58,762 nucleotides of DNA from Verrucomicrobiia bacterium (GTDB lineage: Bacteria > Verrucomicrobiota > Verrucomicrobiia > Limisphaerales > DSYF01), in NCBI GenBank assembly GCA_035765895.1, contig DASTWL010000064.1:1-58762 (forward strand), written 5' to 3'. Position numbers and translations under genes: made by a program. A model generated the notes under the pieces. The model saw only the letters and a program-made list of their open reading frames with translations, ran no database searches and was not told where the DNA came from. The first letter of the stretch is position 1. Each line of letters starts with the position of its first letter. Of this stretch, positions 1 to 58,762 are shown piece after piece.

Positions 1-966
1 CGCGCCTCGGGTGACAAGGATTTCCGCCCCGTTTACAACATCTACGTCGCGGTTGGCCAGAAGCAGTCCAACATCGCGCGCGTCATCGCCGAGTTGGAGA
101 AAGCGGGCGCGATGGAAGACACGATCGTGGTCGCCGCCGGCGCCGACGCCCCGGCGTCCGCCCAGTATCTCGCGCCGTTTGCCGGCGCGGCGATGGGCGA
201 ATGGTTCATGGACAACGGCATGGATGCACTCATCATTTACGATGATCTCTCCAAGCAGGCCGTGGCTTACCGCCAGGTGTCGCTCGTGCTGAAGCGCCCG
301 TCCGGTCGTGAGGCGTATCCCGGTGACGTGTTCTATCTCCACAGCCGCCTGCTCGAACGCAGCGCGCGCGTCAACGAGAAGAACGGCAACGGTTCGCTCA
401 CCGCGCTCCCCATCATCGAGACGCAGGCGGGCGACGTGTCCGCCTACATTCCGACGAACGTGATTTCCATCACCGACGGTCAGATTTATCTCGAAACCGA
501 CCTGTTCTATCAAGGTGTGCGCCCGGCGATTTCCGTCGGTCTCTCCGTGAGCCGCGTCGGTTCCGCCGCGCAAATCAAGGCGATGAGGCAGGTGGCCGGC
601 CGCATCAAGGGCGACCTCGCTCAGTTCCGCGAGCTGGCGGCCTTCGCCCAGTTCGGTTCCGATCTCGACGCGAAGACGCAGGCCATTCTCGAGCGCGGCA
701 AGCGCATCGTGGAATTGTTCAAACAGAACCAATACAACCCGATTGCCGTGGAAGTGCAGGCCGCCGTGTTGTGGGCGATGCAGAACAACTTCCTCGACGA
801 CGTCGCGGTCGAAAAGGTGAAGGATTTCCAGACGAAGCTGACTGACTTCCTGACGAGCCGGAAGACGGCCCTGCTCGACAAGATTCGCACCGAGAAGGCG
901 ATCAGCGACGCGCTGGCGGGCGAACTCAAGGCCGCCGTCGCCGAGTTCAAACAAACCTATCGTTAA
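1..966 (+). CDS. atpA: F1F0 ATP synthase subunit alpha (3' part)
   Basis: C-terminal part of the non-catalytic alpha subunit of the F1 sector. The frame is open from base 1, so the start lies outside the window. Visible landmarks are [10 protein letters not shown] and [16 protein letters not shown], followed by the conserved stretch around [18 protein letters not shown] near positions 530-590 and a helical C-terminal domain. About 321 residues are present of a usual length near 500. atpG follows after 20 bp, then atpD and atpC, which is the standard F1 gene order. Identity is certain; only the N-terminal half, with the nucleotide-binding P-loop, is missing. Confidence 0.97.
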
Positions 967-986
967 TTTAGTCAACGCAGCCGCTC

Positions 987-1865
987 ATGCCGAGCACACG
1001 CGACATCCGCCGACGCATCAAGTCGGTCAAGAACACGGCGCAGATCACGAAGGCCATGCAGATGGTGGCCTCCGCGAAGATGCGCAAGGCGCAGCAGGCC
1101 GCCCTCGCGGGCCGGCCTTACGCCGCGTTGATGAACAAGGTGCTGGCGCACGCGACCGCCGGCGCGGGCGACTTCGCACATGCACTGCTCGATAAGCGCG
1201 AAATCCGCAAGCGGGCGGTGATTCTGATCAGCACGGACAAGGGGCTTTGCGGCGCGTTGAACACGAACTTGCTGCGCGAAGCCGCGAAGTTTGACAAGGA
1301 CACGACGGTGTTCATCTGTGCCGGGAAGAAGGCAGCGCAGTGGGCCGCGCGGACCCGGCGCACCATCGCCGCCGAGTTCACCTACAAGGACAACCCGCAA
1401 TTTGCCGAGGCCCGCGCCATTTCCAAGTTTGCCCAGGACCTGTTCATCAAGGGCGAGGTGGACGAAGTGGTGGTGCTCTTCACGAACTTCATTTCGACGC
1501 TGACGCAGAAGCCCGAGGCGCGGCCGATGCTGCCGATTGCCGAAATCAACGGCGTCCATGCTGGCGTGCACGGCGAACGGCCGACGCTGCCGCTGGAGCA
1601 GACCACCACGGAATATTTGTTTGAGCCCTCGGCGGAGGCGGTGCTCGGCGAACTGCTGCCCCGCGCGCTGAATTTTGAGATTTACCAGTTCCTCCTCGAA
1701 GCCAAGGCGTCCGAGCACAGCTCGCGCATGGTGGCGATGAAGAACGCAACCGACAACGCCAAGCAACTCATCAAGAGCCTGACGCTCGAATACAACAAGC
1801 TGCGGCAGGCCAACATCACGAAGGAACTTTTGGAAATCACCACCGCCCAGATGGCGATGGGCTGA
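987..1865 (+). CDS. atpG: F1F0 ATP synthase subunit gamma
   Basis: Central-stalk subunit that rotates inside the alpha3beta3 ring. The N-terminal helix STRDIRRRIKSVKNTAQITK followed by AMQMVASAKMRKAQ and the C-terminal helix (NATDNAKQLIKSLTLEYNK) are the two coiled-coil strands of the family. The segment ISTDKGLCGALNTNL is also characteristic. Length is 292 residues, normal. The ATG lies 20 bp after atpA and the gene ends 26 bp before atpD, so it is co-transcribed with both. Confidence 0.98.
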   Translation: MPSTRDIRRRIKSVKNTAQITKAMQMVASAKMRKAQQAALAGRPYAALMNKVLAHATAGAGDFAHALLDKREIRKRAVILISTDKGLCGALNTNLLREAAKFDKDTTVFICAGKKAAQWAARTRRTIAAEFTYKDNPQFAEARAISKFAQDLFIKGEVDEVVVLFTNFISTLTQKPEARPMLPIAEINGVHAGVHGERPTLPLEQTTTEYLFEPSAEAVLGELLPRALNFEIYQFLLEAKASEHSSRMVAMKNATDNAKQLIKSLTLEYNKLRQANITKELLEITTAQMAMG

Positions 1866-1885
1866 GGACCAGACCCCAATTCTAA

Positions 1886-3346
<1,461 letters not shown>

Positions 3347-3411
3347 TTTGTGGGATCGTTGCATCGTTACCCCGCTGCAACGGTTCGCGAATCAACGATT
3401 CAACGAACATA

Positions 3412-3822
3412 ATGGCCAGCACGCTCAAATTGGAAATTGTCACACCCGAAGCGGTGACCTACTCCGACGACGTCGAAATGGTCACCCTGCCGGGCATTGA
3501 AGGCGAGATGGGCATCTTTCCGCAGCACGTGCCGATGATGACCCAGATAGCCCCGGGCGAAATCAGTGTCCGCAAAGGCGGGCAGGATAGCCTGCTGGCC
3601 GTGGGCGAGGGATTCGTCGAAATCACCGCCGACCGGGTTTCGGTTCTGACCGACATGGCCGTGCGTGCCGAAAACATCGACGAAGCGGCGGCCGAGGCGG
3701 CCCGCAAGCGCGCGGAAGCCCGCCTCGCCGAGAAGCTCAATGGCGAGGAAGAGGCGTTGGTCCGTGCCTCCTTGAGCAACGCCCTCGCGCAAATCAACGT
3801 CAAGCGCCGCGTCCGGCACTGA
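3412..3822 (+). CDS. atpC: F1F0 ATP synthase subunit epsilon
   Basis: Stalk subunit that couples and inhibits F1. The N-terminal beta-sandwich is recognisable from LKLEIVTPEAVTYSDDVEMV and LPGIEGEMGIFPQHVPMM, and the C-terminal part (about residues 85-136) is the Ala/Arg/Glu-rich two-helix domain. Length is 136 residues, typical. It is the last gene of the operon, 65 bp after atpD, and is followed by a rho-independent terminator at 3851-3883. Confidence 0.96.
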   Translation: MASTLKLEIVTPEAVTYSDDVEMVTLPGIEGEMGIFPQHVPMMTQIAPGEISVRKGGQDSLLAVGEGFVEITADRVSVLTDMAVRAENIDEAAAEAARKRAEARLAEKLNGEEEALVRASLSNALAQINVKRRVRH

Positions 3823-3850
3823 GCCGTCTGCGATTTCGCGTCTTTCCACC

Positions 3851-3883
3851 AGCCACCGCGAGCGTGCGGTGGCTTTGGTTTTT
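3851..3883 (+). terminator. Rho-independent terminator of the atp operon
   Basis: A perfect 9-bp stem (3851-3859 with 3866-3874) and a 6-nt loop are followed by a T-rich tract ending at 3883. It lies 28 bp past the atpC stop and before the rhomboid gene, so it should end the ATP synthase transcript. Confidence 0.8.
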
Positions 3884-3931
3884 CCGGCCTGTGCCGGTTG
3901 ACGTCCGGGCGGGTTTCGGCCAGCGTGCGCC

Positions 3932-4882
3932 GTGATGGAACAGTTGCCGGCCTTTACCCTTGTCCTCATCGTCTCCACGGTGATGGTCTCGCTGCGGGCC
4001 TTCCAAAGCCCGGCGTTGCGCGAAAAACTCATCTTCGAGCCGCGGGCGATTCTTGAGGGGCGGGAATACCATCGGCTGCTCACTTCGGCGTGGCTGCACC
4101 TCGATGGCAATCATCTCTTTGGCAACCTGTTCACGCTCTACTTTTTTGGGCGCGACATCGAACTGGGAATGGGCGCCGGAGTGATGCTGGGCATCTACTT
4201 CGCCAGCATCCTCGGTGGCGGCCTGCTTTCACTCTGGCTGCACCGGCATCATGAGTATCGCGCGCTCGGCGCTTCGGGCGGCGTGTGCGGCATCCTGTTC
4301 GCGTGGATCCTGTTCTTCCCCGGCGGCGGCATATTCCTGTTCTTCATCCCGATTGGAATTCCCGGCTGGCTGTATGCCATCGGCTACCTGGCGTATTCGT
4401 TCTTCGCGATGAAACACGGCTGGAGCAATGTCGGTCACGACGCGCACATTGGCGGGGCGGTGATCGGACTCCTGCTTGCGGCAGCGATTCAACCCGCGGC
4501 CGTCGCGCAATCGCCCTGGCTGTTCATCACGATTCTTGCGGCGGGCGGCCTGATGTTCCTTTATCTGTGGAAAAACCCGCTGAGGCTGCCGCTGAAACAT
4601 TTTCTTCCCGAGCGGCGTTCACCGCCAAAACCGCGGCCGCACCATCCGTCCGGGCCGGCGGAGGACGAGGTGAATGCGGTGTTGGAAAAAGTTTCGCGCC
4701 GCGGCATCCAAAGCCTCAGTGCGAAGGAGCGGCAAATCTGGAACGGGCGGCCCGGAAGTAGCGGCAGTCGTGGAGGCATTAACCTTCGTTCGCCAGCTGC
4801 AGAGCCTCGTCCCTCACCGCATCAGAGAGATACAAGCCACCTTTGGATTCAAGCTGGTCCAGCGTGTTGCGGACGGACTTGA
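3932..4882 (+). CDS. Rhomboid family intramembrane serine protease, 3' end frameshifted
   Basis: Polytopic membrane serine protease. HLDGNHLFGN, the catalytic serine motif GASGG (Ser115 counted from GTG 3932) and the catalytic histidine in GHDAHIGGAVIG (His172) are all present, and about six hydrophobic segments span residues 8-220. Starts are GTG 3932 or ATG 3935. The cytoplasmic tail reads EKVSRRGIQSLSAKERQI, the usual ending of this subfamily, but then runs into an atypical 46-residue extension to 4882 that overlaps the antisense PIN gene by 104 bp. A -1 shift at about 4738 gives LERAARK and a stop at 4761, the expected tail. I read this as a one-base deletion or sequence error; the protease domain is unaffected. 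Confidence 0.9.
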   Translation: MMEQLPAFTLVLIVSTVMVSLRAFQSPALREKLIFEPRAILEGREYHRLLTSAWLHLDGNHLFGNLFTLYFFGRDIELGMGAGVMLGIYFASILGGGLLSLWLHRHHEYRALGASGGVCGILFAWILFFPGGGIFLFFIPIGIPGWLYAIGYLAYSFFAMKHGWSNVGHDAHIGGAVIGLLLAAAIQPAAVAQSPWLFITILAAGGLMFLYLWKNPLRLPLKHFLPERRSPPKPRPHHPSGPAEDEVNAVLEKVSRRGIQSLSAKERQIWNGRPGSSGSRGGINLRSPAAEPRPSPHQRDTSHLWIQAGPACCGRT

Positions 4883-5243
4883 TGCAGCCCAGCCTCCTGG
4901 CTTGGACGATCATGCCGACCAGGCCAAAGCAGGGAATGTGCAGCCGTCGGGCGGCGAGCCGGGCTTTACGATCATCGGTCAGCAGCAAGCGGACATTCAA
5001 TTCCCTGGCCAGCAACAACGCTTCAGCCTCCCCGCGCCCGAGCAGTTCAGTTCCCGGCAGACGCCCTTCTGGATTGGTCACCGGACGAAGCTCGATGAAT
5101 GCGGGAAGTGCCGTGTGAAAGGCGCTCAACTCGTCCCAAACGGCCTGTGGAACGAGAACGCATTCAAACAACCGCTGAAGGAGGTGCTGTTCTCCGGCTT
5201 TGAGCAGGGTGGTAATGGCGGTGGTATCGCTGACGACACTCAT
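4779..5243 (-). CDS. PIN-domain protein (DUF3368-type), likely toxin ribonuclease
   Basis: 154-residue PIN-fold nuclease candidate. The N-terminal VVSDTTAITTLLKAG carries the first metal-binding Asp (Asp6). PQAVWDELS gives Glu38, GRGEAEALLLARE gives Glu72/Glu74, and LLLTDDRKARLAARRL gives Asp90/Asp91, so the acidic cluster is complete. This arrangement matches DUF3368-type PIN proteins paired with UPF0175 antitoxins. The gene starts 10 bp after the stop of such an antitoxin and converges on the rhomboid gene. An RNase toxin role is inferred from family and neighbour; the RNA target is unknown. Confidence 0.85.
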   Translation of the reverse strand: MSVVSDTTAITTLLKAGEQHLLQRLFECVLVPQAVWDELSAFHTALPAFIELRPVTNPEGRLPGTELLGRGEAEALLLARELNVRLLLTDDRKARLAARRLHIPCFGLVGMIVQARRLGCIKSVRNTLDQLESKGGLYLSDAVRDEALQLANEG

Positions 5244-5253
5244 GCCTGTTGAT

Positions 5254-5493
5254 TCAGGGTTTTTCGTTCAGCGTGGCAAGGTCCGCCCGCAAATCATCCG
5301 GACCGTAATTGATGGGAATATGTCTGCGCCCCAGTTCGCCCAGCATTTGCACGGAGGAAATGCCCGCCACTTCCGCCGCCCGTCCAAGGGAAATTTCCTC
5401 CCGTTTGTAGAGGCCAATGGCGATATCCACCAGCGCGTCCTGCTCGCTCAGGCTGAGGTTCCCGAGCCGTTCAGATGGAATTGTGAGCGTCAT
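5254..5493 (-). CDS. UPF0175 family antitoxin-like protein
   Basis: 79-residue protein starting MTLTIPSERLGNLSLSEQ. The core LYKREEISLGRAAEVAGISS is the predicted helix-turn-helix typical of UPF0175, and the tail YGPDDLRADLATL is also characteristic. It is encoded just upstream of a PIN-domain gene with a 10-bp gap, the usual antitoxin-then-toxin order. By analogy with other type II pairs it would neutralise the nuclease and may bind its own promoter; neither can be read from the sequence. Confidence 0.85.
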   Translation of the reverse strand: MTLTIPSERLGNLSLSEQDALVDIAIGLYKREEISLGRAAEVAGISSVQMLGELGRRHIPINYGPDDLRADLATLNEKP

Positions 5494-5559
5494 AACGGAG
5501 CCAAGTTAGTCTTAATCTCAAGCGCGGGCAACTTGTCAGAACGGAACACGCATTACGCC

Positions 5560-7389
5560 TCACTTCGGCTTCATCTGCGGGAAGAGGATCACGTCGCGGA
5601 TGCTTTCCTGGCCGAGGAGCATCATGCAGAGACGGTCAATGCCGATGCCGATGCCGCCGGCCGGGGGCATGCCGTGTTCGAGGGCGACGAGGAAATCGTC
5701 GTCCAATTTCTGCTGCTCGCCGCCGGCCTGGTGCTCCAGCGTGGCGCGTTGCACGATGGGATCGTTCTGCTCGGTGTAGCCGGGCGAAATCTCCTGCCCG
5801 TTGATGCAGCACTCGAAGACCTCGACGGTCGTCGGGTCGTCGGGGGAAAGCTTGGCCAGCGGCACGAGTTCCTTCGGCAGGTGCGTGACGAATGTGGGGT
5901 TGATGAGCGTGGGTTCAACGAGCTTCTCGAACACCGCGCCGGTCACTTCAAAGTCTTCGTAGCCGGTGGCGATTTCGCCTTCCATCTTCAACTCCTCGAT
6001 GGCGACGCGACGGCGTTCGGCGGGACTGAGCGCGAACCAATCGGCAACTTTGCCCTCGGTCTTCTCGGCGACTTTTTCGCGGACGAGGTCTTTATATTTT
6101 GCGCACTTCCACGGCGTCTGTAGGTCGATTATTTCCTCTGTTGTCAGCTTCTCAAGCTCGGCAAGGTGTCGATCGACCTGTGGAGCCCAAGAATCTAATC
6201 CGGCTGGATGATCTGGATCATTCCAGTTCTTAAGTGCTTCTTTTGTTCGTTCGAACAGGGGGCGAATATCATTCAAGGCTGCGCGGGCAATTTCCCAATG
6301 CGGCTTTTCACTTCGGCTTGAATTGTATTTCTCACGCGCTTTGAAGATCTCACCAAGCAGCGATTTGGCAGCGTTGTGTTCTGCGGACGATGAACTTGAG
6401 GTTGCTTCAATAAACCGCCCTAAATTAGACGAGCAATAGACTAACGATTGCAGAATCTCCCTGCTCGTTTCGCCATGTCGCACGCGTGGGAACTTCAGTT
6501 TCCTCTCGGGAAATACGCTTTTTGCAATGTGAACAATCAGCGATTCTACGGTGCTCTTCATCGTCTCGTAATCGCCAAACGCGCAGTAGGCTTCAAGCAT
6601 CGTGAACTCGGGATTGTGCCGGCGCGAGAGGCCTTCGTTGCGGAAGTTCTTGCCGATCTCGAACAGCTTGTGGATGCCGCCGACGAGCAGCCGCTTGTGG
6701 TAAAGCTCCAGCGCGATGCGGAGATAAAATTCGCAGCCGAGCGCGTTGTGGAAGGTCTTGAACGGTTGCGCCGCCGCGCCGCCGGGAATCGCCTGCATCG
6801 CGGGCGTCTCGACTTCCACGTAACCGCGCCCATGAAAGAACTGGCGAATCTCATGCACGATGGCGCTGCGCTTGAGAAAGGTGGCGCGCACCTCGTCGTT
6901 CCCGATGAGGTCGAGGTAGCGCTGGCGGTAGCGGATTTCGGTGTCTTCAAGGCCATACCACTGGCCGGGCGGTGGGCGGAGCGCCTTGCCGACGATGGTG
7001 AAGCGCTCGACCTTCACGCTCGGCTCGCCGGTCTTGGTGCGGAACATCGTGCCCTTCACACCGATGAAGTCGCCCATGTCGAGATGCTTGAAGACGTCGT
7101 ATTGCTCGTCGCCGAGGACGTTCTTCTGTGCGTAAATCTGCACGCGGCCCGAAGTGTCCTTGAGGTCCATGAACTGGCTTTTGCCCATGTCGCGGTGCGC
7201 GGTGATTCGGCCGGCGACGGCCACGGGGGCGCCTTCGGTGAGTTCGCCGGCTTCAAACTTCGTGCGCGCCGCGCCACATTCGGTGTCGGGCGTGAACTTG
7301 TTCATAAAGGGGTTGAGACCCTTGGCGTTCAGCGCGGCGAGCTTGGCCTTGCGTTGTTCGATCAATGAATTCGTGTCGTCCATGGACAT
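5560..7389 (-). CDS. lysS: Lysyl-tRNA synthetase, class II, with ~115-residue internal insertion
   Basis: Charges tRNA-Lys. The N-terminal OB-fold anticodon domain, class II motif 1 region RYRQRYLDLIGND, motif 2 region HNPEFTMLEAYCAFGDYE and motif 3 GGIGIGIDRLCMMLLG are all present, ending RDVILFPQMKPK. The protein is about 609 residues against roughly 500 for bacterial LysS. The surplus lies between KLKF and EIIDLQTPW (DNA about 6140-6490), a hydrophilic Ser/Lys/Glu-rich, visibly lower-GC stretch that keeps the frame. ATG 7389 (MSMDD) was chosen; ATG 7383 and GTG 7407 are possible. The gene follows gluQ on the minus strand after a palindrome. Confidence 0.95.
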   Translation of the reverse strand: MSMDDTNSLIEQRKAKLAALNAKGLNPFMNKFTPDTECGAARTKFEAGELTEGAPVAVAGRITAHRDMGKSQFMDLKDTSGRVQIYAQKNVLGDEQYDVFKHLDMGDFIGVKGTMFRTKTGEPSVKVERFTIVGKALRPPPGQWYGLEDTEIRYRQRYLDLIGNDEVRATFLKRSAIVHEIRQFFHGRGYVEVETPAMQAIPGGAAAQPFKTFHNALGCEFYLRIALELYHKRLLVGGIHKLFEIGKNFRNEGLSRRHNPEFTMLEAYCAFGDYETMKSTVESLIVHIAKSVFPERKLKFPRVRHGETSREILQSLVYCSSNLGRFIEATSSSSSAEHNAAKSLLGEIFKAREKYNSSRSEKPHWEIARAALNDIRPLFERTKEALKNWNDPDHPAGLDSWAPQVDRHLAELEKLTTEEIIDLQTPWKCAKYKDLVREKVAEKTEGKVADWFALSPAERRRVAIEELKMEGEIATGYEDFEVTGAVFEKLVEPTLINPTFVTHLPKELVPLAKLSPDDPTTVEVFECCINGQEISPGYTEQNDPIVQRATLEHQAGGEQQKLDDDFLVALEHGMPPAGGIGIGIDRLCMMLLGQESIRDVILFPQMKPK

Positions 7390-7480
7390 GCGACACACAT
7401 GAAACACGATGCGGCCACGCCCGCCAAGTCTGGAGACGGGGCGAATTTGGAACTCAGGAAATCAGGAACCTCGGACTGTA

Positions 7481-7557
7481 ACCGCGGAGGCGCGGAGGCG
7501 CAGAGATGCAGAGAATGAAGGCCTGCTCTCCTCTCCGCGCCTCTGCGCCTCCGCGGT
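7481..7557. repeat. GC-rich inverted repeat between gluQ and lysS
   Basis: Two nearly complementary arms of 25 bp (7481-7505 and 7533-7557, with two mismatches by my alignment) made of Cgcgg/aggcg-type units are separated by 27 bp. Transcribed from the minus strand it would form a strong hairpin in the 178-bp gap between gluQ and lysS. It resembles the dispersed intergenic palindromes seen in several large Verrucomicrobia and Planctomycetes genomes, but only one copy is in this window. There is no T-run suited to a minus-strand terminator. Confidence 0.7.
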
Positions 7558-7567
7558 GAATCTTGTT

Positions 7568-8473
7568 TTACCAGCCACTCCGAACTTCTTCTGGTCCGCG
7601 GCCTTGTTCGCGCAGGTGGCGGAGGCTCAAGGCGTCGTGGCGCTTGGCAAGGCGGGTGCCATGTGCGTCCGTCAGCAACGGGCAATGAAAGAAAGCCGGC
7701 GCCGGCAACTCCAGCGCCTGGTAGAGCAGGATCTGGCGTGCGGCGGAGACGAGCAGGTCCGCCCCGCGGACGACTTCCGTGATTTGCATCGCAGCGTCAT
7801 CGGCGACGCAGGCGAGCTGGTAGGCGGGCACGTCGTCGTGCCGCCAGATGACGAAGTCGCCGAAGTCACGTCCGGCGATGAACCGCTGGGGGCCGAGATT
7901 GCCGTCCACGAAGGAAATGGTTTCGCCGTCGGGAACGCGGAAGCGCCAGGAGAAGCGGAGTGATAAGTGACGAGTGATGAGTGATGAGTTGGTTGCCTGC
8001 CCCGGCTGCTTGTCACTTGTTACTCGCCACTCATCACCCTTGTTCCGACAGGTTCCCGGGTAAATCGCTTCGTCATCGGCGGCGTGCGGGGCGGTGACGG
8101 CGGCCTGGATGTCTTTGCGGGAACAGGTGCAGGGATAAACCGCGCCGCGTTCAATGAGTTTGTTCAGCACGTCGCGATAGAACGGCAGGCGCTCGCTTTG
8201 GTTGTAGGGCGCGAACGGTCCGCCACAGTCCGGGCCTTCGCTCCACTCGAAACCGAACCAGCGCAAGTCCTCGAACATGGCGCGGACGAACTCGGGTTTG
8301 CAGCGGGCACGGTCGAGGTCTTCGTTGCGCAGAATGAGCGTGCCGTCGTGTTCGCGCGCGCGTTGCTGGGCGGTCCAGAACGTGCGCGCGTGGCCGAGGT
8401 GCAAATAACCAGTGGGCGAGGGGGCAATGCGGCCGCGGTATCGTGGATGGACGATTGCAGATTGTGGATTCAT
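7568..8473 (-). CDS. gluQ: Glutamyl-Q tRNA(Asp) synthetase
   Basis: Truncated GluRS paralogue that attaches glutamate to queuosine at the wobble position of tRNA-Asp. GRIAPSPTGYLHLGHART carries the HIGH-type motif, YPCTCSRKDI and YPGTCR carry Cys residues placed as in the zinc site, and RLAKRHDALSLRHL replaces KMSKS. No anticodon-binding domain follows, which separates it from GltX (also in this window at 12828). ATG 8473 overlaps the upstream stop as ATGA. After PGTCRN an insert of about 28 residues (DNA about 7955-8045) is encoded by an imperfect palindromic repeat. Length is 301 residues. Confidence 0.92.
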   Translation of the reverse strand: MNPQSAIVHPRYRGRIAPSPTGYLHLGHARTFWTAQQRAREHDGTLILRNEDLDRARCKPEFVRAMFEDLRWFGFEWSEGPDCGGPFAPYNQSERLPFYRDVLNKLIERGAVYPCTCSRKDIQAAVTAPHAADDEAIYPGTCRNKGDEWRVTSDKQPGQATNSSLITRHLSLRFSWRFRVPDGETISFVDGNLGPQRFIAGRDFGDFVIWRHDDVPAYQLACVADDAAMQITEVVRGADLLVSAARQILLYQALELPAPAFFHCPLLTDAHGTRLAKRHDALSLRHLREQGRGPEEVRSGW

Positions 8474-9327
8474 TCGCAACGGGTGGACGCTAGCCAATCG
8501 CTGTAACGCGGTAGCGGAAAGGAAAGCAGCGCTTGAACTTTGGCGCAGTTGAGCGAGCAATCGGGCGGACGCGGGGCGCCGTGATACTCCTTGAGCGAGG
8601 CAGCTTCGATGCGCGGATTCAACTCAGGCCAGCGGGCGGCAAGGAGTTGACCGAGTTCGAAGCGGCTCAAGCGTTCGGCACCGGCGACGTGGAAAAGCCC
8701 GGTGGCGTTCGCGAGTGCGAGTTCCCAGATGGCGCGGGCGGTGACGGAGGCGTCAATCGGGCTGCGGAATTCGTCGGTAAACAGGCGGAGCGACTGGCCT
8801 GCGTGCCACGCGTTGCGGGCTTGCTCGTCGAAGCCGCGATTGCCCTTGGGCGACTTGCCGCCGTTAAGCGAAGTGCGGACGATGGTGTGGCGTGGATTGG
8901 CGAGGACGATTTGTTCGGCGGCAACTTTTGTTTCGGCGTAGATGCCGAGCGGACTCACAGAGTCAGCTTCGGTGTAGTTGCCTTTGCGGCCATCGAAGAC
9001 GAGGTCGGTGGAGAGGAAGATGAACTGAGCGTTGGCGCAAAGCTCCGCGAGTCGCGCAGTGACTTCGACATTTTGCACGCGTGCGAGCGCGGGGGTTTTC
9101 TCGCACTCGACGCTGCTGGAATTCGCGGCGCAGTGAATCACCAGGGCGGGGGACTCGGCGTGGAAACGACGGATGACGGCATCAGCGTCCGTGAGGTCCA
9201 GTTCGGCGCGAGTGAGGCCAACGACCTTCCAGTCCGATGCGAGCTTTTGGGTGCTGACGAGATGGCTGCCGATCAAGCCACCGGCGCCGGTGACCCACGC
9301 GACGGGGTTGGGGCGCGGCTCAGTCAA
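8470..9327 (-). CDS. RmlD-like NAD(P)-dependent sugar epimerase/reductase
   Basis: Short-chain dehydrogenase of the dTDP-4-dehydrorhamnose reductase type. The Rossmann motif VTGAGGLIGSHLV is at the N terminus, with LDLTDADAV, FLSTDLVFDG and the YAETKVAAE catalytic Tyr/Lys pair. About 285 residues. No ATG precedes the glycine motif without entering the antisense-free coding region of the upstream amidase in another frame; the TTG at 9327, overlapping the amidase stop by 8 bp, is the best start. The gene ends in an ATGA overlap with gluQ. No other rhamnose genes are nearby, so the substrate is open. Confidence 0.85.
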   Translation of the reverse strand: MTEPRPNPVAWVTGAGGLIGSHLVSTQKLASDWKVVGLTRAELDLTDADAVIRRFHAESPALVIHCAANSSSVECEKTPALARVQNVEVTARLAELCANAQFIFLSTDLVFDGRKGNYTEADSVSPLGIYAETKVAAEQIVLANPRHTIVRTSLNGGKSPKGNRGFDEQARNAWHAGQSLRLFTDEFRSPIDASVTARAIWELALANATGLFHVAGAERLSRFELGQLLAARWPELNPRIEAASLKEYHGAPRPPDCSLNCAKVQALLSFPLPRYSDWLASTRCE

Positions 9328-10216
9328 CGAAGCGTTGGGTGAGGTTGCCGTAGGCGTCGATGCGACGGTCGCGCAGGAACGGCCAATGCGTGCGCGTGGT
9401 GTCCACGTTTGCGAGGTCGAGGTCGTGGAGGAGGATTTCCTCCTTGTCCGCGCTCGCCTTGCAGAGGATTTCACCCGACGTGCCCGCGATGAAACTTTGC
9501 CCCCAGAATTCGATGCCGTCGCCGCCCACGCCGTCGAGCACTTCGTGGCCGATGCGGTTGGGCACGCAGACGTAACAGCCATTCGCGACGGCGTGCGCGC
9601 GCTGGATGGTTTCCCACGCGCCGTGCTGGCGCGCGCCATACTTGGTCTTTTCGCCGGGATGCCAGCCGATGGCCGTCGGATAGAACAAAATTTCCGCGCC
9701 TTGCATCGCCGTGAGCCGCGCGCCCTCGGGATACCATTGGTCCCAGCAGATCAGCACGCCGATCTTGGCGTATTGGGTCTGCCACGCCTTGAAGCCGAGG
9801 TCGCCGGGCGTGAAATAGAATTTTTCGTAGTAGAGCGGGTCATCCGGGATGTGCATCTTGCGGTAGATGCCGAGGAACGAGCCGTCCGCGTCAATGATGG
9901 CGGCGGTGTTGTGGTAGAGGCCGGAGGCGCGCTTCTCGAAGAGCGAGGCGATGATGACGGATTTGTATTTCTTCGCGAGCTTGCAGAAGGCGTCGGTCGT
10001 GGGGCCGGGAATTTTTTCGGCGAGCTTGAAGTAATCGTGGTTCTCGCTCTGGCAAAAATATTGTGAGCGGAAAAGTTCCTGCGTGCAGATGATCTGCGCG
10101 CCACGTTTCGCGGCTTGTTCAACGCGGTCGAGCGTGAGGGCGAGATTCTTCTTGGGGTCGGCGGAGCAGGCGGTTTGCACCAGTCCGACCCGGACGGTGG
10201 AGGAGGAACGTTTCAT
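9320..10216 (-). CDS. aguB: Carbon-nitrogen hydrolase, probable N-carbamoylputrescine amidase
   Basis: Nitrilase-superfamily amidase with the Glu-Lys-Cys triad: CTQELF (Glu47), YRKMHIPDD (Lys120) and ICWDQWYPEGAR (Cys157). The CWDQWYPE context, GIEFWGQSFIAGTSGEI and THWPFLRDRRIDAYG fit N-carbamoylputrescine amidase, which hydrolyses N-carbamoylputrescine to putrescine in the agmatine route. 298 residues, normal. ATG 10216 follows the kinase stop by 4 bp. No agmatine deiminase is in the window, so the pathway assignment rests on motif similarity. Confidence 0.88.
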   Translation of the reverse strand: MKRSSSTVRVGLVQTACSADPKKNLALTLDRVEQAAKRGAQIICTQELFRSQYFCQSENHDYFKLAEKIPGPTTDAFCKLAKKYKSVIIASLFEKRASGLYHNTAAIIDADGSFLGIYRKMHIPDDPLYYEKFYFTPGDLGFKAWQTQYAKIGVLICWDQWYPEGARLTAMQGAEILFYPTAIGWHPGEKTKYGARQHGAWETIQRAHAVANGCYVCVPNRIGHEVLDGVGGDGIEFWGQSFIAGTSGEILCKASADKEEILLHDLDLANVDTTRTHWPFLRDRRIDAYGNLTQRFVD

Positions 10217-10220
10217 CAAA

Positions 10221-11231
10221 TCAGGACTTGGGCTGGTTGAGGCGGACGGTGGAATCCATGGCGCCGGCGGGGCCGGTGAGATGCGGCGTCCGGTTGGTGG
10301 GTTGCTGGTCGAACAACTCACGGATGAACTTGCCCAGTGTTTCGTTCGTGGGGCCGTAGCCGGAGTGGTAGATGTAGTGCTCGAGATCGTAGAGCATTTC
10401 ATCGGCGTTCGGGTAGCGCGCCTCCACATCGCGCGCCAGGGCCTTGTGCAAAATCTCGTTCAACCGGTCGTCCACGCGCGGGTCCAGCGCGCGAAAATCG
10501 GGAATGGTGGTGTTCATGATGCGCCCACGGGATTCCTCGGCGGAGTCGCCCTTGAAAATGTTTCGTCCCAGCAGCAGATGGGCGAGCACGACGCCGGCGG
10601 AAAACAGGTCCGAACGTTTGTCGGTGATCTTGAAGTCCGCCTGTTCGGGACTCATGTAATCAGGCTTGCCGGCGACGACTTCGCCCTCCTGATCCACGAG
10701 AAAGCCCTTCGCCTTCGCAATGCCGAAATCGGTCAGCTTCACGTCACCTTCGAAGGCGATCATGACGTTTTTGAAGCTGACGTCGCGGTGCACGATCCCC
10801 AGCGAACGTCCATCCTTGTCCATTTTGGCGTGCGCGTAGGCCAGACCGCGGCAGACGCGGCTGACGATGAACACGGCGAGTTCCTTGGGCAGCTGGCGGC
10901 GGCGGTCGGTGAGCTGCTGCGCGAACTGTTCGAGATTCACGCCGCGGATGAGTTCCATCGCGATGAAGTAAACGCCGTTGGTTTCGCCGAGGTGATAGGT
11001 CTGCACGATGTTCGTGTGGATCAAGTCCGCCACGAGCTTGGCTTCGCCAATGAAGTTTTCGATGAACTGCTTTTGGTTCGCGTAATTCTGGCGGATGACC
11101 TTGATGGCGATGCGCTTCACGAACCCGCGCGTGCCGAGCTGCTCCGCCTCATAAACCACGCCCATGCCGCCCTCATAGATCTTCCGGGTGATCTCGTAGC
11201 GAAATTCATTTTGAATGGAGAACAGCGCCAT
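10221..11231 (-). CDS. Hanks-type serine/threonine protein kinase
   Basis: Soluble 336-residue kinase, nearly all catalytic domain. The glycine loop YEGGMGVVYEAE, Lys44 in AIKVI, Glu63 of the C-helix, the catalytic loop HRDVSFKN (Asp150, Asn155), the DFG motif (Asp168) and the GKPDYMSPEQ segment are in order. The residue two after HRD+V is Ser where most such kinases have Lys (HRDVKPxN). No transmembrane, PASTA or other sensor domain follows; the tail after residue 310 is short and polar. First gene of a minus-strand cluster (kinase-aguB-RmlD-gluQ), divergent from the HU gene. Targets unknown. Confidence 0.95.
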   Translation of the reverse strand: MALFSIQNEFRYEITRKIYEGGMGVVYEAEQLGTRGFVKRIAIKVIRQNYANQKQFIENFIGEAKLVADLIHTNIVQTYHLGETNGVYFIAMELIRGVNLEQFAQQLTDRRRQLPKELAVFIVSRVCRGLAYAHAKMDKDGRSLGIVHRDVSFKNVMIAFEGDVKLTDFGIAKAKGFLVDQEGEVVAGKPDYMSPEQADFKITDKRSDLFSAGVVLAHLLLGRNIFKGDSAEESRGRIMNTTIPDFRALDPRVDDRLNEILHKALARDVEARYPNADEMLYDLEHYIYHSGYGPTNETLGKFIRELFDQQPTNRTPHLTGPAGAMDSTVRLNQPKS

Positions 11232-11297
11232 GCCCGGTTCATCTTGGTGGACGAACCATTCAAGTCAAGCCTGTCGCCACCGGGCGAAACTGCTTAT

Positions 11298-11309
11298 TTT
11301 TCTAGAAAA
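11298..11309. promoter_or_regulatory. 12-bp perfect palindrome between kinase and HU genes
   Basis: The sequence ttttctagaaaa is self-complementary and lies in the 178-bp divergent region, the only AT-rich block there. It could be an operator or part of a promoter. No direct evidence of function; short AT palindromes also arise by chance. A weak plus-strand promoter (ttgcga, 17 bp, tttact) can be drawn at 11326-11354 downstream of it. Confidence 0.3.
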
Positions 11310-11409
11310 TTCCGCAATTTTTCACTTGCGACGTCCTGCCTCGAAGCATTTACTCAGGCGCGAGTCGAACGACTTTTACAACAAAACAAAAACCTAACAC
11401 GCACACATT

Positions 11410-11697
11410 ATGGCAAAAGCACTCACCAAGTCTCAGGTTGCAGCAACGCTCGCCGAGAAGGTTGGCATTTCCAAGAAGCAGTCCGCCCAGTTCCTCGACG
11501 AGCTGGCCACGCTGGCCTACAAGAACGCGAAGAACACCTTCACGCTGCCGGGGCTCGGCAAGCTCGTGCTGGTGAATCGCAAGGCGCGTCAGGGCCGCAA
11601 TCCCGCGACGGGCGAGACCATCCAGATCCCGGCCAAGCGCGTCGTGAAGTTCCGCGTCGCCAAGGCCTGCAAGGATGCCGTCCTCGGCGCGAAGTAA
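11410..11697 (+). CDS. HU family DNA-binding protein
   Basis: 95-residue nucleoid protein. It starts MAKALTKSQVAATLAEKVG, has the dimer helices up to about residue 45, the beta-arm entry FTLPGLGKLVLVNRKARQGRNPATGE with the conserved R-x-x-RNPxTGE loop, and ends in the IPAKRVVKFRVAKACKDAV helix. It should bend DNA as a dimer. It is a single-gene unit: a divergent promoter region lies upstream and a strong terminator at 11715-11743 follows. Confidence 0.96.
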   Translation: MAKALTKSQVAATLAEKVGISKKQSAQFLDELATLAYKNAKNTFTLPGLGKLVLVNRKARQGRNPATGETIQIPAKRVVKFRVAKACKDAVLGAK

Positions 11698-11714
11698 TTG
11701 TTCGCCACTCTCAC

Positions 11715-11743
11715 GGGCGCTCTGCTGGCAGAGCGCCCTTTTT
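11715..11743 (+). terminator. Rho-independent terminator after HU
   Basis: An 11-bp complementary pair (11715-11725 with 11728-11738, so in practice about a 10-bp stem with a 4-nt loop) is followed at once by five T residues. It lies 17 bp after the HU stop. Confidence 0.85.
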
Positions 11744-11773
11744 CTTTTCCCGGATTCGTCGTAAACATCGCCC

Positions 11774-12751
11774 ATGAAAATTGGCGTGGTTGGTTGTGGC
11801 GCGTTGGGCAGTTACTACGGCGCCAGGCTGTGGCAGGCGGGACATGATGTGCATTTTCTGCTGCGGTCGGATTATGACGTCGTGCGGGAACACGGCGTGC
11901 GCATCGAAAGCCCCGCCGGCAATTTCATTGCCCGTCCCTACGCGGCCCGACAGCCCGAGGAGATCGGCGCGTGCGATCTTGTGGTCATCGGACTCAAGAC
12001 CACCGCCAACGATCAGTTTTCTGTATTGCTGCCGCCGCTGGTGGGCCCGGGCACCCTGGTGCTGACACTGCAAAATGGGCTCGGCAACGAGGAAGCCCTG
12101 GCCCGATTATTTCCGCCTGACCAAATTATGGGCGGCCTCTGCTTTGTGTGTCTGAACCGCCTTGAGCCGGGGCTGGTGCGCCACATCGATCAGGGCTTCA
12201 TCCAGCTTGGAGAGTTTGGCCGCGCCGCGTTGCCGCGCACGCATGATCTTGCTGCCCGGTTCGTGCAGGCCGGCGTGAAGTGCACGGTCAGCGACGACCT
12301 CCGCCGCGCCCACTGGGAAAAGCTGGTTTGGAACATTCCGTTCAACGGGCTGGGGGTGGCCGGCATCGCTGGCGTGGAAGCAATGCTCTCCGGCGTGGTG
12401 CCGGCCGCGCTGCTGCGGCGCGACTGTCTGGCAACGGACGAACTATTGCGCGATGCGCGCTGGGCAGAACTGGTGCAGGCCCTGATGATCGAGGTCATTC
12501 ACGCCGCCGCGAAACAGGGCCTCGCGATCCCGGAATCACTCGCTGACAAAATGATGGCGCGCACCAGGACCATGGGCGCCTACCGGGCCTCGACGCTGAT
12601 TGATTTCGAGCGTGGCCAGCCGTTGGAGCTGAAGAGTTTGTTTCGCACGCCGTTGCGCCACGCAGAGCAGGCGGGCGCGGCGACACCGCTCCTGAAAAAC
12701 CTCTGCGCGGTGCTGACGGAACTGGACCGCCGGCGTGCCGCGGGAGCCTGA
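11774..12751 (+). CDS. panE: 2-dehydropantoate 2-reductase (ketopantoate reductase)
   Basis: NADPH-dependent reduction of ketopantoate to pantoate for coenzyme A synthesis. The N-terminal MKIGVVGCGALGSYYGARL is the nucleotide-binding loop. VVIGLKTTAND and LTLQNGLGNEEAL are characteristic, and KLVWNIPFNGLG carries the catalytic lysine region that opens the C-terminal helical domain. The late segment ASTLIDFERGQPLEL is typical. 325 residues. Its promoter would lie in the 36 bp after the HU terminator or run through it. panE-like proteins include paralogues with other substrates, so specificity is inferred. Confidence 0.9.
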   Translation: MKIGVVGCGALGSYYGARLWQAGHDVHFLLRSDYDVVREHGVRIESPAGNFIARPYAARQPEEIGACDLVVIGLKTTANDQFSVLLPPLVGPGTLVLTLQNGLGNEEALARLFPPDQIMGGLCFVCLNRLEPGLVRHIDQGFIQLGEFGRAALPRTHDLAARFVQAGVKCTVSDDLRRAHWEKLVWNIPFNGLGVAGIAGVEAMLSGVVPAALLRRDCLATDELLRDARWAELVQALMIEVIHAAAKQGLAIPESLADKMMARTRTMGAYRASTLIDFERGQPLELKSLFRTPLRHAEQAGAATPLLKNLCAVLTELDRRRAAGA

Positions 12752-12827
12752 GCCGCCGCGCTTGCCGCCCGGCGCTTCCAGTTTTATCGTGAGGCGCATC
12801 GGCAGTCTCTTTGGGATTTTTTAACTT

Positions 12828-14183
12828 ATGAAACCGCGAGTCCGTTTTGCCCCCAGCCCCACCGGCTTTTTGCACATTGGCGGCGCCCGCACGGCGTTGT
12901 TCAACTGGCTTTACGCCCGTCATCACGGCGGCACATTCATTCTTCGCGTCGAAGACACCGATGTGGCGCGCAACACGCAGGCCGCGGTGGACATCATTCT
13001 CGACGGGTTGCGCTGGCTGGGCATTGACTGGGACGAAGGCCCCGTCACCAGTGACGCCACCGGACCAAGCCGCGGCCCCTGCGGGCCGTATTTTCAGAGC
13101 CAGCGCAAGGACGCCTACCGGCAACGCGTTGAGGCATTGCTGTCCCGCGGGCTGGCCTATGAGAAGGACGGCGCCATCCGTTTCCGGATGCAGCGCGAGC
13201 CCATCACCATTCCGGACCTCGTTTGCGGCGATATTGTCCGCCCGCTGACGGACCGCGAACAGATTGATCCGGATTTCGTCATTGTGCGTTCCGACGGCGA
13301 ACCGGTGTTTCATCTGGTCAACGTGGTGGACGACCTCGACATGGGCATCACGCACGTCATTCGCGGCGAGGATCACATCAGCAACACGGCCAAACATATT
13401 GCGCTCTTCAAGGCCTTCGGTGTCGAGCCGCCCAAGTATGCGCACATTCCGCTCATCCTGAATGCCGATGGCTCGAAGATGAGCAAGCGTGACCAGGGTG
13501 CGATCATCTCCGTTTACATGGAGGAAGGTTATGCGCCCGAGGCGGTGGTAAATTATCTCTGCCTGCTGGGCTGGTCGCCGAAGGACAACCGCGAGAAAAT
13601 GAGCCTCGACGAAATCATCGAGCGTTTTGATCTGCCCGGGGTGCTGCGCCACAACGCGCGTTTCGACATGGCCAAGCTGCAATGGCTGAACTGGGAATAC
13701 ATCCGCAGCATGCCCAACGAGCGCTACTACGAACTCGCGGTTCACGCGCTGGGCAAGGCGGGCATCAACGCGGCCGCCTTTGACGCGGCATATGTGCGGG
13801 CCGCGCTCGATACCGTGAAGGAAAAGCCCAAGACCTTTGCCGAACTGCCGGGCTGGTGTGATTTCTATTTCAACGAGCAGATTGTGTTCGCGCCCGAAGC
13901 CGTGGAGCGCGACTTCGTGCCGGCCAACCTGCCCAACCTGACCAGGCTGCGTGATGCGCTGGAGCGGATGACTACGTTCACTGCGGCCGACATCGAGGTC
14001 ACGTTGAAGGCGACGGCGAAGGAACTCGGTGTGAAAGCCGGTGCGCTGGTGCATCCAACCCGCCTCGCCTGCACGGGCAAACAAATTGGCCCGAGCCTGT
14101 ATCATCTGATGGAGGTGCTCGGCAAAGACCGGACCTTGGCGCGGTTGGGGCGTGCGCTCGCGCATCCGGGATTTGGCGGCTGA
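12828..14183 (+). CDS. gltX: Glutamyl-tRNA synthetase
   Basis: Class I synthetase. RFAPSPTGFLHIGGART contains the HIGH-type motif, LRVEDTD and the insertion domain follow, and GSKMSKRDQGA is the KMSKS-type loop. The C-terminal helical anticodon domain ends KQIGPSLYHLMEVLGKDRTLARL. 451 residues, slightly short for the family. No zinc-ligand cysteine cluster is apparent. The gene converges on opgH with 28 bp between stops. If the genome lacks GlnRS, this enzyme may be non-discriminating; the window cannot tell. Confidence 0.97.
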   Translation: MKPRVRFAPSPTGFLHIGGARTALFNWLYARHHGGTFILRVEDTDVARNTQAAVDIILDGLRWLGIDWDEGPVTSDATGPSRGPCGPYFQSQRKDAYRQRVEALLSRGLAYEKDGAIRFRMQREPITIPDLVCGDIVRPLTDREQIDPDFVIVRSDGEPVFHLVNVVDDLDMGITHVIRGEDHISNTAKHIALFKAFGVEPPKYAHIPLILNADGSKMSKRDQGAIISVYMEEGYAPEAVVNYLCLLGWSPKDNREKMSLDEIIERFDLPGVLRHNARFDMAKLQWLNWEYIRSMPNERYYELAVHALGKAGINAAAFDAAYVRAALDTVKEKPKTFAELPGWCDFYFNEQIVFAPEAVERDFVPANLPNLTRLRDALERMTTFTAADIEVTLKATAKELGVKAGALVHPTRLACTGKQIGPSLYHLMEVLGKDRTLARLGRALAHPGFGG

Positions 14184-14211
14184 ACCAAAGCGGTAATCCG
14201 GCCTTGCCGGT

Positions 14212-16383
14212 TCAACGAGCGTAGCGGCGGATGGCCATCTGCCACCAGACCGCCAGCGTCTGGTTGGGGCGCATCCACACCTGCCGGTGCAGCCAGGACA
14301 TGGTGGGGGGATCGGCCAGCAGGCGCATCTTGTCGCTGGCGGGCAAGGCCGCCGGGCCTTGGGCGAGCAGTTTCTCCGCGAGTGTTTGCATCTCGGCCGG
14401 CGGACGGTTGAGCTGGTTCATCTGCTCTGCGTAAACCGGATTCAAACGCTTTTCCCGCAGCAACGACACGTGGATGGCGTTGAGATAGGGATCGAGCACG
14501 GCATCGGCGATGCCGGAGTTGGCAGGGCGCGGATTGAGGGCACCCTCCGCCTGCAGTTTCCACAGCCGCTCGCGCAGCAGGGCGATCTCCTCCGGCGGAT
14601 GCGTTTCCTCCGGCGTGACGAAAAGCCCGAGGTCGCCCGCGCGCCGGCCGAGGGTGCTGCGATTGGTCAACACGCTGAGCGGCACGGCCAGCAGCATGCC
14701 GGCCAGCACGGGTGAGAACCACCAGAACACGCCGGGATCCAGCCGGACGACGAGCGTCCCCCACACCAGGGCAATCAGCATGTGCCAGCGGTGGCAGCGC
14801 AAGGCGTAACGCCAGGTGGTGCCGTCCGCCCCGCGGTTTTGCGCGCCCCAGTTGACGCCCATGCCAAGCAGGATGGTGATGACGAATTCGGTGTGCCACA
14901 GCATCTGCAACGGCGCGTGCAGCGTGGAGAACAGCGTTTCGACAACCGCGCTGGCGGTGACCTTGAGCAAACCACCAAAGGCCCGGCGTCTCTCCTTGTC
15001 CAGGGCCAGTTCGACGATGGCGAGGATTTTGGGCAGGAACAGTGCGGCCATGCAGATTGAGAAAATCAAAAAGGCGTGCGCCGTCGGGTTGAGCCCGCCG
15101 AGCCAGTAGGATTGCACGGTGATGTCGCTCAGGTCGGACATGACCTTGGACCAGCGAATCCAGCAAAACGTCAGCATGAAGGCCAGCCAGAGCGGACTGC
15201 TGAGGTAGCCGAAAATACCCAGCGTCAGGTGAATGCGGCTCCCGTTGCGCAGCCCGCGGGCGAACAGGACCAGGGCATGTTGCAGGTTGCCCTGGCACCA
15301 GCGCCGGTCGCGTTGCGCGCTTTCAATCAGGCCCTGCGGCCCCTCTTCGTAGCTGCCTTCGAGATCGTAGGCGAACCAGACGCGCCAGTTCTCCTTCAGC
15401 ATCAGGGCGGCCTCCACGAAGTCATGACTCAGAATCTGCCCGCCAAAGGGTTTGCGTCCCGGCAGGTGGGGCAGGTCGCAGAACTGCATGAACGGCTCGG
15501 TGCGGATAATGGCGTTGTGGCCCCAGTAATTGCCCGTGCTCAACGTCCAGTAGTTCAGCCCGGCAATGAACACCGGCGCGTAGAGGCGGTTCGCAAATTG
15601 TTGGATGCGGCCGAAGAGCGATTCGGCGTTCACCAGCGCCGGGACGGTTTGAATCAGGCCGACCGTGGGATTCGCCTCCATCATCTGAACAAGCCGGACA
15701 ATCGTCCCGCCCTGCATGAGGCTGTCCGCATCGAAACAGATGAAATAGCGGTAACGTCGTCCCCAGGCGTTCAAAAAGTCGCGCACGTTGCCGCTTTTCT
15801 TGCCCTCGTTGTTCAACCGCCGCCGGTAGTGGATGCGGCCCAGCGCGCCGAGGTCACGGACGAGTTCCAGCCAGCGGCGTTCCTCCTCGATCCACTTGTC
15901 CGGATCCGTCGAGTCGCTCAGCACGAAAAAATCGAAACGTTCGAGCTGGCTGGTCGCCCGGAGGGACTCGTAGGTGGCACGGATGCCCTCGTAAACCCGC
16001 GGCACGTCCTCGTTGTAAATCGGGACAATGATCGCCGTGCTGGTGTCGGCAATGGGCTGGCGCTGGTAATCGGCGAAGGCCGTGATGCGCGCCCGGTCCC
16101 CGAACACGCGCAACAGGAACCCGAAGATGCCGTGCATGCACCCGATGGACACGAGGAGAAACAGGATGATGAACAGCACCAGCAGGAGGGTGCGCGAGGT
16201 GGACCAGCCCGTCCGCCAGAGCAAATCGGCGAACATCAGGGAAACCACGCCGGTCAGCAGCACCGCGCAGGAGTAAAACAAAAAGACGCGCATTCCCCGA
16301 CGCAGCACGGGGAGATTCACGATGACCGGCCCGGGGTCCGGGCCGGCCGGCGCCGTGTTGGGGTGGGAGCGCGCGGTGGACAT
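14212..16383 (-). CDS. opgH: Glucans biosynthesis glucosyltransferase H
   Basis: Inner-membrane family 2 glycosyltransferase that polymerises and exports the beta-glucan backbone of osmoregulated periplasmic glucans. Two membrane segments (about residues 30-55 and 64-90) precede the cytoplasmic catalytic domain, with AIIVPIYNEDVPRVYEG, VLSDSTDPDKWIEEE, YFICFDADSLMQGG (DAD 218-220) and QRDRRWCQGNLQH. Several membrane helices follow. At 723 residues it is about 120 shorter than E. coli OpgH; the missing part is the long N-terminal cytoplasmic region. It starts 1 bp after the stop of a small membrane-protein gene that is coupled to opgG. Confidence 0.95.
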   Translation of the reverse strand: MSTARSHPNTAPAGPDPGPVIVNLPVLRRGMRVFLFYSCAVLLTGVVSLMFADLLWRTGWSTSRTLLLVLFIILFLLVSIGCMHGIFGFLLRVFGDRARITAFADYQRQPIADTSTAIIVPIYNEDVPRVYEGIRATYESLRATSQLERFDFFVLSDSTDPDKWIEEERRWLELVRDLGALGRIHYRRRLNNEGKKSGNVRDFLNAWGRRYRYFICFDADSLMQGGTIVRLVQMMEANPTVGLIQTVPALVNAESLFGRIQQFANRLYAPVFIAGLNYWTLSTGNYWGHNAIIRTEPFMQFCDLPHLPGRKPFGGQILSHDFVEAALMLKENWRVWFAYDLEGSYEEGPQGLIESAQRDRRWCQGNLQHALVLFARGLRNGSRIHLTLGIFGYLSSPLWLAFMLTFCWIRWSKVMSDLSDITVQSYWLGGLNPTAHAFLIFSICMAALFLPKILAIVELALDKERRRAFGGLLKVTASAVVETLFSTLHAPLQMLWHTEFVITILLGMGVNWGAQNRGADGTTWRYALRCHRWHMLIALVWGTLVVRLDPGVFWWFSPVLAGMLLAVPLSVLTNRSTLGRRAGDLGLFVTPEETHPPEEIALLRERLWKLQAEGALNPRPANSGIADAVLDPYLNAIHVSLLREKRLNPVYAEQMNQLNRPPAEMQTLAEKLLAQGPAALPASDKMRLLADPPTMSWLHRQVWMRPNQTLAVWWQMAIRRYAR

Positions 16384-16384
16384 T

Positions 16385-16966
16385 TCAACGATGCGTCAGG
16401 ACAAACAGGGCGATGAGCAGGGCGGCAAAAAGAATCCAGATGCCGATCATTTTCGAATAGCGCACCTTGCGGATGCTCGAAAGGGTGGTGATCGGACCGA
16501 GGTGCAGCGGGCGGGGCGCCATTTGCGACAGTTGAAAGTCCGGTCCGGCGCGCAAATAGGCGTCGCGCATGGCCCGGACGAATTCATCCGGCCAGGGGCC
16601 GGGCCGGAGAAACTGGTCCTGCCATTTGCCCGGCATGTCCGCCAGCAGCAGCGCCAGCCGGCCGCGCGTGGAAAGCATCTGGTCGCGGTTGGTCGGCGGC
16701 TCGTGCAATACCTCGGCGAACCATTCGGTGACGACGTGGTCCATTTCCTCCGCCGCCAGTTCGGAGGCGGCGCGTTGCGGGTTGGCGGGCGCCCGCCGGA
16801 GCGCGCGTTCAATCACGAGCGCCACGAGCTGGCCCAGCAGCACCTTGTTGCGAATGCGCAGCGCATTGAAGTAGCTTTCCACCTTCGCATACGCGGCGTT
16901 CCACTCCTCCAACGGACGCCCGGCCAGCTTGCCGGGCAACTCGGTCCAACCCAGGGTGGGGTTCAT
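16385..16966 (-). CDS. Unrecognised membrane-anchored protein between opgG and opgH
   Basis: 193 residues from ATG 16966, whose ATGA overlaps the opgG stop and which is preceded by GGAG at 6 nt; an in-frame ATG at 16990 is less likely. The N-terminal 170 residues are predicted soluble and helical (WNAAYAKVESYFNALRIRN, LVALVIERALRRAP), and a single hydrophobic segment, IGIWILFAALLIALFVL, ends the chain. I do not recognise the family. Tight coupling on both sides suggests a role in glucan synthesis. It has about the size of the cytoplasmic N-terminal region that this OpgH lacks relative to E. coli, so it may act as an OpgH partner; that is inference. Confidence 0.85.
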   Translation of the reverse strand: MNPTLGWTELPGKLAGRPLEEWNAAYAKVESYFNALRIRNKVLLGQLVALVIERALRRAPANPQRAASELAAEEMDHVVTEWFAEVLHEPPTNRDQMLSTRGRLALLLADMPGKWQDQFLRPGPWPDEFVRAMRDAYLRAGPDFQLSQMAPRPLHLGPITTLSSIRKVRYSKMIGIWILFAALLIALFVLTHR

Positions 16967-18528
16967 GGCGGACTCCACAAATAGGTCCACGTTTCACTGA
17001 CAGTTTCACTGCCCTTCTTGAGCGTGCAGCGCAGGTCAACCGGGTCGGTGTTGCCCTGCTTGGGCTGGAGCTTCAGCACGACGCGCCACGACCCGTCGGA
17101 TGGATTCCGGAAGATGAGATTGTCGGTCAACGCGCCGTTGGGACTGCAACTGGCGATGGACTGGGGCGGGTCCGCCGCCGTGAACGTGTCGAGCTTTGGT
17201 CCCTTGAAATCAATGCAGATTTCGCGCCGGCTGGGTTCCCGTCCATCGGCGCCGATGCGGGTCGCGGTCACGATGTTTTCGGACAGGTGCCGGTCCGTCT
17301 CGCGCGTCCAGAACATCGTGTAGCCGAAACGATACGGTTGCAGCGGCGCGGGTTTGTCCTTGGGATCGAAGAACGCCACGATGTTGTCGAGTCCTTCGTA
17401 AGTGGTGCTGAGTTCCACCAGGTGGATGTCGCCTTCGCTCCAGTTGCCGCGCGGCTCGATCCAGACGCTGGGCACGCGGTGGTAGTAATTGAAGATGTCC
17501 TGGTAGTGGTCGAAGTTGCGGTCTCGCTGCAACAGGCCGTAGCCGCGCACGCCCTTGGTGCTGAACTTTTGATGCCGCATGACGCTGGCATTGTTCAACG
17601 GGCGCCACAGCACTTCACCGTTGTCCATGCGGATGAGCAGGCCGTCGCTGTCGTGCACCTCCGGGCGGTAGTCGTCAAACTTGCGTTCCGAGTTTTCGCC
17701 AAACCAGAACATGCTCGTCAGCGGCGCGAGGCCGAGGGTTTTGAGCGGTTTGCGTTCGGGATTGACGGCCGCAATCGTGTTCGTCTCCCGCAGGTAAAGC
17801 ACCGCTTCCACGTCGGCGATGGTGGTTTCGCCCGGTTGGATGGTGAAGCTGTAGGCGCCCGCACAACTGACGCTGTCCAAAATCGCATAGAGCCGCAGGC
17901 GGTCATCATCCTTGTGCGGTTTGCCGAGCCACCAATCCGTGAAGATGGGGAACTCCTCGGGCCGGTCCGTCTCGCCGCAGTCCAAGGCCAGTCCGCGCGC
18001 GGATTGACCGTAGCGCTGGTTCTTGCCGAGCAGCCGAAAGTAGCTGGCGCCGAGAAAGGCGCCGAGTTCGTCGAACTGGTCGGGCTGGTTCAATGCATAG
18101 AGCAGCCGGAAGCCCGCGTAGCCCGTGTTGGCGGGAATTTTCCGTCCCAGATGCGTGTCACCGTAATCAAAAAATTCCTGCACAAAGCGGATGGGTTGGG
18201 AATGCGTGAGGGTGAATTCGGTAACATGCACCGGCTCCTGATAGAGGTAGCCGGGATGGAAAAATTCCACCCGGAACGGCAGATCCTCGGCGGTCCAAAG
18301 CGCCATCTCGCGCCGAAAGCGGATTTCCCGGTATTTGTCGTAGTTCAGATTGTCCTGCTTCAACACGTCCGGCAGATCGGCGCGCGGGGAATGGAAAGGT
18401 TTGCGGGCGCGTTCCTCCGCCTGCCGGGCGACATATTCAAAATTGATCTCCGCCGCCGGCGTCGGAAGAACCAGATGGACCTGCAGGAATGCAAGAACGG
18501 CCAGCGTCAGTGTGCCCAATCTCCTCAT
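16963..18528 (-). CDS. opgG: Periplasmic glucans biosynthesis protein OpgG
   Basis: Periplasmic protein needed for the structure of osmoregulated periplasmic glucans. ATG 18528 gives a signal peptide (MRRLGTLTLAVLAFLQ...PTPAAE), which is why it was preferred over ATG 18570. Family landmarks are FEYVARQAEERARKPF, NYDKYREIRFR, FFHPGYLYQEPV, LTSMFWFGENSERKFDDYRPEVHDSDGL (split as LTSMFWFGE and YRPEVHDSDG) and the RDRNFDHYQD segment. 521 residues, normal. First gene of opgG-X-opgH; it is divergent from pgsA across 178 bp in which I see no convincing promoter. Confidence 0.95.
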   Translation of the reverse strand: MRRLGTLTLAVLAFLQVHLVLPTPAAEINFEYVARQAEERARKPFHSPRADLPDVLKQDNLNYDKYREIRFRREMALWTAEDLPFRVEFFHPGYLYQEPVHVTEFTLTHSQPIRFVQEFFDYGDTHLGRKIPANTGYAGFRLLYALNQPDQFDELGAFLGASYFRLLGKNQRYGQSARGLALDCGETDRPEEFPIFTDWWLGKPHKDDDRLRLYAILDSVSCAGAYSFTIQPGETTIADVEAVLYLRETNTIAAVNPERKPLKTLGLAPLTSMFWFGENSERKFDDYRPEVHDSDGLLIRMDNGEVLWRPLNNASVMRHQKFSTKGVRGYGLLQRDRNFDHYQDIFNYYHRVPSVWIEPRGNWSEGDIHLVELSTTYEGLDNIVAFFDPKDKPAPLQPYRFGYTMFWTRETDRHLSENIVTATRIGADGREPSRREICIDFKGPKLDTFTAADPPQSIASCSPNGALTDNLIFRNPSDGSWRVVLKLQPKQGNTDPVDLRCTLKKGSETVSETWTYLWSPP

Positions 18529-18706
18529 ATTCGTCGGCGAGAGGAGAAGGTAAAACGCGTGCGTTGGCAAGATTCCAGCGGCGCGGAAGGTCGGGTTTCT
18601 GTGATAAACTGTTGGCAGTTAACGATCCCTTGGCTGCGGTGGGGAAGAGGCTCGACCGGTTACGGGTTGACGCGGGCCGGTGCGCCCCGGAAAATCAGGT
18701 GGTTAC

Positions 18707-19315
18707 ATGACCACGGCCAATAAAGTCACCATTTTGCGCATTCTGCTGGTGCCGTTCTTCGTGGTGGAAGTGCTTTACTTCGTGGGCACGGGCGACGAAA
18801 TCCACCGCCTGCTGGCGTTGATTTCGTTCGCCGTGGCCTCGGTGTGCGATGGCGTTGATGGTTACATCGCGCGTCACTACAATCAGAAGAGCGAGCTGGG
18901 CGCCATATTGGATCCACTGGCGGACAAATTGTTGCTCGTCAGCGGCGTGGTGGTGTTGAGCTTCGATCACACGCCGCGGCTGGACCGGGTTCCCCTGTGG
19001 TTGACCGGCACCATCATCGGCCGCGATGTCGTTCTGCTGCTGGGGCTGATTGTGATTTACATGACGGTGGGCAAGGTGACTGTGCGACCGCGGATTCTCG
19101 GGAAGGTGGCCACGGTGTTTCAAATGGCCACGGTCTTGTGGATCTTGCTGCGCTGGCCGCCGGCGGCGTTGACATACATCGTGATGGGCGCGGCGGCGTG
19201 CACGGGCATCTCGGGAATTTGGTATGTGTTGGACGGCATGAAACAATTGGGCGCGCATCCCACCAGCAGCCCGACCGTCAAAAAGTCAGCGGCACCGCCG
19301 AATGGTGAAGCGTGA
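18707..19315 (+). CDS. pgsA: CDP-diacylglycerol-glycerol-3-phosphate 3-phosphatidyltransferase
   Basis: Integral membrane CDP-alcohol phosphatidyltransferase making phosphatidylglycerol phosphate. The signature D-G-x-x-D-G-x(2)-A-R-x(8)-G-x(3)-D-x(3)-D is complete in CDGVDGYIARHY and ELGAILDPLADK. NKVTILRILLVPFFV is the usual N terminus and four to five further hydrophobic segments follow. ATG 18707 is preceded by AGGTGG, so it is chosen over GTG 18680. 202 residues. The related enzymes Pss and cardiolipin synthase share the signature; length and N terminus favour PgsA. Confidence 0.88.
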   Translation: MTTANKVTILRILLVPFFVVEVLYFVGTGDEIHRLLALISFAVASVCDGVDGYIARHYNQKSELGAILDPLADKLLLVSGVVVLSFDHTPRLDRVPLWLTGTIIGRDVVLLLGLIVIYMTVGKVTVRPRILGKVATVFQMATVLWILLRWPPAALTYIVMGAAACTGISGIWYVLDGMKQLGAHPTSSPTVKKSAAPPNGEA

Positions 19316-19338
19316 CGAGCCGTCGTGGATTTCCTTTT

Positions 19339-19812
19339 ATGGCAAAAGAACTCGAACTGAAACTCAAGGAAGGCGACCGGGCGCCCGCTTTTGTGGCGGC
19401 GACCAACGGCGGCGGCAAAGTTTCCCTGGCCGACTTCAAGGGCAAACACGTCATTCTCTATTTTTACCCGAAGGACGATACGCCCGGCTGCACCAAGGAG
19501 GCCTGTGCCTTCCGCGATGGTTTTGCCGCGTTCAAAAAGAAAGGCGCCGTGGTGCTGGGCGTCAGCACCGATCCGGTGAAGTCCCACGACAAGTTCGTGG
19601 AAAAGTTCCAACTGCCGTTCACGCTGCTGGCGGACGAAGACAAGGCCATCGTGCAAACCTACGGCGTTTGGGGCGAGAAAAGTTTCATGGGCCGCAAGTA
19701 TCTCGGCACGCACCGGGTGACCTTTTTGATTGGTCCCGACGGGGTGATTAAAAAGATCTGGCCCCAGGTGAAGCCGGAAGCGCACGCGGCCGAAGTGTTG
19801 GCGGCCATTTGA
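19339..19812 (+). CDS. bcp: Thioredoxin-dependent thiol peroxidase, Bcp/PrxQ type
   Basis: Peroxiredoxin reducing hydroperoxides. YFYPKDDTPGCTKEACAFRD carries peroxidatic Cys51 and resolving Cys56, the five-residue spacing typical of atypical two-cysteine PrxQ. VVLGVSTDPVKSHDKFVEKF and LLADEDKAIVQTYGVWGEK follow. 157 residues from ATG 19339; GTG 19312 overlapping the pgsA stop is an alternative. A second, different peroxiredoxin gene follows after 73 bp. Confidence 0.93.
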   Translation: MAKELELKLKEGDRAPAFVAATNGGGKVSLADFKGKHVILYFYPKDDTPGCTKEACAFRDGFAAFKKKGAVVLGVSTDPVKSHDKFVEKFQLPFTLLADEDKAIVQTYGVWGEKSFMGRKYLGTHRVTFLIGPDGVIKKIWPQVKPEAHAAEVLAAI

Positions 19813-19885
19813 CACGGGGCCCGCAAGCCGTTAACAATGCCCGCTCGTTCATCAATCCAGAACATTCAAAAAAGAAACAAGCATT

Positions 19886-20365
19886 ATGGCAATCGCAGTC
19901 GGCAGCAAAGCTCCTGATTTCAACCTCAAGTCCAAGAACGCTTCCGGCGTCGCCGAGGTCAAACTCAGCACCAACCAGGGCAAGAAGAACACCGTCATCC
20001 TTTTCTTCCCGCTCGCGTTCACCAGCGTCTGCACCAGCGAAATGTGCGACGTTACCTCGGGGCTTTCCGCCTACGCTCAGCTGGGTGCGGACGTCATCGG
20101 GATCAGTGTTGACAGTCCGTTTGCGCAGGAAGCCTGGGCGAAGCAGAACAACATCGCCATCACGCTGGCCAGCGATCTGAACAAGACCACGGCCAAGGCC
20201 TATGGCGTTTTGCTGGATGACCTGCTCGGTTTTGGCGCGACCGCCGCCCGCGCCGCCTTCGTGGTGGACAAGAACGGGGTTGTGCAATACGCCGAACAGA
20301 CGCCCACGCCGAAGGATTTGCCGAACTTCAACGCCATCAAAGACGTGCTCGCGAAGCTCAAGTAA
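19886..20365 (+). CDS. Peroxiredoxin, AhpC/TSA family
   Basis: 159-residue redoxin-fold peroxidase distinct from the preceding Bcp. FFPLAFTSVCTSEMCDV carries the peroxidatic Cys49 in the P-x(3)-T-x(2)-C motif, with a second Cys at 54. VIGISVDSPFAQEAWAKQN and AAFVVDKNGVVQYAE follow. It resembles single-domain AhpE/PrxQ-like enzymes rather than the longer AhpC. Ends in a clear terminator (20389-20420). The bcp-Prx pairing suggests a small oxidative-stress module, but no regulator gene is adjacent. Confidence 0.92.
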   Translation: MAIAVGSKAPDFNLKSKNASGVAEVKLSTNQGKKNTVILFFPLAFTSVCTSEMCDVTSGLSAYAQLGADVIGISVDSPFAQEAWAKQNNIAITLASDLNKTTAKAYGVLLDDLLGFGATAARAAFVVDKNGVVQYAEQTPTPKDLPNFNAIKDVLAKLK

Positions 20366-20388
20366 GCGCTGCGGACAACCTTTGGCGG

Positions 20389-20420
20389 GGCGGGCGGAAC
20401 AAAGTTTCGCCCGCCTTTTT
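20389..20420 (+). terminator. Rho-independent terminator after the peroxiredoxin gene
   Basis: A 12-bp stem with one mismatch (20389-20400 with 20404-20415) and a short AAA loop is followed by five T residues. It closes the pgsA-bcp-peroxiredoxin run. Confidence 0.85.
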
Positions 20421-20688
20421 CTTTGGTGGGACACATTGGATTCCGGTTTTACGATCGGCCTGGCGTCAAAATGCACAAACAGCCTTGACGGTGTGCGAAC
20501 CCTGCGCCAACGTAGCCGCGTTGGTGGCAAATTCCCTTTCCGTTCAAATGAACGATAGCCTTGCTGCCAATTGCTCCCGGTTGATTGACCATTCTTGAAT
20601 CTTTTTCCCGGCTGGTTGTCTCACCGGTGGTTAAGCCGTCCAAGCAAGTGACCGCTTGCGTTAATCCGCAATAATCAATTTCCATCCT
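20421..20688 (+). other. Long untranslated region before rho
   Basis: No gene is visible in the 268 bp between the peroxiredoxin terminator and the rho start. Small stem-loops can be drawn, for example ccaacg/cgttgg near 20510-20527 and gcaag/cttgc near 20643-20658. A TTGACG box lies near 20484 but has no good -10 partner. The length fits a rho mRNA leader, which in several bacteria is subject to Rho autoregulation; that is inference only. Confidence 0.35.
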
Positions 20689-22260
20689 ATGGCCAAAATG
20701 CCTGCCAAGAAAAAGGCCGCCACCAAGCGCGCCAAGTCCAAACCTGTTGTTGAACCGGCACCGTCCGACGTGGCGCTGCACGAAGCGGGCGCGCCATCCG
20801 GTGCCGACACCGAAATGGTGCCGACCGCGGAGGAAGTGGCTGCCGAAGCCAAGGCCCAGGCTGCCACCGATCAGGCGGGCGGCCCGAAGCGCGATCAACT
20901 CCAGCCGCCCACGGCGCCGGTGGAAACGATGACCGAAGAAATCGAGCCGCTGGAGCCGCCGCGTTATGAGCGTCTCCCGAGCGGCCGTCGGGATCGCATC
21001 GCCGAATCGCTCAACATCGCCGAGCTGCAGGCCATGGACATGGCGCGGCTGAACCAGATGGCCAAGAATTTCGGCGTGGAGAACTACGGCACGATGCGCA
21101 AGCACGAGGTCATCTACCAGATTCTTCAGAAGAATGCGGAGCGGGCCGGCGTGCTGTTCACCGAAGGGGTTTTGGAAGTGCTGCCGGAGGGGTTCGGCTT
21201 CCTGCGTTCGCGTTCGTTCAATTATCTGCCCTGTCCGGAAGATGTCTATGTCTCGCCTTCCCAAATCCGGCGCTTTGACCTGCAGACCGGCAACTTGATT
21301 GCGGGCCAGATTCGTCCACCCAAGGAAAAAGAACGGTTTTTCGCCCTGCTCAAGGTGGAGGCGGTGGATGGCGAAGACCCGGACAAGGCCAAGAATAAAA
21401 CGCATTTCGACAATCTTACGCCGTTGTTTCCCAACAAACGGTTCATTCTCGAAACCTCGCCGGATGAACTGAACACCCGCGTGCTGGACCTCGTTTGCCC
21501 CATCGGCAAGGGCACGCGCGGGCTCATCGTCGCGCCGCCACGCACGGGCAAGACCGTGTTGATGCAAAAGCTGGCCAACGCGATTCTGAAGAACAACCCG
21601 GAGGCCTACCTGTTCATTCTGCTGATCGACGAACGCCCCGAGGAGGTCACCGACATGGAACGCTCGTGCAAAGGTGCCGAGGTGATTTCATCCACATTCG
21701 ACGAGCCGCCCGAACGCCATGTGCAGGTCGCCGAAATGGTGATCGAAAAGGCCAAGCGCATGATTGAACACAAACGGGATGTGGTCATTCTGCTCGACTC
21801 CATCACCCGGCTCGCCCGCGCCTACAACACCGTGCAGCCGCACTCGGGCAAAATCCTGTCCGGCGGCGTGGATGCCAACGCGCTGCACAAGCCGAAACGG
21901 TTCTTCGGTGCGGCGCGCAACATCGAGGAGGGCGGCTCGCTCACCATCATGGCCACCGCGCTGGTGGACACGGGCAGCCGCATGGATGAGGTCATCTTTG
22001 AGGAGTTCAAAGGCACCGGCAACATGGAGGTGCATTTGGACCGCGGCCTCGTGGACCGCCGCATCTTCCCGAGCATCAACGTGGAGCGGTCCGGCACCCG
22101 CAAGGAAGAACTCCTATATCACCCCGACGAATACAGCCGCGTGGTTTTGCTGCGCCGGGCGCTGACGGGCGTGCCGCCGGTCGAGTCCATGGAACTGCTG
22201 CTGGGCAAGCTGGGCAAGACGCGCACCAACATCGAATTCCTGCTGACCATGAGCGTTTAG
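20689..22260 (+). CDS. rho: Transcription termination factor Rho
   Basis: Hexameric RNA helicase/ATPase that ends transcripts. The first 95 residues are a low-complexity Ala/Lys/Glu/Pro extension. Then come the Rho N-terminal helical domain ([19 protein letters not shown]), the RNA-binding CSD ([15 protein letters not shown]), the Walker A loop [13 protein letters not shown], the Q-loop and R-loop region ([16 protein letters not shown]) and [16 protein letters not shown]. 523 residues against about 420 for E. coli, all of the surplus N-terminal or just before the ATPase core. Single-gene unit ending in a strong hairpin. Confidence 0.97.
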
Positions 22261-22277
22261 CCGGAAGCCAATTTGCG

Positions 22278-22308
22278 ACGCCGGCCACGCGTGTGGCCGG
22301 CGTTTTTT
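22278..22308 (+). terminator. Rho-independent terminator after rho
   Basis: An 11-bp stem (22278-22288 with 22293-22303) and a 4-nt loop are followed by a run of T residues. It begins 18 bp after the rho stop. Confidence 0.88.
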
Positions 22309-22311
22309 GTT

Positions 22312-22334
22312 CGTCGAATGATGAGCATTCGACG
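22312..22334. repeat. 9-bp perfect inverted repeat downstream of the rho terminator
   Basis: The arms cgtcgaatg and cattcgacg (22312-22320 and 22326-22334) flank 5 nt. It follows the terminator directly and lies about 90 bp before the lipoprotein gene. It has no T-run of its own, so it looks more like an operator or mRNA-stabilising hairpin than a terminator. Function not established. Confidence 0.45.
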
Positions 22335-22421
22335 GCTTAAATACTGTCAAAGCCCCCTAAAGCGCCCGCTTTCACCGCTTGCAGCGGCAGTTGGGGCGCG
22401 TAGTATTCCGGTGTGAAGTTT

Positions 22422-23570
22422 ATGACGTTCGTTGTGCGCTCGCTTGGGATCCAAGGGGCAATGGGCTTGTGTCTGGTTTTTTTCCTGGCTGGTTGCAGTC
22501 GGCGGGAGGTCACCGTTTATGAGGTGTCGAAGGACACTTCGTCCGCCAATTCCGGGCCGGCCGCGTCCGCGTCCGCGCAAGATCCGCATGCCGGACTTGA
22601 AATGGCCATGCCGTCCATCAAGTGGACCAAACTTCCCGATGGCTGGACTGTCAATCCCAATCCAGGTTCCATGCGTGCGGCCAGCTTCCTGATCACGGGC
22701 AAGGACAATCAGGAAGCCGAACTCGGCGTCATCCCATTGGGCGGCATGACGGGCATGGACCTGCAACTTGTCAACATGTGGCGCGGCCAGGTGAAACTTC
22801 CCGAAGTCACTGAAAGTGATTTGGCCTCGCAATCCGCGCCCGTAAAAATCGGGGACGACGAGGGCCGGCTGTTTGAGATGGCCAGCACCGTGCCGATCAT
22901 CGACGACAAGCAGAAAGGCCGCATCATGGTGGCCATGCTCAAGAAGGAGGGCACGACGTGGTTCTTCAAGCTGGCCGGGGAGGATTCATTCGTCGCTTCG
23001 CAGAAATCCGCCTTGGAAGATTTTCTCAAAGGCGTGTCATTCGTGGCGGCGCCCGCGCTGCCGGCCGGGCATCCGCCCATGGCGGGCGGCGGCGGCATGG
23101 GAATGGGCATGATGGGAGGCGGGGCGACGGTGCCGCCCGGCAGCGGTGATCACCCGGCCTGGCAGGTGCCCGCGAGTTGGACCGAGGTGGCGCACTCGCC
23201 GTTCCTGGTGGCCAAGTTCGAAGTGGCGGGCGACGGCGGGGCGAAGGCGGACATCAATGTCAGCACGTCGCCGGGCGACGGTGGCGGGCTGTTGCCCAAC
23301 GTCAACCGCTGGCGCGGTCAGCTCAGTTTGGGCACAGTGGACGAGGCGGCGTTGAGCAAACTGGTGTCGGACCTCGATTTGCCCGCCGGCAAGGCAACGT
23401 TGATTGATTTTTCGGGCAGCGGTGCGGAGAACGGTGACGCCGTTCGCTGCGTGGCCATTGTGCTGCCGTTGAATGGAAACACCTGGTTCTACAAGATCAT
23501 GGGCAGCGAAACCCTGGTGGCCCGCGAGAAGGATGTGTTCCTCAAGTTTGTCCAAAGCGCGAAATACTGA
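22422..23570 (+). CDS. Lipoprotein with two similar domains, first gene of the cytochrome c biogenesis cluster
   Basis: I do not recognise a named family. An N-terminal hydrophobic stretch ends in the lipobox FLAGC, so the protein is probably a lipid-anchored envelope protein. Two related halves follow: the first runs from KWTKLPDGW through NMWRGQVKL to TTWFFKLAGEDSFVASQK; the second runs from AWQVPASW through NRWRGQLSL to NTWFYKIMGSETLVAREK. A Gly/Met-rich linker (GGGGMGMGMMGGG) joins them, suggesting an internal duplication. ATG 22422 was chosen; GTG 22413 is possible. It ends 1 bp before the ccs1 start, so a link to cytochrome c maturation is plausible. Confidence 0.85.
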   Translation: MTFVVRSLGIQGAMGLCLVFFLAGCSRREVTVYEVSKDTSSANSGPAASASAQDPHAGLEMAMPSIKWTKLPDGWTVNPNPGSMRAASFLITGKDNQEAELGVIPLGGMTGMDLQLVNMWRGQVKLPEVTESDLASQSAPVKIGDDEGRLFEMASTVPIIDDKQKGRIMVAMLKKEGTTWFFKLAGEDSFVASQKSALEDFLKGVSFVAAPALPAGHPPMAGGGGMGMGMMGGGATVPPGSGDHPAWQVPASWTEVAHSPFLVAKFEVAGDGGAKADINVSTSPGDGGGLLPNVNRWRGQLSLGTVDEAALSKLVSDLDLPAGKATLIDFSGSGAENGDAVRCVAIVLPLNGNTWFYKIMGSETLVAREKDVFLKFVQSAKY

Positions 23571-23571
23571 C

Positions 23572-24720
23572 ATGCGCCTCGAAAAGGTCTTCGATTTTCT
23601 TGCCTCGCTGAAGCTGTCGGTGGTGGTGCTGACGCTGGCGCTGGTCATTGTCTTTTGGGGCACGCTGGCGCAAGTCAACATGGGGCTCTACAAGGCGCAG
23701 AACGAATTCTTCCGGAGCTTCTTCATTTATTGGCAGCCCCAGGGCGCCACGTGGAAAATTCCCATCTTTCCCGGCGGCTACACGGTGGGCTTTGTCTTTC
23801 TGTTCAATCTGCTGGCGGCCCAGATCAAGACCTTCGAACTGTCGGTCAAAAAATTCGGGCTGGTCCTGGTGCATGTCGGACTCATCCTTTTGCTGATTGG
23901 CCAGCTCGCCACCGACATGCTGGCGGTGGAAAGCACCATGCACATCCGCGAAGGCGAGGCGAAGAATTATTCGGAAATGGACCGTTACGTGGAGCTGGCG
24001 GTCATCAACACCACGGCCGGTGATCGTGAGCGCGTGACGGCCATTCCGCAGGACGCCCTTACGCACGAGAGCGAAATCCAGGATCCGTCGCTGCCCTTTG
24101 CCATTCATGTCCGGCATTTCTATCCCAATTCCGCGGTCACGCAGGTCGATCCCATGTCCGGCGAAAAGGGCGTGGCCACCCAGGGGTTTGGTCCACAAGT
24201 TAGTGTCCGCGAGACGGCGCGGGAGACGGACATGAACCGCCGGGACATGCCCGGCGCGCTGCTGGAATTGACCACGCCGCAGGGTTCGTTGGGCACGTGG
24301 TTTGTTTCGCTGTGGATTGAGCAGCCGCAGCACGTGCACGTCGGCAACCAGGAATTTGAAGTCGTGCTGCGGCCGCAACGGCTTTACAAGCCCTACACGA
24401 TCCATCTGCTCAGCTTTACGCACGAGGTTTACCCGGGCACGGAAATTCCGAAGGATTTTTCCAGCATGGTGCGCGTGCAAAATCCGCAAACCGGAGAAGA
24501 CCGGCAGGTGCGCATCTACATGAACAACCCGCTCCGTTACGGGGGCGAAACCTATTATCAGGCGAGCTTCGACACTGACAACAAGGGCACCATCCTGCAG
24601 GTGGTGCGAAACCCGAGCTGGCTGACGCCGTATTTTTCCTGCGTGCTCGTGGGGATCGGACTGCTGTGGCAGTTCCTCGTGCACTTGATTCCGTTCCTGA
24701 AACGAAAGGTGGCGCTATGA
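23572..24720 (+). CDS. ccs1: Cytochrome c biogenesis protein ResB/Ccs1
   Basis: System II haem-delivery component. ATG 23572 gives 382 residues. Early hydrophobic segments (SLKLSVVVLTLALVIVFWGT, VGFVFLFNLLAA, LVLVHVGLILLLIGQLA) precede a large periplasmic domain, and a final membrane helix lies near residues 355-375. The periplasmic part contains MNNPLRYGGETYYQASFD, typical of ResB. It starts 1 bp after the lipoprotein and overlaps ccsA as ATGA, so the two System II subunits are translated together. Confidence 0.9.
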   Translation: MRLEKVFDFLASLKLSVVVLTLALVIVFWGTLAQVNMGLYKAQNEFFRSFFIYWQPQGATWKIPIFPGGYTVGFVFLFNLLAAQIKTFELSVKKFGLVLVHVGLILLLIGQLATDMLAVESTMHIREGEAKNYSEMDRYVELAVINTTAGDRERVTAIPQDALTHESEIQDPSLPFAIHVRHFYPNSAVTQVDPMSGEKGVATQGFGPQVSVRETARETDMNRRDMPGALLELTTPQGSLGTWFVSLWIEQPQHVHVGNQEFEVVLRPQRLYKPYTIHLLSFTHEVYPGTEIPKDFSSMVRVQNPQTGEDRQVRIYMNNPLRYGGETYYQASFDTDNKGTILQVVRNPSWLTPYFSCVLVGIGLLWQFLVHLIPFLKRKVAL

Positions 24721-26588
24721 AGAAGTTTCTGCCCTGGCTTGTCGTCGGTGTGTTCGCCGCCTGGGTGCTGGCCGGCCTGCTTCCGTCCACGGAAAAGACG
24801 TTCCACACCCGTGAATTCGGACAGTTGCCCGTGTTGCGCGACGGGCGCATCCAGCCGCTTGACTCCGTCGCCCGCAACTCGCTCCGCCAGCTGCGCAACC
24901 GGCAGTCCGTTCTGCTGGAGAACGGCAAGTCGATGTCTGCCACCGCCTGGTTGATGGAAACGCTGATGAAACCGGAGGCGGCGGACGACCTGAAGGTTTT
25001 CCGCATCGACAATGACGAGGTGAAGAGCCTGCTCAAGCTGCCGGTGGGCGAGAAATATTTTTCCTTCAACCAGCTTCGGCCCAATTACAATGAGCTTTCC
25101 AAGGAAGGGCAGCGCATTGACCAGATTGACTCCAAGCACCGGACGGCGTTCGAGAACCAGACGATCAAGCTCTACTCGGCGACGATGCTGTATCAGCGCC
25201 TGAAGGTATCCCTGAAGCCCGCCGGCACGGACGACTTCGCGGCGGAGTTGAAGGATTACGAGGCGGCCATTGGGCCGGGCGCGGCGGCGGTGAGCGCGCA
25301 GCAGCAGGGCAAGAGTTACGACACCAACGCTTTTGACACGATTGTGGGCTTCCTTTCGGACTACAACCGCGCGGCGCAATTTGCCACGGGGCTGTTTGTG
25401 CCGCCGACCAATCCGGCGCACACGCATCAGGACTGGAAGACCATGGGGGCGGTGTTGATGGATGCGGTGCGTGGCGAACCACTGCCGCCGGCCGTCGGCG
25501 CCTACGCGGCCATGGTTTCCTCGTATCGCCACAACCAGCCGGTCGAATTCAACCAGGCGCTGGCCAAGTATCGCCTCTGGCTGGATGAAAAAATGCCCGC
25601 CGAAGTGCGGAAAGGCCGGCAGGAGTATGCCTTCAACTTTTTTGATCCTTTCTACAAGGCCACGGTGATTTATGTGGTGGCGCTGCTCGCGGCGCTGGCC
25701 TTCTGGTTTACGTGGGGGGAATGGCTGCGCAAATCGGCCTTCAACCTGGTGGTGCTCGCGTGGGTGCTGCATACGATCGGTCTGGCGGCGCGCATGTATC
25801 TGGAGCGGCGTCCGCCTGTGACCAACCTCTATTCCTCGGCGGTGTTCATCGGCTGGGGTTCGGTCATTTTGGGCATGGTGCTGGAACGGATATACCGCGA
25901 CGGCATCGGTTGCGTGGTCGCAGCCATCGTGGGGTTCGTCACGCAGGTCATCGCGTTGAACCTGGCCATCAACGGCGACACCATGGAAATGATGCGCGCC
26001 GTGCTCGACAGCAATTTCTGGCTGGCGACGCACGTGGTGACGGTAACGCTGGGCTATTCGGCGATGTTTGTGGCGGGTCTGCTGGCCATCATCTACGTCA
26101 TTCGCGGCGTGTTCACCTCGTCTTTGAAGCGCGCCACGGCGGACGGGCTTTCGCGCATGATTTACGGGATTGTCTGCTTTGCCACGCTGTTCAGTTTCGT
26201 GGGCACCGTGCTGGGCGGCATCTGGGCGGATCAATCTTGGGGCCGGTTCTGGGGCTGGGATCCGAAGGAGAACGGCGCGTTGCTCATCGTCATCTGGTGC
26301 GCGGTCATATTGCACGCGCGTTGGGGCGGCCTGGTGCGGGAACGCGGTGTGGCCGTGCTTGCGATCCTCGGCAACATCATCACGAGCTGGTCATGGTTCG
26401 GGGTGAACATGCTCGGCGTCGGCCTGCACTCCTACGGGTTCATGGACTCGGCTTTCAAATGGCTCGTCTTGTTCGTCGCCAGCCAGCTGGCCTTGGTGGC
26501 CGTGGGGCTGGTGCCACTGAAAATGTGGAAGAGTTTCCAGGAGGAAGCGGACGACGCGCCCTTGCCGACACCCGCGCCAGCCAAGTAA
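24717..26588 (+). CDS. ccsA: Cytochrome c biogenesis protein CcsA with long N-terminal periplasmic domain
   Basis: Haem exporter and synthetase partner of ResB. The tryptophan-rich haem-handling motif WGRFWGWDPKENGAL lies near residues 507-521, with His residues in flanking loops (WLATHVVTVTLGYSAMF, VGLHSYGF). Unlike the roughly 300-residue chloroplast CcsA, this protein has 623 residues: one N-terminal membrane segment, then about 280 periplasmic residues (EFGQLPVLRDGRIQPLDSVA onward), then the helical core from about residue 315. Similar long forms occur in Bacteroidetes and Planctomycetes. ATG 24717 overlaps the ccs1 stop. Confidence 0.92.
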   Translation: MKKFLPWLVVGVFAAWVLAGLLPSTEKTFHTREFGQLPVLRDGRIQPLDSVARNSLRQLRNRQSVLLENGKSMSATAWLMETLMKPEAADDLKVFRIDNDEVKSLLKLPVGEKYFSFNQLRPNYNELSKEGQRIDQIDSKHRTAFENQTIKLYSATMLYQRLKVSLKPAGTDDFAAELKDYEAAIGPGAAAVSAQQQGKSYDTNAFDTIVGFLSDYNRAAQFATGLFVPPTNPAHTHQDWKTMGAVLMDAVRGEPLPPAVGAYAAMVSSYRHNQPVEFNQALAKYRLWLDEKMPAEVRKGRQEYAFNFFDPFYKATVIYVVALLAALAFWFTWGEWLRKSAFNLVVLAWVLHTIGLAARMYLERRPPVTNLYSSAVFIGWGSVILGMVLERIYRDGIGCVVAAIVGFVTQVIALNLAINGDTMEMMRAVLDSNFWLATHVVTVTLGYSAMFVAGLLAIIYVIRGVFTSSLKRATADGLSRMIYGIVCFATLFSFVGTVLGGIWADQSWGRFWGWDPKENGALLIVIWCAVILHARWGGLVRERGVAVLAILGNIITSWSWFGVNMLGVGLHSYGFMDSAFKWLVLFVASQLALVAVGLVPLKMWKSFQEEADDAPLPTPAPAK

Positions 26589-26604
26589 CCCGTTCGCGCC
26601 GGCC

Positions 26605-27003
26605 ATGAAGACGAAGCCGCACTCCGGTTTGTCAGGCCAACGGTCCTTCCGCGTCGAAGCGCAACATCTGATCGACTTCGCGGGCGATGACATGCCGGCC
26701 GTGCTCTCCACTCCGTGGCTGATCAAATGGCTTGAACAAACCGCCCGCGAAACGCTGGCGCCGTTGCTGGAAGACGGCGAGGCGTCCGTCGGCAGCGAAG
26801 TGGATCTCCGGCACCTGGCGCCAACCCCTTTGGGGAGTATTGTGACGTGCGTGGCCCGGGTGATTTCGGCCGAAGGCCGACAGGTGACCTTCCAGGTTGA
26901 GGCGGCGGACGAGCGGGAATTGATCGCCCGGGGAGTTCACCAGCGCGCCGTTATTTCCAAGTCCCACTTTCTCCGCCGGGTTAACGCCAAACGCACGGCC
27001 TGA
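26605..27003 (+). CDS. FlK-like hotdog-fold acyl-CoA thioesterase
   Basis: 132 residues matching the fluoroacetyl-CoA thioesterase (FlK) family. STPWLIKWLEQTA, EASVGSEVDLRHLAPTPLGS and GRQVTFQVEAADE align with FlK from memory. Thr36, Glu44 and His70 are spaced 8 and 26 residues apart, the same as Thr42-Glu50-His76 of FlK, so the catalytic triad appears intact. The real substrate is unlikely to be fluoroacetyl-CoA in most members. The gene begins 16 bp after ccsA and may be co-transcribed with it. Confidence 0.85.
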   Translation: MKTKPHSGLSGQRSFRVEAQHLIDFAGDDMPAVLSTPWLIKWLEQTARETLAPLLEDGEASVGSEVDLRHLAPTPLGSIVTCVARVISAEGRQVTFQVEAADERELIARGVHQRAVISKSHFLRRVNAKRTA

Positions 27004-27043
27004 AAGCAGGAGGAAACCATTTCCGCGTCCAGCAGCCTGGCTT

Positions 27044-27931
27044 TCAAACTTGATCCAGCGTCTGGCCGGACAGCGCCACCAGATAGCCCTGCATCCGATT
27101 GGCTTCGTCGTTGTCATCCCGTTGCAGATAGGCGCGGTGCAGGTTGCCACAGACGCGCATCAACATGCGGCGGGCGGACATTGGCGTGAGGAATTGCTCA
27201 TTCAGGCCGAAGGCGGATTGCAGCAGGTATTGCACACAGTCGGCCTTGGTCAGCAACCGTCCGCGATTGAACGCATCGATGTAAACGGAATCGGCGCTGG
27301 ACTGGTAGCGGCAGACGAAGTGCCCGGGCAGGCCGATGCCACTGACTGGCAGTTGCAGCCGCCGGGCGATGAGCAGGTAAACGATGGAAAGGCTGATGGG
27401 GTTTCCGGTGCGCCGGTCGAGCACCTGGTTCAGGTGGCTGTTCCGTGGGTCGAAATAGTTTTCTTCGTTGCCCCGAAATCCCAGTTCGTTGAAGAGGTGG
27501 TCGTTGATGCGCGCCAGTTGTTCGCGGGGCGACAGGTCCGATGCGAGCCGCGGCCGGATGCCCGCCGCAAAATCATCGAGCAGGGCATGGTAGGCCTCGG
27601 CATTGACGTCTGGATAGGTCGTGCGGGCCAGCAGCAGACTGCCGGTTTCGATGTCCAGCTTTTCACCCGAACGCAGGCAGAACGACAAAAACTCATGGTC
27701 GGCGGTGCGCCGTTCAAAGTGCTGGATGATGCGCCGGGCGTTGCGCCGCAGGGACGGATCACTGCTCAACCGGTGCGGCCGCAGCCATTCGCAGACGGCG
27801 GGGCCTTGCGCCAGGATTCGTTCCTGCACCGCGTTGAACACTTCCGGGTCGTCATCACCCAGCAGTTTCAACAGCGCGGCACGCTCCCGTTCCTCAAGCG
27901 GTCGGGTGTTGCTTTGGGAGGAGGTTTTCAT
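27044..27931 (-). CDS. SirB1-type transglutaminase-like/TPR family protein
   Basis: About 295 residues of the family that carries a transglutaminase-like fold, often named SirB1. Landmarks are INDHLFNELGFRGNEENYFDPRN (split INDHLFNELGF, DPRNSHLNQVLDRRTGNPIS), LSIVYLLIARRL and VSGIGLPGHFVCRY, the last with the conserved His. The N-terminal 110 residues are helical. It lacks the Cys of true transglutaminases at the usual place, so it may be non-catalytic. ATG 27931 (MKTSSQ) is preferred over GTG 27958. Precise function unknown. Confidence 0.85.
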   Translation of the reverse strand: MKTSSQSNTRPLEERERAALLKLLGDDDPEVFNAVQERILAQGPAVCEWLRPHRLSSDPSLRRNARRIIQHFERRTADHEFLSFCLRSGEKLDIETGSLLLARTTYPDVNAEAYHALLDDFAAGIRPRLASDLSPREQLARINDHLFNELGFRGNEENYFDPRNSHLNQVLDRRTGNPISLSIVYLLIARRLQLPVSGIGLPGHFVCRYQSSADSVYIDAFNRGRLLTKADCVQYLLQSAFGLNEQFLTPMSARRMLMRVCGNLHRAYLQRDDNDEANRMQGYLVALSGQTLDQV

Positions 27932-27972
27932 GCGTGCGGGGCGGGGCCATTCAAACACTCATCAGGCTGAAT

Positions 27973-28269
27973 TCAACGAGAATCGGGCGGGCCTTTCCGA
28001 CGCTGCGCGCGTTCCAAGTCAACTTGATGCAAGGTCTCCTCGAGCAAGGTGCGCCGTTCCCGTCGTGACCGGGTCAACGAATCCACGGCGTCCAGCAGGG
28101 CGCAACCCACGGCGGTGAGCGTTGCCAGCAGGCAGACCGACCAGTAGAGCAGGGTGGCGAACGGCTGAAGCCGTCCCGCGAAGACGGTTTCACCGAGGAC
28201 CAGCAGCATCACGGCCAGTCCCAGGAAGAAGATGCCGGCGAGACGGCGGATCAAAGTGGAGCGGTTCAT
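27973..28269 (-). CDS. Small two-helix membrane protein, unknown
   Basis: 98 residues. Two hydrophobic segments (LAGIFFLGLAVMLLVLGET and LLYWSVCLLATLTAVGCALL) precede a basic, polar tail ending RAQRRKGPPDSR. I do not recognise the family. It lies upstream of the SirB1-like gene on the same strand (gap about 41 bp) and is divergent from the ACT-domain gene, so it is probably co-transcribed with the former. Confidence 0.75.
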   Translation of the reverse strand: MNRSTLIRRLAGIFFLGLAVMLLVLGETVFAGRLQPFATLLYWSVCLLATLTAVGCALLDAVDSLTRSRRERRTLLEETLHQVDLERAQRRKGPPDSR

Positions 28270-28321
28270 CCTGAAGCCAACCTAGCACGGCAGTCTGGCG
28301 GCGGCGACCCTCTCCTTTTAA

Positions 28322-28350
28322 TTGGCACGCGCGGCGGAGTCGGCTAGTTT
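28322..28350 (+). promoter_or_regulatory. Possible sigma70-type promoter of the ACT-domain gene
   Basis: TTGGCA (28322-28327) and TAGTTT (28345-28350) are separated by 17 bp and lie 40 bp before the ATG at 28390. The -35 matches the consensus at five of six positions and the -10 at three of six, so this is a weak candidate. Confidence 0.3.
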
Positions 28351-28389
28351 TGCCGGCGGAGCGCGGAGCAACATTGAACATGGAGGGTT

Positions 28390-28782
28390 ATGCACATCAG
28401 CAAGCAACTGGCCATCTTTCTGGACAACCGCCCCGGCACGCTGGCGCGTCTGGCGGACGCGATGGCCGAGGCGGAAATCAACATTTACGCGATTTCAACC
28501 AGCGACACCATTGACCATTCTGTGGTGCGCCTCGTCGTGAGTGATTACCGGAAGGCGCTGCACGTCTTCGAGGAGCGCGGCGCCCTGGTGGTGGAGGACG
28601 ACGTGCTGGTGATTGAAGGCGACAATAAACCCGGTTCACTGGCGCGCCTGGCCCACAAGCTGGCGGCCGCCAAGGTGAACATCGAATACTGTTACAGCGC
28701 CACCGGACCGCGGGAAAAGAAGGGGCTGATGGTGCTGCGGGTTTCGGATGCCAGGAAGGCGCTCAAAGTCCTGAACAGTTAA
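28390..28782 (+). CDS. Tandem ACT-domain protein
   Basis: 130 residues with two ACT domains and nothing else. The first runs from ISKQLAIFLDNRPGTLARLADAMAEAEIN, the second from VLVIEGDNKPGSLARLAHKLAAAKVNI (each shown here as start words: LDNRPGTLARLADAM and GDNKPGSLARLAHKL). The paired N-x-P-G-[ST]-L-A-R-L turns are amino-acid or small-ligand binding sites. A role as a ligand sensor or amino-acid regulator is inferred from the family. A GGAGG box (28382-28386) precedes ATG 28390. Confidence 0.92.
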   Translation: MHISKQLAIFLDNRPGTLARLADAMAEAEINIYAISTSDTIDHSVVRLVVSDYRKALHVFEERGALVVEDDVLVIEGDNKPGSLARLAHKLAAAKVNIEYCYSATGPREKKGLMVLRVSDARKALKVLNS

Positions 28783-28841
28783 TCTGGCTTTTTTGGCCGG
28801 TGTGGCCGCCGTGTCTTGCCCTCCGCGCCGCCCCCCGGTTC

Positions 28842-30326
28842 ATGCGCTTTCCTCTCCTCTACGAAATCAACACACGCTGCTGGCTGCGTGAATTGTCGGC
28901 GGCCGCGGGACGCACGTTGACCCTGGCCGAAGTCCCCGAAGCGGAGATTCAACGCTGGCGGGAAAGCGGCTTCACCCACGTCTGGTTGATGGGGGTGTGG
29001 CGGAGCGGGCCCCAGGCGCGGGCGGCCGCATTGAACGATTCCAAACTGCGCCAGGCGTATGCGGCGGCGTTGCCCGACTGGCGTGAAGACGACGTGGGTG
29101 GTTCGCCTTACGCCGTGGCCGCGTATCAAGTGGCGGAAGAACTGGGCGGGGACGCGGCGCTGGCGGAGTTGCGCCGGCGGCTGGCGCAGCAGGAGATTTT
29201 GCTCGTGCTGGATTTTGTGCCCAACCACCTCGGCCTGGATCACCTCTGGCTGAAGGAGCGGCCGGAACTCTTCGTGCAAAGTCCAACGCCGTTGCCCGAG
29301 ACTTTCACGGTGGAACACGCGGGGCAAATCCGCTGGATTGCGCATGGCAAGGATCCGAATTTCCCCGCCTGGACCGACACCGCGCAACTCGACTATCGGA
29401 ATCCGGCCACGCGCGAGGCGATGATTCAGCAGTTGCTCGCCATTGCGGCGCGGTGCGACGGCGTGCGGTGTGACATGGCCATGTTGCTGTTGAACGACCT
29501 GTTCGCGAAGCATTGGTCGCGCTTTCCCTTCAGTCAGCCGGTGCCGGACCGGGAATTTTGGACCGAAGCCCTCGCCGCCGTGTGGCGCGTGTTGCCCGAC
29601 TTCCTGTTCATCTCCGAGTCCTACTGGAATCTGGAATCCTGCCTGCAAACGCTCGGATTTGATTACACCTACGACAAGGTGCTCTACGACGAGCTGGTCT
29701 ATCACGATCCCTCGGCCGTGACCCGCCATCTGCTGGAGGAAAGTTCGCCGACGTTCATCGAGAAAAGCGTCCACTTCCTGGAGAACCACGATGAGCAGCG
29801 GGCGGCGGCGGTCTTTGTGCCGGCCGAACATCGGGCGGCGGCGCTTCTCGTGCTCGGGCTGTCCGGGCTGCGAATGCTGCACGACGGCCAGCTGACCGGC
29901 AACCGCACCCGGCTCCCCGTGCAACTGCTCCGGCGCCCCGCCGCGCCACCCGACGAGGCAACCCGGCAAATCTACGATCAACTGTTGCGCGGACTGCGGA
30001 GTTCGGCGGTGGGACGGGGCGAGGCGACGTTGCTGCGCCCGCGGGCCGCCTGGCCGGACAATCAGACGTGGCGCAATTTCGTCGTTATTCAGTGGCAGGT
30101 GCATCCGGGCGAGTTTGACCTCGTGGTGGTCAACCTCGTGCCGCATCGCTGCCAATGCTACGTGCCCCTCACGATTCCCAATCTGGGCCGCGATCACTGG
30201 GTCATGCAGGATTTGCTCGGCCCGGAACGCTACCTGCGGGTGGGCGCCGACTTGGAACGGCAGGGGCTTTACCTCGATGTGCCGGCCTACGCCGCCCAGG
30301 TCTTTCACTTCCAGCCGGGCTGCTGA
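28842..30326 (+). CDS. GH13 family alpha-amylase-like glycoside hydrolase
   Basis: 494 residues from ATG 28842. All four GH13 regions are visible: LVLDFVPNHLGLDH (about residue 120), GVRCDMAMLL with the nucleophile Asp (about 210), FLFISESYW with the acid/base Glu (about 257) and FLENHDEQR with the third catalytic Asp (about 315). No signal peptide, so a cytoplasmic enzyme acting on glycogen or maltodextrin-like glucans is likely. The start YEINTRCWLREL matches an uncharacterised GH13 subgroup rather than GlgB or GlgX. No other glycogen gene is adjacent. Confidence 0.88.
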   Translation: MRFPLLYEINTRCWLRELSAAAGRTLTLAEVPEAEIQRWRESGFTHVWLMGVWRSGPQARAAALNDSKLRQAYAAALPDWREDDVGGSPYAVAAYQVAEELGGDAALAELRRRLAQQEILLVLDFVPNHLGLDHLWLKERPELFVQSPTPLPETFTVEHAGQIRWIAHGKDPNFPAWTDTAQLDYRNPATREAMIQQLLAIAARCDGVRCDMAMLLLNDLFAKHWSRFPFSQPVPDREFWTEALAAVWRVLPDFLFISESYWNLESCLQTLGFDYTYDKVLYDELVYHDPSAVTRHLLEESSPTFIEKSVHFLENHDEQRAAAVFVPAEHRAAALLVLGLSGLRMLHDGQLTGNRTRLPVQLLRRPAAPPDEATRQIYDQLLRGLRSSAVGRGEATLLRPRAAWPDNQTWRNFVVIQWQVHPGEFDLVVVNLVPHRCQCYVPLTIPNLGRDHWVMQDLLGPERYLRVGADLERQGLYLDVPAYAAQVFHFQPGC

Positions 30327-30652
30327 CCGGCGGGCGGCTTGAAATTGCGCAAATTTTTTGATGACACCGCGGCTGGGCGCATGTTTGATATGCGCCGCGC
30401 TGGCGGACCCGCCGTTTTTGGGCAATAATTTCCGTCGGTGCGCGGGGGGTTGCCCGTGAAGTTGGGGATGTGGTTCTTGGGGTCCGGAGGCGTGGGGGAA
30501 CTGGTTTCACTTCGCTGGTTGGTTTCAACGCGACGGAGGGTCCACGCCCGTTGGGTCGGCGGCAACGGTCAACGGCGGCGAGGCGGCAACGGCGGTTCGA
30601 AAAATGCATTGCGCCAGAGCGTTTTGTTGGTAGTAAAAATCCGACTTTAGTC
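30327..30652 (+). other. Intergenic region between the GH13 gene and gltB
   Basis: 326 bp without a convincing gene, although a frame runs into gltB without stops. A 7-bp dyad (ggcgcat/atgcgcc, 30376-30396) is followed by a small GGCG/CGCC hairpin with five T residues (30402-30419), which may be a weak terminator of the GH13 gene. A weak promoter (ttgcgc, 16 bp, tagtaa at 30609-30636) can be drawn just before gltB. Nothing more specific is visible. Confidence 0.35.
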
Positions 30653-35284
<4,632 letters not shown>

Positions 35285-35323
35285 ACCGATTCGATACGTT
35301 TAGGAACCTGAAAGACATCAAGC

Positions 35324-36808
35324 ATGGGCAAACCGACTGGATTCCTCGAATACCTCCGCGAACTGCCGCTGGATCGTAATGCCATCAAGCGCATCGCCGA
35401 CTGGAACGAATTCCACGAGCACATGGATGACGCGAAACTGCGCGAGCAGGCGGCGCGTTGCATGGATTGCGGCATTCCCTTCTGCCACAACGGCACGCTG
35501 GTCAGCGGCATGGCCAGCGGCTGCCCCGTCAACAACCTCATCCCCGAGTGGAACGACCTCGTCTATCGCGGACTTTGGAAGGAGGCGCTGGAGCGGCTGC
35601 ACAAGACGAACAACTTTCCGGACTTCACCGGCCGCGTTTGTCCGGCGCCGTGCGAAGGCTCCTGCGTGCTGGGCATCAATGCCCCGCCCGTGACCATCAA
35701 GAACATCGAGTGCTCCATCATCGATTACGGCTGGGAGCATGGCTGGGTTGTGCCCGAGCCGCCGCAAAAGCGCACCGGCAAGAAAGTGGCCGTCATTGGC
35801 TCCGGTCCCGCGGGCCTGACCGCGGCGGCCCAGCTCAATCGTGCCGGGCACTTGGTGACCGTCTTTGAACGCGCCGACCGCGCCGGCGGCCTGCTCATGT
35901 ATGGCATCCCCAACATGAAGCTCGACAAGGAAAAGGTGGTGGCGCGCCGGCTCCAGCAAATGGAGGCCGAGGGCGTCGTGTTCAAGTGCAACTGTGAGGT
36001 GGGCCGCGACCTCACGGCGCAGCAGTTGCTGGCCGAATTTGACGCCATCGTGATCTGCACGGGCGCCACCAAGCCGCGCGATTTGCCGATTGAAGGCCGT
36101 TCCGCGAAGGGCATTCACTTTGCCATGGACTTTCTCACCGCGAACACCAAGGCGTTGCTCGACGGGCACAAGAACGGCAGCTTCATCTCCGCGGAGGGCA
36201 AGGATGTCGTTGTCATCGGCGGCGGTGACACCGGCACCGACTGCGTGGGAACTTCACTGCGCCACGGCTGCAAAAGCCTGGTGCAGGTGGAAATTCTGCC
36301 GAAACCGCCGCTGGAGCGGGCCAAGGACAATCCGTGGCCCGAGTGGCCCAAGGTTTACAAGCTTGATTACGGCCAGGAGGAGGCAGCCGCGAAGTTTGGC
36401 GCCGACCCGCGTGTTTATCTGACCACGGCGAAAAAGTTCGAAACGGATGAGCAGGGGCACGTCAAGGCCGTCCATCTGGTGCAAATTCAGTGGGAGAAAA
36501 ACGAGAAGGGACAGTTCATTCCCAAGGATGTCCCGGGGACCGAACGCGTCATTCCCGCCCAGCTCGTGCTCCTCGCGATGGGCTTCCTCGGACCTGAACA
36601 GCCGTTGCTCGACAGCCTCGGTGTCGAGCGCGATCCACGCAGCAACGTGAAGGCGGAGCACGGCAGGTATGCCACCAGCATTCCCAAGGTTTTCGCCGCG
36701 GGCGATTGCCGGCGCGGCCAGAGCCTGGTCGTGTGGGCGTTCAACGAAGGACGGGGCGCCGCACGGGAGGTGGACCGTTTCCTCATGGGCGTCACGGAAC
36801 TGCCCTGA
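35324..36808 (+). CDS. gltD: Glutamate synthase, small subunit
   Basis: NAD(P)H- and FAD-binding partner of Glt[16 protein letters not shown] is the typical start. [12 protein letters not shown] and [17 protein letters not shown] supply the cysteines of the 4Fe-4S clusters. [22 protein letters not shown] is the FAD-binding loop, [13 protein letters not shown] is characteristic, and [13 protein letters not shown] binds NADPH. 494 residues. Presence of gltD indicates an NADPH-type GOGAT. It ends in a terminator at 36826-36857, so gltB-gltD form one unit. Confidence 0.97.
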
Positions 36809-36825
36809 GGGGTTTTCAATCCGGG

Positions 36826-36857
36826 AGCGCGGGCCGAACAGCCCGCGCTTCTTTTTT
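36826..36857 (+). terminator. Rho-independent terminator after gltD
   Basis: A 9-bp perfect stem (36826-36834 with 36841-36849) and a 6-nt loop are followed by six T residues at 36852-36857. Confidence 0.85.
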
Positions 36858-36882
36858 GGCAGATCAACCGCAAGCCGTTAAA

Positions 36883-37974
36883 ATGGGCATGGTGAGCGCA
36901 GCGACAAAACAACGCGTGGTTTTGGGCATGAGTGGTGGCGTGGATTCGTCCGCGGCCGCCGCCCTGCTGTTGGAGCAGGGCTGGGACGTGATTGGCATCA
37001 CCCTCAAACTGTGGCCGCAGGATTGCGTGTCGCGGGCCGAGGACAAGTGCTGTGGCCCGCAAGCCGTGACGGACGCGCGTTCCGTGGCGCACAAGCTGGG
37101 CATTCCATTCTATCTCGTGGACGAGGCCGAGGACTTTCAGAAGGCGGTCATCAACTATTTTGCGGAAGAATACAAGGCTGGCCGCACGCCCAATCCCTGT
37201 GTGATGTGCAACGAACGGCTGAAGTTTGGCAATCTCATCAATCGCGCGCAGCAGCTCGGGGCGGATTTTATTGCGACCGGGCATTACGCCCGGGTCGAGC
37301 GCCGTGAGGACGGCTGCGTGCTGTTGCGGCGCGGTCGTGACGTGCGCAAGGACCAGAGCTATTTTCTGTTTTCGCTGCGGCAGGAACAGTTGCGCCGCGT
37401 GGTGTTTCCGCTGGGGGAATTGACCAAAACCGACACGCGCGACACGGCGCGTCATTGCGGACTCAAGACGGCCGACAAGGAGGAGAGCATGGAAATTTGC
37501 TTCGTGCCGGACAAGGATTACGGCCGCTTTCTGCAGCAGGCCAGGTTGGTTGAGCCACATCGCGGTGAAATCGTGGATCTGCACGGGCACGTGCTCGGCC
37601 ATCATGACGGCATCGAGTTTTACACCATCGGTCAACGCAAGGGGCTGGGGCTTTCCTCGCCGCGGCCCTTGTATGTCGTCGAGCTGGATGCGGCCCGCAA
37701 CCGCGTGATTGTGGGGGATGAATCTGCGCTGGAACGGGCGGAGTTCCGGATTGAGCGGTGCAACTGGATTCCGTTTGCCGAGCCGCCCGCCCGTTTTGAA
37801 GCGCTGGCCAAAATTCGTTACAACCACCCCGGCACGCCGGCCACGGTGACACCGCATTCGGATGGAACCGCCCGCGTCGAGCTGCACACGCCCCAGCGGG
37901 CCATCACGCCCGGTCAAGCCTGCGTGTTCTATCAGGATGATCTGGTCGTGGGGGGCGGCTGGATCGGCCGGTGA
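36883..37974 (+). CDS. mnmA: tRNA-specific 2-thiouridylase
   Basis: Makes 2-thiouridine at the wobble position of Lys, Glu and Gln tRNAs. VVLGMSGGVDSSAAAALL is the ATP pyrophosphatase P-loop. The catalytic cysteines lie in GRTPNPCVMCNERLKF and SMEICFVPDKDYGRFL. ATGHYAR and TIGQRKGLGLSS are also diagnostic. 363 residues from ATG 36883; ATG 36889 is an alternative. Its tRNA substrates overlap with those of LysS and GltX encoded earlier in the window. Confidence 0.96.
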   Translation: MGMVSAATKQRVVLGMSGGVDSSAAAALLLEQGWDVIGITLKLWPQDCVSRAEDKCCGPQAVTDARSVAHKLGIPFYLVDEAEDFQKAVINYFAEEYKAGRTPNPCVMCNERLKFGNLINRAQQLGADFIATGHYARVERREDGCVLLRRGRDVRKDQSYFLFSLRQEQLRRVVFPLGELTKTDTRDTARHCGLKTADKEESMEICFVPDKDYGRFLQQARLVEPHRGEIVDLHGHVLGHHDGIEFYTIGQRKGLGLSSPRPLYVVELDAARNRVIVGDESALERAEFRIERCNWIPFAEPPARFEALAKIRYNHPGTPATVTPHSDGTARVELHTPQRAITPGQACVFYQDDLVVGGGWIGR

Positions 37975-38046
37975 AACCGCCCGGCGCCGCCGGAGATTCA
38001 CCTTGCGGGGGAAGGGCGGCTTGTTACAGTTCGCGGCGCGGCAAGT

Positions 38047-38070
38047 CCACCTGAACCGGTGGTCTTTTTT
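38047..38070 (+). terminator. Probable terminator between mnmA and prs
   Basis: A short stem (ccacc at 38047-38051, ggtgg at 38058-38062) with a 6-nt loop is followed by six T residues at 38065-38070. Only 5 bp, so termination may be partial; prs begins 26 bp later. Confidence 0.5.
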
Positions 38071-38096
38071 ATTTCCAACCCTGAAGTCATCAGCAC

Positions 38097-39041
38097 GTGA
38101 AAATTTTCAGCGGCACAGCCAATGAGCCCCTGGCCCGGGCCATCTGCAAGAATGTCGGCGTGGCCCTCGGCAAATGCACCATCAAACCGTTTCCCGACGG
38201 CGAGACGTTTGTAAAAATCGAGGATAATGTCCGGGGCGAGGATGTCTTCCTGGTCCAGCCGACGTCACCGCCCACGAACCACAACCTCATGGAGTGCTTC
38301 ATCATGATTGACGCACTCCGGCGGGCCAGCGCCAAACGCATCACCGCCGTGCTGCCGTTTTATGGTTATGCCCGGCAGGACCGCAAGGACCAGCCGCGCG
38401 TGCCCATCACCGCCAAGCTGGTGGCCAACCTGCTGGTTGCCGCCGGGGCCAATCGCGTGCTGACCATGGATTTGCACGCCCAGCAGATTCAGGGCTTTTT
38501 CGACATTCCGGTGGATCACCTTTATGCGTCACCGGTCATCTATCGTTATTTGAAGCGCAAAAAAATTCCCGATCTTGTCATCGTCAGTCCGGACGTTGGT
38601 GGGTTGAAGATGGCGCACGCCTATTCGCAGTTTCTCGGTGCCGGGCTGGCCATTGTGGCGAAGTCGCGCAAGAGCGCCACGGAGGTGGAAGCCATTGCGC
38701 TCATCGGGGAGGTGGCGGGCAAGAACTGCCTGCTGGTGGACGATCTGACGGAGACCTGCGGCACCCTGGTGAGCGCCGCGGACTTCCTCAAAAAGCAGGG
38801 AGCGAGGAAGATTTTGGCCTGCGTTTCGCACGCGGTTTTGAGCCCCATCGGCATCGAACGACTGCGCAAATCAGTCATTGACGAACTTATCACGACTGAT
38901 ACTGTCTTCCGCCCGCCAATTGACGGGGTCAGACTGACCACCTTGTCGGTGGCGGGTTTGTTGGGTGAAGCCATCAAACGAATTCACAGCAATCAATCCG
39001 TGAATTCCTTGTTCGCTTTCAAAGATGGACGTCCCGCCTGA
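38097..39041 (+). CDS. prs: Ribose-phosphate pyrophosphokinase
   Basis: Makes PRPP from ribose 5-phosphate and ATP. MKIFSGTANEPLARAI is the N terminus from a GTG start at 38097. FPDGETFVKIEDNVRGED, AVLPFYGYARQDRK, VLTMDLHAQQIQGFF and the PRPP loop LLVDDLTETCGTL are all present. 314 residues, normal. rplY and pth follow, a common arrangement. Confidence 0.96.
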   Translation: MKIFSGTANEPLARAICKNVGVALGKCTIKPFPDGETFVKIEDNVRGEDVFLVQPTSPPTNHNLMECFIMIDALRRASAKRITAVLPFYGYARQDRKDQPRVPITAKLVANLLVAAGANRVLTMDLHAQQIQGFFDIPVDHLYASPVIYRYLKRKKIPDLVIVSPDVGGLKMAHAYSQFLGAGLAIVAKSRKSATEVEAIALIGEVAGKNCLLVDDLTETCGTLVSAADFLKKQGARKILACVSHAVLSPIGIERLRKSVIDELITTDTVFRPPIDGVRLTTLSVAGLLGEAIKRIHSNQSVNSLFAFKDGRPA

Positions 39042-39074
39042 GCGGTGACGGTGAGTATTTGAATTGCTGAAAAA

Positions 39075-39818
39075 ATGAAATCTGTAGCACTTAATGCCTC
39101 GGTGCGCTCGGAAATCCGCCGCAGCGCCAACAAAAAACTTCGTGCCTCCGGCCGCATCCCTGCGGTCATTTACGGGCGCAACTCCCAGCCGCAAAATCTT
39201 GATGTCGATGCCCGGGAACTGGGCAACCTGATCCTGCACGGCATTTCCGAGAACGTGCTTGTGGATTTGAGCGTCAAGGACGACCCCAAGCCCAAGCGAC
39301 TGGCCCTCGTGCAGGAAGTCCAGCATCATCCGCTCAACGGCCGGGTGTTGCACGTTGATTTTCACGAAGTCGCCGAAAACGAAAAAGTCACCATCTCCGT
39401 GCCGGTGGAAACCACGGGCGAAGCCGCGGGGGTAAAACTCTCCGGCGGCGTTCTCGAACACGTCCTGTTCAAAATCAAGGTGCGCGCCCTGCCCAAGGAT
39501 TTGCCCGAGCAAATCGTTCTCGATGTGAGCGCGCTTGAGATTGACCGCTCCATTCATCTTGGCGACATCAAGCCGCCCGCCGGGGTGGAAATCCTCGGCC
39601 ACAAGGAAGTGGTCGTGGTGTCCTGTGCGAAACCGCGCGCCGAGGTTGAGGAAGCTCCGGTCGCTGAAGGAGCCGCCCCGGCTGCAGGCGCCGTGGAGAT
39701 GATCAAAGAGAAGAAGGAAGAAGGCGCGGCTGCTGCTGCGCCCAAGGCGGGCGACAAGGCTGCCGCCCCGAAGGCGGGCGAGAAATCCGCCGCGCCGGCT
39801 GCCGACAAAAAGAAGTAA
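39075..39818 (+). CDS. rplY: 50S ribosomal protein L25 (CTC/TL5 type)
   Basis: 5S rRNA-binding protein bL25 in its long, two-domain form. The N-terminal domain shows the conserved R-x-S-G-x-I-P-A-V-[IV]-Y-G turn (ASGRIPAVIYG), and the TL5 beta domain spans about residues 90-190 (HVDFHEVAENEKVTISVPV). The last 45 residues are a low-complexity Ala/Lys/Glu tail not needed for 5S binding. 247 residues. Confidence 0.94.
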   Translation: MKSVALNASVRSEIRRSANKKLRASGRIPAVIYGRNSQPQNLDVDARELGNLILHGISENVLVDLSVKDDPKPKRLALVQEVQHHPLNGRVLHVDFHEVAENEKVTISVPVETTGEAAGVKLSGGVLEHVLFKIKVRALPKDLPEQIVLDVSALEIDRSIHLGDIKPPAGVEILGHKEVVVVSCAKPRAEVEEAPVAEGAAPAAGAVEMIKEKKEEGAAAAAPKAGDKAAAPKAGEKSAAPAADKKK

Positions 39819-39869
39819 TGCCGCGCGGGTGGTGGAAGCCCCCGCGGATGGGTTCCCGAGCGACGGCAC

Positions 39870-40481
39870 ATGGAAAATCTCCGGCTCATCGTGGGTTTGG
39901 GGAATCCGGGAGCCGAATACGCACGGACACGGCACAACGCCGGTTTTTTGGTGGCGGACCAGCTGGCCTCGCGCTGGAAACTGGTCTGGCAGACCGAGCG
40001 GAAGTTTAACGCGCAGGTGGCCAGGGCCACTGTTGCGCCGGGCGTTCAGGTCGTTTTGTGCAAGCCGCAAACGTTCATGAACGCCAGTGGCGAGGCCGTG
40101 CGGCCGCTGGCGGGGTTTTATCGGGTGACGGCCGCCGGCTGTTTGGTGGTGGTGGATGATGCGGATTTGCCGTTTGGCGAACTGCGGCTTCGCCTCCGCG
40201 GCAGCAGCGGAGGGCATCACGGACTGGAGTCGGTCGAGCAGCATTTGGGCACCCGCGACTTTCCGCGGCTTCGGATTGGCATTGGGCGGCAGGGCGCGGT
40301 GCGGCAGATCACGGGCCATGTGCTGGGACGGTTTGCGACGGCGGACGAACCGCTGCTCGCAGCGGTGTTGTCGCGGGCGGCGGACCAGGCTGCGTGCTGG
40401 GCCGTCGAGGGCGGTTCGAGGGCGATGAATCAATTTAACGGGACAGTTGCCTGTCCCACCAACGAAGGAAAAGAGCAGTGA
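39870..40481 (+). CDS. pth: Peptidyl-tRNA hydrolase
   Basis: Recycles peptidyl-tRNA. LIVGLGNPGAEYARTRHNAGF carries the catalytic His and Asn region (words: LIVGLGNPGAEY, TRHNAGF). CKPQTFMNASGEAV contains the second conserved Asn, and VVVDDADLPFGELRLRLRGSSGGHHGL (VVVDDADLPFGE, GGHHGL) is the remaining signature. 203 residues. The stop overlaps the rpsF start. Confidence 0.96.
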   Translation: MENLRLIVGLGNPGAEYARTRHNAGFLVADQLASRWKLVWQTERKFNAQVARATVAPGVQVVLCKPQTFMNASGEAVRPLAGFYRVTAAGCLVVVDDADLPFGELRLRLRGSSGGHHGLESVEQHLGTRDFPRLRIGIGRQGAVRQITGHVLGRFATADEPLLAAVLSRAADQAACWAVEGGSRAMNQFNGTVACPTNEGKEQ

Positions 40482-40783
40482 AACGTTACGAAGGTTTGTT
40501 TATTCTGAATACGGCGGGCAAGGAAGAGGGTGTCAACGACCTGGTTGAGGCCATCAAGTCCGAGTTAACCGCCCAAGGCATCAAGGTTGAGACTGTGCAA
40601 AAGATGGAAAAGCGCGGCTTCTCCCGCGTTGGCGACAACAAGTTGAAGGAAGGTTACTACGTCAACTTCATCTTTGAAGCCGGCCCGGAGGCACTGCGCA
40701 AGTTGCAGCGCCATTTTGCCTTGAACGAGAATGTGTTTCGGACCCTGTTCACCGCATTGCCGGAGCCGGCGGTGGCGAAGTAA
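40478..40783 (+). CDS. rpsF: 30S ribosomal protein S6
   Basis: bS6, 101 residues. KRYEGLFILN at the N terminus and the EGYYVNFIFEAGPEALRKLQ segment match the family; the C-terminal part includes HFALNENVFRTLF. GTG 40478 overlaps the pth stop TGA, so translation is probably coupled. ssb follows after 24 bp. Confidence 0.93.
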   Translation: MKRYEGLFILNTAGKEEGVNDLVEAIKSELTAQGIKVETVQKMEKRGFSRVGDNKLKEGYYVNFIFEAGPEALRKLQRHFALNENVFRTLFTALPEPAVAK

Positions 40784-40807
40784 TGCCGCCCGCCGCGGAA
40801 AGTCCTC

Positions 40808-41251
40808 ATGGCCAGCTTTAACAAAGTCATCTTGGCGGGCAATCTGACCCGCGACCCGGAGCTGCGTTACACGCCGAAAGGCACCGCCGTCGCCCGCATC
40901 ACGCTGGCGGTGAACCGTGTTTTTGGCGGCGAAGATGGCCAGAAGAAGGAAGAGGTCAGCTTCATCGACGTCGAAGTTTGGGGGCGTCAGGCGGAGGTGA
41001 TCGGCCAATACATGAAGAAAGGCCGGCCGCTGCTGGTGGAGGGCCGGCTCAAGCTGGATTCCTGGGAGGACAAGAACACGAAGCAGAAAATGAGCAAGCT
41101 GAAGGTTGTTCTCGAAAGCTTTTCCTTCATCGACTCAAACCGCGGTGACGCAGAAGGCGGGCCTCGTCCCGCCGCCCGTCCAGCTCCCTCCGCTTCGGCG
41201 GAGCCCCTGTCGGGCGACGTCCCGCCGGAGAGCGACGACGTGCCGTTCTAA
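40808..41251 (+). CDS. ssb: Single-stranded DNA-binding protein
   Basis: OB-fold protein, 147 residues. MASFNKVILAGNLTRDPELRYTPKG is the usual start (FNKVILAGNLTRDPELRY), with DVEVWGRQAEVIGQYMKKG and GRLKLDSWEDKNTKQK following. A Pro/Ala-rich linker leads to the acidic protein-interaction tip SDDVPF. Placed between rpsF and rplI as in many bacteria, but rpsR is absent from the usual place between ssb and rplI. Confidence 0.96.
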   Translation: MASFNKVILAGNLTRDPELRYTPKGTAVARITLAVNRVFGGEDGQKKEEVSFIDVEVWGRQAEVIGQYMKKGRPLLVEGRLKLDSWEDKNTKQKMSKLKVVLESFSFIDSNRGDAEGGPRPAARPAPSASAEPLSGDVPPESDDVPF

Positions 41252-41294
41252 TTTTTGTTCATTCCAACCGATTTGATTTTCACGCATCACGTTT

Positions 41295-41870
41295 ATGGCC
41301 AAGACTGAAGTAATTCTCGTTCAAAACATCGTTGGGCTGGGTGGCGAATCCGACCAGGTGAAGGTTGCTGCCGGTTACGCCCGCAATTACCTGATTCCGC
41401 AGGGCCTCGCGATTCCGCTGAGCTCCGGGAACAAGCGCCGTCTCGAAGCCCTCCGCCAGCGCCGCGCCGAGCGCGAGGCGCACGAACTCAACTCGATGAC
41501 CGAGCTGGCGAAGAGCCTGCAGAAGCTCGTGCTCGTCATCAAGGTCAAGACCGGCGAAGACGGCAAGATGTTCGGCCACGTCACCAATGGCATGATCGCC
41601 GACGAGCTGAAACACCAGTTCGACATCAGTCTCGACAAGAAGAAGATTCAGACCGACCACGGTTTAAAGACCTTGGGCGAACACGAGGTCGAAATGAATC
41701 TGCACAGCGACGTAAAAGCGACGCTCAAGGTGCGGGTGGAAAGCCTTAATCCGCTGCCGGCGCCGGTGGAAGCCGAGCCGAAGAAGGAGGAAGGAAAGGC
41801 CGAACGTCGGACGCGCCGCGCCGAAGGCGAAGGCGGTAAGAAGACCCGCAGCACCAAGGCGGCTGAGTAA
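41295..41870 (+). CDS. rplI: 50S ribosomal protein L9
   Basis: bL9, binds 23S rRNA at the base of L1. MAKTEVILVQNIVGLGGESDQVKV and GYARNYLIPQGLAIPLS form the N-terminal domain, a long central helix follows, and the C-terminal domain contains KTGEDGKMFGHVTNGMIAD. The last 40 residues are a Lys/Glu/Arg-rich tail, making 191 residues against about 150. A terminator at 41895-41922 ends the operon. Confidence 0.95.
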   Translation: MAKTEVILVQNIVGLGGESDQVKVAAGYARNYLIPQGLAIPLSSGNKRRLEALRQRRAEREAHELNSMTELAKSLQKLVLVIKVKTGEDGKMFGHVTNGMIADELKHQFDISLDKKKIQTDHGLKTLGEHEVEMNLHSDVKATLKVRVESLNPLPAPVEAEPKKEEGKAERRTRRAEGEGGKKTRSTKAAE

Positions 41871-41894
41871 TCCACCGCTCGTTAAAAATCTGAC

Positions 41895-41922
41895 AGGGCA
41901 GGCAATTTTGCCTGCCCTTTTT
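41895..41922. terminator. Terminator after rplI, possibly shared with the convergent bat operon
   Basis: A 9-bp perfect stem (41896-41904 with 41909-41917) has a 4-nt loop and five T residues on the plus strand. It lies 16 bp before the stop of the minus-strand bat gene and has A residues on its 5' side, so it may work for both directions. Confidence 0.82.
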
Positions 41923-41937
41923 CTTTGTTTGCCAGGA

Positions 41938-43854
41938 TCACCAGTCCTTGGTTGGGGGATGGCCGGCCGGCGGTGATTCCAGCTTCTGCAACGGCAGCAC
42001 CTGCTCGTCGCCCTTCATGGCGTCCAGAAAACGGCGCGCCTGTTCAGGCGACATTTCCCCCTGACGCTGGCCGTTTGCCGTGGCTTGTTCCGCCGCCTGC
42101 TCCTGACGCTTTTCGCCTTCGGATTTGGTGGGTTCTGACGGTTGCTGCGGCTGCTTCTGCTGCTCTTGCGGCGATGGCGACGCTGGTTGCTTTTGGTCGT
42201 CCGGTGAGGGCTTGTTCTGGCCGCCTTGCTGGGGATTGGATTGTTGTTGTTCCTGCTGCTGTTGTTGCTGCTTTTGTTCGTCGGACTTTTGCTGGTCCCG
42301 TTTCCCGTTTTGTTGCTGCTGGTTCTGCTGCTGGTTTTGTTTTTGATCCGGCTTGGATTGTTGCTGATTCTGCCGCTGCTGCTGTTTTTGCTGTTGCTTC
42401 AACTGCTCCAGCTGTTGTTTGACGAATTCGTAATTGTGTTTGGCGTCTGCATCCTGCGCATTCAGCTTCAGGGCACTGTCAAAGTCGCTCAGTGATTTTT
42501 CCCACAGCTGTTGGCGGGTTTGCGGGCTGGCTTCGTTCTGACCCTGGCGGAACAGGGTGTTGCCCCGGTTGTAGTAGGCGCGTTGCTGCAGGTTCAGGTC
42601 CGGCGCGGTCGCGGCCTTGCTCAACAACGTCGCGGCCTCGTCGAATTTTCCATTTCGGTAGGCGGCTGTGCCCGCATTCAGGGCGAGCCGCGTGTCGTCC
42701 GGCCGTTTTTTCAGCAACCGCTCGTATTCGCTCCTGGCCTTGTCAAAGCGCCCGCTCTGGTAATCGCGCAATGCGCCGGCCGCCGAACCCCATGCCAGGG
42801 GCGGCAGCAGGAAAACCGCGAGCCAAAGTGCGACCACCGCCTGTCGTTTCGCGACGGGCAGTGACCCTGTCGTCGGGGTGGATTTGCCCAGTCGCGCCGG
42901 CAACAAGATTTCGCCGAGCAGGAGCAGGATGGCCAGCGCCAGCGGCCAGTGGAATTGTTCGTGGTAATCCTTGTAGAGCCGGGCTTCAGATTCGGTCCGG
43001 GGCAGCGGTGCCAATCCCTTTTCATAAAGCGTTTCAATGACCTTGGAGCCGCGCAGCGGCAGATAAAATCCATGTCCGGCTTGGGCGATTTCCTTCAGCA
43101 GCGTTTCGTCCAGCCGGGACTTCACGCGGTTGCCGTTTTCATCGCGGACGGATTCGGGCAGCAGCACGCCCTCGGGCGAGCCGATCCCAATGGTGAAAAT
43201 GCGCAGCCCGGCCGCGGCTGCCTTGCGGGCGGCCTCGACGGCGTTGGCATCGTGATCTTCACCGTCGGTGAAAAGAACCAGCACCTTGTAGCCATCGCCT
43301 TCCTTGAAGGCCGCTTGTGCGGTCGCGATGGCCTCGGCGATGGCCGTTCCTCCCTGGGGCAGGGTGTTGACGTCCAGCATGTCCACGCTCTGACGAAAGG
43401 CCGATTCATCAATCGTCATCGGGCATTCCAGGAAGGCGTCGCCGGCAAAGGCCACGAGCCCGAGCCGGTCTGACTTGGCGGTCTGCATCAAATCCAGCGC
43501 GGCCAGTTTTGCGCGCGCCAGCCGGCTCGGTGCGATGTCGTCAGCCAGCATGGATTTGGACGTGTCAATCGCCACCACGACATCGAGACTTTTCTGGTGC
43601 GCTTCCTGCCAGGTGAATCCCCATTGCGGACGGGCGAGGGCGATGACCAACGCCGTCGCGGCCCCGACCAGCAGCAGCGCGCGAAGCTGTTCGCGGGCGG
43701 GCGAAATCCCGACGGCCAGCTCCGGCAGCAGCCGTGCCTGAACGAACGCGGTCAACAAGCGCCGCCGGTTGCGTCCGGCCCACCACAGAAATGCCATCAA
43801 CGCCGGCGGGACGACCAGCAGCAGCCAGAGCACGTGCGGATGGGCAAATCTCAT
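41938..43854 (-). CDS. BatB/BatC-type fusion: VWA domain, TPR repeats and Gln-rich tail
   Basis: 638-residue membrane protein. Two N-terminal membrane segments (about residues 8-25, 58-75) and one near 308-325 bracket a von Willebrand A domain whose metal site is VAIDTSKSML, followed by VLFTDGEDHD. After a further hydrophobic segment near 345-365, a TPR-like region (AGALRDYQSGRFDKARSEYE, then NRGNTLFRQGQNE) runs to about residue 470. The remaining part, about 475-600, is almost pure Gln/Lys/Pro/Asn/Ser. BatB and BatC are usually separate genes; here they are one. ATG overlaps the upstream BatA stop (ATGA). Confidence 0.88.
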   Translation of the reverse strand: MRFAHPHVLWLLLVVPPALMAFLWWAGRNRRRLLTAFVQARLLPELAVGISPAREQLRALLLVGAATALVIALARPQWGFTWQEAHQKSLDVVVAIDTSKSMLADDIAPSRLARAKLAALDLMQTAKSDRLGLVAFAGDAFLECPMTIDESAFRQSVDMLDVNTLPQGGTAIAEAIATAQAAFKEGDGYKVLVLFTDGEDHDANAVEAARKAAAAGLRIFTIGIGSPEGVLLPESVRDENGNRVKSRLDETLLKEIAQAGHGFYLPLRGSKVIETLYEKGLAPLPRTESEARLYKDYHEQFHWPLALAILLLLGEILLPARLGKSTPTTGSLPVAKRQAVVALWLAVFLLPPLAWGSAAGALRDYQSGRFDKARSEYERLLKKRPDDTRLALNAGTAAYRNGKFDEAATLLSKAATAPDLNLQQRAYYNRGNTLFRQGQNEASPQTRQQLWEKSLSDFDSALKLNAQDADAKHNYEFVKQQLEQLKQQQKQQQRQNQQQSKPDQKQNQQQNQQQQNGKRDQQKSDEQKQQQQQQEQQQSNPQQGGQNKPSPDDQKQPASPSPQEQQKQPQQPSEPTKSEGEKRQEQAAEQATANGQRQGEMSPEQARRFLDAMKGDEQVLPLQKLESPPAGHPPTKDW

Positions 43855-44852
43855 GGCAGCCTCCGCCAGACGGTGTTGCCCAGCCCGAGTTCGGCAAACA
43901 ACAACAGCAGGCCCGGCGCAATCAGCCAGCCGGCCAGTTCCTCATAATGGGTGAACCGCTTTACGTCCATTTCGGTCTTCTCCAGCTTGTCGATCTCCGC
44001 GTAGATGTTTTGAAACCGCTGCGCGTTGTCGGCGCGGTAGTATTTGCCGCCCGTCTTGTCGGCAATCTTCTGCAACGTGCCTTCGTCAATGTCCACCGGC
44101 ACCATCTGATACGTGTGCCGGCCGAACACGTCCACCACGGGAAACGGCGCTTGCCCGCGGGTGCCGATCCCGATGGTGTAAACTTTCACCCCCAGCGCGG
44201 CCGCGGCCTCGGCGGCCGTCAGCGGCGGAATCTTGCCCGCGTTGTTCTGCCCGTCCGTCATGAGGATGACGATCTTGCTCTTTGCCTTGAGGTCGCGCAG
44301 CCGGTTGACCGCCGCGCTCAGCCCCGAGCCGATGGCCGTGCCGTCCTCGATCAGATGCAACTTCAGCCGGTCAATGTTCTGTTCGAGAAAATCATGGTCG
44401 AGCGTCAGCGGGCAGGCGATGTAGGCCTTGGCAGCAAAAGCCACCAAACCAATGCGGTCGTTGGGCCGCTTGTCGATGAACCGCTTCAACACCTGCTTGG
44501 CCATGTTAATGCGGTTCACGCGCTGGCCGCCGATCTCGAAATCTTCCGACTCCATGCTGCCTGAGAGGTCAATCGCCACAACGATGTCCACCCCGCTGGC
44601 ATGAATGGTTTGTTCGCTGCGCGAGAGCCGCGGCTGGGCCAGTGCCACGATGAACAGGGCCAGCGTCACCCAGCGCAACGCCGCCAGCACCCGTCCCGCG
44701 CGGGAACGCGTGGGGCCGCCGATGCCCGCCACCAACTTCGTGGAGGAATACACAAACGCCGCGGGCCGCCCGCGTTGGCCTTTCAGCCACGCCGCCAGGG
44801 GCAGTCCGAGCAGCAGCAGCAACAACCAGGGATGTGCAAACGTTATGACCAT
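43851..44852 (-). CDS. BatA-type von Willebrand A domain protein
   Basis: About 333 residues. MVITFAHPWLLLLLLGLPLAAW is an N-terminal membrane segment and a second lies near residue 60. The VWA domain has the MIDAS motif VAIDLSGSMES, with the later Thr in the domain and LMTDGQNNAG. The C terminus has another membrane helix (LAGWLIAPGLLLLFAEL). Aerotolerance-cluster (Bat) membership follows from the order moxR-DUF58-DUF4381-like-BatA-BatB. ATG 44852 was chosen (TGATG with the upstream stop); GTG 44855 is possible. Confidence 0.88.
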   Translation of the reverse strand: MVITFAHPWLLLLLLGLPLAAWLKGQRGRPAAFVYSSTKLVAGIGGPTRSRAGRVLAALRWVTLALFIVALAQPRLSRSEQTIHASGVDIVVAIDLSGSMESEDFEIGGQRVNRINMAKQVLKRFIDKRPNDRIGLVAFAAKAYIACPLTLDHDFLEQNIDRLKLHLIEDGTAIGSGLSAAVNRLRDLKAKSKIVILMTDGQNNAGKIPPLTAAEAAAALGVKVYTIGIGTRGQAPFPVVDVFGRHTYQMVPVDIDEGTLQKIADKTGGKYYRADNAQRFQNIYAEIDKLEKTEMDVKRFTHYEELAGWLIAPGLLLLFAELGLGNTVWRRLP

Positions 44853-45427
44853 CACGATGAAACGGCTGCGGCGGATTCATTGACGCCCGGGGCGGCCAGC
44901 GGGCGCGGCTCGGTTTCGTCCACGAGCCGGCCCGCGGCGCCGTGCAGGTCGCGCAATTCGGCCTCCGTGGGTTCGTAACGCGCGAATTTGACCAGATCGC
45001 AGCGCTGAAGGAAGTCGCCGAGACTTTCCTTTTGCGCCGGATTGAGCAGCTGCGTTGCCTGCAGCTCGCGCAAAAATTCCTCGGTGGTTCGTTCCGGGGC
45101 GCGGAAGTCGAAGCGTTCCTCCAGATAGGTGCGGAGCGCATCCGAGACGGCGATCACAAACGGCTTGGGCTCGTGCAACCAGCGCAACGCCGCTTCGAGC
45201 CGTTGACGTGCCCGAACGTGGGGCGGGATGAGTGGCGGCAGCGGGACCTGCTTGCGCCGGGAAAGGAACCACGCCGTCACGCCAATGATCAAGCCCGCCA
45301 CGGCCAGCGCAGCCAGCGTCCACCACAACCACGCCCAGCCGCTGGGGATGGCCACGGGCGGTTTGATGTCGTGCAGACCGTTGGTTGCGGTGACTGCGTT
45401 CCAGTTCGTTTGTGCCAGCGTTGCCAT
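44852..45427 (-). CDS. DUF4381-like membrane protein of the bat operon
   Basis: 191 residues. A short periplasmic N terminus with the pattern LHDIKPPVAIPSGWAWLWW leads into one membrane helix (ALAVAGLIIGVTAWFL) and a cytoplasmic helical domain (RLEAALRWLHEP, LRTYLEERFDFRAPERTTEEF). This matches the small protein usually encoded between DUF58 and BatA genes. ATG 45427 is preceded by GAGG at 6 nt; a TTG at 45433 overlaps the DUF58 stop. Confidence 0.78.
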   Translation of the reverse strand: MATLAQTNWNAVTATNGLHDIKPPVAIPSGWAWLWWTLAALAVAGLIIGVTAWFLSRRKQVPLPPLIPPHVRARQRLEAALRWLHEPKPFVIAVSDALRTYLEERFDFRAPERTTEEFLRELQATQLLNPAQKESLGDFLQRCDLVKFARYEPTEAELRDLHGAAGRLVDETEPRPLAAPGVNESAAAVSS

Positions 45428-45429
45428 GC

Positions 45430-46347
45430 TCAACCTCGCAACCGTCGCTTTTCCCGCGTCTCGAAGAACCGTCCCAAGGCCACCCCGTAGGGCTGATCCG
45501 TGCGCAATTGAATCGCGTCAATCCGGGCCGAGCGGAACATGCGGTCCAGTTCCGCCTGGTTCCGCCACTGACGCAGGGCGAAGGCATTGCGGTTCGCGTC
45601 CGAGCCGGTGTTGATTTCGACGACTTCACCCGACTCGGCATCCTCCAGCACCAGCCGGCCCAAATCGGGCAGCTCAAATTCATAGCGGTCCGCGATTTGC
45701 ACGGCGACCAGGTCGTGCCGGCGGTTGGCCTGCTTGATGGACGTTTGGAAATTGCGAATGTCGGCCGGCTTCGGTTCCACCAGCGCCGGGGCGAGAAAGT
45801 CGGACACCATCACCATGATGGCCCGATGCGCCAGCATGCGGTTGGCAAACTCCAATGCGCCGGGCAGATCCGTCCCACGACGCTGCGGCTCGAAGAACAG
45901 CACTTCGCGGATGACGCGGAGCACGTGCTTCCGGCCCTTGCGCGGCGGGATGAACTTCTCCACCTCGTCGGTGAAGAGGACGAGGCCCACCTTGTCGTTG
46001 TTGCGGATGGCGGAGAAGGCGAGCACGGAGGCGATCTCGGCGGCGAGTTCCCGCTTGGACTGCGCCTGCGAGCCGAACCGCCCGGAGCCGCTGACGTCCA
46101 CCACGAGCATGAGCGTGAGTTCGCGTTCCTCGACGAACTTCTTCACGAACGGATGGTTCATGCGCGCGGTGACGTTCCAATCGATCGAGCGCACCTCGTC
46201 GCCGGGCTGGTATTCGCGCACCTCGTCGAAGTTCATGCCCTGGCCCTTGAAGACGGAATGATACTGGCCCGCGAGCGTTTCCGTCACGATGCGGTTCGTG
46301 CGAATCTCAATCTGCCGGATTTTTTTGAGGATCTCGCGGGGGATCAT
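45430..46347 (-). CDS. DUF58 domain protein of the moxR-bat operon
   Basis: 305 residues. The start ILKKIRQIEIRTNRIV, the GQYHSVFKGQGMNFDEVREYQPGDEVRSIDWN region (words: YHSVFKGQGMNF, REYQPGDEVRSIDWN) and a VWA-like fold with VVDVSGSGRFG identify DUF58. Functionally it is the partner of MoxR AAA ATPases and is thought to help chaperone or activate other proteins. It lies downstream of moxR but is separated from it by an unrelated lipoprotein gene. Confidence 0.93.
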   Translation of the reverse strand: MIPREILKKIRQIEIRTNRIVTETLAGQYHSVFKGQGMNFDEVREYQPGDEVRSIDWNVTARMNHPFVKKFVEERELTLMLVVDVSGSGRFGSQAQSKRELAAEIASVLAFSAIRNNDKVGLVLFTDEVEKFIPPRKGRKHVLRVIREVLFFEPQRRGTDLPGALEFANRMLAHRAIMVMVSDFLAPALVEPKPADIRNFQTSIKQANRRHDLVAVQIADRYEFELPDLGRLVLEDAESGEVVEINTGSDANRNAFALRQWRNQAELDRMFRSARIDAIQLRTDQPYGVALGRFFETREKRRLRG

Positions 46348-46356
46348 AGTCTTTGC

Positions 46357-46935
46357 TCAGTTACTTAATGATCCGGAAGCATCCAAAGAGTGAGAGCCAA
46401 GCCAAACGCGCAACTGACCTTTAACCACACCTGATGTTTCTATTTCAACAAGCATCACATCGAGGCGACGATGAGGTGTGACTGTAAAATAGTAATACTT
46501 TATCTGGCTGCCGCCCCCATCGTAGCCGCCTGCCATATTGGTGTGTTTTCCAAACAGTTTTTCGAGTGCCGATGCTGAACGTGCTTGTAGAACCTTTTCA
46601 ACCGGCGGAAGCGATTTTTTGTATACCGCTTCGAACCAAAAAGAATCTCCTTCTCCATCCAGTCTCACTCTTGATCCATCCCCCCAGCGGTCACGGTTTA
46701 CTGAGCGAATAACAACTTTCCGCTCGGTGGCGCTGCCAACCCACTCTTCTTGGTGTTTCGGATTGAGAACCATTTCAATCGGTTGCGACAGTTTGTTGGT
46801 TACTTGATGGTTGCTTTCAAGCGCTTCAGCTAGAGGAGGCCAGACTGGCGAAGCTTCGCGCCGTGGCGTCGTTGAGCAACCGCTCAGCACACTGAAGCAA
46901 ACCAATGAAATCCAGATGATAGGCTCGACCCGCAT
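46357..46935 (-). CDS. Hypothetical lipoprotein inserted in the moxR-bat operon
   Basis: About 192 residues from ATG 46935; GTG 46944, overlapping the moxR stop, is an alternative. IIWISLVCFSVLSGCSTT is a signal peptide with lipobox LSGC. The mature part is polar, with GGYDGGGSQIKYYYFTVTPHRRLDVMLVE as its most distinctive stretch (words: GGYDGGGSQIKYYYF, TPHRRLDVMLVE). I do not recognise the family. Its base composition is visibly lower in GC than the flanking moxR and DUF58 genes, suggesting later acquisition. It has 3-9 bp spacing on both sides, so it is transcribed with the operon. Confidence 0.8.
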   Translation of the reverse strand: MRVEPIIWISLVCFSVLSGCSTTPRREASPVWPPLAEALESNHQVTNKLSQPIEMVLNPKHQEEWVGSATERKVVIRSVNRDRWGDGSRVRLDGEGDSFWFEAVYKKSLPPVEKVLQARSASALEKLFGKHTNMAGGYDGGGSQIKYYYFTVTPHRRLDVMLVEIETSGVVKGQLRVWLGSHSLDASGSLSN

Positions 46936-46940
46936 ACGAC

Positions 46941-47930
46941 TCACGGCACAGGCAACTCATCAAAAATCTTCTGGATGATGTTCTCGCTGGTCTTTTCCTC
47001 GGCCTCGGCTTCGTAGGTGATGGCCACGCGGTGGCGCAGCACGTCCATGCCGATGCTCTTCACGTCCTGCGGGGTCACGTAGCCGCGGCCCTTGAGGAAC
47101 GCATACGCCTTGGCCGCTAGCGTCAGCGCGATGGTCGCGCGCGGCGAGGCGCCGAGCTGGATGAATTCCTTTACCGCAATCTTGTAATGGTCCGGGTCAC
47201 GCGTGGCGCAGACCACGTCCACGATGTAGTCCTTCACCTTGTCGTCCACGTAGATGTCGTTGATGACTTCGCGGGCCTTGAGGATTTGCTGCGGGTCCAC
47301 GACGGCTTCGGTATGCGGCTGACCGCTGGTGCGCGCCATCATGTCGAGGATTTGCCGTTCTTCGGTGCGCGTCGGGTAACCGATTTTTAGCTTCAACATG
47401 AAGCGATCCACCTGTGCCTCAGGCAGGGGATAGGTGCCTTCCTGTTCGATCGGGTTCTGCGTCGCGAGCACGAGGAAGGGTTCCTCCAGCCGGTAAGTCT
47501 GGTCGCCGATGGTGACCTGCTTTTCCTGCATGGCTTCGAGCAGGGCGGATTGCACCTTGGCGGGCGCGCGGTTGATTTCGTCGGCGAGGACGAGGTTGGC
47601 AAAGACCGGGCCCCTGCGCGTGGTGAAGTTGCCGGACTGCGGGTTGTAAACCTGCGTGCCGATGACGTCGGCGGGCAGCATGTCGGGCGTGAATTGCAGG
47701 CGGGCGAACTTCACGTGCATGCAGTTTGCCAGCGACTTCACCGCGAGCGTCTTGGCCAGGCCGGGCACGCCTTCGAGGAGGACGTGTCCGTTCGCGAGCA
47801 GTCCGATGACGAGCCGCTCGGTGAGGTATTGCTGGCCGACGATGACCTTGCTGAGTTCGTTGAAGAGCGGGCGGGTGAAGGAGCTGGCTTCCGCAACCGC
47901 CGCGTTGATGGCCGTTAGTCCCGTGTTCAT
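46941..47930 (-). CDS. MoxR-type AAA+ ATPase
   Basis: 329 residues. Walker A is LEGVPGLAKTLAVKSLA and Walker B VLADEINRAPAKVQSALLEAMQEKQVT (words: VLADEINRAPAK, LLEAMQE). ATQNPIEQEGTYPLPEAQVDRF is the sensor/arginine-finger region. The C-terminal lid ends RHRVAITYEAEAEE. MoxR proteins work with VWA/DUF58 partners, which follow downstream. First gene of the minus-strand operon; the 183-bp region to cdsA would hold divergent promoters. Confidence 0.95.
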   Translation of the reverse strand: MNTGLTAINAAVAEASSFTRPLFNELSKVIVGQQYLTERLVIGLLANGHVLLEGVPGLAKTLAVKSLANCMHVKFARLQFTPDMLPADVIGTQVYNPQSGNFTTRRGPVFANLVLADEINRAPAKVQSALLEAMQEKQVTIGDQTYRLEEPFLVLATQNPIEQEGTYPLPEAQVDRFMLKLKIGYPTRTEERQILDMMARTSGQPHTEAVVDPQQILKAREVINDIYVDDKVKDYIVDVVCATRDPDHYKIAVKEFIQLGASPRATIALTLAAKAYAFLKGRGYVTPQDVKSIGMDVLRHRVAITYEAEAEEKTSENIIQKIFDELPVP

Positions 47931-48113
47931 GGTCGCAAAATGTTAACGACAGAAAGACAGGCAGGCCAGCAGGGTGTTCAAAAAATCCGGGGAAAACGGA
48001 AGCCGCGGGCCGCGTCCAATGCCCACGAAGGCTGTCATCCAGGCCGGCATGATAAAAAAATTTGCGTCCGAAAATTCTCGCGAGCCGCCGCCGGTTTTTC
48101 CAAACTCCGCCCG

Positions 48114-49040
48114 ATGTCGAACCAACCCGTTGCCGCTCCTGCTGCGCCCAGCAAAGCGCAGGTGTTTGTGCGTCGCTTGGGGAGCTCCTTGCTGCTGTGG
48201 GCCGTCGTCATCGGAGCGTTGTTCTCGGGCAACCGCTTTCTGTCCGATTACGTGTTTCTCGCCATCATGCTGGTGCTCTCCGTGGCGGGATTGCTCGAGT
48301 TCTACGGCATCGCCCAAAAGCGGGACCTGGTTTGCTTCAAGGGCTGGGGCATCGCGGCGGGCGTGTTGATGACGGTGGGCATCTTCCTGCATTGCACGGG
48401 CAAGCTTGGCATTCACAATTCGCCCTCGCGCGTCAACGATTTCGAGACAAGCTTCCTCATCCTGTTCGTGCTCGGGCTCTGCGTGCGCCAGTTCATGGCG
48501 CGGAGCAACACCGCGGGCATCGTGGCGATCTCCACGACCCTCTTCGGCCTGATGTATGTGCCGTGGCTGTTGAACTTCATCACCCAGATCAACTATTTCC
48601 CCGTGCTCACGCCGGGCGACGGGACGTTCTTCGTGCTCTACTTCATCCTCGTGACGAAGTTCAGCGACATGGGCGCCTACGCGGTTGGTTCGTTGATTGG
48701 CAAGCACAAGATGATTCCGCGCATCAGCCCCGGCAAAACGTGGGAAGGTTTCGGCGGGGCAATCCTGGTTTCCACCATCGCCAGCGTGGTGTTCGCTCAT
48801 CTGGCCAAGGCCCACCTGCTGGGAATGAACCTGAAACACGCCATCATCCTCGGGGTGATTCTCAGCGTCAGTGCGGTCATCGGCGACCTGATTGAATCGC
48901 TCTTCAAGCGTGAAGCGGGCCTCAAGGATTCCGGCAAGCTGTTCCCGGGGATTGGCGGCATTCTCGATCTGCTCGACAGCCTTTTGTTCAACGCGCCCAT
49001 CATGTATCTCTATCTGCGGCACATTCTGACGCATCCCTGA
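48114..49040 (+). CDS. cdsA: Phosphatidate cytidylyltransferase
   Basis: Makes CDP-diacylglycerol, the substrate of PgsA also in this window. Multiple hydrophobic segments and the C-terminal signature region are present: SPGKTWEGFGGAI, then IGDLIESLFKREAGLKDSGKLFPG (words: ESLFKREAGLKDSGK), then IGGILDLLDSLLFNAP. In the classic signature the residues at the G-x-G-G and L-D-x-x-D positions are His and Arg; here they are Ile and Leu, a variation also seen in Planctomycetes-type CdsA. 308 residues from ATG 48114. dxr follows after 5 bp. Confidence 0.9.
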   Translation: MSNQPVAAPAAPSKAQVFVRRLGSSLLLWAVVIGALFSGNRFLSDYVFLAIMLVLSVAGLLEFYGIAQKRDLVCFKGWGIAAGVLMTVGIFLHCTGKLGIHNSPSRVNDFETSFLILFVLGLCVRQFMARSNTAGIVAISTTLFGLMYVPWLLNFITQINYFPVLTPGDGTFFVLYFILVTKFSDMGAYAVGSLIGKHKMIPRISPGKTWEGFGGAILVSTIASVVFAHLAKAHLLGMNLKHAIILGVILSVSAVIGDLIESLFKREAGLKDSGKLFPGIGGILDLLDSLLFNAPIMYLYLRHILTHP

Positions 49041-49045
49041 TAACA

Positions 49046-50194
49046 ATGAAGAACGTCGTCCTGCTCGGCTCGACCGGCTCCATCGGCACCTCGACCCTCA
49101 AAGTGGCCGGGGACTTGCCCGACAAAATCCGCCTCGTCGGCCTGGCGGCGGGCAACAATTCCGAGTTGCTGCTCGATCAAACGCGCAAATTTCAGCCGGC
49201 GGCCATTTCCATCAGTGACCCGTCCAAGGTGAAGGAACTCAGCGACACCCTCGGCACGGCCGTGGAAGTTTATTCCGGCGATGACGGTCTGCTGAAGCTG
49301 GCCACCATGCCCGGGGCGGACATCGTGTTGATTGCCATCGTGGGCACGGCGGGTTTGCAGCCGGCCTTGGCGGCGATCCGCGCGGGCAAGGACATCGCCA
49401 TTGCCTCGAAGGAGATCCTTGTCATGGCCGGTGAGATCGTGATGCGCGAGGCGCGCAAGGCCGGCGTGCGCGTGCTGGCCGTGGACAGCGAACACTCCGC
49501 CATTTTTCAATGCCTCGACGGCAAACCGCCGGGATCGGTGCGCAAGCTCTGGCTGACCGCGAGCGGCGGCCCGTTCCGCAGCAAGGCCGACTGGCCCAAG
49601 GAACGTTTTGGCGAGATCACCGTCGAGCGCGCGCTCAAGCATCCTTCGTGGGTGATGGGCCGCAAGATTACGATTGATTCCGCCACGCTCTTCAACAAGG
49701 GCCTCGAGATGATCGAGGCGCGCTGGCTGTTTGACATCGAGATGGCGCGCGTCGGGGTGGTGGTGCACCCGCAGAGCATCGTGCATTCCATGGTGGAGTT
49801 TGTGGACGGCTCACTCATCGCGCAGCTCTCCACGCCCGACATGTGCCTGCCGATTCAATACGCGCTGACGTATCCCGAACGGGTTGTCAGCGACCGTGTG
49901 CAAACCAATTTCCCGCGCATTGGTTCGTTGACCTTCGAGGAGCCCGATGTGGAGCGCTTTCCGTCCATCGAACTCGCGCGTCGTGCGGGCGAAACCTGCG
50001 GCACCATGCCCGCCGTGTTCAACGCGGCGAACGAAGTCGCCGTGGACGCGTTTGTGAACGGCAAAATAAACTTTCCGCAAATCACCGAAACCGTGCGTTG
50101 CACGATGGACGCCCACCGCGTCACCGAGCATCCGACACTGGAGGAGATTCTGGCGGCGGATGCCTGGGCGCGGCGGGCAGCGGTTTCAGTCTGA
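49046..50194 (+). CDS. dxr: 1-deoxy-D-xylulose 5-phosphate reductoisomerase
   Basis: Second step of the MEP isoprenoid pathway. VVLLGSTGSIGTSTLKV is the NADPH loop; VDSEHSAIFQCL, LTASGGPF and HPSWVMGRKITIDSATL carry the metal- and substrate-binding residues. The C-terminal helical domain contains PAVFNAANEVAVDAFV. 382 residues, normal. Adjacent to cdsA, as in the common uppS-cdsA-dxr cluster, though the usual rseP does not follow. Confidence 0.97.
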   Translation: MKNVVLLGSTGSIGTSTLKVAGDLPDKIRLVGLAAGNNSELLLDQTRKFQPAAISISDPSKVKELSDTLGTAVEVYSGDDGLLKLATMPGADIVLIAIVGTAGLQPALAAIRAGKDIAIASKEILVMAGEIVMREARKAGVRVLAVDSEHSAIFQCLDGKPPGSVRKLWLTASGGPFRSKADWPKERFGEITVERALKHPSWVMGRKITIDSATLFNKGLEMIEARWLFDIEMARVGVVVHPQSIVHSMVEFVDGSLIAQLSTPDMCLPIQYALTYPERVVSDRVQTNFPRIGSLTFEEPDVERFPSIELARRAGETCGTMPAVFNAANEVAVDAFVNGKINFPQITETVRCTMDAHRVTEHPTLEEILAADAWARRAAVSV

Positions 50195-50238
50195 AGCCGC
50201 GAGGGAGAGTGTTTGGGCCGCGACGGGACGAAGGCTGA

Positions 50239-51174
50239 TCAGGAGGGTTTGGCCAGCTTCTCCAGCGTCGTGCCTTCGCGCAATTGGAGCACGGCATTCA
50301 GCTTCGGGACGTATAATTGCGTTTCGCTGGGCAGCTTCGCGGCGATGGCGTCGAAGGTCTTTTCTTTTGCCTGCCTGAGTTTGTCCTGAACCCGCCCGGC
50401 GCCGGCGTTGTAGGCGGCGACCGCCAGGGGCCAGTCGTGAAACTGGTCATACAACGTCCGCAAATGGCGCGCGGCAGCATCGGCGGATTTTTCCGGATTT
50501 TTGCGTTCGTCCAACGGCCAGGTTGTCAGGCCAAGCGATTTGGCCGTTTGCGGCATGAGCTGGTAAAGTCCGACGGCCCCCGCAGGACTGCGCGCCTTCG
50601 GGTTGAAATCCGATTCCACCTCGGCGAGCCAGAACAATTGCGGCGGCAGCCCGTGCCGGGCAAAAATGCGTTTCAGAGCGGGTTCAAATTTTTGGGCGCC
50701 AGCCGGACGGGAACGATTCTTGAGCAGTTTGGACCAGGTGCTGGTTTCCAAAGCGGCCGAGGGAGCCGGTTTGCGGGGCGCGGGATTTTCCGGTTCCTGG
50801 CGCGGTGCGGGGATGGCTCGGTCCATCTGTCCCGCCGCATCGAAGTAATCGAGTCGTGGGCGGAGCCAGTCAGCGTAGGGCTGCGTGTCCGGATTCGCTT
50901 CGAGCAGGCGCAGGCCTGTTTGCGCGGCGTCCTTCAAGGCGGCGAGGTCGAGCACGTAATCCTGGTCAAATTCGGCCTGCAACTGTTTCAGCACGGCGCG
51001 CACTTTTTCCTGGTCCAACGTGCCGAGTTGGGCCGGCACGTCATCATCCACGTTTTCTTCGAGGAATTGCTGACCCATGTCGAACAGGTCATCCGCCGAA
51101 AGCGTGTCGTTGCTTTGGGCGAAGACAGCCAGCGGCGCAGCGGCGAACAGCAGGATGGCCCGGCGACGATTCAT
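50239..51174 (-). CDS. Lytic transglycosylase, SLT domain
   Basis: 311 residues from ATG 51174, which gives the signal peptide RRRAILLFAAAPLAVFAQ. The middle is helical and Pro-rich. The SLT domain starts about residue 165: FWLAEVESDFNPKARSPAGAVGLYQLM contains the catalytic Glu187 (words: AEVESDFNPKA, AGAVGLYQLMP), and AVAAYNAGAGRVQ is the second signature. It would cleave peptidoglycan in the periplasm. Divergent from the GH15 gene with 199 bp between starts. Confidence 0.92.
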   Translation of the reverse strand: MNRRRAILLFAAAPLAVFAQSNDTLSADDLFDMGQQFLEENVDDDVPAQLGTLDQEKVRAVLKQLQAEFDQDYVLDLAALKDAAQTGLRLLEANPDTQPYADWLRPRLDYFDAAGQMDRAIPAPRQEPENPAPRKPAPSAALETSTWSKLLKNRSRPAGAQKFEPALKRIFARHGLPPQLFWLAEVESDFNPKARSPAGAVGLYQLMPQTAKSLGLTTWPLDERKNPEKSADAAARHLRTLYDQFHDWPLAVAAYNAGAGRVQDKLRQAKEKTFDAIAAKLPSETQLYVPKLNAVLQLREGTTLEKLAKPS

Positions 51175-51373
51175 GACGGCAACGTTGCGCAGCGCGCCGG
51201 GGCTGGCAACCCGTAAAAGTGACGGTGCCGCGCCTTGGTGGGCACCGCGGCCAGAAGCGGGTGGCAAATCACCGCGCCTGTAGCATAGTGCAGGGGGCTT
51301 TCCGTGGCGGTCTGATGAACGCACGTCAACGGGCGGATGTCCAAACCGGGCGACGTATTGCCGAGAATACATC

Positions 51374-53173
51374 ATGAACTACCAACCCATTGAGAATTAC
51401 GGCGTGATTGGCGATCTGCACAGTGCCGCCCTGGTCGGGCGCGACGGCTCCATCGATTTCATGTCGTTTCCGCGGTTCAATTCCCCGACCATTTTTGCCG
51501 CGCTCCTCGATCACGCGCGGGGCGGACGCTTCAAATTGAGTCCGCAGATGGGCGAAGTGCGCAACAAGCAGCTCTATCTGCCGGATTCAAACATGTTGCT
51601 GACGCGCTTTCTGGGCGTGGACGGCGTGGCAGAGGTCTCGGATTTCATGCCCATCACGGACATGGGCCACGCCCACAATCTGGTGCGGCGCGCGAAGGCG
51701 GTGAAAGGCGAGGTGCACTTCCGCATGCTCATGGCACCGCGGTTTGACTACGGCCGGGCCGAGCATCGCGTGGAAAAGAAGGACGGTGAGGTGCTGTTCG
51801 TTTCGCGAGGCCGGGACGGCACCGCCCTGCGTTTGCGGTCCGAGGTGCCGGTAAAAATCGTCAACGGCGATGCCGTGGCGGAATTCAAGTTGCGGGCGGG
51901 CGAAACAGCGGCGTTTGTTTTGGAGGAGGCGGTGGCCGGTGCCGCGTCGCCGTCGTCGGTGCCGCGTTACGTGGAAGATTCGTTCAAGCAGACCCTCAAC
52001 TTTTGGCGGAGCTGGCTGGCGCGTTCCCAATACCGCGGCCGCTGGCGTGAGGTCGTTGACCGCTCCGCGCTGACATTGAAGCTCCTCACGTCGGCGCCCA
52101 ACGGATCAATTGTCGCCGCGCCCACGTTCGGTTTGCCGGAGGAGCTGGGGGGCGTGCGCAACTGGGATTATCGCTACACGTGGATACGGGATGCATCCTT
52201 CACGATCTACGCGTTGATGCGGCTGGGTTATACGTCCGAAGCCGCGGCGTTCATGCGATGGATTGAAGCGCGCTGCAACGAACTGAAACCGGACGGGTCG
52301 TTGCAGTTGATGTATGGCATCGACGGCGGACACGATCTGACGGAGCAGGAGCTGACCCACTTCGAAGGCTATCACAAATCGGCGCCCGTGCGCATCGGCA
52401 ACGGCGCCTGCGGCCAGTTGCAGCTCGACATTTACGGCGAGCTGATGGATTCGGTCTATCTCTACAACAAATATGGCGAGCCCATTTCCTACGATTTTTG
52501 GGAGAATCTGGTCCGGCTGATCGACTGGGTTTGTGACCATTGGGAGCAGCCGGACGAGGGCATCTGGGAAGTGCGCGGCGGGCGGCAGGAATTTTTGTAT
52601 TCCCGCATCATGTGCTGGGTGGCCGTGGACCGCGGCATCCGGCTGGCGACCAAGCGCTCCTTTCCCGCCCCGTTGCCGCGCTGGTGTGCGGTGCGCGACC
52701 GCATTTACCAGGACGTTTACGCGCATTTCTGGGATCGTGAACTGCAGGCTTTCGTGCAGCACAAGGGCTCCAAGTGTCTGGACGCTTCTTGTTTGCTGAT
52801 GCCGCTGGTCAAGTTCATCAGCGCCAGCGACCCGCGCTGGATCAAGACCATGAAGGCGATCGAGGAGACGTTGGTGGAGGATTCACTCGTGTATCGCTAT
52901 GACACCCGCAACGGCGGCGACGGGCTGTCGGGCGGCGAAGGCACCTTCAGCATGTGCTCCTTCTGGTATGTGGAATGCCTCGCCCGGTCTGGCGATCTGG
53001 AAAAGGCGCGTTTCTGTTTCGAGAAGACGCTGGGCTACGCCAATCACCTGGGACTCTTCGCCGAGGAAATCGGACCGCTGGGCACGCAGCTGGGCAATTT
53101 CCCCCAGGCCTTCACGCATCTTGCTCTCATCAGCGCCGCCCACGAGCTTGAGCGGCGTCTGGAGAAGGGCTGA
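51374..53173 (+). CDS. GH15 family glucoamylase/trehalase-like enzyme
   Basis: 599 residues. The N-terminal part (to about residue 230) is the beta-sandwich domain that starts YGVIGDLHSAALVGRDGSID. The (alpha/alpha)6 barrel follows with NWDYRYTWIRDASFTIYALMRLGY (words: NWDYRYTWIRDASF), WEQPDEGIWEVRGG with the acid Glu (about residue 395-400) and GLFAEEIGP with the base Glu (about 562). No signal peptide. Members hydrolyse maltodextrin or trehalose; specificity cannot be decided from sequence. It converges on the PTS operon. Confidence 0.93.
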   Translation: MNYQPIENYGVIGDLHSAALVGRDGSIDFMSFPRFNSPTIFAALLDHARGGRFKLSPQMGEVRNKQLYLPDSNMLLTRFLGVDGVAEVSDFMPITDMGHAHNLVRRAKAVKGEVHFRMLMAPRFDYGRAEHRVEKKDGEVLFVSRGRDGTALRLRSEVPVKIVNGDAVAEFKLRAGETAAFVLEEAVAGAASPSSVPRYVEDSFKQTLNFWRSWLARSQYRGRWREVVDRSALTLKLLTSAPNGSIVAAPTFGLPEELGGVRNWDYRYTWIRDASFTIYALMRLGYTSEAAAFMRWIEARCNELKPDGSLQLMYGIDGGHDLTEQELTHFEGYHKSAPVRIGNGACGQLQLDIYGELMDSVYLYNKYGEPISYDFWENLVRLIDWVCDHWEQPDEGIWEVRGGRQEFLYSRIMCWVAVDRGIRLATKRSFPAPLPRWCAVRDRIYQDVYAHFWDRELQAFVQHKGSKCLDASCLLMPLVKFISASDPRWIKTMKAIEETLVEDSLVYRYDTRNGGDGLSGGEGTFSMCSFWYVECLARSGDLEKARFCFEKTLGYANHLGLFAEEIGPLGTQLGNFPQAFTHLALISAAHELERRLEKG

Positions 53174-53220
53174 GGAAGTTTGCCGGCCGCCGGGGCGGGA
53201 CCGGCCGCCATGCACGGGGC

Positions 53221-55743
53221 TCAGGCTTCCAGGTTCGACCGGAGGAAGGCGCAGAGCGCGCCGGGCTCATTGGCCTGGACGAGCTCGGCACGGAATCCCT
53301 CATCCATCACTTTGCGGGCCAGGCGTGAGAGAATCTTCATGTGCGCGTTCGCCTGTTCCTCCTCCCGGATGGCCATCAGAATGATGAAATTTACCGGCTG
53401 ATGATCAAGGGAGCCCCAGTCCACGGGCGTGCGGAGTTTGAGAATCACCAAGGAGCTCTTGAGCACAGCGTCGGATTTGCAATGCGGAATCGCAAACCCG
53501 TGACCGAATCCGGTCGAATAGGCGGCTTCGCGCTGCCAAATGGCCTGCTCCAGCAGATTGGGGTGCTCGCTGCGGCCCACGACATAGAGCTGGTTGACGG
53601 CGTGTTCAATCGCGTCCTCCTTCGTAGCGCAGTCGGCGTCCAGCAGCACCAGTTCCGGCGCGATCAACGGGGCCAGCCGGCGGGTGGCGTGTTGTTCGGT
53701 CAACGCCATGACTTCGTCGGCGGTTTCGCGGTTCAACGCCTCGGCCGCCAGTTCCCGGCAGGCCGCGGCGGGCCACGAGGCCAGTTCCGCCTTCAACGCC
53801 ATGACCGCCGTGGTGGCGACGCTGATTTCGTCCACACCGAAGCCGACGAGCAACGGCATGCATGGCGCCTGCGCCCCCATCTCTCCGCAGATGCCAACCC
53901 ATTTGCCCGCCGCGTGCACGTCGTCCACGATTTTTTTGAGCAGCCGGAGAAAGGCGGGTTGCAGCCGGTTTTGCAGGCGGGTGAGGCGCGGATTGGCGCG
54001 GTCGGCTGCGGCAAAATACTGGAGCAGGTCATTCGAGCCGATGCTGAAGAAATCCAGTTCCTGGCAGAGCTTGTCCAGCAGGAAGGCGGCGGCGGGCACT
54101 TCAATCATCGCACCAACGGGCATGCGCGGATTGAAGGCGATGCCCTGGCTGGCGCAACGCGCCTGTTCCTCCTGAATGATCCGCCGCACCCAGCGCACTT
54201 CGTCCATGCTGGTCACCATCGGGATCATGACCTTGAGCGTGCCGTGCGCCGAGGCCCGCACCAGCGCGCGGATTTGCGTGCGGAAAAGGGATTCAAATTC
54301 CGGGTAGATGCGAACAGCGCGATAGCCGAGGAACGGGTTTTCCTCGGAGGGCAGCTTCAGGTAGGGCAGGGGCTTGTCGCCGCCGATGTCCACCGTGCGA
54401 ATGATGACGGGCCGGTCGCCGGCTTCGCGCAGGATGGATTGATACTCCTCAAACTGCTCGGCTTCGTCCGGCGGCATGTCCCGGTCGAGAAACAAAATCT
54501 CGGTGCGCAGCAACCCGATGCCCTCCGCGCCTTCGGCAAAAACCGCGGCGGCTTCTTCAGCGGTGGCAACGTTGCCGGCCACTTCCACGTGGTGGCCATC
54601 CGACGTCATGCCGGGTTGATGAATGAAACGGCGTTGATAGCCGCGGCGGGCGGCCAGCCTTTTTTGTTCCTTGCCGTAATACTTGCGGATGGATTCGGTG
54701 AGGTCAGTGACCAGCAGTCCGGCGTCACCATCCAGGATGGCCTCCCGGCCGTGGAGCCGGGCCGAGGCCAGTTCGGGAATGCCGGTGAGCGTGGGAATGC
54801 CAAACGAGCGCGCCAGAATGACGGTATGCGACGTGGTGCCCGCGTGGCCGAGGACGAGGCCCTTGAGCCGCGAACGATCCAGGCGCAGGAACTGTCCTGG
54901 CGTCAGCGTCTCGGCGACAACAATGGCGGTCTCGGGCAGCTTCACCTCCGCCGCCCCGGCCTGTTTGCCGTGGATCTGGCGCAACAACTGGGAACACACA
55001 TCCCGCACGTCAAGGGCGCGTTCGCGCAGCAGCAGACTGTCCGAGGCGGCGAGAATGCTGGTGAAATGCGCCTCGGCATCGGCAATGGCGCCTGCGGCGG
55101 TCCGCCCGGGCTGCCGCAGTGATTCGTGGAGCTTGGCGCGAAATTCCGGATCGCGCGCCACGGAGCGGTGCGCCTTCAACAGGTCGCGTTCGAGTTGCGA
55201 CGTGTGCCGCGTCATCCGTTCCTCGTAATGATCCACCAACGAAGTCAGGGCGGCATCCACGGTGCGGATTTCCGCGGCCAAATCCACGTCGCCGGTCAGA
55301 GGAATGGAGGCGGGCACCTGCAGGCCGCAGATCTGCACGACCTCCCCCTGGCCGATGCCGCTGACAACCGGCAGGCCGTGGCGGACCGTGGCGCTCGTCT
55401 CGCGCAGCACGGGCGGAAGCGGTGATTTGCCGTTGCTGCTGCGCGCCGGGGCGGGCGGCAGGGCATCGTCGCAGTGCGGGAATTCGCGGGTCAGAAATCC
55501 GGAGAGCACGGCCATGGCCTCGGCTTCATCGGGGCCGCTGATTTTCATCAGACAGGGGTCGTTCTTGCGGATGTCCGCGCCGACGATGGCGAGGACGCTT
55601 TTGCCATTGGCCGCCCGGCCGGTGCGGGAGTTGGTGAGGACCACCTCCGCCCCAAAAGCACGCGCGATTTCCTCGAAGGCGCTGGCCGGTCGGGCATGCA
55701 CCCCGTTGGGCAGGGGACAAACGAAGTTGAATTCGAGCGACAT
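53221..55743 (-). CDS. Multiphosphoryl transfer protein: HPr, enzyme I and EIIA(fructose) fused
   Basis: 840 residues combining all soluble PTS components. HPr is residues 1-90 with NGVHARPAS (His16) and the regulatory Ser region GKSVLAIV. Enzyme I is about residues 120-690: LGHAGTTSHTVILARSFGIP carries His306, with GGDKPLPYL, EVPAAAFLLDKL and GICGEMGAQ downstream. EIIA of the fructose/mannitol family is about 695-840 with GFAIPHCKSDAV (His754). The order HPr-EI-EIIA differs from E. coli FruB (EIIA-M-HPr). It passes phosphate to the EIIB gene at its 5' side, 15 bp away. Confidence 0.95.
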   Translation of the reverse strand: MSLEFNFVCPLPNGVHARPASAFEEIARAFGAEVVLTNSRTGRAANGKSVLAIVGADIRKNDPCLMKISGPDEAEAMAVLSGFLTREFPHCDDALPPAPARSSNGKSPLPPVLRETSATVRHGLPVVSGIGQGEVVQICGLQVPASIPLTGDVDLAAEIRTVDAALTSLVDHYEERMTRHTSQLERDLLKAHRSVARDPEFRAKLHESLRQPGRTAAGAIADAEAHFTSILAASDSLLLRERALDVRDVCSQLLRQIHGKQAGAAEVKLPETAIVVAETLTPGQFLRLDRSRLKGLVLGHAGTTSHTVILARSFGIPTLTGIPELASARLHGREAILDGDAGLLVTDLTESIRKYYGKEQKRLAARRGYQRRFIHQPGMTSDGHHVEVAGNVATAEEAAAVFAEGAEGIGLLRTEILFLDRDMPPDEAEQFEEYQSILREAGDRPVIIRTVDIGGDKPLPYLKLPSEENPFLGYRAVRIYPEFESLFRTQIRALVRASAHGTLKVMIPMVTSMDEVRWVRRIIQEEQARCASQGIAFNPRMPVGAMIEVPAAAFLLDKLCQELDFFSIGSNDLLQYFAAADRANPRLTRLQNRLQPAFLRLLKKIVDDVHAAGKWVGICGEMGAQAPCMPLLVGFGVDEISVATTAVMALKAELASWPAAACRELAAEALNRETADEVMALTEQHATRRLAPLIAPELVLLDADCATKEDAIEHAVNQLYVVGRSEHPNLLEQAIWQREAAYSTGFGHGFAIPHCKSDAVLKSSLVILKLRTPVDWGSLDHQPVNFIILMAIREEEQANAHMKILSRLARKVMDEGFRAELVQANEPGALCAFLRSNLEA

Positions 55744-55758
55744 TCCTTGGCGGTGGCC

Positions 55759-56061
55759 TCAACTGGTCGTGCACTGGGCGAGGATGCCTTCGGGATTTTT
55801 CAAGGCTTCCTGGACCGGCACCTGAATTTTCCGGATGTTCGCAAAGCGTTCGGGCTGCTCCAGCGCGATGTCTGTGGCCAGGATGGCGACGGCGGCGGCG
55901 TCAATTTCGGGCTGGGTCAGTTCGTTTTCGATGCCCATGGCGCCCTGGGTTTCGACCTTGATGGTATGGCCCATTTTTTTGGCGGTTTTTTCGAGTTTTT
56001 CGGCCGCCATGTAAGTGTGGGCGATGCCGGTGGGGCAGGCGGTTACGGCTACGATTTTCAT
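55759..56061 (-). CDS. PTS fructose-type EIIB component
   Basis: 100 residues. KIVAVTACPTGIAHTYMAAEKLE contains the phosphocysteine Cys9 in ACPTGIAHT. NELTQPEIDAAAVAILATDIALE follows. It is a stand-alone EIIB, not fused to EIIC. ATG 56061 overlaps the EIIC stop as ATGA, and the HPr-EI-EIIA gene follows after 15 bp, so EIIC-EIIB-multiphosphoryl protein is one operon. Confidence 0.94.
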   Translation of the reverse strand: MKIVAVTACPTGIAHTYMAAEKLEKTAKKMGHTIKVETQGAMGIENELTQPEIDAAAVAILATDIALEQPERFANIRKIQVPVQEALKNPEGILAQCTTS

Positions 56062-57143
56062 GATGCTGCGGATGCCGGCCCCAAGGCCGGCTTTTCGGTT
56101 AGTTTCTTCAATGTGTTGATGGTTATGGCCGTGGTGGCCGCGCCGGCGAGAATGGCCAGCACGTAAACCATGCGGTTGTCCACGACCGGCAAAACAATGG
56201 GGCCGCCATGCGGTGCATGATCGCCCACGCCGCCCAGCATGGCGACGACGGCGGCGACCATCGAGCCAAACATGATCGAAGGGATGACCCGCACGGGATC
56301 CGCGGCGGCAAACGGGATGGCGCCCTCCGTGATGCCAATCATGCCCATGCCCAGGGCAGCCAGCCCGGCTTCGCGCTGCTCCTCGCCCCATCGTTTGCGG
56401 CCGAGCAGGGTGGCGAGGCCCAGGCCCAGGGGAGGCGTGCAAATGGCGGCCGCGCACGCGCCCATGATGGCGAAATTATTCTGCTGGATCATGGCCACCC
56501 CAAAGAAAAATGCGGTCTTGTTGACCGGCCCGCCCATGTCGAAGGCGATCATCGCTCCCAGCACCATGGCCAGAATCACCTGCGAACCGCTCTGCATGTT
56601 TTCCAAGCCTTGGTTGAGGGTGATCATCAGTTTTGCCATGGGCAGATTCAGCGCGAGCATCAGCATGCCGACCGGCAAGGCAGATATAATTGGAATGACA
56701 ATAATCGGCATGATCGGCTTGAGCATTTTCGGCGTAGGCAGCTTCTTCAGCCAATTGACGATGTGGCCGGCGATCAGGCCGATGATCAGCGCTCCCAAAA
56801 AACCAGCGCTGACCGTTTTGCCGTCGATCGTTTGATTGGTGCCGGCGATCAAGCCGCCCACAAAACCAGGAACCAGCCCCGGTTTGCCGGCCATGCCGAA
56901 GGCGATGAATCCGCCCAGCACGGCGGGAAACAATTTGAAGGCCGTGACCCCGATGGTGAACATGTCCTGCACAAACCAGGGGCCCTGCGTCGGGTCCGGC
57001 CCACCATGTGCATCCAACAAATGGAAATGAAAAGCATAGGCCAGCGAAACGGCGATAAGAATTCCCCCGCAAGCAATCAGCGGAATGACGTGGGAAACGC
57101 CGGTCAACAGGTATTGCTTGTGTTTCTCCAGTATGGCCTTCAT
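56058..57143 (-). CDS. PTS fructose-type EIIC permease
   Basis: About 361 residues, strongly hydrophobic with eight or more membrane segments. LLTGVSHVIPLIACGGILIAVSLA is the usual first helix, FDMGGPVNKTAFFFGVAMIQ and GMIGITEGAIPFAAADPVRVI (words: DMGGPVNKTAFFFG, GITEGAIPFAAADP) are the sugar-pathway signatures of the fructose family. ATG 57143 was chosen; GTG 57173 adds ten residues. The sugar may be fructose or a relative such as mannitol. Confidence 0.92.
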   Translation of the reverse strand: MKAILEKHKQYLLTGVSHVIPLIACGGILIAVSLAYAFHFHLLDAHGGPDPTQGPWFVQDMFTIGVTAFKLFPAVLGGFIAFGMAGKPGLVPGFVGGLIAGTNQTIDGKTVSAGFLGALIIGLIAGHIVNWLKKLPTPKMLKPIMPIIVIPIISALPVGMLMLALNLPMAKLMITLNQGLENMQSGSQVILAMVLGAMIAFDMGGPVNKTAFFFGVAMIQQNNFAIMGACAAAICTPPLGLGLATLLGRKRWGEEQREAGLAALGMGMIGITEGAIPFAAADPVRVIPSIMFGSMVAAVVAMLGGVGDHAPHGGPIVLPVVDNRMVYVLAILAGAATTAITINTLKKLTEKPALGPASAAS

Positions 57144-57574
57144 GAGACGGAACGACCCGTTGATGATCTGCACATTGGTCAGCTTACCGGGGCATGTTCC
57201 GGACCGGCGCGAGGGGCAGCAAGAGGAAATATGTAGCTTTTCTAGTATTATTGTAACTATTTTCAGCTAATCGCTTTCGTTAATCACCAGCCCTGAACAT
57301 CTCTCGTGGTTCGGCGCGGAAACGCTGTCCGGATGAACCGTCTTCCGGTGGTCCGAAGTGCGCCGGGCGCAGGCTACAATTTTACCATAAAGGTCACAAA
57401 TTTACGGTTGGGCGGCGCCGCAGTTTGTAGTTACCTGAGCGCCGCACACCCCTGATCAGACGAATCTTGGGAAAACCGGTCGGAACCCGGGGACATTGCG
57501 GCCGTCAACCGGCGGTTCGCGGTGCGGTTCGGGGAATTTGGTCTCAAACAAACCAGCACGTTCAATCCAATCGT
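57144..57574. other. Divergent control region between the PTS operon and the sugar symporter gene
   Basis: 431 bp without a gene. It contains an AT-rich block around 57230-57290 that includes TACAAT on the minus strand (a possible -10 for the PTS operon). An inverted repeat at 57384-57408 (accataaa / tttacggt, seven of eight pairs, 9-nt spacer) lies on the symporter side. The stretch taatcgctttcgtta near 57270 is loosely like a LacI-family site. No regulator gene is present in the window. Confidence 0.45.
57384..57408. promoter_or_regulatory. Imperfect dyad, possible operator upstream of the sugar symporter
   Basis: The half-sites accataaa (57384-57391) and tttacggt (57401-57408) pair at seven of eight positions around a 9-nt spacer. 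Located 167 bp before the symporter ATG. Recognition by any particular regulator is not established. Confidence 0.35.
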
Positions 57575-58762
57575 ATGGCCTCCATCGCAACTACGACTTC
57601 GCCCTCCACCTCGTCGGGCAACGGCAAATCGTATCGCGGCTCGTTCGCGATCATGACGTCGTTGTTCTTCATGTGGGGATTCATGACCGTGTTCAACGAC
57701 ATTCTGATTCCCCGCTTCAAGGAGGCGTTCACGCTGGACTATTTTCACGCAATGCTCGTGCAATTGGCCTTCTTCGGTGCCTACTTCATCGGGTCATTGT
57801 TATATTTCGCCATTTCAGCCACCACGGGTGATCCAATTGCCAAGATTGGCTACAAAAACGGTGTGGTCATTGGGCTCCTGATTTCGGCTTCAGGTAGTGC
57901 GTTGTTCTGGCCGGCGGCCGGAGCCGCATCGTATCCGATGTTCTTGGCGGCGCTGTTCATTGTCGGTCTCGGTTTTGCCATGCTGCAAATCGCGGCCAAT
58001 CCGTATGTCACGATCCTTGGATCGGAAAAGACGGCGTCCAGCCGGCTGAATCTCGCGCAGGGTTTCAATTCCATTGGCACGACGATTGGGCCGTTGATCG
58101 GCGGCTGGCTCATATTTCAATACTTCGCGAAAACCGGCGCGCATGGAGCGGATTCGGTGAAAGTGCCCTACCTCGCGTTCTGCATCATCTTCCTGATTCT
58201 CGCGGGGGTGTTCTTTTTCATCCACCTCCCGCACGTGGGAGAGGGGCATGTTGAACCCGGTGCGGGTGCGTTGAAATTCCCGCACGTCGTGCTCGGGGTC
58301 ATCGCCATTTTCATGTATGTCGGTGGCGAGGTGTCGGTTGGCAGCGCCATCATCAACTTTTTGGGGCAGCCCAGCGTGGCGGGCTTGAAGGAGATCGACG
58401 CCAGTAAATACGTGTCCATTTACTGGGGCGGCTTGATGATTGGACGTTTCATGGGCTCGGTGGAATTGAGCGAGATGAAGAAACGCAACAAACAAGTGCT
58501 GCTGGTGCTCATTCCTTTGCTGGCCTACCTCTTGTTGTGGGTGGCCAAGAGCGCGCCGCTCGATGCGCTGCATAATGGGACCGGGGCGTCGGTGTTTTCG
58601 CAGTGGCGCGACGAGTTCGTGAAAAACTGGGCGGTGTTCAAGGTCTATCTGCCCTTCATCGGTCTGTGCTGGTTGTTGTTCCAGTTCGGCAAGGCCATGG
58701 CCGGGCGCACCCTGATGATTTTCTCGCTGATGGTCGTGGCGTTGCTCCTGACCGCCATTCTG
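57575..58762 (+). CDS. FucP/GluP-type MFS sugar:H+ symporter (3' end beyond the window)
   Basis: The frame is open from ATG 57575 to the window end (396 codons, no stop). A short Ser/Thr-rich N terminus is followed by SFAIMTSLFFMWGFMTVFNDILIPRF (words: FFMWGFMTVFNDILIP), GLGFAMLQIAANPYVTILG and RLNLAQGFNSIGTTIGPLIGG, which are the hallmarks of the FucP/GluP group. Several membrane segments are visible in each half. It probably imports a hexose or 6-deoxyhexose with protons. Its neighbour, the PTS operon, takes up a sugar by phosphotransfer, so the two may share a substrate. Confidence 0.9.
   Translation, partial: MASIATTTSPSTSSGNGKSYRGSFAIMTSLFFMWGFMTVFNDILIPRFKEAFTLDYFHAMLVQLAFFGAYFIGSLLYFAISATTGDPIAKIGYKNGVVIGLLISASGSALFWPAAGAASYPMFLAALFIVGLGFAMLQIAANPYVTILGSEKTASSRLNLAQGFNSIGTTIGPLIGGWLIFQYFAKTGAHGADSVKVPYLAFCIIFLILAGVFFFIHLPHVGEGHVEPGAGALKFPHVVLGVIAIFMYVGGEVSVGSAIINFLGQPSVAGLKEIDASKYVSIYWGGLMIGRFMGSVELSEMKKRNKQVLLVLIPLLAYLLLWVAKSAPLDALHNGTGASVFSQWRDEFVKNWAVFKVYLPFIGLCWLLFQFGKAMAGRTLMIFSLMVVALLLTAIL

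Follow-up and report, generated by a model that had tools for sequence, protein, structure and literature searches.

In Rhodobacter sphaeroides, the operon opgGIH-opgC contains a co-directional gene, opgI, between opgG and opgH, and a co-directional gene occupies this position at the locus described here as well. Work by Cogez from 2002 is said to have found opgI necessary for synthesis of the backbone of osmoregulated periplasmic glucans (OPGs). According to another report, opgI and opgH of R. sphaeroides together complement an opgH deletion in E. coli (PMC10514313). In E. coli, the cytoplasmic N-terminal domain of OpgH comprises 138 residues. Hill and colleagues attached residues 83–101 to thioredoxin and reported that this fusion was enough to inhibit division and that it co-localised with FtsZ in 82% (169/205) of the cells, whereas alanine substitutions or deletion of 83–101 had no significant effect on the inhibition exerted by the whole N-terminal domain (PMC3723540). 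This paper counts 848 residues for OpgH and 18 for the peptide, and the OpgH sequence fetched by us has 847, so that the numbering may differ by one. For Caulobacter, which is without opgG, OpgH has been studied with AlphaFold models (PMC11389396). In the literature searched, which left most subscription papers outside, we found no description of the gene family treated below and no equation of it with the OpgH N-terminus.

A gene between opgG and opgH

The window, i.e., the whole stretch of 58,762 nucleotides that was analysed, carries the following features:

16963..18528, minus strand: opgG (MdoG), the upstream gene (PF04349, E 2.4e-169)
16385..16966, minus strand: gene of a putative tail-anchored protein of 193 aa with homologues (ATG at 16966, TGA ending at 16385)
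16547..16912, minus strand: predicted helical soluble part, residues 19-140 (AlphaFold model, mean pLDDT 72.6, pTM 0.56)
16493..16546, minus strand: conserved element, residues 141-158, GPDFQLSQMAPRPLHLGP (P142, M149, P151; row conservation and alignment to the OpgH N-terminus)
16397..16456, minus strand: predicted single C-terminal transmembrane helix, about residues 171-190 (hydropathy; AlphaFold helix 167-192)
14212..16383, minus strand: opgH (glucosyltransferase), the downstream gene, of the type with a short N-terminus (NF003958, 807.5 bits, cut-off 419)

The opgG stop and the start of the 193-aa gene, hereafter called middle gene, share a 4-bp ATGA overlap (16963-16966), and one base (16384) separates its end from the opgH start at 16383; an in-frame GTG upstream, at 16990, is an alternative start which would give 201 aa. 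The Kyte-Doolittle profile of the 193-aa protein peaks at 2.74 (hydropathy window from residue 173), and the best value before residue 150 is 1.07. Since the sole hydrophobic segment is C-terminal and none occurs earlier, the protein is probably tail-anchored with a cytoplasmic soluble part. Coordinates and hydropathy thus agree with an initial annotation of the sequence, which had described an unrecognised protein of 193 residues with a single helix and junctions of 4 bp and 1 bp. As to its being unrecognised, no Pfam or NCBIfam family was found at curated cut-offs, and 59 family members compared with Pfam yielded no family, with one chance match at E 0.007. In OpgH of the window, the first hydropathy window above 1.6 starts at residue 30, as against the 138-residue domain of E. 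coli; the E. coli-type N-terminal part is therefore absent, as had likewise been proposed. The NCBIfam OpgH model matched here, NF003958, has 704 positions, and that of the E. coli type, NF003955, has 855.

When the window's middle gene was compared with those of four relatives, the differences fell mainly on third codon positions (e.g., 51/19/99 for the three positions), which clearly indicates a coding gene under protein-level selection. An AlphaFold model of the protein from 30 sequences consists of helices (19-34, 41-61, 67-87, 100-109, 113-120, 127-140) and the membrane helix (167-192). Residues 146–158, which form most of the conserved element, have a pLDDT below 50 from a shallow alignment. 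Given this low model confidence and the strong conservation, the prediction fits an element that would fold on a partner. A Foldseek search of the model against the PDB gave no usable match (best E 1.0), and no sequence relative of the middle protein or of the window's OpgH (E 0.01) was found in the PDB.

Beside rho, the window also contains a tandem of two peroxiredoxin genes of the AhpC/TSA type (19312-20362).

Occurrence of the middle gene with OpgG and OpgH

Among 97 relatives searched, the window's genome included, 19 gave a match for the middle gene, and it is present in 17 of the 18 with an OpgH over the cut-off. The exception is G056, whose OpgH is distant (31% identity) and which lacks both OpgG and the middle gene. 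G093 carries opgG and the middle gene together on a short contig and gave no match for OpgH. In G060 and G061, the matches to OpgH are partial and fall short of the cut-off, and the middle gene is missing; G060 has contig-end pieces of both OpgH and OpgG. A broken assembly is likely behind the pattern of the latter two genomes. One of the 19 matches, in G016 (E 0.009), was dropped as probably due to chance, as no opg genes are nearby.

The search was extended to 387 genomes of Verrucomicrobiota, 78 of which have OpgH over the cut-off. A family profile (A2) found the middle gene in 72 of these 78 and in 0/309 genomes without such an OpgH, the best eight first-look candidates being scored for most genomes. 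The profile was built partly from loci of the same 387 genomes, which cannot create absence elsewhere. The association with OpgH has a Fisher p of 9e-72, a value which, due to the kinship of the genomes, overstates independence. One of the 309, G194, contains at a contig edge a piece of OpgH that scores below the cut-off, and lacks both OpgG and the middle gene. The six remaining OpgH genomes (G138, G150, G168, G248, G333, G336) have a shorter ORF in the same slot, its length being 112–138 aa according to which start is assumed. OpgG exceeds its cut-off in 80/387 genomes, namely the same 78 and two with weak partial matches (E about 6e-7 and 9e-7).

Rather than lying apart from opgGH in most genomes, an outcome that the initial annotation had named as evidence against its reading, the middle gene or the short ORF is found directly upstream of opgH, with a gap of at most 140 bp, at 76 of 79 OpgH loci including that of the window (70 by profile, 6 by short ORF). 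At the other three (G045, G108, G214), the middle gene follows opgG away from opgH. The same holds for G482-G485, with opgH elsewhere; conversely, in G283, G286, G295, G330 and the second copy of G195, it stands by opgH without opgG. As these split arrangements run both ways, the middle gene is tied to both opgG and opgH. A similar picture emerges from 35 opgH loci of a genome collection: the middle gene lies upstream of opgH in 29, closer than 150 bp in 28 of them and at 689 bp in one (L035). The remaining six also have opgG and the middle gene side by side, in four of them at another place in the genome and in two, where opgH begins at the end of a contig, on a different contig. No fusion of the middle protein to OpgH was seen by eye in the frames ahead of opgH at eight loci of Verrucomicrobiota (L105, L129, L134, L156, L170, L171, L173, L174), and no relative of OpgH turned up when viral contigs were scanned with two patterns.

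In four of the short-ORF genomes, which belong to one genus (G138, G150, G168 and G248; loci L103, L107, L106 and L108), two opgG genes in a row are followed by the short ORF and opgH, and the ORF has no obvious membrane helix.

The conserved element and the N-terminus of OpgH

Of the 115 rows in the family alignment, four were admitted by slot; similarity contributed the other 111, all distinct sequences and among them that of the window. Just ahead of the membrane helix, P142 is conserved in 115/115 rows, M149 in 111/115, P151 in 102/115 and R152 in 93/115; the strict pattern P-x6-M-x-P occurs in 102/115 members, that of the window among them, and is absent from thirteen. An HMM of the 111 sequences was used to search 21 opgH loci of other phyla, translated into 2,402 frames from stop to stop, together with ten divergent ORFs (middle or short) of Verrucomicrobiota. 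Four divergent members from Verrucomicrobiota headed the list (E 3e-11 or better). Among the outside frames, the ORF between opgG and opgH of Leptospira kobayashii (E 0.053) and two OpgH of Cupriavidus (0.19, 0.43) ranked highest. Next came the short ORF L175 (1.1) and an unrelated frame (1.4), then OpgH of E. coli (2.5), a further two unrelated frames (4.2, 4.4) and OpgH of Salmonella (5.2). A third OpgH of Cupriavidus reached an E of only about 12, and the segments from Leptospira biflexa, Mitsuaria and alphaproteobacteria were not among the matches listed (to E about 26). All four best OpgH matches lie at the N-terminal element and use model positions from 135/136 to 160–172, the aligned stretches being 123–156 in C. 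metallidurans OpgH and 77–102 in E. coli OpgH.

Of 500 shuffles each, the number reaching the score of the actual sequence was 0 for L. kobayashii and Cupriavidus, 1 for E. coli and L175, and 4 for Mitsuaria. The L. biflexa ORF is marginal with 12, a count not far from that of the lowest negative control, Methylosinus with 22 (the other controls gave 42, 81, 174, 271 and 347). Azospirillum (58), Bradyrhizobium (199 and 225), the Sulfitobacter ORF (295) and Sphingomonas (500) are not significant, and the short ORFs L103, L106 and L176 do not match the profile either (352, 235 and 105 shuffles as good).

In a comparison of profiles by hhalign, the family profile aligned with six OpgH N-termini (A3) at a score of 36.2 (E 4.4e-5, probability 69%), exceeding the controls, since 0/100 column shuffles scored above 17.9. 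An alignment of full-length OpgH gave its best match at this N-terminal site again, with a score of 34.0 and a probability of 24%. Among 150 frames drawn at random, the highest score (26.7) was that of the L. kobayashii frame itself, included by chance, and the next was 17.4. Single sequences scored 32.2 (Cupriavidus N-terminus), 26.0 (L. kobayashii), 22.6 (E. coli N-terminus) and 12.3 (L. biflexa), compared with 13.0 and 12.3 for OpgH C-terminal controls. The alignment takes in the element and its flanks, and the helical part, to which residues 1-75 of E. coli OpgH would correspond, lies outside it. Single-sequence E-values are weak, and the similarity supports a kinship with the OpgH N-terminus by way of a short element.

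The pattern P-x6-M-x-P takes its definition from the Verrucomicrobial sequences. It is present in 8/8 OpgH N-tails fetched (E. coli, Salmonella, three Cupriavidus, Mitsuaria, two Bradyrhizobium), perhaps amounting to four independent lineages, and occurs 27 times in the 262,227 residues of all frames, these eight tails included. Composition-preserving shuffling yields the pattern by chance in 0.7–4.6% of cases per tail (six tails tested). Both Bradyrhizobium tails carry it, yet do not score with the profile; the Mitsuaria tail is only about 60 residues long, and the element is what remains of it. In the alignment of six N-termini, 5/10 invariant columns (P127, R131, M134, P136, W139) cluster at the element. 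In a small sample of six OpgH N-tails from loci with OpgG absent or not directly upstream, no element was found, and the Rhizobium locus L121 was excluded for its unclear OpgH start. The strict pattern is also absent from the segments of Sphingomonas, Sulfitobacter, Qingshengfaniella, Azospirillum and both Leptospira species.

Comparable ORFs in the same slot exist outside the phylum. On plasmids of L. biflexa (L080:3597-3986) and L. kobayashii (L087:2944-3312), a small ORF annotated as hypothetical stands between opgG/D and opgH. Like the middle protein, these ORFs have a C-terminal hydrophobic stretch and an element, SMVP, but they are shorter (129 and 122 aa), belong to another phylum and are without the leading proline. 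Among outside sequences, the ORF of L. kobayashii matches best and scores clearly, but the similarity is weak overall: the family profile against the Leptospira pair (A4) scored 23.4 (probability 9%, shuffles at most 19.7), and the pair against the OpgH N-termini had a probability of 0.8%.

In Rhodobacterales, a Sulfitobacter plasmid has the order opgG–56-aa ORF–opgH–opgC, the ORF carrying PLAMPRQTL, and a Qingshengfaniella plasmid has a 62-aa ORF with PLAMP between opgG and opgH (L081:4558-4746), which overlaps the opgG stop and is missing from the gene table. Unlike the middle protein, neither has an obvious membrane helix. The Sulfitobacter ORF does not match the family profile, but contains P-x6-M-P, expected in 3.6% of shuffles, and matches the N-terminus of OpgH model NF003962 (positions 7-40, E 0.024), at position 54 of which Sulfitobacter OpgH itself begins; the Qingshengfaniella ORF gave no match. 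Judged by this Sulfitobacter ORF in the opgI slot, and not by R. sphaeroides OpgI itself, an identity of the middle protein with OpgI finds no support; a way of working like that of OpgI is plausible.

Alphaproteobacterial segments with PLxMP, i.e., the Sulfitobacter and Qingshengfaniella ORFs, the Sphingomonas OpgH N-terminus and the Azospirillum OpgH C-terminus, look alike but were not counted, because those tested were not significant against the family profile. Within this set, PLxMPVQNL is found at the C-terminus of Azospirillum OpgH (L079) and at the N-terminus of Sphingomonas OpgH (L082), as if the peptide had changed ends.

Candidate roles of the middle protein

From its co-occurrence with OpgG and OpgH, its position next to opgH, and the profile match and pattern at the N-terminal element, we consider the middle protein to be probably a separate cytoplasmic subunit of the OPG synthase and the equivalent, in trans, of the N-terminal module that beta- and gammaproteobacteria have fused to their OpgH. 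The middle gene would be translated separately into this subunit, which its C-terminal membrane helix would hold at the inner-membrane face; there, the element P-x6-M-x-P-R-x-[LI], modelled as disordered when alone, would be presented to a partner, most likely the cytoplasmic side of OpgH, and OpgH docked in this manner would be competent to work with OpgG. Gene anatomy, the family, its co-occurrence and the shared element are observations of this analysis, and to them we add, by inference, an N-in topology, docking on OpgH (with support from the Caulobacter report, PMC11389396) and a need for the protein in glucan synthesis. E. coli OpgH-N (residues 1-138) resembles the middle protein in lying next to a membrane helix and sharing P-x6-M-x-P at the aligned place. 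However, it is fused to OpgH, whereas the middle protein is separate and has a membrane helix of its own, and its cytoplasmic location is reported (PMC3723540), that of the middle protein presumed. The split genomes in which the middle gene keeps to opgG and not to opgH count against the subunit reading, as does G060, where pieces of OpgH and OpgG came without a match for the middle gene. The initial annotation had suggested either a lost module of OpgH supplied in trans or a new subunit of the synthase. The latter fits the same evidence. The former is upheld for a core of about 25-37 residues, which aligns to the N-terminal region of beta/gamma OpgH, but not beyond the element and its flanks or by the fold search in the PDB, and "lost" presumes an order of fused and split forms that is unproven.

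A lineage-specific accessory subunit that does not descend from a common ancestor with the OpgH N-terminus, and has its element by convergence or chance, is unlikely. Such a protein would explain why only the short element aligns, and that at an hhalign probability of 69%, why the helical part was unmatched in the fold search and why the segments from Bradyrhizobium and other alphaproteobacteria are not significant with the profile; it is harder to reconcile with an element at the matching place in several lineages, with a profile score reached by none of 100 column shuffles and with the expected sequences ranking top among the outside frames. If, instead, the protein presented the FtsZ-directed peptide in trans, its main role would be control of division, coupling glucan synthesis to cell size. 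Here, E. coli 83–101 (EAKRSSMFPDPWRTNPVGR in the fetched sequence) lies within the stretch 77-102 aligned by the profile, in a search made without use of PMC3723540, which ascribes division inhibition and co-localisation with FtsZ to this peptide. Further, the window's genome has an FtsZ homologue (G000:C70:1458-2402, L217), at 225 bits below the TIGR00065 cut-off of 295. We nevertheless regard a main role of this kind as quite improbable: changes to 83–101 did not significantly alter the inhibition by the whole E. coli domain, according to the same paper, and the gene tracks OpgG and OpgH, being found in none of the 309 genomes without an OpgH over the cut-off, with FtsZ sought in one genome only.

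The genomes in which the middle gene follows opgG with opgH elsewhere would suit a protein that partners OpgG, in its export or its function, instead of OpgH, but those in which it accompanies opgH without opgG would not, and its soluble part is presumably cytoplasmic while OpgG is periplasmic, which makes this role very unlikely. An adaptor bringing acyl carrier protein to OpgH is conceivable in so far as this protein is a known factor for OPG synthesis in E. coli, its requirement reportedly being the subject, by title, of work by Therisod from 1986. As sequence evidence for it is absent and the idea is pure inference, it has hardly any probability.

With a separate synthase subunit as the preferred reading, a family unnamed in the libraries searched obtains a likely function class and a tie to OpgH, and a single short element, common across phyla, is singled out within the poorly understood OpgH N-terminus. 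Because this part is separate from the enzyme here, what the element does in glucan synthesis can be tested independently of catalysis. The reported E. coli FtsZ-directed peptide also appears in a new light, as conservation of the element with OpgG and OpgH suggests that its first role was in the synthase itself. A bolder proposal, which strikes us as rather unlikely, is that P-x6-M-x-P marks a part of glucan synthases that is both ancient and mobile, occurs fused in Proteobacteria and as a separate protein in Verrucomicrobiota and Leptospira, and also acts as the FtsZ-directed peptide; if true, the Verrucomicrobial protein would connect envelope-glucan synthesis with cell division as a free-standing link.

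Two genomes carry, besides the usual operon, second copies of the middle gene and opgH with no adjacent opgG (L129, G195:C1:1553000-1557200; L182, G053:C24:76000-82000), which possibly form a specialised synthase.
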